Shown here one piece after another: positions 1-34,630 of a stretch of DNA of 34,630 nt. Source of the DNA: Erythrobacteraceae bacterium (lineage in GTDB: Bacteria; Pseudomonadota; Alphaproteobacteria; Sphingomonadales; Sphingomonadaceae); contig JAIYAL010000204.1 of assembly GCA_027489095.1 (NCBI GenBank), positions 1 to 34,630 of the forward strand, read 5' to 3'. Below the pieces are notes generated by a model that saw only the letters and a list, made by a program, of their open reading frames with translations, had not been told where the DNA came from and did no database searches. Position numbers and translations under genes: made by a program. Each line of letters begins with the position of its first letter. Within the stretch, counting starts at the first letter, position 1.

Positions 1-899
1 AGCACCTCCTCCACGAAGGTGCGCATATACCGCTCGGGATCGGCCTTCAGCTTGTGCCAGACATCCTTGTTCTCGATCAGCAGCTTCATCCCCGCAGCCA
101 GCGCATTGGTGGTGGTTTCCGATCCGCCCACGAAGGTATCGGCCATCATCTCGGCGTGGAGTTCATTGTCGTTCAGAGGCCGGCCCCAGCCGTCGATCAC
201 GGTGTTGACCAGCACAGAGATGAGGCTGCCATCGGGGTGTTCGCGAAGGCGTTCGAAGATCGGCTGGAAGTAATGCTGCGCCTCGATCTCGCGGTCGACC
301 ATTTCGAGGTGCTTGTCTTCCGGCAGCATCAGCGAGATGCGCTGGAAGAAGGCATCGGTCCAGCCCTTGATCCGCCACATGTCTTCGCGCGCCGCGCCCA
401 TCTGTTCGCCGATGATGAACAGCGGCAGCGGCACGCAGAACTGGCGCACCCAGTCGCAGCGGCCATCGTCCACGAATTCGTCGATCAGTTCATAGGCGAG
501 GGTTTCGACGCGCGGGTCGATGTCCTTGATGCGGCTGGGCTTGAACGCCTCGTTGAACATCGCGCGCATCTGCTTGTGATTGGGATCATCGCGCGCGGCG
601 AGGGTGGGGCCGGGGAGCCAGCCTTTCTCCTTGAAGCGTTCCGCGACCTTGCGCCCGCGTTCGACATCGGTGGGGCTGGCGCGCATCAGCTCGTTCGCTG
701 CGGTCGAGGGGAAACGCGCAGGGTCCATCAGCACTTCGCGCACGTGGTCATAGCGGCTGATCACCCAGATCTGCGTGCCCGGGATGTTATAGACGGGCGC
801 CTCGTCGCGCAGCTGCTTGTAGGCATCATAGGGGCACTGCTGAAGCTGCGGGTCGAACAGGTTGATGACCGGCGTTTCGGGGGCTTTCGTGGCCATCAT
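1..899 (-). CDS. cytochrome P450 (3' end truncated by window start)
   Basis: Reverse translation from ATG at 899 gives MMATKAPETPVINLFDPQLQQCPYDAYKQLRDEAPVYNIPGTQIWVISRYDHVREVLMDPARF...MMADTFVGGSETTTNALAAG (I-helix GGSETT). Open at the window edge, so absent from the ORF track. ATGA overlap with the upstream CMD stop (896-898). Confidence 0.93.
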   Translation of the reverse strand, partial: MMATKAPETPVINLFDPQLQQCPYDAYKQLRDEAPVYNIPGTQIWVISRYDHVREVLMDPARFPSTAANELMRASPTDVERGRKVAERFKEKGWLPGPTLAARDDPNHKQMRAMFNEAFKPSRIKDIDPRVETLAYELIDEFVDDGRCDWVRQFCVPLPLFIIGEQMGAAREDMWRIKGWTDAFFQRISLMLPEDKHLEMVDREIEAQHYFQPIFERLREHPDGSLISVLVNTVIDGWGRPLNDNELHAEMMADTFVGGSETTTNALAAGMKLLIENKDVWHKLKADPERYMRTFVEEV

Positions 900-1483
900 C
901 GCACCTCGATCTTTTCGGCGCCCCAGGGCGCGATTTTCTCTGCGGTGCGGAAGGCCTCGGGCAGTTCCTCGACCATGTGCCAGGTCGCCGCCAGTCGGCC
1001 GAAGCCGACGAAGAAGGCGACCGTCATGCCCAGCTCCACGATCTGCGCCTCGCTGAAATGCTGGCGCAGCTCGGCATAAAGGGCGTCATCAATGGCGAGG
1101 TGATCGGTGGCCATCAACTCGCCATAGCGGATCGCGGCTTTCTCCGCCGCCGAGAGGTTCTCGGCCTCCTGCGGGCGCTCCAGGGAACACACCAGCCCCT
1201 CGGTCACGCCGTCGGCGACGGCATCGGCATAGCGGATCGCCATGCAGGACCGGCACTGGTTGAAGAAGGCAACGCGCAGCCGCACCAGTTCCACCAGCCG
1301 ATCGGGCAGGGTGCGGTTGCGCTTCAACGCCCCGCCGAAACCCATGAGCCCCAGCGCCTGTTCGGGGCAGTGCGCAAAGTAGCGGGTGAGGCCCTGCTCC
1401 AGATCGGTCAGGTTGTCCGGCTGGATCGCTTTGACGAGGCGTTCGTCCCATTGTTCCGGCGCCAGTTTGGCAATGCGGCTCAC
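896..1483 (-). CDS. carboxymuconolactone decarboxylase / AhpD-like family protein
   Basis: 195 aa with CxxC motif in NQCRSCMAIRYADAVADGVTEGLV; typical CMD helical pattern. Confidence 0.88.
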   Translation of the reverse strand: MSRIAKLAPEQWDERLVKAIQPDNLTDLEQGLTRYFAHCPEQALGLMGFGGALKRNRTLPDRLVELVRLRVAFFNQCRSCMAIRYADAVADGVTEGLVCSLERPQEAENLSAAEKAAIRYGELMATDHLAIDDALYAELRQHFSEAQIVELGMTVAFFVGFGRLAATWHMVEELPEAFRTAEKIAPWGAEKIEVR

Positions 1484-1615
1484 AGCTCTCCCTCCCCTTT
1501 CGGCACTGGCAAATTAGCCCGTTTCCGTAGGGGTGAGGCTGGGGGACAAGGGCGGCCACAGCAATTGGCGGATTCGCTAACAATAGCGAGACGCCCCGCG
1601 TGGGGAGAGGCGGCT

Positions 1616-2917
1616 TTGCAGGCGGAAGCACCGCGTTCACTGGAAGAGGTCAACCTGTTTGCGCCCGGCGCGCAGGAGCATTGGTATCAGGCCTATGCGA
1701 TCCTCCACGAAGAAGCCCCGGTGCAGCGCCTCCCCGGCGAAGGACTGACCCCGGGCAGCGATGCTTTCGTCCTCACCAAATACGAGGACATTTCCCGCGT
1801 GGTGAAGGATTGGGAGCGGTTCCCGCCGACGCTGTCCTTGCTGGTCGCTCACATCCAGCAATCGGGAGAGATGCCGACCCACATCCCCGATCTTGACGCA
1901 ATGATCGCCTCGATCGTGACGCTGCGCCCGGACCCTGAGCTGTGGCGCGCGCACAGGAAGGAGCTGACCGATCCGTGGGTCGGGCCGGGCTGCACGCGCC
2001 ATGCGGGCATGATCATGCGTCATGTCGATGACCTCATTGCCGGAATGCTCGCCAAGGCGCGGGCCGGTGAGCCGGTGGACTTCGTGGCCGATTTCGCCCG
2101 TCCCCTGCCGCAGCGGGTGATGGCCGACGTGCTCGGCTTCCCGCTCGCGGATATCCCGCGGCTGGAGCAATGGGGCAATGCGCAGGTGATGTCCTATGTG
2201 ATCGGGACGACGCACAAGAACATCCTCACCCCCGAACAGACCGCCGAGAAGTTCCGGCTGCTGGCAGGGATGAAGGAATATGTGGCGGAGAAAACGCGCG
2301 AGAAACGCGCGGCCCCGCAGGATGACATGATCAGCTTCCTCACGCAGGTCGAATACCAGCCGCTGGGCCGCAAGCTGACCGACGACGAGATCAATGGCGT
2401 GGTCTACGCGATGGTGATCGGCGGGCTGGAGACGACCCAATATGCCATCGCCGAGCAGGCGCAATTGCTGTGCGAGCGGCCGGGGATGTTCGGCCAGCTT
2501 CGCGGGGATCGACCCGCGATCCGCACCTTTATCGAGGAAGGGATGCGGCTGCGTTCGCCCACGCAGGGGCTTTCGACCCGCATCTGCGCGGCTGACGAGG
2601 TGTTCCAGGGCACCCAAGTGCCCGCCGGATCGATGCTCCACCTGCGCTGGGCTGCGGCCAATATCGATGGCGACGAGTTCGAGGATCCGCTCGAACTGAA
2701 GCTCACCCGCAAGGCCGCTACCCGCCATCTCGCCTTCAGTCAGGGGCCGCGATCGTGCCCCGGATCGAACCTGTCGCGGCTTGAACAGATGATCGCGTGG
2801 GATCGGTTGTGCGATGCCCTTGCCGACATGGCCTACGCGAGCGGCAATGATTTCCGCCACCAGGGCGGGATCATGCTCGGCATCAACCGGCTTTTCCTGA
2901 ACCTCACACCCGCCTGA
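1616..2917 (+). CDS. cytochrome P450
   Basis: ORF 977..2917; likely start TTG at 1616 after GGGGAGAGG. I-helix IGGLETTQ, K-helix EEGMRLR, heme loop FSQGPRSCPG. Confidence 0.9.
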   Translation: MQAEAPRSLEEVNLFAPGAQEHWYQAYAILHEEAPVQRLPGEGLTPGSDAFVLTKYEDISRVVKDWERFPPTLSLLVAHIQQSGEMPTHIPDLDAMIASIVTLRPDPELWRAHRKELTDPWVGPGCTRHAGMIMRHVDDLIAGMLAKARAGEPVDFVADFARPLPQRVMADVLGFPLADIPRLEQWGNAQVMSYVIGTTHKNILTPEQTAEKFRLLAGMKEYVAEKTREKRAAPQDDMISFLTQVEYQPLGRKLTDDEINGVVYAMVIGGLETTQYAIAEQAQLLCERPGMFGQLRGDRPAIRTFIEEGMRLRSPTQGLSTRICAADEVFQGTQVPAGSMLHLRWAAANIDGDEFEDPLELKLTRKAATRHLAFSQGPRSCPGSNLSRLEQMIAWDRLCDALADMAYASGNDFRHQGGIMLGINRLFLNLTPA

Positions 2918-2931
2918 AGGGAGGCACAATC

Positions 2932-3333
2932 ATGGCAACGCTCCTCGCGCATATCACCATCCAGCCCGGCAAGGAGGAAAAGTGGGAGGCGATCATGCAC
3001 GACATGGTCCACCATACCTTCGCCACCGAAGAAGGCGTGCTGCGTTACGAATACTGGAAGGGGCAGGAGCCGCTGAGCTATTACTGCCTGCTCAGTTTCA
3101 AGGACAAGTGGGCCTTCTATCACCACCAGATGTCCGATCACCACGAAGGCCACGATTTTGCCGACGTGCTGGCTGGCATCAAGCTCGAGTATATCGACCC
3201 GGTCGAGGGCGCAGGGGGCGGGCTGCCGCCAACCGAGGATCCCGCGTTGCCTGCGGACGCGAGCGAGGCCATGACAATCGCACAGGAACGCTTCCCGCTG
3301 GCGATCCCGGCCTGGTGGAGTGCGCGCGCATGA
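2932..3333 (+). CDS. antibiotic biosynthesis monooxygenase (ABM)-domain / putative quinol monooxygenase-like protein
   Basis: 133 aa; MATLLAHITIQPGKEEKWEAIMHDMVHHTFATEEGVLRYEYWKGQEPLSYYCLLSFKDKWAFYHHQMSDHHEG matches the ABM dimeric alpha-beta barrel pattern. Confidence 0.75.
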   Translation: MATLLAHITIQPGKEEKWEAIMHDMVHHTFATEEGVLRYEYWKGQEPLSYYCLLSFKDKWAFYHHQMSDHHEGHDFADVLAGIKLEYIDPVEGAGGGLPPTEDPALPADASEAMTIAQERFPLAIPAWWSARA

Positions 3334-3863
3334 GCATCAGCATGGAGGCCATGGCAACGCAATTGCAGGAGCTGCTCGACCGGCAGGCGATTCAGGATCT
3401 CATCGCGCGCTATTCGCGCACCCTGGACTGGCTCGATGATGACGGTCAGGCGGGATGCTACTGGCCCGATGCGCTCGTCGATTACGGCTTTTTCAAGGGG
3501 ACGGCGGCGGAGTTCGTGCCGGTGGTGATGGCGGTGGAACGCTCCACCGGGCGGCGCTGGCACCTCTTGTCATCGCTCGCCGTCAAGCTGACCTCGGCGA
3601 CCACGGCGGAAGGCGAGGCTTACGGCATCGCGCTGGGCTTCCGGCGCGAGGGAGAGGAGCCTTACAAGGGCAACATGTATGGCGGGCGCTATCTCGACAC
3701 CTACGAGAAGCGGGGCGCGGAGTGGCGCATTTCGAGCCGCCGCTACATCATGGACTGGACGTGTGTGATGCCCGACCAGCCCGATGCCAGCCCCAACGCC
3801 GCCTTCCCGCTGCCGATGCTTGATCTGCGCGAGAGCGGGCACCCGGATTACCGGGCGATGTGA
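3330..3863 (+). CDS. SnoaL-like / NTF2-superfamily protein
   Basis: ATG at 3330 overlaps the previous stop (ATGA). LLDRQAIQDLIARYSRTLDWLDDD...YGGRYLDTYEKRGAEWRISSRRYIMDW is the SnoaL_4 pattern. Confidence 0.85.
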   Translation: MSISMEAMATQLQELLDRQAIQDLIARYSRTLDWLDDDGQAGCYWPDALVDYGFFKGTAAEFVPVVMAVERSTGRRWHLLSSLAVKLTSATTAEGEAYGIALGFRREGEEPYKGNMYGGRYLDTYEKRGAEWRISSRRYIMDWTCVMPDQPDASPNAAFPLPMLDLRESGHPDYRAM

Positions 3864-4220
3864 TCAGCCTTCGGCAGGCGGATCCATATAGTCGCGGTAA
3901 TAGGTCATCTTCCCGCCTTCGACCTTGTAGATGCCAACCCCGCCGCGCGGGGGGTGGCCTTCCATGTGCAGCGTCCAGCGCGCCCACACCGCGTGATTAT
4001 CGCCGCAGATCTCGTCGACGGTGAAGTGCACCTTCCGGTCGGCCATCTCTTTCACCATCGTGGTCATGAAGCCCATGATCGCGTCGCGCCCGCGATACTG
4101 GCCCCAGATCGGGTCTTCGAGGAACGCGTCCTCGGCGAACAGGTCGACAAGTTTCGTGTAGTCGCCATCGTCCTGGATGCGCCAGAATTCCTCGATCACG
4201 CGCTGTGCTTCGCCGGGCAT
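3864..4220 (-). CDS. SnoaL-like / NTF2-superfamily protein
   Basis: 118 aa: QRVIEEFWRIQDDGDYTKLVDLFAEDAFLEDPIWGQYRGRDAIMGFM...VEGGKMTYYRDYMDP. Confidence 0.85.
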   Translation of the reverse strand: MPGEAQRVIEEFWRIQDDGDYTKLVDLFAEDAFLEDPIWGQYRGRDAIMGFMTTMVKEMADRKVHFTVDEICGDNHAVWARWTLHMEGHPPRGGVGIYKVEGGKMTYYRDYMDPPAEG

Positions 4221-4344
4221 TGCTCTTTCCCCTGATGTTCTCGCGCGGGTTCTGCCACGGCGGGCGAGACCCGTGCCCCTGCGAAAATGGCGAGGCTGTC
4301 GTTACGGTACCCTCGGCTATCCTGCCGCGCAAAGGAGAGGCCTC

Positions 4345-4878
4345 ATGTCGACCACCCCCCGCGTATCCTCCGCGATCCCCGGAGAGCCTGCGCATTTCGG
4401 ATCGGTGCTCGCCCACCAGCCTGCGATCTCCGAGAGCTTCTTCGCGCTCTACGGCCGGTTCTGGGGTTCGGATGTGCTTAGCGCGCGGATCAAGGAGGTT
4501 GCGCGGATGCGCAATGCGCGGGTCACGGAATGTGGCTTCTGCCGCAATGTGCGGTTCGACAAGGCGGTGGCACAGGGTCTGGGCGAGGAGGTGGTGGACG
4601 ACATCACCGATGGTTACCAGACCTCGGCCAAGCTGACCGACACTGAGAAGGCCGCGCTGAAATTCACCGACGCGCTGATCCATGATCCTGACCTTCTGAC
4701 CGATGATGCCAAGGCCGCGTTGCAGCGCCACCTCACCCCGGCGCAGATCGCTGAACTGGGGCTGGGGGTGACGCTGTTCCTCGCGCTTGCCAAGGCGCTG
4801 ATCACGATGGGGCTGGAGCCGGAGGTGATGGACCGCACCGTGCTGCCCACCCCCGCCGTGCTGGAGCCGGCGGAATGA
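4345..4878 (+). CDS. carboxymuconolactone decarboxylase family protein
   Basis: ATG at 4345 after AAAGGAGAGG; CxxC in ARVTECGFCRNVRFDKAVAQGLGEE. Confidence 0.85.
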   Translation: MSTTPRVSSAIPGEPAHFGSVLAHQPAISESFFALYGRFWGSDVLSARIKEVARMRNARVTECGFCRNVRFDKAVAQGLGEEVVDDITDGYQTSAKLTDTEKAALKFTDALIHDPDLLTDDAKAALQRHLTPAQIAELGLGVTLFLALAKALITMGLEPEVMDRTVLPTPAVLEPAE

Positions 4879-5243
4879 GCGCCGTCTGTGCCGCGCTGGC
4901 CGCCGATCCGGTGCTCGCCAGCCACTACGCCGACTTCCGCGCCAAGGCCGAGGGCGCGCTCGATCCCGCGCTGGTGGCGCTGGTCCGGCAGGCGATCGCG
5001 CAGGTGCACGGCATCGATGACGTGGCCGTAGACGACAGCGCCCTCGATCAAGGCACGCGCGCGGCTGTCGCTTACGCCCGCCGCATCCCCTTCGAACATA
5101 CCGCGATCTCGGATCCCGAGGCCGCCGCGCTGGTCGCGCATCTGGGCGAGCCGGGCTTCGTCGCCTTCTCGGTCGTCGCCGCGCTCGCCGATGCCGAGTG
5201 CCGCGCTGCGCTGGTCGGTCTGCCGGAGCTGTCGCGCGCCTGA
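4875..5243 (+). CDS. short CMD-like protein lacking the CxxC motif
   Basis: 122 aa, ATGA overlap with the upstream CMD gene; helical pattern ALVALVRQAIAQVHGIDD... and AYARRIPFEHTAISDPEAAALVAHLGEPGFVAFSVVAALADAECR. Confidence 0.6.
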   Translation: MSAVCAALAADPVLASHYADFRAKAEGALDPALVALVRQAIAQVHGIDDVAVDDSALDQGTRAAVAYARRIPFEHTAISDPEAAALVAHLGEPGFVAFSVVAALADAECRAALVGLPELSRA

Positions 5244-5328
5244 TGACCCGCGCCTGATCGCTTGTCGCCGCGCTGTCTTTGCGCCAGACCTCCGGCATAC
5301 AATAGGTCTGTCCCGAACGGAGGTCCGC

Positions 5329-6093
5329 ATGCGTACCCTTTGCCGCGCAATGATCGTCGCCAGCACCCTTGCGCTTGCCGCGTGCGTCGGAGGCGGTGGG
5401 CAGCCCAAGCTGAACAAGCGCCAGATCGCTATCGTCGACCGCGTGCTCGCCCGCGCGCCCGGGGCCGCGCAGCCGAGCACCATCGTGGCCGCCGAACTCG
5501 CCTTCTCGCGCGCGGCGCGCGAGCGCGGGCAGTGGACGGCCTTCCGCGAATTCGCCGCGCCCAATGCACAGATCCACGGCGACAACGGCCCCTTCGCGGC
5601 GCTGCCATGGCTCGCTACCCAGATCGATCCGCCTGCCGCCGTCCAGTGGGCGCCGCGCGTCGTCGTCATGAGCTGCGACGGGGCGCTCGCGGTGAGCAAG
5701 GGCCGCTTGCGCGATCCGGATGGCAAGGTTGGCAACTTCGTGACCGTGTGGGAGCGCCAGGCGGACGGCGAATATCGCTACGTCTTCGATGTCGGCGGGG
5801 ACGACAACCCGCAGCCGCCGCCCAAGCAAAGGCAGGAGGAGGGCGATATCATCGTCACCGCGCTCGACGTGGTGCAGGGCCTGATCGCCAGCTGTCCGCG
5901 GGGCGGCGGGGTGATCCCCACAGCGCCGATGCCCGACGTGCAGAATGCCGGGCTGCAGGTCTCACGCGACGGGACGCTGCGCTGGCGCTGGCAGCACAAG
6001 GCGGACGGCACGCGGCATTTCGCGGCGGACTATTTCTACGAGGGCCGCTGGGTCACCGCGGTCGAACAAAACCTTGCCCCGGCCAGCAATTGA
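5329..6093 (+). CDS. putative lipoprotein of unknown function
   Basis: MRTLCRAMIVASTLALAACVGGG: signal peptide with lipobox LAAC; RBS CGGAGGTC upstream. Confidence 0.75.
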   Translation: MRTLCRAMIVASTLALAACVGGGGQPKLNKRQIAIVDRVLARAPGAAQPSTIVAAELAFSRAARERGQWTAFREFAAPNAQIHGDNGPFAALPWLATQIDPPAAVQWAPRVVVMSCDGALAVSKGRLRDPDGKVGNFVTVWERQADGEYRYVFDVGGDDNPQPPPKQRQEEGDIIVTALDVVQGLIASCPRGGGVIPTAPMPDVQNAGLQVSRDGTLRWRWQHKADGTRHFAADYFYEGRWVTAVEQNLAPASN

Positions 6094-6111
6094 TGTGAGG
6101 GGCCGACCAAG

Positions 6112-6741
6112 ATGGTCCTGACCGAACTCTTCTTTTCCGCCTTCATCACGCTGTTCGTGGTGATCGACCCGCCGGGGTGTGCGCCGATCTATGCCGGGCT
6201 GACCAAGGGCGCGACGCCTCAGCAGGCGCGCAGCATGGCGCTGCGAGCGACGTTCATCGCCGCGATTATCCTGCTGATCTTCGCGCTGTTCGGGCAGCAA
6301 TTGCTGGGCGCGCTGCATATCGAACTCAATTCGTTCCGCATCGCAGGCGGGCTGATGCTGTTCTGCATCGCCTTCGACATGGTGTTCGAAAAGCGCACCC
6401 AGCGCCGCGAAAGCCGCGCCGAAAAGATCGCTGCCACCCCGGAGATCGAGGACGTCTCGGTGTTCCCGATGGCGATGCCGATGCTCGCGGGGCCGGGCGC
6501 GATCGCGGCGGTGATGCTGCTGATGAACGAGGCCGAGGGCTGGGCCGAGATGAGCCAGGTGCTCGGCGCGCTTGCTGCGGTGCTGGCGCTGACCGCAGCG
6601 GCGCTGGTTGCCGCCGGGCCGTTGATCCGGCTGGCCGGTGACAAGGTCGAGGCGGTCATCACCCGCCTGCTCGGCGTTTTGCTGGCCGCGCTTGCGGCGC
6701 AGTATGTGATCGACGGGCTGAAGGGCAGCTTCAACCTCTAG
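6112..6741 (+). CDS. MarC family integral membrane protein
   Basis: 209 aa multi-TM; FFSAFITLFVVIDPPGCAPIYAGLTKG and FPMAMPMLAGPGAIAAVMLLM are MarC hallmarks. Confidence 0.92.
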   Translation: MVLTELFFSAFITLFVVIDPPGCAPIYAGLTKGATPQQARSMALRATFIAAIILLIFALFGQQLLGALHIELNSFRIAGGLMLFCIAFDMVFEKRTQRRESRAEKIAATPEIEDVSVFPMAMPMLAGPGAIAAVMLLMNEAEGWAEMSQVLGALAAVLALTAAALVAAGPLIRLAGDKVEAVITRLLGVLLAALAAQYVIDGLKGSFNL

Positions 6742-6795
6742 ATCGCCGCGTCGCACCGCACTAAGACCGCTGCGACAGACAGATAGGGATTTCTT

Positions 6796-7848
6796 GTGAT
6801 CAAGCATTTCGGCGGTTCGCTGCTCTTCACCCTGGCCGGGCTCGCCTTGGGCGGCTGGTATGGCTGGGAGCTGACTGGCACCATGAACGGGATGCTCTCG
6901 ATCGTGTGGATCTGCGCCGTGCTCGCGGTGCTCGAGGTTTCGCTGTCCTTCGATAATGCGGCGGTCAATGCCTCGATCCTGAAAGACATGGACCCGGTCT
7001 GGCAGCAGCGGTTCCTCACCTGGGGCATCGCCATCGCGGTGTTCGGGATGCGGATCGTGTTCCCGCTGTTGATCGTGATGGTCGCGGCGCATTTGGGGCC
7101 GATGGAGGCGCTCAATCTCGCGCTCAATGAACCGGCCAAGTATCAGGCGATCGTCAGCAGCGCCCATATCGGGTTGATGGGCTTTGGCGGAGCATTCCTC
7201 GGGATGGTCGGGCTCAAGTACTTCTTCGATGCCGAAAAGGACGTGAACTGGATCGAGGCGATCGAGCGCCCGCTCGCCAAGGTCGCCAATATCGAGGCGA
7301 TTGCCATCGGCGTCGTGCTGGCGGGCACCTGGGCGACGTCGACCATGCTCGCCCCCGCTGACGCACACACCTTCCTGATCGCCGCGATCGCGGGCCTGCT
7401 CACCTATCTCGCGGTCGAGATCGTCAACCACCTGCTCGAACCGCCCACCCCCACCACCGGGGATGTCGCCAAGGCGGGCTTCGGCGCGTTCCTCTATCTC
7501 GAAGTGCTCGACGCGAGCTTCAGCTTCGACGGGGTGATCGGCGCCTTCGCGCTCACCAACAACCTGATTGTCATCGCCATCGGCCTTGGCATCGGCGCGA
7601 TGTTCGTGCGGTCTATGACGATCTTCCTCGTCCACAAGGGAACGATGTCGGAATACCGCTATCTCGAACATGGCGCCTTCTATGCGATCATCGCGCTGGC
7701 GGTGATCATGTACCTCAACACCTTCGCGCACATTTCCGAGGTGATCACCGGGCTGATCGGCGCGGTGCTGATTGGCCTCGCGTTCTGGTCATCGGTGCGC
7801 TGGAACAAGAAGCACGCGGGCGAAAACCCAGAGGATGCGCTGGCTTGA
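6796..7848 (+). CDS. DUF475 / TerC-like membrane protein
   Basis: 350 aa, GTG start; LEVSLSFDNAAVNASILKDMDPVWQQRFLTWGI and LEVLDASFSFDGVIGAFALT motifs. Confidence 0.9.
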   Translation: MIKHFGGSLLFTLAGLALGGWYGWELTGTMNGMLSIVWICAVLAVLEVSLSFDNAAVNASILKDMDPVWQQRFLTWGIAIAVFGMRIVFPLLIVMVAAHLGPMEALNLALNEPAKYQAIVSSAHIGLMGFGGAFLGMVGLKYFFDAEKDVNWIEAIERPLAKVANIEAIAIGVVLAGTWATSTMLAPADAHTFLIAAIAGLLTYLAVEIVNHLLEPPTPTTGDVAKAGFGAFLYLEVLDASFSFDGVIGAFALTNNLIVIAIGLGIGAMFVRSMTIFLVHKGTMSEYRYLEHGAFYAIIALAVIMYLNTFAHISEVITGLIGAVLIGLAFWSSVRWNKKHAGENPEDALA

Positions 7849-7874
7849 AGTTGGGGGGCTGAGGTTGGAGCCGC

Positions 7875-8162
7875 TTAAGCCCAGTCGCCCAGAAGCGGCG
7901 AGAATTCGTCGACCCGGATCAGCTGCCACACCCCGCCGGTGAGGTAGGGGTCGCCTGCAAGGATCGCGCGCGCGGCGGCCTCGTCAGCGGCTTTCACGAT
8001 CAGCAATGATCCGATGATGAGCCCGTCCGCGCGCTTCAGCGGGCCGACGATCACGAAATGATCGGCATTGGCGTGGATGAAATCGAGATGCGCGGGGCGG
8101 TGAATTGCGCGCAGACGCCCGCCGTCCTCTCCGTCGCGGCAATGGAAACAAAACATCCGCAT
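7875..8162 (-). CDS. YciI family protein
   Basis: 95 aa; RAIHRPAHLDFI...VGPLKRADGLIIGSLLIVKAADEAAARAILAGDPY. Confidence 0.85.
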   Translation of the reverse strand: MRMFCFHCRDGEDGGRLRAIHRPAHLDFIHANADHFVIVGPLKRADGLIIGSLLIVKAADEAAARAILAGDPYLTGGVWQLIRVDEFSPLLGDWA

Positions 8163-8327
8163 GATCGTGAGGCCCCTGATGGTCGAAGCGAGAGGCTAAC
8201 CGCGAGGGCAGCAGCGATCAAGCCCACGGGACGAAGGCCAACCGTTGCAAAACCCGCGCTTGAAGCGCAGCCTTGTGCGGTTCAGAGGGCCGCTCATTGC
8301 CCTTCGAATCGTTGCAGGTGAAACCAG

Positions 8328-11300
8328 ATGGCCGACTTTGCCGCAGCTCCGCCGATCGACCGCACCGATCTGCGCCGCGCCTACGCCCAGGATGAGGAAG
8401 CCTGCATCGCCGAGCGGCTGGCTCAGGCCGCGCCCGCCGCACGGGTGCACGAACGCGCGGCGCGGCTCGCGATCGACCTGATCGAAGGCGCGCGCGGCAA
8501 GAAGGCCAGCGGGATTGACGCGTTCCTGCAGCAATACGGCCTCGACACCGAAGAAGGCATCGCGCTGATGTGCCTTGCCGAAGCGCTGCTGCGCGTGCCC
8601 GACGCCGCCACCGCCGATGCACTCATCAAGGACAAGATCGGGCAGATCGACTGGGGCGAGCATCTGGGGACAAGTTCCTCGACCTTCGTCAACGCGGCGA
8701 CCTTTTCGCTGATGCTGACCGGCGAAGTGCTCGATCCGCCTGACGCGCGTCAAAAGGGCCTGGGCTCTGCCTTCAAGCGGGCGATGAACCGGTTGGGTGA
8801 GCCGGTGATCCGCACGGCAACAGGCCAGGCGATGAAGATCCTCGGCGGCCAGTTCGTGTTCGGCCGCACCATCGAAGAGGCGTTGAAGCGCGCTGCGCCC
8901 GAACGCGCGCGGGGGATCACCCACTCCTTCGACATGCTGGGCGAGGCGGCGATGACCTTTGCCGATGCCGAGAAATACCGCCTCAGCTACGAAGCCGCGC
9001 TCGAACGGCTGGCGCGCGAATCCGGATCGGGGGTCGCGGGATCTCCGGGGATCTCGGTCAAGCTTTCGGCGCTGCATCCCAAATACAATGTCTTCCACGC
9101 GGATGAGGCCAAGGCCGCGATGATCCCGGTGATCCGCGACCTCGCGGTGAAAGCGCGCGATGCCGACATCCACTTCACCATCGATGCCGAAGAAGCCGAG
9201 CGCCTCGAACTCAGCCTCGACATCATCGAGACGCTGGTGGCCGATGACGACCTGTTTCGCCGCCCCGACGGCAGCCGCTGGGAGGGCTTCGGCTTCGCCA
9301 TTCAGGCCTACCAGAAGCGCGGTGTCGCGGTGTGCGACTGGGCGGGCAAGGTCGCGCGGCGGCATGGGCGCAAGCTGTTCGTGCGGTTGGTGAAGGGCGC
9401 GTACTGGGACAGCGAGGTGAAGCTGGCACAGGTCGGCGGCTACACCGACTACCCGGTCTTCACCCGCAAGGTCGCAACCGACGTGAGCTACCTCGCCTGC
9501 GCGGCGCGATTGTTCGAGCACAGCGATGTGATCCGCCCGGCTTTCGCCACGCACAACGCCTACACCATCGCGGCGATCAAGCATCTGGCCTCAAGTAGCG
9601 AAGCGGTAGGTGAAAAATTTGAATTTCAAAGACTCCACGGCATGGGCGATGAGGTCTACGACGCGCTCCACGCGCTTGAGGGCAATCAGCGCACGCCGGT
9701 GCGGATCTATGCGCCGGTCGGGGGGCACAAGGAGCTGCTCGCCTATCTGGTGCGCCGCTTGCTGGAGAACGGGGCCAACACCAGCTTCGTCAACCGCATG
9801 GGCGATGCGGGTATCCCGGCCGAAGAACTGGTCGGCGATCCGGTGGCGGAACTTGCCGCGCTCAGCCCCCGGCGCAATCCGGCGATCCCGCTTCCCGCTG
9901 ATATCTTCGGAGCCCGCACAAACAGCGCCGGGATCAATCTTGCCGATCCGCTGGTGCGGGGGCCGTTGCTCGATCGGCTCAAGGCGCTGGATGGCGTCCA
10001 GTGGTCAGCCGAGCCGACCTTCCCATCCGCGAGCGCGGTTGCGGCGGTGAACGTCACATCCCCGCATGATCCTGATGCAATCGTTGGCACCTGCCGCGAT
10101 GCCACGCCGGAGGAAGTCGACGCCGCCTTCACCCGCGCCGCCGCGATCCAGCCCGGCTGGGACGCACTGGGCGGCGAGGCGCGCGCGCTGCTTCTCGAAA
10201 ACGCTGCCGACCTGTTCGAGGCACACAGCGCCGAGTTCCTCAGCCTGTGCCAGCGTGAGGCGGGCAAGACGCTGCTCGATTCCGTGCTGGAGCTGCGCGA
10301 GGCGGTGGACTTCCTGCGCTACTACGCCGCCGAGGCGCGCCGCCAGTTTGCCATGCCCACCTTCCTCCCCGGCCCGACCGGCGAGGAGAACAGTCTGATG
10401 CTCCACGGTCGCGGCGTCTTCGCCACGATCTCGCCGTGGAACTTCCCGCTGGCGATCTTCATCGGCATGGCGAGCGCCGCGCTGGCGGCAGGCAACAGTG
10501 TGATCGCCAAGCCCGCCGAACAGACCCCGCTGGTGGCCGCGCTCGCGGTCAAGCTGTGCCACGAGGCGGGCATCCCGCCCGAGGCGCTGCAACTGCTCCC
10601 CGGTGCGGGCGCAGTCGGGCAGATGATCACTGCCGACCCACGCCTCGCGGGCGTCGCCTTCACCGGATCGACCGAGACCGCCCGCGCCATCAACCGCGCG
10701 CTCGCCATGCGTGACGGCCCCATCGCCACCCTGATCGCCGAGACCGGCGGGCAGAATGCGATGATCGTCGATAGCTCGGCGTTGCCCGAACAGGTGGTGC
10801 GCGACGTGCTGGCAAGCAGCTTCCAGAGCGCAGGCCAACGCTGCTCGGCGCTGCGGGTGCTCTACCTTCAGGAGGACATCGCCCAACCGGTGCTGGAGAT
10901 GATCCGCGGCGGCTTCGCGGCGCTTACCGTGGGCGATCCGGCGGACCTTGCCACCGACGTCGGCCCGGTGATCGACGCCGAGGCCAAGGCATCGCTCGAA
11001 GCTCATGTCGCCGATTGCATCGCGCGCGGTCTGAAGGTTGAGCGCCTGCCAGAGACCCCCGCCGAGGGGCACTTCGTCGCCCCCGCGATCATCGAAATCG
11101 GTTCCATAGCCGACCTTGCGAAGGAGAACTTCGGCCCCGTCCTCCACGTGGTGCGCTTCAAGGCGGGCGAGCTGGCGCAAGTCGTCGCGGACATCAACGC
11201 TTGCGGCTACGGCCTCACGCTGGGCCTCCACAGCCGCATCGCCGAGACCCGGCGGTTTGTGCAGGCCCACGCCAAGGTCGGCAATTTCTACGTCAACCGC

Positions 11301-11471
11301 AACCAGATCGGCGCGGTGGTGGAGAGCCAGCCCTTCGGCGGCGAGGGCCTGTCGGGCACCGGGCCGAAAGCGGGCGGCCCCCACTACCTCGCGCGCTTCG
11401 CCACCGAGCGGGTGACAACCATCGACACCACGGCCGCCGGGGGCAACGCCAGCCTGCTGGCGGCGGGTTAG
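8328..11471 (+). CDS. putA: bifunctional proline dehydrogenase / L-glutamate gamma-semialdehyde dehydrogenase
   Basis: 1047 aa; PRODH segment (FEFQRLHGMG, RIYAPVG) and ALDH segment (ISPWNFPLAIFIG, FTGSTETAR, ETGGQNAMIVD, SAGQRCSALR). Confidence 0.97.
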   Translation: MADFAAAPPIDRTDLRRAYAQDEEACIAERLAQAAPAARVHERAARLAIDLIEGARGKKASGIDAFLQQYGLDTEEGIALMCLAEALLRVPDAATADALIKDKIGQIDWGEHLGTSSSTFVNAATFSLMLTGEVLDPPDARQKGLGSAFKRAMNRLGEPVIRTATGQAMKILGGQFVFGRTIEEALKRAAPERARGITHSFDMLGEAAMTFADAEKYRLSYEAALERLARESGSGVAGSPGISVKLSALHPKYNVFHADEAKAAMIPVIRDLAVKARDADIHFTIDAEEAERLELSLDIIETLVADDDLFRRPDGSRWEGFGFAIQAYQKRGVAVCDWAGKVARRHGRKLFVRLVKGAYWDSEVKLAQVGGYTDYPVFTRKVATDVSYLACAARLFEHSDVIRPAFATHNAYTIAAIKHLASSSEAVGEKFEFQRLHGMGDEVYDALHALEGNQRTPVRIYAPVGGHKELLAYLVRRLLENGANTSFVNRMGDAGIPAEELVGDPVAELAALSPRRNPAIPLPADIFGARTNSAGINLADPLVRGPLLDRLKALDGVQWSAEPTFPSASAVAAVNVTSPHDPDAIVGTCRDATPEEVDAAFTRAAAIQPGWDALGGEARALLLENAADLFEAHSAEFLSLCQREAGKTLLDSVLELREAVDFLRYYAAEARRQFAMPTFLPGPTGEENSLMLHGRGVFATISPWNFPLAIFIGMASAALAAGNSVIAKPAEQTPLVAALAVKLCHEAGIPPEALQLLPGAGAVGQMITADPRLAGVAFTGSTETARAINRALAMRDGPIATLIAETGGQNAMIVDSSALPEQVVRDVLASSFQSAGQRCSALRVLYLQEDIAQPVLEMIRGGFAALTVGDPADLATDVGPVIDAEAKASLEAHVADCIARGLKVERLPETPAEGHFVAPAIIEIGSIADLAKENFGPVLHVVRFKAGELAQVVADINACGYGLTLGLHSRIAETRRFVQAHAKVGNFYVNRNQIGAVVESQPFGGEGLSGTGPKAGGPHYLARFATERVTTIDTTAAGGNASLLAAG

Positions 11472-11481
11472 ACTTCGCAGG

Positions 11482-12210
11482 ATGGCGCCCAGCTTCAAGG
11501 TCGCCAGCTACAACATCCACAAGGGTGTCGGCACCGACCGCAAGCGCGATCCGGCACGTATCCTGCGGGTGTTGCAGGAGATCGATGCCGATATCGTCTG
11601 CCTGCAGGAGGCTGACCTCAGGTTCGGCACCCGCGCCTCGGTGCTGCCGCGCTTCCTGATCGAGGGGCACAGCGATTACATCCCCGTCCCGCTCGACGTG
11701 CAGCACGATTCGATGGGCTGGCACGGCAACGCGATCCTCGCGCGCCGGGGCATCGCGGTGGAGCGCCACGACATCATCCACATCCCCTGCCTGGAGCCGC
11801 GCGGGGTTGTGACGGCGACCCTCGGCATCGCGGGCGCGAACGTGAGCGTCTTCGGCATGCACCTCGACCTGTCCGGCCTGTGGCGCGCAAGGCAGGCCCG
11901 CGCCATCGCCGCGCTCGCCGATACGGCGCGCGCCAATGGCCCGGTGGTGCTGCTGGGCGATCTCAACGAATGGCGCGCGAATTCGGCGTGTTTCCGCGAG
12001 TTCGGGAAGCATTTCGCGGTGCTCGACCCCGGCCCCAGCTTCCCCGCCCGCCGCCCGTTGGGGAGGCTTGACCGGATTATGCATTGCGGGGCGCTGGTGG
12101 CGAAGGGGTGCGGCGTGCACGGGAGCGCGCTGGCGACAACGGCGTCCGATCACCTGCCGGTGTGGGCGGAGTTCAGGGTGACTTCAATCCATCTCCCACC
12201 CCGGGCTTGA
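11482..12210 (+). CDS. endonuclease/exonuclease/phosphatase (EEP) family protein
   Basis: KVASYNIHKGVGTDRKRDPARIL...DIVCLQEADL...GDLNEWR...SDHLPVWAEF. Confidence 0.9.
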   Translation: MAPSFKVASYNIHKGVGTDRKRDPARILRVLQEIDADIVCLQEADLRFGTRASVLPRFLIEGHSDYIPVPLDVQHDSMGWHGNAILARRGIAVERHDIIHIPCLEPRGVVTATLGIAGANVSVFGMHLDLSGLWRARQARAIAALADTARANGPVVLLGDLNEWRANSACFREFGKHFAVLDPGPSFPARRPLGRLDRIMHCGALVAKGCGVHGSALATTASDHLPVWAEFRVTSIHLPPRA

Positions 12211-12285
12211 CCCGGGGCCCAGCTGCCTTTCTCACCCCGACCTCGCCGAAAAGAAGCGGGGTCCCGGGTCAGGCCCGGGACGGGG
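12199..12285. repeat. REP-like inverted doublet of CCCGGG-type palindromes
   Basis: CCCCGGGcttgaCCCGGGG (12199-12217) and GTCCCGGGtcaggCCCGGGAC (12261-12281, flanked by GGGG on both sides); the second is roughly the reverse complement of the first. Confidence 0.8.
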
Positions 12286-12346
12286 AAAGGGGGATATCGG
12301 TTAGCGTCCCCTTGCCCCCGGCCTGCGCATCGGGAATCCCTTTCCC

Positions 12347-12901
12347 ATGGCGATTCTCTCCGACAAATGGATCCGCGCGCAGGCGCAGCAGCACGGCATG
12401 ATCGAGCCTTTCGTCGAGGCCCAGCGGCGTGACGGGGTGATCTCCTATGGCCTTTCGTCCTACGGCTATGACGCGCGGGTCGCGCCCGAGTTCAAGATCT
12501 TCACCAACGTCAATTCCTCGGTGGTCGATCCCAAGGCGTTCGATCCGGGCAGCTTTGTCGACCGTGAGACCGATTGCTGCATCATCCCGCCCAACAGCTT
12601 CGCGCTGGCCCGCACGGTCGAGTACTTCCGCGTGCCCGAAGACGTGCTGGTGATCTGCCTCGGCAAATCGACCTATGCGCGCTGCGGCATCATCGTGAAC
12701 GTCACGCCGCTCGAGCCGGGCTGGGAAGGGCACGTGACGCTGGAGTTCTCGAACACCACGCCGCTCCCGGCGAAAATCTACGCCAACGAAGGCGCGTGCC
12801 AGTTCCTGTTCCTCAAGGGTAACGAGCGGTGCGAGACGAGCTACAAGGACCGCGCGGGCAAATACATGGGCCAGCGCGGGGTGACGCTTCCGAGGCTATA
12901 G
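12347..12901 (+). CDS. dcd: dCTP deaminase
   Basis: [22 protein letters not shown]...[25 protein letters not shown]...[23 protein letters not shown]. Confidence 0.97.
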
Positions 12902-12948
12902 ACTTGCCCCTCTCCCTCGCGCATCACTCCGCGCAAAGGAGACCAAGC

Positions 12949-14124
12949 ATGAGCACCCGTGAATTCGACATCATCATTTATGGCGCCACCGGCTACACCG
13001 GGCGGCTGGTGGCGGAGTATCTCGCCCACCACTATGGCAGCCGCGCTGACGGGCCGAAGTGGGCGATGGCGGGCCGGAGCCTCGCCAAGCTTGAGGAAGT
13101 CCGCGACCTGATCGGCGCGCCTGCGAGCACGCCGCTGGTGGTCGCCAATGCGGATGATGCCGCTGACCTTGAAGCGATGTGCGCCCGCACCCGCGTGGTG
13201 CTCACCACCGTCGGCCCGTACCAGCTCTACGGCGATGGCCTTGTCGCGGCCTGCGTCAAGACCGGCACCGACTATGCCGACCTGTGCGGCGAGCCCGCGT
13301 GGATGGCCGAGAAGATCGCCGAGCATCAGGCCGCTGCCGAAGCCTCGGGCGCGCGCATCTGCTTCTCGTCGGGGTTCGATTCGATCCCCTTCGATCTCGG
13401 CGTGATGATGACCCAAAAGGCTTGCGTGGCAAAGTTCGGCAAGCCCGCGCCGCGCATCCGGGGCCGTGTCCGTGCGATGCAGGGCACCTTCTCGGGCGGC
13501 ACCGCGGCGAGCCTTGGCGCGACCATGAAGGCGGCGGCGAAGAGCGTGTCGATCATCAATGTGCTGCGCAATCCGTTTGCGCTCACCCCCGGGTTCGACG
13601 GGCCCGACCAGCCCTCGGGCATGATCCCGTCATACGAGGAGGACCTCGGCAAGTGGTCCGCGCCTTTCGTCATGGCACCGATCAACACCAAGAACGTGCA
13701 CCGCACCAACTTCCTGCTCGGCCACCCTTACGGTGCCGACTTCCAGTATGACGAAATGATGCTGACCAGCCCCGGCGAAGCGGGCAAGGCTGCGGCCAAT
13801 GCGGCGCTCGAATTCATGAAGAACCCGTTCGGCGCCAAGCCACCCAAGCCCGGCGAAGGCCCGACCAAGGAAGAGCGCGAGAACGGCTTCTACGATGTCG
13901 TCTTCGTCGCCGATATGGCCGACGGCCAGCGCCTGCAGTTCGGCGTCAAGGGCCGCTATGATCCGGGCTACGGATCGACCTGCCGGATGCTGTCCGAGAC
14001 CGGGATCGCGCTGCTCGCCTGTACCAAGCCGGGCGGGATCGGCACGCCGGGGAGCTTCCTCGGCGAGGATCTGGTCAAGCGGCTCGAAGAGCACGCCGAA
14101 CTCACCTTCGCCGCCGAGAGCTGA
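12949..14124 (+). CDS. saccharopine dehydrogenase NADP-binding family / trans-acting enoyl reductase-like protein
   Basis: MSTREFDIIIYGATGYTGRLVAEYLAHHY...WAMAGRSLAKLEEVRD...TVGPYQLYGDGLVAACVKTGTDYADLCGE. Confidence 0.9.
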   Translation: MSTREFDIIIYGATGYTGRLVAEYLAHHYGSRADGPKWAMAGRSLAKLEEVRDLIGAPASTPLVVANADDAADLEAMCARTRVVLTTVGPYQLYGDGLVAACVKTGTDYADLCGEPAWMAEKIAEHQAAAEASGARICFSSGFDSIPFDLGVMMTQKACVAKFGKPAPRIRGRVRAMQGTFSGGTAASLGATMKAAAKSVSIINVLRNPFALTPGFDGPDQPSGMIPSYEEDLGKWSAPFVMAPINTKNVHRTNFLLGHPYGADFQYDEMMLTSPGEAGKAAANAALEFMKNPFGAKPPKPGEGPTKEERENGFYDVVFVADMADGQRLQFGVKGRYDPGYGSTCRMLSETGIALLACTKPGGIGTPGSFLGEDLVKRLEEHAELTFAAES

Positions 14125-14132
14125 CAAGCAAA

Positions 14133-14161
14133 AGGGGCAGCCGGTCATCCCGACTGCCCCT
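14133..14161. terminator. hairpin terminator between convergent genes
   Basis: AGGGGCAG-C-CGG-tcatc-CCG-A-CTGCCCCT; the minus strand continues TTTTGCTTG, favouring termination of the minus-strand TBDR transcript. Confidence 0.7.
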
Positions 14162-14196
14162 CTTGCGATCCTTCCTGAACGTGTTCCTGAGCGCGC

Positions 14197-16443
14197 TTAG
14201 AAGCTCAGGCGCACGCTAGCCCGGAAATTGCGGCCGATCAGCGGCACGAAGTCCTTGGTGAAGCTGGCGTGACGGCGGCCATTGACGTCGAGGATGTTGT
14301 CGGCCGCGATCTGCAGCGTGACGTTGCGATTGTCGGCAAGCGGGCGCCACGCGACCAGAGCATTGACCAGCGTGAAGCTGTCGGTCTCGGTTTCAAAGGC
14401 CGCGATCCGATCTTGCTTGGCAAGCCACTGCACTTCGCCGCGCACGTCGAAGGCATCGGTCTGCGCTTCCAGCGCGCCGAGCAGGCTCAGCGGCGGGATG
14501 CGCGGCACGGCGCTGCCATCAGCCAGTTCGGCTTGGACGTAGGACGCGTTGAGGTCGGTCAGCACGCGCAGGCCCTCGCGGTCGATCAGCGGATAGTTCA
14601 ATTCCGCTTCAAGCCCCCAGAAATCGGCGCCCTGCTGGAGGTATTCGAACACCGGCAGGTCATCTTCCTCAAGGCCCGTCTCCTCAAGGAAGATGTAATT
14701 GCCGAACCACTGGCGGTAGGCGGTGAGGTTGAAGGTGCCTGCGCCGATATTGCCCCGGGCATAGGCCTCGAGCCCCCATGCGGTTTCGGTTTCGAGATCG
14801 GGATCACCGACCTCGAAGGCCTGGGTGGCGATGTGCGGGCCGTTGGAGAACAGTTCCTCGGCGCTCGGTGCACGTTCGGCGCGCGAGCCGTTGATACCCA
14901 TGCGGATGCCGGGGACGCCCTCGTAGACCAAGCCAAGCGCGCCCGAGACAGTGTCGTAGTCATTCTCGATCCGGAGCGTCTGGGCCTTGACCTTGGTGAA
15001 CTCCGCGCGCGCGGCGGCCTCGATCTGGAACGGGCCTGCGCCGAACTCCTGCAAGGTGAAGATCGCGATCTGATCGGTGAGGTTGGGCGGGATATAGGCC
15101 TCGGCACCCACGGCGAAGAAGTCGCGGTGCTGGTATTGCAGCCCGGTCGAACCGCGCAGGCGCCCGTCGGTGTTCTGCACCAGCTCGGCGCGGGCTTCGA
15201 GGCTGGTCGAATCGAACACCGTGCCGACCTCGGCGCCCTCAAATTCGGTGTGGGTGTAGTCCGAATAGCCAGCGCGCAGCTTGAGCCGCTCGAACGCGCC
15301 CTCGCCGAGATAGACGTCGCCCTTGAAGTCGGCGCGGAACTGCTGGAGGCCGATGCGGACGATCTCCTCCTCCCCGCCATCGCCGGGCCCGGCGATCGGG
15401 GCGGCCGGGATCGGGCCAGCCGCAAGAGAGGCGATCGGGGCCACTGCAACGACGAGCCCGCCACCGTGATCGTGCTTGAGGCCGGGGCGCTTGATGACGC
15501 CGTAATTGGTGTCATACCAGCCGAGCGAGGCGCCGAAGGTGCTCTCACCAAGGATTACGCCAAGCCCGGCATTGACCGTCCAGCTTTCGACATCGCTGTT
15601 GGCGATGACACCGCGCTGGCCCGCCTTTTCGCGGTACTCGGCGGCCTCTTCAGGCTCGCCGTCCGCCTGCTTTTCGGCCGCTTCCTCAAGCAGTTCCTCA
15701 CGCAGTTCGGGAGAGAGCTGGAAACCGCCGATCTCGGCATTGCCGGTCTTGCGCCAGGAGCCATCGACATGGAAGACGAGGTTCGACCCGATCCCGACAT
15801 CAAGGCTGGCCGCGCCGGTGCGCAGGTTGGTTGCGCTGTCGACCCCGCCGAAGGCATCGAGGTGGAAGTCCTCATCCGGCATCCGGGTCGGGATGCGCTT
15901 GTCGATGACGTTGACCGCGCCGCCAATCGCCTGGCTGCCGTAGAGCAGCACCGCGGGCCCGCGCAGCACCTCGATCCGCTCGACCGTGATCGGCTCGATC
16001 GTGGTGGCGTGGTCGACCGAGGTGTTCGAGACGTCTGATGTGCCGATCCCGTCGACCAGCACGCGCACGCGTTCGCCCTGCTGGCCGCGCAGCACCGGGC
16101 GTGATGAGCCGGGGGCGAAACTGGTGGCCGAGACCCCGGGGATTTTGGTGAGCAGGTCGCCGATCTGGCCGGTCACGACATTGCGCTGGATATCCTTGAT
16201 CTCGACAACGCTGGTGCCAGCGAGGAGATCGAGCTCCTTGAGCCCGACCGCGCTGACGATAATGTTGCCAGTCGGCTGGTCGTCGCGGTTATGGAGGTCG
16301 TCCTCGGACTGCGGCTGGGCGGTGCCTGGGGCAGCCTGCTTTTGCTGCTGATCGTCGGCTTGCGCGGGCACCGCGCCGCAGGCGCCGATCACGGCGGCCA
16401 GAGCGAGACGCGAGGAGACAAGGCGGAAGGTGTTGAAGGTCAT
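14197..16443 (-). CDS. TonB-dependent receptor, ZnuD-like (putative zinc uptake)
   Basis: Probable start MTFNTFRLVSSRLALAAVIGACGAVPAQA; plug GVSATSFAPGSSRPVLRGQQGERVRVLVDGIGTSDVSNTSVDHATTIEPITVERIEVLRGPAVLLYGSQAIGGAVNVIDKRIPTRMP is ZnuD-like; C-terminal FRASVRLSF. Confidence 0.88.
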   Translation of the reverse strand: MTFNTFRLVSSRLALAAVIGACGAVPAQADDQQQKQAAPGTAQPQSEDDLHNRDDQPTGNIIVSAVGLKELDLLAGTSVVEIKDIQRNVVTGQIGDLLTKIPGVSATSFAPGSSRPVLRGQQGERVRVLVDGIGTSDVSNTSVDHATTIEPITVERIEVLRGPAVLLYGSQAIGGAVNVIDKRIPTRMPDEDFHLDAFGGVDSATNLRTGAASLDVGIGSNLVFHVDGSWRKTGNAEIGGFQLSPELREELLEEAAEKQADGEPEEAAEYREKAGQRGVIANSDVESWTVNAGLGVILGESTFGASLGWYDTNYGVIKRPGLKHDHGGGLVVAVAPIASLAAGPIPAAPIAGPGDGGEEEIVRIGLQQFRADFKGDVYLGEGAFERLKLRAGYSDYTHTEFEGAEVGTVFDSTSLEARAELVQNTDGRLRGSTGLQYQHRDFFAVGAEAYIPPNLTDQIAIFTLQEFGAGPFQIEAAARAEFTKVKAQTLRIENDYDTVSGALGLVYEGVPGIRMGINGSRAERAPSAEELFSNGPHIATQAFEVGDPDLETETAWGLEAYARGNIGAGTFNLTAYRQWFGNYIFLEETGLEEDDLPVFEYLQQGADFWGLEAELNYPLIDREGLRVLTDLNASYVQAELADGSAVPRIPPLSLLGALEAQTDAFDVRGEVQWLAKQDRIAAFETETDSFTLVNALVAWRPLADNRNVTLQIAADNILDVNGRRHASFTKDFVPLIGRNFRASVRLSF

Positions 16444-16464
16444 TGGAGTGAGGGCCCAGCTTGA

Positions 16465-16479
16465 ATGTAATAACGTATC
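16465..16479 (-). promoter_or_regulatory. candidate Zur-box-like motif upstream of the ZnuD-like TBDR
   Basis: Plus strand ATGTAATAACGTATC with core GTAATAAC, about 22 bp upstream of the probable start at 16443; resembles GTTATAAC-cored Zur operators but is an imperfect palindrome. Confidence 0.4.
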
Positions 16480-16659
16480 ATCCAACTAGTGCCGTGCCTG
16501 CCGATTGCAAGCGCAAAATCGCGTGGTCGCCGAGCGCGACTGACGAGTGGTTATGGAGGTGCGATGGGCGACAGGTCCAAGACAGCGCCCATGCGCGGAC
16601 GTCAGCCGCGCGAAACAACGCGAACCGCCCGACCGGACACAGCCAATCTGTAGGAAAAC

Positions 16660-16734
16660 TGGAGCGGGCGAAGGGATTCGAACCCTCGACCCCAACCTTG
16701 GCAAGGTTGTGCTCTACCCCTGAGCTACGCCCGC
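16660..16734 (-). tRNA. tRNA-Gly (anticodon GCC)
   Basis: Minus strand GCGGGCGTAGCTCAGGGGTAGAGCACAACCTTGCCAAGGTTGGGGTCGAGGGTTCGAATCCCTTCGCCCGCTCCA; cloverleaf and encoded CCA. Confidence 0.97.
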
Positions 16735-16966
16735 TCACTGACGCGTGCAGAGACCGGCAAAAGCGCGGTATCTGTCGGAGAGGCGGCGCGATTAGCAGCG
16801 CCTTTAAGACCCTGCAAGCGCAAATTTGTGGCTTTGGGGCTTGATCGGGCGGAGCAGAGCCGCCAGCACAAGCGGGCGCTTCACATATGCGCAGGCCATC
16901 CCACATTGGGGCCGGGCCGGCGCGAGAGGCGCAAGAGCCAAAGCAGGAGCAGATATCTTGGCCAGC

Positions 16967-17902
16967 ATGGGACTGAGCATCGACGAACAGAAGGCCGTGG
17001 ACCGCTTCCGCACAGCGGTGGTCGAACCTTCGCAGGGCAAGCTCGTGATCCTCGACTTCTGGGCCGAGTGGTGCGGGCCGTGCAAGGCGCTCACCCCGGT
17101 GCTTGAAAAGGTCGCGGCCGATTATGCCGACAAGGGCGTGGTGCTCGCCAAGCTCAATGTCGACGAGGAGCAATTCATCGCCGCGCAGTTTCAGGTGCGA
17201 TCGATCCCGACGGTCTATGCTATGTTCCAGGGCCAGCCCGTCGCCGATCTGACCAGCGCCCGCAGCGAATCGCAGCTGAAGGCGATCCTCGACCAGCTGC
17301 TCGCGCAGCTTCCGATCGAGGCCGGGGCGGCTGGCGGCCAGCCGGGCGCGCCGCAGGGCCCTTCGCCGGAGGAGCTCGCGCAATTCGTGAAGATTGGAGA
17401 AGAGGCGCTCGCCGCCTCCGATCCGCAGCGCGCTGCCAGCATCTTTGCGCAGATCACGGAATTCGCGCCCGAAAACGCCCCGGCTCATGCGGGCCTTGTG
17501 CGCGCACTGGTGCAGCTCGGCGAGATCGAGCAGGCAGCGCAGGTGATGGAAGTGATCGAAAGCGATCCGCGCCTTGCGACCGATCCCGCGATCGCCCCGG
17601 CGCGCAGCGCTCTGGAGCTGGCGGGCACCCGCGTCGATGACGGCGAGCTTGCCGCCTTGCGCGCCGCCGCCGAGGCCGCGCCAGCCGACATGGACGCCCA
17701 GTTCGCCTTTGCCGAGGCCGCCTTCGCCGCTGGCCAGCGCGATGCCGCCGCCGAAACGCTGCTCGCCATGATCGCCGCCGACCGCGAATGGAACGAGGGC
17801 GCCGCGCGGGCCAGGCTGCTCAAGATCTTTGAGGCGACCGGGCTTGAGGACGAATGGGTGGTCGGCGTCCGCCGCCGCCTGTCGCGCGTATTGTTCGGAT
17901 GA
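16967..17902 (+). CDS. thioredoxin-TPR protein, CnoX/YbbN-like co-chaperone
   Basis: Thioredoxin domain LVILDFWAEWCGPCKALTPVLEKVA followed by a TPR-like alanine-rich helical region. Confidence 0.88.
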   Translation: MGLSIDEQKAVDRFRTAVVEPSQGKLVILDFWAEWCGPCKALTPVLEKVAADYADKGVVLAKLNVDEEQFIAAQFQVRSIPTVYAMFQGQPVADLTSARSESQLKAILDQLLAQLPIEAGAAGGQPGAPQGPSPEELAQFVKIGEEALAASDPQRAASIFAQITEFAPENAPAHAGLVRALVQLGEIEQAAQVMEVIESDPRLATDPAIAPARSALELAGTRVDDGELAALRAAAEAAPADMDAQFAFAEAAFAAGQRDAAAETLLAMIAADREWNEGAARARLLKIFEATGLEDEWVVGVRRRLSRVLFG

Positions 17903-18525
17903 GCCAGAAAAGTGTGACCCGGCGTCTCTCCATCTTCCCGCTGACCGGTGCGGTGCTGTTTCCCGGCATGCAGCTGCCGCTCCACATCTTCGAGCCGCGC
18001 TACCGTGCGCTGGTTGGCGACGCGCTGATCCGTGACCGCCAGATCGCGATGATCCAGCCGCAACGGCCAACCGATGGTGCGCCGCTCTACCGGGTTGGCT
18101 GCGTCGGGAAGATCGGCGAAGTCCAGGCGATGGATGACGGGCGCTACAACCTCATCCTCGAAGGCACCGCGCGCTTCCGGCTGATCCGCGAGCTCGACGT
18201 GACCACCGCCTTCCGCCAGATCGAGGCCGAGATCTATGGCGAGGATGAGGATGAAACCCTGTCCCACGCCCAGCGCGGCGGGTTCGAGCGCGAGGCGCGC
18301 GTCTTCGCGGATGCGCAGGGCTACAGCGTCGATTGGGATTCGGTCGGGCGGCTCGATGACCGCTCGCTGGTCAACGGCGTCTCGCAAATCGCGCCCTTCG
18401 ATCCGGCCAGCAAGCAGGCGCTGCTGGAGGCTGACACGCTCACCGACCGCTGCGAATTGCTGGTCCAGCTCATGCAGTTCTATGGCCGCCACGACGGCGG
18501 CGAGGAAATCATCACGCTGCAATAG
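17899..18525 (+). CDS. LON peptidase substrate-binding (Lon-N) domain protein
   Basis: LSIFPLTGAVLFPGMQLPLHIFEPRYRALVGDAL; ATGA overlap with the thioredoxin gene. Confidence 0.9.
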   Translation: MSQKSVTRRLSIFPLTGAVLFPGMQLPLHIFEPRYRALVGDALIRDRQIAMIQPQRPTDGAPLYRVGCVGKIGEVQAMDDGRYNLILEGTARFRLIRELDVTTAFRQIEAEIYGEDEDETLSHAQRGGFEREARVFADAQGYSVDWDSVGRLDDRSLVNGVSQIAPFDPASKQALLEADTLTDRCELLVQLMQFYGRHDGGEEIITLQ

Positions 18526-18541
18526 GGCGGTTGGCCCCACA

Positions 18542-20800
18542 TCAGGCCGCAAGGCAGGGGATCGGCTGTTCGCCGAGCGCCTCGCGCAGCGCTGCTTCCA
18601 GCGCACACGGGTCGATCGGCTTGGTAAGCATGGCGGCCCGCAGTTCGGGCGCGATCTGCAAGGCCTGCTCCGCGTAGCCGGTGCAATAGACAAACGGCAC
18701 GCCGATTGATCGCAGCGCTTCTGCCACCGGGGCGCTGCCTGCTCCGGCGAGGTTGACGTCAAGCACTGCAAGGTCGGGCGGGTTTTGCCGGGCAAGATCC
18801 AACGCCGCACCGACGGTGCTCGCCGGGCCCACGACCACGCAGCCCATATCGCGGATTGCATTCATCAGGGCGAGCGCGATCAGCGCCTCGTCCTCGACGA
18901 TCAACACCCGTTTGCCGTGAAGCGCGATGTCGGGCCCGGCGCCGCGCGCCGCAGGGCGGTCGTCCCGCCTGCTTGTGCCCAGGGACTGGTCGCGCGCCGT
19001 GATCCTGGCAAACGGGAAGGCGATCCGGCACGAGAGGCCGGTCTGTGCCCAGTTGAGGTCGAAAGTGCCGCTAAGCTGGTGTTCGATCGATCCGCGGATC
19101 GCGGTTGAGCCGAAGCCCGGTTCCGCTGGCGGGGCGACAGCGGGTCCGCCGGTCTCCTGCCATTCCAGCGCGAGACGGTCGCCCCCCTCGTCCTCGAGCA
19201 GCTCCCATGAGACGCTGAGCTGCCCTTCCTCGACCGACAGGGCGCCATACATAGCCGCGTTGACGGCCAGTTCGTGCACCGCAATGGCGAGAGCCTGCGA
19301 GGCATTGGGTTCGAGCATCAGTGCCGGGCCCGCGAGGCGGATCCTCTCGCGGCCGTCCCGTTCGAAGGGCGCGATCTCCTCGCGCAGCAGCGTGTCGATG
19401 TTCACACCCTGCCAGCGGTTCGCGGCGAGCAGCGTGTGCGCCCGCGCGAGAGCTTCTATCCGCCCGCTTACCGCCGCCTTGAAGGCTGCGACGTCATCGA
19501 CCTTGGTGAGCCGCACCAGCGAGAGCACGACGCCCAGCAGGTTCTTGGCACGGTGATCGACCTCGTCAGCGAGGAAGCGCAGGCGCTCCTCCGCGTTGCG
19601 CCGGTCGGTCACGTCGAGCGAGATGCACATGATGCCCTGGGGCTGTCCATCGGCATCCGAAAACGGCGCCTTCACCGATAGCCAATGCGACATTTCGCCG
19701 TTGGGGAGCAGGAGGTCTTCCTCAAGATTGAGCGGCCTGCCGCTTTCCAAGACGGCCCTGTCATTGGCCATGATGGCGCGCGCCTGATCCTTATCGCTGA
19801 GCAGTTCAATGTCGGTTCTGCCGAGGAAGGCCTCCTGCGTATGCCCGATCGCAGCCGCGAAACCAGCATTGCCGAGCCGGTAGCGGCCGCCGAGATCCTT
19901 GGCGAAGGCGGCGCCGGGAAGGCTGTCGAAGAAGGTCTTCAGGAGCGCGTTCGCCTGATCGCGCTGGCTTTCGGCGGTGCGGATCGGGGTCGCGTCGAAG
20001 TTGATCCCGAGCAGCCGGGTCGGATTGCCCTGCGGGTCCCGGAACAGCTCGGCGCGGCCCGCCAGCCAGATCGTCGAGCCGTCGTCGCGGTTGAACCGGA
20101 ACTCGATATCGCTCCGGTTCAATCCGCGGCGCGCGTCCTCGAAAAGGCGTAGCGCCCTGTCCTGGTCTTCCGGATGGATGCGGTCGATGAAGGCGGCGAT
20201 CGAGGGCGATTGGTCGAAGCTGATCCCTGCCACCTCATGGAAAGACCGCGACCACCACAACTCTCCGGTTCTGAGGTCGAGATCCCAGGTGCCGATCCGG
20301 CCCACGTCCTGCGAAAGGCTGAGCCGCGCCTCGCTCTTGCGCAGGCGGGCGCTCGCTTCGCGCAGGCGATGGGCGACATAGATGCTCACCGTGTTGGCGG
20401 CGAGAAACAGCAACAAGCTGATCAAGCCCGGCCCGGACAGAGCGAAAATGCCCTGCGGTTCGACCCAGAGATAGACCGCCGCGAAAGCTGCGAGCGCCAT
20501 TGACAGAATACCCGGCCCGCGGCCGCCGAACAGGGTGCAGACCAGCACCACCGGATAGAACGGCGCAAACGGAACAATGTCCGTGCCCAGGACATCGAGC
20601 CAGCGCCGCAGCCCGATTGCCGCGCCAGTCAGAACCAGGGCAAACAGGTAGGAAAGCCAAGCCGGACGTGCCGCAAAGAAACCAACCGGATCGTCAACGC
20701 CGCGATAGACATTCGGCCCCTGCACCGAGGCTTCACCTGGGGTCTGGTCGCCCTTTTCGGATGTGGGCGGCGGGGCAGGGTGCCGAGGAGGCATTGCCAT
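18542..20800 (-). CDS. membrane PAS-containing hybrid HWE-family sensor histidine kinase with C-terminal receiver domain
   Basis: N-terminal TMs (DUF4118/MASE-like), two PAS domains, EVDHRAKNLLGVVLSLVRLT phosphoacceptor region, REC domain VLIVEDEALIALALMNAI...LAVLDVNLAG...LTKPID. Confidence 0.9.
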   Translation of the reverse strand: MAMPPRHPAPPPTSEKGDQTPGEASVQGPNVYRGVDDPVGFFAARPAWLSYLFALVLTGAAIGLRRWLDVLGTDIVPFAPFYPVVLVCTLFGGRGPGILSMALAAFAAVYLWVEPQGIFALSGPGLISLLLFLAANTVSIYVAHRLREASARLRKSEARLSLSQDVGRIGTWDLDLRTGELWWSRSFHEVAGISFDQSPSIAAFIDRIHPEDQDRALRLFEDARRGLNRSDIEFRFNRDDGSTIWLAGRAELFRDPQGNPTRLLGINFDATPIRTAESQRDQANALLKTFFDSLPGAAFAKDLGGRYRLGNAGFAAAIGHTQEAFLGRTDIELLSDKDQARAIMANDRAVLESGRPLNLEEDLLLPNGEMSHWLSVKAPFSDADGQPQGIMCISLDVTDRRNAEERLRFLADEVDHRAKNLLGVVLSLVRLTKVDDVAAFKAAVSGRIEALARAHTLLAANRWQGVNIDTLLREEIAPFERDGRERIRLAGPALMLEPNASQALAIAVHELAVNAAMYGALSVEEGQLSVSWELLEDEGGDRLALEWQETGGPAVAPPAEPGFGSTAIRGSIEHQLSGTFDLNWAQTGLSCRIAFPFARITARDQSLGTSRRDDRPAARGAGPDIALHGKRVLIVEDEALIALALMNAIRDMGCVVVGPASTVGAALDLARQNPPDLAVLDVNLAGAGSAPVAEALRSIGVPFVYCTGYAEQALQIAPELRAAMLTKPIDPCALEAALREALGEQPIPCLAA

Positions 20801-21027
20801 ATGTTCTCAGGATCCCTCTCACAGGAACAGACGATATCAATGATCAGGCGCCAGCACGGGGATATTGTCTCGGCTTGCGGCTGGTCACGCTGTCATTTGC
20901 CAAAAGGGAGCAAACCTCACTAATATAAGTTGCTTTCGCACGCCGTATTTAGCGCTGAACCTATTGGGACGGCAGAAAGCCGTTCGTCGCACCGTCTGCC
21001 CTGACCCCGTGCGCCCGGGATTGGCAG

Positions 21028-21191
21028 TGACCGGAATGGAAGACCACGTCGCGGCTTACGGGGAATGCATGCCGCACGGCGTGTGCCTTAATGTGGAAAC
21101 CTCGCTGCTGCTGCTGCGGGCCGGTTGGCACGGCACCGAAAGCACCGAGGCAATCGTGGTCGCTTCAGGCAAGCGGTTTTGCAGGCCTTGA
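21028..21191 (+). pseudogene. possible remnant of a membrane sensor N-terminus
   Basis: Within ORF 20865..21191: AAYGECMPHGVCLNVETSLLLLRAG resembles the (M/L)PHGxCxxWxxxLLxLH.xSD start of some membrane sensor kinases/cyclases, then loses similarity. Confidence 0.25.
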
Positions 21192-21266
21192 TTCCAAGGG
21201 TAGACCCTTTGATCCTTCCCGATTATACCTTGTAAGGTCTCGAAGTGAGCTGCAATTGAGCATCTG

Positions 21267-22667
21267 ATGACCAACCAGTCGCAGCGCAACCTTCGTCTCG
21301 ATTTTCCTGCTCTGCTGTTGGCGGGGATGATCGGGGCGGTGCTGCTGGCGGCGTTGGCGGTGCTGCTGGTTCGGGTTGTTGAGGACCGTGACATCGTCAG
21401 CCTGATGCTGATCGCCGGTTGGGTTGCTGTGATCGCACTGGCCATATCGCCCCGAACACCGCCCGCCCAGACCGTGGCTGTTGCCACGATCATTGCGGCA
21501 TCTTTCGCCATGCGATTTTACGCGATCAACTTTGTCCACGGCGTTGCGCTGGGCGCTGACCCAATGAATTACACCAATATTGCCCACGCGATGCTCGCTG
21601 GGGAGGGCATGACCGTCGATGACTGGCGCTATGGACAGGATTTGCGGGCCTATTTCCCGCCCTTTTTCCCGTTTGTACTCACGGGTTGGTGGTTTTTATT
21701 CGGCGACTCCGCACTATCGACGTTGGCGTTCAATACGCTGATCGATCTGGCGAGCGCGTGGCTCCTGTTTGATATCGTGCGCAGGCAGGCAAACGAGAAG
21801 GCCGGCATGATCGCCGCGCTGCTATTGTTTGCTTACCCACCTTTTGCGCTCTCTGCTCCGATCCCGCAAAAAGAAGCACTCACGATCCTGCTCGTCGTCC
21901 TGTTGCTAAGGGTGGCGCTGATATGGCTGGCTGACAGAAGCGGGCGACTATGGCGCCATGCCTTGCCGCTGGGTGCGTTGTGGGCGCTGCTTGCCTTGAC
22001 TCAGGCGTCATTGGTGCTTGCCCCGCTTGCGGCCGCTTTGGTGCTGGCTGCTCATCGCGGCTTTCGGCCGGTGCTGCGGCTCGGCCTTGCGGCGGCTCCG
22101 GCGTTTTTGGTGATTATGGCGCCGTGGTGGGTGCGCAACTGGATGCTCTTTGAAGCATTTGTGCCCTTCACCACGGCGTCGGGCTTTATGCGCAACGTCG
22201 CGCTTGGCCAATATGCCAACCCGATCCCGCCCGATATTTTCAAGCTGCCCGAGCCTGTCCGTTCAACGATCATGGCAAAAGCCACGAATGCCAGGATCTT
22301 GCAGGTGCCGTTTGGATTTCTGGGCGAGACGGTGCATGCGCTGGCGGTGAGTTTTGCCTTCGAAGAGGCGACGATCGCACGGTTCCGGCACACCACGCCG
22401 CCAATTTCGTTGGCCGATCGAGCGGTGTGGACGGCGCCGCTGCAGTTTGCCTGGGTCACCTTGCTCGGCGGGGCGCTGGCCTGCGTTGTGTCCGAAATCC
22501 GACGAGGGGCATCGTCGCTTGCAACGCACATCACCCTTGCGCTGTTTATCGCGGCGCTTGCTGTTGGGATGTGGTTCGAATTTGGCGAGCGTCATCGCTA
22601 TCTTCTCACTCCATTGTTTTTCATGCTCTCTGCTGGCTGGTGCAGTCGCCGGTTAAGGCGATTTTAG
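21267..22667 (+). CDS. GT-C fold membrane glycosyltransferase (GT39/ArnT-like)
   Basis: 466 aa multi-TM; GADPMNYTNIAHAMLAGEGMTVDDWRYG...YFPPFFPFVLTGWWFLFGDS...PIPQKEALTILLVVLLLR typical of lipid-linked sugar-using GT-C enzymes. Confidence 0.82.
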   Translation: MTNQSQRNLRLDFPALLLAGMIGAVLLAALAVLLVRVVEDRDIVSLMLIAGWVAVIALAISPRTPPAQTVAVATIIAASFAMRFYAINFVHGVALGADPMNYTNIAHAMLAGEGMTVDDWRYGQDLRAYFPPFFPFVLTGWWFLFGDSALSTLAFNTLIDLASAWLLFDIVRRQANEKAGMIAALLLFAYPPFALSAPIPQKEALTILLVVLLLRVALIWLADRSGRLWRHALPLGALWALLALTQASLVLAPLAAALVLAAHRGFRPVLRLGLAAAPAFLVIMAPWWVRNWMLFEAFVPFTTASGFMRNVALGQYANPIPPDIFKLPEPVRSTIMAKATNARILQVPFGFLGETVHALAVSFAFEEATIARFRHTTPPISLADRAVWTAPLQFAWVTLLGGALACVVSEIRRGASSLATHITLALFIAALAVGMWFEFGERHRYLLTPLFFMLSAGWCSRRLRRF

Positions 22668-22691
22668 CGCTTTTCGTCTAGACGACAGGCT

Positions 22692-23051
22692 ATGCCAACC
22701 TGGGTTCTCATGCTGATTTTCTTGAGCGTGGCGATGTCCGCTGCAGCGCAGGCATTTCTCAAGCATGGCGTTGGTACAGTGGCGATAGCGAGCCCCGCGG
22801 CAACGTTGTCAGCGATGCTCATGACGCCAAGCGTTATCATCGGGCTCAGCCTTTACGCGGCTGGTGCCGTCGTCTGGCTATTCGTTTTGCAGCGCACACC
22901 GCTTTCTCTGGCGTATCCTTTTGTCGCCTTGGGTTTTGTGGCCACCGCATTGATCGGTGCAACCGTGTTTGGAGAGACCCTGTCTATCATCCGGATGACC
23001 GGTGTAGGCTTGATCATCCTGGGCTGCGTTCTCGTAGCGCAATCGGCTTGA
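22692..23051 (+). CDS. EamA/SMR-like small transporter (ArnE-like putative flippase)
   Basis: 119 aa, 4 TM; LSVAMSAAAQAFLKHG...VVWLFVLQRTPLSLAYPFVALGFVATALIGATVFGE. Confidence 0.85.
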   Translation: MPTWVLMLIFLSVAMSAAAQAFLKHGVGTVAIASPAATLSAMLMTPSVIIGLSLYAAGAVVWLFVLQRTPLSLAYPFVALGFVATALIGATVFGETLSIIRMTGVGLIILGCVLVAQSA

Positions 23052-23054
23052 TCC

Positions 23055-24509
23055 ATGTTGCTCTTCCGATCAGTCGCGGCCGTTGCCGATCCTGTTCCGC
23101 TCGTTGTCGATCTGGATGGCACACTGACGCCAGCTGACGTTACCATCGAGTCTTTGCTGCGTGTAATTCGCAGTAACTTCATGGGAATTTTTGCGGTGAT
23201 AGGCTGGCTGTTGCGCGGCCGTTCGGTAACAAAGGCTCTTGCTGCCCGCCTCGCGCCACCGGATGCTACGGCGCTGCCGCTGAACCCTGGTGTGGTTGCG
23301 CTCATTCAGGCCGCGCGCGCCGATGGGCGGCAAATCATCCTTGCGACCGCAAGTCATCAACGCATTGCCTCCCGGATTGCCAAGGCTACGGGGCTGTTCG
23401 ATATCGCCATCGGTTCGCTAAGGCGTCGGCATGTCAAAGGGACCGGTAAGCTGACCGCCCTTCGCACCATCATTGGCCCTGGCCCGTTCGACTATATCGG
23501 TGACAGCCCGGCAGATGTGCCCCTGTGGCGTGCAGCGCGGACAGCCTATAGCTGCCGTTACCGTCCGTCTGGGTTGGCAGTCGTCCCGGTCGGTGATGTC
23601 GTTCGCCGTAATGCGCGGGCCGTGATCCGCGCATTGCGCCCGCATCAATGGGCAAAAAACATCCTGGTATTCGTGCCGGTCGCGACCGCGGGCTTGCTGC
23701 TGAATGGCGAAGCAATGCTCCATGCGCTGCTTGCCGCCGTTCTGTTCTCGCTGGTGGCGTCGGGAATATATCAGATCAACGATCTGCTCGATATCGATGC
23801 CGATCGGGCGCACGCGAAAAAGCGCAATCGCCCCATCGCGGCGGGCAGCTTGCCCGTCGTGCACGCCCTGCTGCTTGCTGCGCTTCTGATCACGCTTGCC
23901 TTTGCCGGGGCGCTGGCCACGCTAAGCCCGAGATTTGCGGGCGTCCTGCTGCTCTATCTCATCCTCACAACGGCCTACTCGATCCGCCTCAAGGCTGTGG
24001 TGACACTCGACGTCATTACGCTTGGGTGTCTCTATACGCTTCGGATCGCGGCCGGTGCGGTCGCCGCAAAAGTTGTCGTCAGCAGTTGGCTCTTGCTGTT
24101 TTCGATCTTTTTCTTCCTGAGCTTGGGCTATTTGAAGCGGTTTACCGAACTGCGCGACGCTCATGATCCCAAGCGGTTGCTAGACGGGCGTGGTTACATA
24201 GGGGGTGATCTTCCGGTCGTGGCGATGGCGGGGATTGCCGCTGGCATGGTGTCGATTCTGGTGATGGCGCTGTTCATTACTGATCAGAAAGCGACGGGAG
24301 ATTATGCGTCACCCTTGGCGCTGTGGGGGATTTTCTTGTGCCTCCTCTATTGGATCAACCGCGTGTGGATCATGGCCTATCGTGGCCAGATTGATTGCGA
24401 TCCGGTTGCGTTTGCAGTCCGAGACGGGCGCAGCATTGCGGTGGCGGTTCTGGCTGGAACGATCATGATTGTGGCCCGGACTGTCACCATGCCTGGATTT
24501 ACGCTGTAG
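23055..24509 (+). CDS. HAD-family hydrolase fused to UbiA-family prenyltransferase (DPPR synthase-like)
   Basis: HAD motif LVVDLDGTLTPADVTIESLL and GDSPADVPLW; UbiA segment LRPHQWAKNILVFVPV...YQINDLLDIDADRAHAKKRNRPIAAGSL. Confidence 0.92.
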   Translation: MLLFRSVAAVADPVPLVVDLDGTLTPADVTIESLLRVIRSNFMGIFAVIGWLLRGRSVTKALAARLAPPDATALPLNPGVVALIQAARADGRQIILATASHQRIASRIAKATGLFDIAIGSLRRRHVKGTGKLTALRTIIGPGPFDYIGDSPADVPLWRAARTAYSCRYRPSGLAVVPVGDVVRRNARAVIRALRPHQWAKNILVFVPVATAGLLLNGEAMLHALLAAVLFSLVASGIYQINDLLDIDADRAHAKKRNRPIAAGSLPVVHALLLAALLITLAFAGALATLSPRFAGVLLLYLILTTAYSIRLKAVVTLDVITLGCLYTLRIAAGAVAAKVVVSSWLLLFSIFFFLSLGYLKRFTELRDAHDPKRLLDGRGYIGGDLPVVAMAGIAAGMVSILVMALFITDQKATGDYASPLALWGIFLCLLYWINRVWIMAYRGQIDCDPVAFAVRDGRSIAVAVLAGTIMIVARTVTMPGFTL

Positions 24510-24589
24510 ACGCACCGGCGCTGACGGGGGACATGGGCAGGCGCGAACGCGCATGAGCCACGGCGTCGGAACCTTCGGGGATTTTGGGG

Positions 24590-24630
24590 GGCTGTCCAGA
24601 CGCTATGGAGCTGTCGCGGTAGCGGGAATC
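24590..24630. other. degenerate attachment-site-like copy of the tRNA-Gly(UCC) 3' end and flank
   Basis: gggctgtccaga-cgctatgg...GGTAGCGGGAATC (24618-24630) versus gggttgtctagaccgctatgg...GGTAGCGGGAATC (31511-31523, within tRNA-Gly). Confidence 0.45.
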
Positions 24631-25283
24631 TGAAATTCCAGATAACCGCCTAAAAGGGAGCAAGTTTTCAGAAAGTGTCTTTGAAGATACCCCCTAAAAT
24701 ACCCCCAAACTTGCTCTCTGGCACAAGAGCGTCGCGAGTGGAGTCGACTTTCAGACCTTGCACACTTTCCAAACTGGAATGGCGGAATTCTGCGGGTCCT
24801 CCCTAGGCGCTTTCGTCGGAATGAGCGCAGCTTCGCGCCCCAGGATCTGCCATTCGCAATCGTCTTGCGCACACCCTGAAGCGTTCGTCCCACTCGACGA
24901 AATGGCATGAAACTATTTCGTTGTGGTGGCGGGAAAGGCCGAATTCATCGGGGTGGGCAGGCACAGCACTACAGCCGTTGAAATTCCCATGAGATCGATT
25001 GCCGACTTGGTCTGTTGTTCGGATCGAACGCGCGGTCGAGAGCAACCAGCCTAGCCTATTTGAACAATATCCGTGGTCCGCAACAGTAGCTAATCGGATC
25101 GACCCAACGGAGCTGCTGAAGTAGTGGGTTGAATATGCTCGGAGAATTCAGGATTGTGAATTGGTACAGCGAAATCGAACGTGAGAAGCGGTCGTACCAA
25201 CCCGCCATCCCGGCAAGCAAGGAGCTATGGCTCCAGAGCCTTGGGGCGGGCGGCCTAGCACGATTCAATGGGGGCACGCCGTC

Positions 25284-26207
25284 GTGACTATTCGCAAAAT
25301 CTGCGTCCTTGGTGCACCCGCCGATCAGGGGCAGCCGCTGGTAGCCGAGCTGCTGGCACACGGATTTGAAGTTACCGCAGGGGTCCGGCGTGCCAATGCC
25401 ATGGCGGTTACCCCGTTCCCCGATCTGCCAACGGTGTTTGCCGACATCACCGATGCCGATGCGATGGCGGAGGCTTTCTCTGGGCAGGATGCCGCAGCGT
25501 TCCATCTGCCGTTCGAATTCGACCGCGCGAAGGCTGCGCATTTCGGCTGCGAGATTGCGGAGGGAGCGCGCCGTGCGGGGCTGAAGAAGATCGTCTTCAA
25601 CACCGCCTGCTATGTCGCGAGTCACGATCTTGATCTTTCGGCGCATGATGGCCGGCGCGATATTGAACAGGCGCTGGAAGAGACCGGCATCCCTTGCGTG
25701 TTTATCGAGCCGACCGTGTTCATGGATAACCAGTACCGGCTCTGGAACCGTCCCTTGATCATGCGCGAAGGGATTTTCGCCTATCCGGCCAAGCCCGACC
25801 TGCTGATCAACTGGGTGTGTCTTGAGGATGTCGCCCAGGCTATGCGCCGCGCGCTCCAGACCGATGCTGCCGATGGCCTTCACGTGCCGCTCGGCGGGCC
25901 GGAGGCGTTGTCGGGAGACCAAGTGGCGGCAAACCTGTCCGAGGCTATCGGCCGCGACGTACGCTTCGAAAGCCTTGCACCCGAGGAGTTCGCGGCCCGT
26001 ATGAGCGCAATGGTGACCGGTTCCCGGGCGGTGACACCGCTGAGTATCTATGATGGCATGGCGAAGTTCTACGCGTTCTACAACTCTCAGTCCGTCTCGC
26101 CCTTGCTGGTGGACCCGAAGGCCGCATGCGATCTGCTCGGTATGGAGCCGACGCGGCATCTCGACTGGGCCAAATCAAAGGACTGGAGTGCAGGCTTATC
26201 AGGATAA
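25284..26207 (+). CDS. NmrA-like NAD(P)-binding protein
   Basis: ORF 25227..26207; GTG start at 25284 gives MTIRKICVLGAPADQGQPLVAELLAHGFEVTAGVRR...GLKKIVFNTACYV...GIPCVFIEPTVFMDNQYRLW. Confidence 0.85.
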   Translation: MTIRKICVLGAPADQGQPLVAELLAHGFEVTAGVRRANAMAVTPFPDLPTVFADITDADAMAEAFSGQDAAAFHLPFEFDRAKAAHFGCEIAEGARRAGLKKIVFNTACYVASHDLDLSAHDGRRDIEQALEETGIPCVFIEPTVFMDNQYRLWNRPLIMREGIFAYPAKPDLLINWVCLEDVAQAMRRALQTDAADGLHVPLGGPEALSGDQVAANLSEAIGRDVRFESLAPEEFAARMSAMVTGSRAVTPLSIYDGMAKFYAFYNSQSVSPLLVDPKAACDLLGMEPTRHLDWAKSKDWSAGLSG

Positions 26208-26301
26208 CGCCGCCAGCTTGCGCACTGTGCCTTTCAAGATGGTCTGCCGCAATCACGCGCTCCGATTGCCGATCACCCCGTCGCGTTGTAGCGCCTAAAG
26301 C

Positions 26302-26907
26302 ATGGCCAAAATAACGAAGCCGCGCGCCAAAGCCAGGCTGCTCAAGGCTGGAACAAAGGAGTTCGCCGCGCATGGTTATCGCGGCGCATCACTGCGCGAT
26401 ATTGCCAACCTGGCCGACACCAATGTCGCCGCCATTAAGTATCACTTTGGTTCAAAAGAGATATTTTGGAAAGAGGTGGTCTCGCACCTCTACCAGTCGC
26501 TGGCCGATACGATCCTTGATAATGACGGCCGCAATGACGCCCCCGATACGCGCGAACTGATCCGCGCTTCGACCCGGGACTACATTCTGTTTTCGGCAAA
26601 GAACCCGGAACTCTACCGGATAACCGTCCTTGAAATGATTGAGGGCGGTGAACGGATGGAATGGCTGGCGCGCTACCATTTGCGCGAATTCATGGAACGG
26701 ACGATGGCCTGGACCTCAATTGCCCAGGAAAACGGCGTGTTCCCGCGGGACGTCCCGCCATTCAATCTGGTCTACATCATGATGGGCGCGATCCAGACCA
26801 TCTTCATGATGGCCCCGCAGATCGAGCGCAGCTTCGGCGTCGACGTTTTTGCGGAAAAACAGATCGACAGTCACGTCGAAAGCATCATGCGCCTGTTCGA
26901 TATTTGA
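26302..26907 (+). CDS. TetR/AcrR family transcriptional regulator
   Basis: LLKAGTKEFAAHGYRGASLRDIANLADTNVAAIKYHFGSKEIFWKEV HTH followed by an all-helical C-terminus. Confidence 0.95.
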   Translation: MAKITKPRAKARLLKAGTKEFAAHGYRGASLRDIANLADTNVAAIKYHFGSKEIFWKEVVSHLYQSLADTILDNDGRNDAPDTRELIRASTRDYILFSAKNPELYRITVLEMIEGGERMEWLARYHLREFMERTMAWTSIAQENGVFPRDVPPFNLVYIMMGAIQTIFMMAPQIERSFGVDVFAEKQIDSHVESIMRLFDI

Positions 26908-27228
26908 ACTTAAAATCAGATGTTTGTGCCAATAATCCGCCGCCCGATCCATTTTTAAACGATCGTATCAATTTTGCGAGTGTCGCTTGCAGCGATCCCG
27001 GTTCAGTTTCGCTGATGATACGGCGCCCATGCAGGTGCCGTGCACAAGAGGCTGAAGGCATGGTGCACTTGCGGTGCAATCGAACACGGCACGCGGCATA
27101 TCGCGGCACGGTTCCAATGCGCCCTCTCTCCCGCACAACATCACGCCTGTCCTGCAAGCCTGCCGGCCCGCAACTTGGCCGGTCGCAGCGGGATCATTTG
27201 CGTCGATGACCAACAGGGGAGAAAGCCG

Positions 27229-29712
27229 ATGGCTAAGACTACCGGACACAAATCGCGTTTCCTGACAAAGGCCTCTGCCTGGGGCCTTTGTGCAGTGGCA
27301 TTCTCGTTCGCGCCAGCGCTTGCCGCGCAGGATCAGGCCGATGAGCCATCGGCCGACAAGGCGGGTGCGCGCGGCAACGAGATTGTGGTCACAGCGCGCA
27401 GCCAGCAGGAAACCTTGCTCGAAGCTCCGGTTGCCGCAGCGGTCATCAGCGCGGCGACCCTCGAAGCCGCCCGCATCGACGAGGCCGCGGACATCATGGG
27501 CCGCGTGCCCACATTGAATGTGCAAATCGGTGGTTCGGGGGCGAGCGCACAGATATCGCTGCGCGGGGTAGGCTCCAGCAATATCTCCAACGCGTTCGAT
27601 TCCGCCGTAGCGCTCAATTTCGACGGCGTGCTGGTCAGCACCCAGCGCCTGCTCCAGTCGGCCTTCTTCGATGTCGCCCAGATCGAGGTGCTCAAGGGGC
27701 CACAATCGCTTTATTTTGGCAAGGCCGCCTCGGCAGGCGTGCTGTCGCTGCGCTCGGCTGAGCCAACTGCCACCTGGCAGGGCGGCGGCAAGACAAGCTA
27801 CGAGATTGAGGAGGACGGCTATACTGCCGGTGGGTTTGTGTCGGGGCCACTGACCGATACACTCGGCATTCGCGTGGCCGCCGAATATCAGGATATTGCC
27901 AAATATGTTGAGCTTCAGAACAACGTCCCGGCACGTGACCGCGACAAGGGGTTCAACAACTTCATCGGTCGGGTGACGCTGGACTGGAAACCGACGTCTG
28001 ATTTCTCGGCCAACCTCAAGCTCGATTACAACCGCCAGCGCAGCCAGACCTTGCTGCAATTCACCGACATCTTCTGTGGCGGTGATGGGCGTGCCGATCC
28101 GTCTGTGCTTGCTGTGTTCGGCGTGTCCTTTGCGCCGACGCATGATTGCAACATCAGCGACAGCCGCTTCCCGACGCCTGACGGCAATGCGGCGATCAAT
28201 GTCGTGCCGACCGGCACTGTCGGCGCAGACCGCGCAGACATTTCACAGGCGTTCAACGACACCGATATCTTCTTCGGCCGCCTGACGCTGGATGCGCGGC
28301 TGAGCGATGACCTGAAGGTGACGTCTATCACCGGCTATGTCGATATGGACAATGAATACAACGACTCCTTCAATTCCACCGGGCGCCTGCCAAACGGCGC
28401 CGCCGCAGGGCTGGTGGCGCCGTTCAAGAACACGCTGGAACAGTTTACGCAGGAACTGCGCCTGATCAGCGAATTCGACGGTCCGTTCAATTTCATGCTC
28501 GGCGCCTTCTATGAAGACCGTACCATGGGCCTCAGCACCTCGCAGAACGCCTTCAATCCGTCGCTGGTGCTGGGACCCGATCCCCGCACCGGTTTCACCT
28601 TCGACTGGTTCGCCGATCGCCCGATCCAGTCCGAAGCGATTTCGCTGTTCGGCAGCGCGTCCATCGATTTCAGCGATGCCTGGCAGCTATCGGGCGGGCT
28701 GCGCTGGACGGACGAGAAGAAGTCGACCGTCATTGCCTTCCCCTACGTCCACAGCTTCATCACCACCGCATTCGGCGCGGTGGCTTCGGGCTTCATCACT
28801 GATCCGGTCGTGTTCAAAGACAGCAATATCTCGCCCGAACTGGTGCTGCGATATACTCCGAATGACGACACCAACATCTATGCGGCGTTCAAGTCCGGCT
28901 TCAAATCCGGCGGGGTCGATAACAACCTGTTACCGACCGGCACGGTTGTCCCGGGGCTGAACAGCGCCGATCCCGTGGTGGCAGAGGCAGCAGCTGACGC
29001 CTTGCGGTTTGACTCGGAAACCTCGCTCGGCGGGGAAATCGGGTTCAAGTCCCAGTTCGCCAACCGCACGGTCACACTCAACGCCGTGGCCTATTATTAC
29101 GTGTTCGACAATCTTCAGGTCCAGAACTTTGATCCTGCGATCTTCAATTTCGACACCACCAACGCTGGCGAGTTGACCACGCAGGGCATCGAAGTCGATT
29201 TTGCCTGGGCAACACCGATGGACGGGCTGAACCTTTCGGGCGGCTTTGCGCTGCTGGATGCCGAGTTCACCGACACCTTCTTCGTCCCGGCAACGGGCGA
29301 TGATCTGGAAGGTGTCCGCCCGGCCCGCGCGCCGACTTTCTCGGGTAATCTCGCGGTTGACTGGAAAACGCCGCTAACCTCGAGCCTCGATCTGGGCGTC
29401 AATGGCAACCTTGCCTACACCTCGTCCTATATCACGGCCAACAGCACGCGCGGCACGTTCCAGGACTCGGTGCGCAACGCCAATGGCGCGCTCAACAAGC
29501 TGGTGCAGGACGGGTTCTTTACGATCGACGGAACGGTCTCGATCGGCGCGCCTGATCAGGGGTGGACCCTTTCGCTCATCGGTCGCAACTTGACCGACAA
29601 GCAGTGGATCAACACGTCCGGGCCGGCGCCGTTCGTGGGTGCTGGCGACGATCAGGTCGTCACACTCAACCGCGGAAGGCAATTGTTCATCGAAGTCGGC
29701 TTCAAGTTCTAG
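27229..29712 (+). CDS. TonB-dependent receptor
   Basis: Signal peptide MAKTTGHKSRFLTKASAWGLCAVAFSFAPALAAQ; TonB-box-like NEIVVTARSQQE; plug VEVLKGPQ-type IEVLKGPQSLYFGKAASAGVLSLRS; C-terminal RGRQLFIEVGFKF. Confidence 0.95.
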   Translation: MAKTTGHKSRFLTKASAWGLCAVAFSFAPALAAQDQADEPSADKAGARGNEIVVTARSQQETLLEAPVAAAVISAATLEAARIDEAADIMGRVPTLNVQIGGSGASAQISLRGVGSSNISNAFDSAVALNFDGVLVSTQRLLQSAFFDVAQIEVLKGPQSLYFGKAASAGVLSLRSAEPTATWQGGGKTSYEIEEDGYTAGGFVSGPLTDTLGIRVAAEYQDIAKYVELQNNVPARDRDKGFNNFIGRVTLDWKPTSDFSANLKLDYNRQRSQTLLQFTDIFCGGDGRADPSVLAVFGVSFAPTHDCNISDSRFPTPDGNAAINVVPTGTVGADRADISQAFNDTDIFFGRLTLDARLSDDLKVTSITGYVDMDNEYNDSFNSTGRLPNGAAAGLVAPFKNTLEQFTQELRLISEFDGPFNFMLGAFYEDRTMGLSTSQNAFNPSLVLGPDPRTGFTFDWFADRPIQSEAISLFGSASIDFSDAWQLSGGLRWTDEKKSTVIAFPYVHSFITTAFGAVASGFITDPVVFKDSNISPELVLRYTPNDDTNIYAAFKSGFKSGGVDNNLLPTGTVVPGLNSADPVVAEAAADALRFDSETSLGGEIGFKSQFANRTVTLNAVAYYYVFDNLQVQNFDPAIFNFDTTNAGELTTQGIEVDFAWATPMDGLNLSGGFALLDAEFTDTFFVPATGDDLEGVRPARAPTFSGNLAVDWKTPLTSSLDLGVNGNLAYTSSYITANSTRGTFQDSVRNANGALNKLVQDGFFTIDGTVSIGAPDQGWTLSLIGRNLTDKQWINTSGPAPFVGAGDDQVVTLNRGRQLFIEVGFKF

Positions 29713-29805
29713 TCTGGTCTCTCCGGCTGGCCACTGACGGGCGGGCGCAATACATCAAGGGTGCCCGCCCGACTTTTCCTTGCGGCCAACTGCTGCGCTA
29801 GGACG

Positions 29806-30768
29806 ATGCACACAATGCCTCAACAACCTCCGGCTGAATCCGAAACTGCGGGCAGCGCCGTTCCCAGCTCGGCCCATCCGTCGCCGGTTGACCCGGCGCT
29901 GGCACAGCTGGACAAGCGGATCGGCAGTCTGGTCGTCAATCGCTTTACCTATCGCATTTTGCGCATCCTCGGGCGGTTAGCGCGGCCAAGGTTCGAACCC
30001 GATGGTGTCACGCTCGAGAATGACGGCCACTCCGCCATCATTCATCCACTCGAGCGCATCGGCAGCGGTGCGCTCATGCTGTTTCATGGGGGCGGGTTTG
30101 TCCTGGGGGAGCCTGCCGACCTTTTTCCGAAGGCCTCGATGTTTGCCCGGATGCTGGGCGTGCCGGTGATTTGCCCTGCTTATCGGCTGGCACCCCAATC
30201 GCCCTATCCTGCCGCAAGCGATGATGCCCTTGCCGCGTGGCACGCAACCATTGCCAAAGCGTCCGACATGGGCATTGATCCGACGAGGATTGTCGTCGGA
30301 GGCTACAGCGCCGGCGCCGGGCTGGCTGCGAGTCTGGTTCACCGGCTGCGCGATCTGGGAGGCAGCCATCCAGCCGCGCAATTGCTGATCTATCCGATGC
30401 TCGATGATCGAACCGCTATGCTGGAAGCGCTCGATACGCCGCGCCATCGGGTGTGGAGCAATCGCAACAACCGCTTTGCTTGGAAGGCCTATCTGGGATC
30501 GCATGAAAGGGCCGAAATCCTGCCTTATGCAGTAGCGGCCCGGCGCACCAACCTATCGCAGCTCCCTCCTGCGTGGCTCGGAGTGGGCACCTGCGATCTC
30601 TTCCTCGACGAGGTCAGGAATTACCGCGCCCGCCTTGACGCAGCCGGGGTCGAAGTGAGTTATGAAGAAGTGGCAGGTGCGATCCACGGGTTCGATATGG
30701 ATGACAATCCTCTTGGGCACCGTTTCACTCAGGCACAGCTTGAGTTTGTTCGTCGGTTCGTGTGCTGA
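29806..30768 (+). CDS. alpha/beta-hydrolase (HSL/acetyl-esterase type)
   Basis: HGGG oxyanion motif (LFHGGGFVLGEP), nucleophile elbow GYSAG, His region GAIHGFDM. Start uncertain (29761 or 29806). Confidence 0.92.
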   Translation: MHTMPQQPPAESETAGSAVPSSAHPSPVDPALAQLDKRIGSLVVNRFTYRILRILGRLARPRFEPDGVTLENDGHSAIIHPLERIGSGALMLFHGGGFVLGEPADLFPKASMFARMLGVPVICPAYRLAPQSPYPAASDDALAAWHATIAKASDMGIDPTRIVVGGYSAGAGLAASLVHRLRDLGGSHPAAQLLIYPMLDDRTAMLEALDTPRHRVWSNRNNRFAWKAYLGSHERAEILPYAVAARRTNLSQLPPAWLGVGTCDLFLDEVRNYRARLDAAGVEVSYEEVAGAIHGFDMDDNPLGHRFTQAQLEFVRRFVC

Positions 30769-31224
30769 TCTTTACTGTGAGAATGCAAGTGCCGGGCCAT
30801 CGCATGGATTAATGCACTCGCCAAATGAGAAGGAGAGTTAGGCGGGCTAGGATTGCGTTGCAGGTCCGCATTCGACTTGAGCCAGCTGAAATCATGAAAT
30901 TCTCTTCGGCGACTCCCAGAAAACGAACACGCGGCTTCAACCAGTTGTTGGTCAGAACCTGCGGCTCAACAACCATCCCAGTTGCTGTCGGAATGCCGCG
31001 AGGGTTGGATGAACGCCCGTTGTCAGCTCCTAGCAAAACCCGCCGTTGGGCAAGCCGCCTTCGAACGACCGCAAAGTCCCAGAATTCGCCATCCTAGACG
31101 ATTGGAATCTTCGGCCGCTAGTGGGCGGTAGGGGGGACAACAGTGATGGTGGTCCCGAGTTTTCCGTGTCTGAGGTTGCATACTGAATTTGCGGGGCTTC
31201 CCCTTGGCGGCTGGCACCTGCGCG

Positions 31225-31383
31225 GATACCCTTTTCATCGCTTAGCTTGGTGGCCTTTGGGTCGGGCTTTGCCTGCCGGATCGCTACATCGGTGAGTGCC
31301 ATTTGCGAGCGTGGCTTTGCTGTCCTGATACCCCCATGGGCGGGGGTATTGCATCGGCTCGCCACTGATACCCCCTCAAACAT
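31225..31383 (-). pseudogene. tyrosine-type integrase, N-terminal remnant
   Basis: Minus-strand MALTDVAIRQAKPDPKATKLSDEKGI (31302-31225) matches the DUF4102 arm-binding N-terminus of phage/island integrases; similarity stops after about 26 aa. Confidence 0.8.
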
Positions 31384-31503
31384 ACCCCCATCGCATTGCG
31401 GCAGGGAGCGAAAGCGAGCGAACCGGTGTGAACCGATTGCTAGGAAATATCAGGCTTTCTGGTGGGTTGTCTAGACCGCTATGGGCGCCCGTGGACGCGG
31501 AAG

Positions 31504-31577
<74 letters not shown>

Positions 31578-31640
31578 TCAGGCTTTCTGGGGCGCCAATG
31601 CCACCGATTGCTCGGGGACGTCAACGCCGTTTTGGCGGGC

Positions 31641-32543
31641 TCACCCCCGTGCTGGCCCGACTGCCATATTGTCGATCAGCCGCGTCCCGCCGATCCGCGC
31701 CGCGACCAGCAGGCGGGCCGGGTCTGACCCGAGCGCGATCAGCGGGGCGAGCGAGCGGCTGTCGGCGAGTGTCACGTAATCGATGCTGGAGAAGCCTGCC
31801 GCGAGGATCTCGTCCTCCAGCTGACCAAGCGCCTCGCCGATCGCCGCGCCGCTCTCGATCGCAGCGACGGCCGTCCGCATCGCGCGCGGCAGGGAAGCGG
31901 CCGCAGTGCGATGTTCCGGCAAAAGATAGCGATTGCGGCTGCTCATCGCCAATCCGTCCGCCTCGCGCACGGTCGGCACGCCGATGATCGCGTCCACGTG
32001 CGGGCGGGTGAGGTCGAGATCGCGCGCCATCGCCCTAATCACGGCGAGCTGCTGGAAGTCCTTCTCCCCGAAGAACGCCATGTCGGGGGTGACCTGATTG
32101 AAGAGCTTGAGCACCACCGTCGCCACACCGTCGAAATGGCCGGGCCGCGCCGCGCCGCATAGCCCGTCGCTGACCCCGGCGACGCTGACATTGGTGGCGA
32201 AGCCCGCCGGATACATCGCTTCGGCGGTGGGCGCCCATAGCAGCGCTACCCCCTCGGCCTCGAGCATCGCGGCGTCCGCTGCGAGCTGGCGGGGGTAAGC
32301 GTCCAAGTCCTCATTGGCGCCGAACTGCTTCGGGTTGACGAAGATCGAGACGACGACATGATCGGCTTCGGCCGCTGCGCGGCGCACCAGCGTAAGGTGG
32401 CCTTCGTGCAACGCGCCCATGGTCGGCACCAGCGCAATTCGCCCTCCGGCCCTATCGCTCTGGCCGCACAATTGTGCCAAAGCGGTTCTCAACATATGCA
32501 GCGTGTTGACCGTTTGCACCGTCTGGCCTCCAAGGATAAGCAA
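31641..32543 (-). CDS. panC: pantothenate synthetase
   Basis: IALVPTMGALHEGHLTLVRRA, VSIFVNPKQFGANEDLDAYPR, FFGEKDFQQLAVIRAM, PTVREADGLAMSSRNRYL. Confidence 0.97.
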   Translation of the reverse strand: MLILGGQTVQTVNTLHMLRTALAQLCGQSDRAGGRIALVPTMGALHEGHLTLVRRAAAEADHVVVSIFVNPKQFGANEDLDAYPRQLAADAAMLEAEGVALLWAPTAEAMYPAGFATNVSVAGVSDGLCGAARPGHFDGVATVVLKLFNQVTPDMAFFGEKDFQQLAVIRAMARDLDLTRPHVDAIIGVPTVREADGLAMSSRNRYLLPEHRTAAASLPRAMRTAVAAIESGAAIGEALGQLEDEILAAGFSSIDYVTLADSRSLAPLIALGSDPARLLVAARIGGTRLIDNMAVGPARG

Positions 32544-32636
32544 GACGGATGCCCTAGCGGTGCTCGCTGTCCCATTTCAAGCCGCCTGGGGGTCGGTAAG
32601 CCAATGCGCCCGCAGAGTTCAACCGAGAGACCAGCC

Positions 32637-33488
32637 ATGTCGCCCGCCGCGCGCGCTCAGCCTCCTGAACCTCGGACCTTGCGCAAGGGGCACGCGCACC
32701 GGATCGTGTTCGCCAACGAGAAGGGCGGCACCGGCAAGTCGACCACGGCCGTCCATGTCGCGGTGGCGCTCTCCTACCTCGGCGCACGGGTGGCCTCGAT
32801 CGACCTCGACCCCCGCCAGCGCACCATGCACCGCTACATCGAGAACCGCCTGGCGACGCTCGAGAAGCGCGAGCTGACCCTGCCGACGCCCGACTGCGAG
32901 GTGTTCCGCGAGACCGGCACGGGGGCACTGCTCGGGATGATCCGCCGGCTCGAGGCCAATTGCGACTTCCTCATCATCGACAATCCGGGGCGCGATGATG
33001 CCTATGCGCGCATCGCGGTCGAACATGCCGACACCCTGGTCACGCCGATGAACGACAGTTTCGTCGACTTCGACCTGATTGGACAGGTCGATGCCGAGAC
33101 CTTCAAGGTGAAGAAGCTCTCCTTCTTCGCCGAGCTGATCTGGGAAGCGCGGATGAAGCGCAGCCGCATGACGATCGAACAGCAGCGGCCAGAGATGGAC
33201 TGGATCGTTGTGCGCAACCGCACCGGTCACGTCGAGGCGCGCAACCAGTCGCGTCTGCACAAGGCGCTCAGCGAGATGGCGAAACGCGTCGGCTTCCGGG
33301 TGACGCAGGGCCTCTCGGAGCGCGTGATCTACCGCGAGCTGTTTCCCTCGGGCCTGACCCTCCTCGACAAGGGTCACTTGGGCGAGCTTGGCACCAGCCA
33401 CCTCGTCGCCCGGCAGGAACTGCGCTCGCTGATCAAGGCGTTGAGCCTTCCCGAGTTTACTCGTGGGGGCGAGCTGGAACTGGCCTGA
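32637..33488 (+). CDS. mipZ: ParA-family ATPase, division-plane positioning protein MipZ
   Basis: HRIVFANEKGGTGKSTTAVHVAVALSYLGARVASIDLDPRQRTMHRYIENR...FLIIDNPGRDD...TPMNDSFVDFDLIGQVD. Confidence 0.95.
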   Translation: MSPAARAQPPEPRTLRKGHAHRIVFANEKGGTGKSTTAVHVAVALSYLGARVASIDLDPRQRTMHRYIENRLATLEKRELTLPTPDCEVFRETGTGALLGMIRRLEANCDFLIIDNPGRDDAYARIAVEHADTLVTPMNDSFVDFDLIGQVDAETFKVKKLSFFAELIWEARMKRSRMTIEQQRPEMDWIVVRNRTGHVEARNQSRLHKALSEMAKRVGFRVTQGLSERVIYRELFPSGLTLLDKGHLGELGTSHLVARQELRSLIKALSLPEFTRGGELELA

Positions 33489-33790
33489 TGCTGCGCGCGA
33501 TGATCCTCGTCGCCCTGGCATGCCTGTTCTGCCGCTGGGCTTTCGGCAAGTGGCCTTGGGACTACCTGAAGCCCGCGCCAACCCGCCAACAGGCGGTATC
33601 TCGTGCACGCACCTTGCTTGGTGTGGAGGCGGGGGCCGGGCGTGACGATATAGCCGCTGCGCACCGCCGGCTCACCGCACTTGTCCATCCCGACCGGGGG
33701 GGCTCCACCGCCGCGATGCAGGAGGCGAATGCCGCGCGCGACCTGCTGCTCGCCGAGTTGCCAATCGGGCGCGACGGGAGCGGGGGCTAG
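33488..33790 (+). CDS. J-domain (DnaJ-like) membrane-anchored protein
   Basis: N-terminal hydrophobic segment; ARTLLGVEAGAGRDDIAAAHRRLTALVHPDRGGS (HPD motif). Confidence 0.9.
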   Translation: MLRAMILVALACLFCRWAFGKWPWDYLKPAPTRQQAVSRARTLLGVEAGAGRDDIAAAHRRLTALVHPDRGGSTAAMQEANAARDLLLAELPIGRDGSGG

Positions 33791-33965
33791 CCCGCATTGC
33801 CAACATCGCGGGATTGACACATTCGCGCGGCACGGGTTTCTCGGGCTGCGTGGAACATGGGCGAGGGGGAGGATAGCGTTCCGTGCCACGGTCACGACCC
33901 CTGCGCTGCAACCCGCTTAAGCACCCCGCTCGCTCCATCTGACGCGGTAAGGAGATCCTCACCTC

Positions 33966-34630
33966 ATGCAACACCAGTTCCACCCGACCGTGCTGCGCGA
34001 ATACGACATTCGCGGCGTCATCGGCGAAACGCTTGGGCCGGATGATGCGCGGGCGATCGGCCGCGCCTTTGGCACGCTGTTGCGCGAAGCGGGCGGCAAG
34101 ACGGTGGCGGTGGGCTATGACGGGCGGGTGAGTTCGCCCATGCTCGAACACGCGCTGGTCGAAGGGGTCACCGCGAGCGGGTGCGACGTGGTGCGGATCG
34201 GCCTTGGGGCGACCCCGATGCTCTATTACGCCGAAGCCTCAGATGAACAGGTGGATGGCGGCATTCAGATAACTGGCAGCCACAATCCCCCCAATTACAA
34301 TGGCTTCAAAATGGTATTTCTGGGGCGCCCGTTCTTCGGCGCCGATATCCAGAAGCTCGGGAAATTGGCAGCAGACGGCGCCTTCACCAGCGGCACGGGT
34401 GAAGTGACCACGCGCGACATCCTTGGCGAGTATGTCGAGCGCCTGCTCAAGGGCCTCGCCGGGATCGAGCCCGGCAAGCTCGAAACCCTGCGCGTCGGCT
34501 GGGATGCGGGTAACGGCGCCGCCGGCCCCGCGCTCGAAGCGCTGGCTGCCCGGCTGCCGGGGGAACACCACTTGCTCTTTACCGAAGTTGACGGACATTT
34601 TCCCAACCACCATCCTGATCCGACTGTCGA
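33966..34630 (+). CDS. phosphomannomutase/phosphoglucomutase (3' truncated by window end)
   Basis: FHPTVLREYDIRGVIGETLGPDDARAIGRAFG...VGYDGRVSSP...GIQITGSHNPPNYNGFKMVF; open at the window edge so absent from the ORF track. Confidence 0.95.
   Translation, partial: MQHQFHPTVLREYDIRGVIGETLGPDDARAIGRAFGTLLREAGGKTVAVGYDGRVSSPMLEHALVEGVTASGCDVVRIGLGATPMLYYAEASDEQVDGGIQITGSHNPPNYNGFKMVFLGRPFFGADIQKLGKLAADGAFTSGTGEVTTRDILGEYVERLLKGLAGIEPGKLETLRVGWDAGNGAAGPALEALAARLPGEHHLLFTEVDGHFPNHHPDPTV

Follow-up and report, generated by a model that had tools for sequence, protein, structure and literature searches.

A probable periplasmic ribofuranosylation operon of the Citrobacter youngae O1 type in a tRNA-Gly-bounded variable region of an Erythrobacteraceae genome

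The window, that is, the whole 34,630-nucleotide stretch of Erythrobacteraceae DNA analyzed here (contig JAIYAL010000204.1 of assembly GCA_027489095.1), carries three adjacent genes for a GT-C membrane glycosyltransferase, a small four-helix membrane protein and a HAD-UbiA fusion, which lie within a variable region that ends at a tRNA gene. The features discussed below are as follows.

21026..21125, + strand: sensor kinase remnant (the start of a second kinase) at the left edge of the variable region; 84% over 100 bp to L139:8446-8544
21267..22667, + strand: GT-C membrane glycosyltransferase, 466 aa (PMT_2 5e-9, AlphaFold2 fold); proposed periplasmic pentofuranosyltransferase
22692..23051, + strand: EmrE/ArnE/ArnF-like small protein with four transmembrane helices, 119 aa; proposed polyprenyl-P-pentofuranose flippase
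23055..24509, + strand: HAD-UbiA fusion, 484 aa (HAD at about 13-170, UbiA phosphoribosyltransferase at about 187-475)
24597..24640, no strand assigned: scar-like sequence after the operon with a 13-bp exact tRNA-Gly copy, a possible old attachment site
31504..31577, − strand: tRNA-Gly(tcc), called by ARAGORN, right boundary of the variable region; similarity to L139 resumes exactly at 31504

The initial annotation had described a tight, co-directional three-gene arrangement at 21267-24509, and the open reading frames match it exactly: all three are on the + strand, with 24 bp between the GT-C stop and the start of the small protein and 3 bp between the small protein and the fusion. A promoter and terminator scan gave counts not above those of shuffled sequences. 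Profile searches recovered the anticipated families for all three proteins, namely PMT_2 over the Pfam cut-off for the GT-C (5e-9), TMEM234/EamA/SMR for the 119-aa protein (9e-7 to 4e-4, every one just under cut-off), and UbiA (3e-20) plus HAD (1e-9) for the fusion, both over cut-off. The fusion, present as a single copy in the source genome, also matches NCBIfam PRK08238.1/NF006088 over its full length (6.6e-154; 513 bits, cut-off 351); the name of this model is simply ‘UbiA family prenyltransferase’, and the fusion thus belongs to a protein family that is known but does not bear a name for its function.

That name, together with membership of the UbiA superfamily, would fit an ordinary aromatic or lipid prenyltransferase, with the HAD domain acting on another phosphate and the neighbors being incidental; we consider this most improbable, since the residues, the fold and the conserved GT-C and flippase neighbors (see below) all argue against it. 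The closest PDB sequence match of the fusion is 8j8j, the mycobacterial DPPRS Rv3806c (6e-30), and 14 of the 15 Rv3806c residues checked in the alignment are identical (R22, K28, Y70, N73, D77, D81, K87, R90, Y138, K143, Y157, K191, R192, and E195), the sole substitution being Q135 to a Thr that is nearly invariant in the fusion’s relatives. In Rv3806c, most of those positions take part in binding PRPP, Mg or decaprenyl phosphate (PMC10994848), and the roles of the NDxxDxxxD and R/E positions in activity are documented elsewhere as well (PMC11127046). The fusion accordingly combines an N242/D246/D250-type motif with the PRPP-binding K/R cluster expected of a UbiA-type polyprenyl phosphoribose synthase, and its second motif is KRxxE (K361-R362-xx-E365) rather than Asp-rich, as it is in Rv3806c and in Citrobacter ORF15. 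The three other UbiA proteins of the source genome, whose sequences resemble those of heme O synthase, 4-hydroxybenzoate prenyltransferase, and bacteriochlorophyll synthase, served as a control: they retain N73 and, for the most part, the Asp positions, whereas K28, Y70, K87, K191, R192, and E195 are lacking. The AlphaFold2 model of the fusion (mean pLDDT 87.5) agrees with these assignments, the top PDB matches in Foldseek being 8j8j (DPPRS with bound PRPP; TMt 0.80) and 8j8k, followed by archaeal UbiA enzymes, while the HAD part matches SerB-type phosphatases. The HAD motifs are intact as well (D19xD21, T98, K128/K132, and GD150xxAD154). Neither PRPP-incompatible UbiA residues nor a loss of HAD catalytic residues was therefore found, and the proposed fusion of a HAD phosphatase to a DPPR-synthase-like UbiA domain held up; a classical UbiA prenyltransferase was rejected on residues and fold, the second Asp-rich motif for prenyl diphosphate being absent.

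The small protein finds its best profile matches in ArnF and ArnE (NCBIfam, 2e-11 and 4e-11, 43-44 bits, under the cut-offs), although the drug exporters QacG and EbrB are also matched, and an alignment of its homologs shows a conserved core. By homology below curated cut-offs and by position, it is an EmrE/ArnE-like protein with four transmembrane helices adjoining the fusion, and from these profile matches and its neighborhood we propose that it flips polyprenyl-P-pentofuranose. In the GT-C, residues D98, Y102, E203, and R442 are invariant across 17 aligned sequences (the window protein and 16 relatives). The DxxxY motif formed by D98 and Y102 sits in the first conserved extracytoplasmic loop, its side of the membrane being deduced from the helix count, and places an acidic residue there. 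The AlphaFold2 model of the protein is of moderate confidence (pLDDT 72.9, pTM 0.77), and its top structural matches, which include AglB, STT3, ArnT, ALG12, Pmt4, PglB, and AftA, bear out the predicted GT-C fold.

The same pathway has already been described for Citrobacter youngae O1 (Kelly et al., 2024; PMC11127046). In that system, the HAD-UbiA protein ORF15 converts PRPP to polyprenyl-P-ribofuranose, as shown in vitro with farnesyl-P, and the HAD mutant D18A leaves the 5-phosphate mostly in place; ORF14 is a four-helix EmrE/ArnE-like protein that is likewise a predicted flippase, and the GT-C ORF12, founder of family GT136, adds alpha-ribofuranose (PMC11127046). The window trio shares with ORF12/14/15 the N-terminal HAD and C-terminal UbiA arrangement, the small EmrE/ArnE-like protein, the GT-C and the lack of an epimerase, as well as the NDxxDxxxD motif, the R/E pair in loop IV and the HAD nucleophile. 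In a motif comparison drawn from the paper and not from an alignment, the spacing of D98-xxx-Y102 equals that of the essential D31 and the important Y35 of ORF12. The two systems differ in that the trio stands outside any O-antigen cluster, in the order GT-C, flippase, fusion, and within a variable region that adjoins tRNA-Gly in an alphaproteobacterium; moreover, at 466 aa, the window GT-C is shorter than ORF12, whose CBM occupies residues 503-652, and so has no comparable C-terminal CBM.

We infer the enzyme activities, the flipping, the sugar identity and the linkage from the genes, and very probably the trio is a periplasmic pentofuranosylation system with three components, like that of Citrobacter youngae O1, and delivers ribofuranose to an extracytoplasmic acceptor. 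The UbiA half would transfer phosphoribose from PRPP onto polyprenyl phosphate, the fused HAD domain would remove the 5-phosphate to yield polyprenyl-P-ribofuranose, the EmrE/ArnE-like protein would flip this lipid, and the GT-C would pass the ribofuranose, probably in alpha linkage, to a glycan, glycolipid or protein. The support obtained here comprises gene order, families, catalytic-residue conservation, folds, neighborhood and the lack of a DprE1 match. It sustains the four-step scheme of the initial annotation, whose steps were demonstrated or argued for in Citrobacter youngae O1 (PMC11127046). The trio is therefore a new example of the three-component system published in 2024 (Kelly et al.) and not a new kind of pathway.

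The neighborhood was surveyed at two levels. Among 301 genomes of the order, a relative of the fusion (E<=1e-30) was present in 20, some as fragments, one split over two contigs and one without the HAD half. Among GTDB representatives, 355 relatives were found, and the best 80 were kept for locus analysis; a small flippase lies within 4 kb of the fusion at 40 of these best 80 loci and DprE1 beside it at 16, while none has both, and 31 of the 40 flippase loci also have a GT-C that fits the same broad profile. Four relatives from the window’s own order have DprE1-DprE2 adjoining the fusion, and the DprE1-type loci of that order carry GtrA in place of the SMR-type protein. The neighborhood is kept across Sphingomonadales and beyond, and the scheme was not refuted on this point either. 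In a tree of 86 fusions, one branch (SH-aLRT 93) divides the flippase type from the DprE1 type, with a single change from one to the other; their mutual exclusivity therefore reflects one ancient event, and its Fisher p is not to be taken at face value. The window fusion stands well inside the flippase clade, beside a Porphyrobacter fusion (L049; 56% identity).

The GT-C follows a different pattern. Its only close relatives among the best 80 of 355 loci are the GT-Cs of L069 and L089 (48% identity), whose fusions lie elsewhere in the flippase clade, and it gives no significant match to the GT-C of L049, even though the L049 fusion is the sister of the window fusion. It has two more N-terminal helices than the commoner GT-C of these loci, and yet it is recovered at 8e-24 by a profile from which the window type was left out, so the two types are related. 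These sequence comparisons suggest that the GT-C is exchanged around a stable donor module, with the fusion and the small flippase staying together while the GT-C changes. The variation in GT-C type, like the presence of drug exporters among SMR-type proteins, could also be taken to mean that the fusion makes polyprenyl-P-ribose while the small protein exports a drug or metabolite, or the GT-C draws on another donor, and that the three do not form one pathway. We regard this as very unlikely, given that ArnF and ArnE rather than drug exporters are the best profiles of the small protein, and that the pairing of fusion and small protein is kept over many genera and in several gene orders.

As to the identity of the sugar, in the Citrobacter study DprE1/E2 homologs accompany arabinofuranose, the SDR protein ORF13 makes the product xylofuranose in serotype O2, and the absence of an epimerase gives ribofuranose (PMC11127046). 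The source genome (91% complete, 223 contigs) yielded no ALO-domain protein, and its best match to a DprE1 profile scored 48.7 bits, against 386-430 bits for four DprE1 genes in relatives; an arabinofuranose subtype via DprE1 was rejected on these two results. The operon contains no SDR epimerase with TGxxGxxG and YxxxK, and the SDR-like gene closest to it, NmrA (25227-26207), is separated from it by 717 bp and has a TetR neighbor of its own; read as an ORF13-like epimerase, it was rejected because its sequence has neither motif, and its spacing also speaks against it. The reported absence of a DprE1/DprE2-like epimerase from the window thus stands for the operon and, as regards DprE1, extends to the genome assembly, which favors ribofuranose. 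The same pathway with an epimerase gene at another site in the genome (DprE1/DprE2 or an ORF13-like SDR), and hence with arabinofuranose or xylofuranose as the sugar, seems unlikely: epimerases do diversify the sugar in the system of Kelly et al. (PMC11127046), DprE1-DprE2 adjoins the fusion in the four same-order relatives, and such a gene could be missing from the 91%-complete genome, but DprE1 occurs at 0 of the 40 SMR-type loci (best 80 of 355), a clade that has the window well inside it. From the gene content, ribofuranose is most likely the sugar transferred.

Three further systems bear comparison. The mycobacterial set (Rv3806c/Rv3807c/DprE1-DprE2/Rv3789/Emb-Aft) shares the PRPP and polyprenyl-P chemistry, the active site and the extracytoplasmic GT-C, but its phosphatase is separate and unrelated, its flippase is Rv3789, and its product is epimerized to arabinofuranose by way of the DprE1 not found in the source genome. 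The ArnE/ArnF and ArnT pathway of lipid A Ara4N modification shares an SMR-type flippase and an ArnT-like GT-C fold. Its sugar donor, however, comes from another set of enzymes rather than from PRPP through a UbiA enzyme. In the D-arabinofuranose glycosylation of Pseudomonas pilin, a PPPRS homolog likewise feeds an extracytoplasmic glycosyltransferase, but the sugar is arabinofuranose, where ribofuranose is predicted here, and the PPPRS of P. aeruginosa has no HAD domain (PMC11127046).

The trio was also said to be less GC-rich than its flanks, which holds clearly on the left (0.594 against 0.659) but less so on the right, where the flank is itself low (0.615); the stretch of low GC is part of a longer variable region, which has its end at the tRNA-Gly at 31504, and is not confined to the operon. 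The genus-mate G332 (L139) aligns with the window over 12.7-20.7 kb and again over everything from 31504 onward, and a variable region of about 10.4 kb (window 21026-31577) is absent from it. The second sensor kinase is intact in L139 (8447-9595), and between its remnant in the window and 31504 there is no further similarity; this tentatively favors replacement in the source lineage over loss in L139, both edges having been compared in a single genus-mate. Besides the trio, the region contains NmrA, TetR, a TonB-dependent receptor and an alpha/beta hydrolase; no integrase was identified, and a phage origin was rejected, as there was just one weak partial match in phages. A 13-bp piece of the tRNA-Gly, GGTAGCGGGAATC, is found at both 24618 and 31511, and although it is a weak match by itself (BLAST E 0.015), it hints faintly at stepwise insertion.

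Relative to the Citrobacter system, the locus adds a new lineage, residue-level support, the split between flippase and DprE1 types, the apparent GT-C exchange and a tRNA-bounded setting. Since HAD-UbiA fusions are annotated just as ‘UbiA family prenyltransferase’, the glycosylation systems of many genomes go by a name that says little about their function, and the neighborhood permits a guess at ribofuranose versus arabinofuranose modification in environmental alphaproteobacteria. More tentatively, we envisage a sphingomonad-centered branch in which a donor module of HAD-UbiA and SMR-type flippase works with interchangeable GT-Cs; the window GT-C, which has two additional helices at its N-terminus, might then represent an uncharacterized transferase family that modifies a surface molecule from within the tRNA-Gly-side variable region, possibly altering cell-surface recognition, for example by phages.

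Several minor observations emerged from the survey. A thioredoxin-TPR and LON-domain gene pair adjoins the flippase/GT-C/fusion trio both in the window (16826-18525) and in L033 (11549-13082), a distant sphingomonad MAG that differs in gene order and GT-C type, which may be a coincidence or point to a common insertion site. Fourteen intact HAD-UbiA fusions that form a mostly myxococcal clade (L071, L077, L078, L081, L082, L085, L090, L092, L098, L106, L107, L110, L115, and L125) showed, on contigs some of which are short, no flippase and no DprE1 in their vicinity, and the same applies to some fusions outside this clade. Many DprE1-type fusions (L079, L083, L084, L095, L099, L101, L105, L108, L113, L116, and L122), unlike the flippase-type ones, have Asn in place of Asp at HAD motif IV (D150 in the window). 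In two further DprE1-type fusions (L043:8184-9566 and L044:8223-9629), the HAD catalytic residues are lost, with GxD or DxS for DxD and other motifs missing too, whereas all residues checked in the UbiA half are retained; in these loci, the 5-phosphate must either be removed by a different phosphatase or remain in place.
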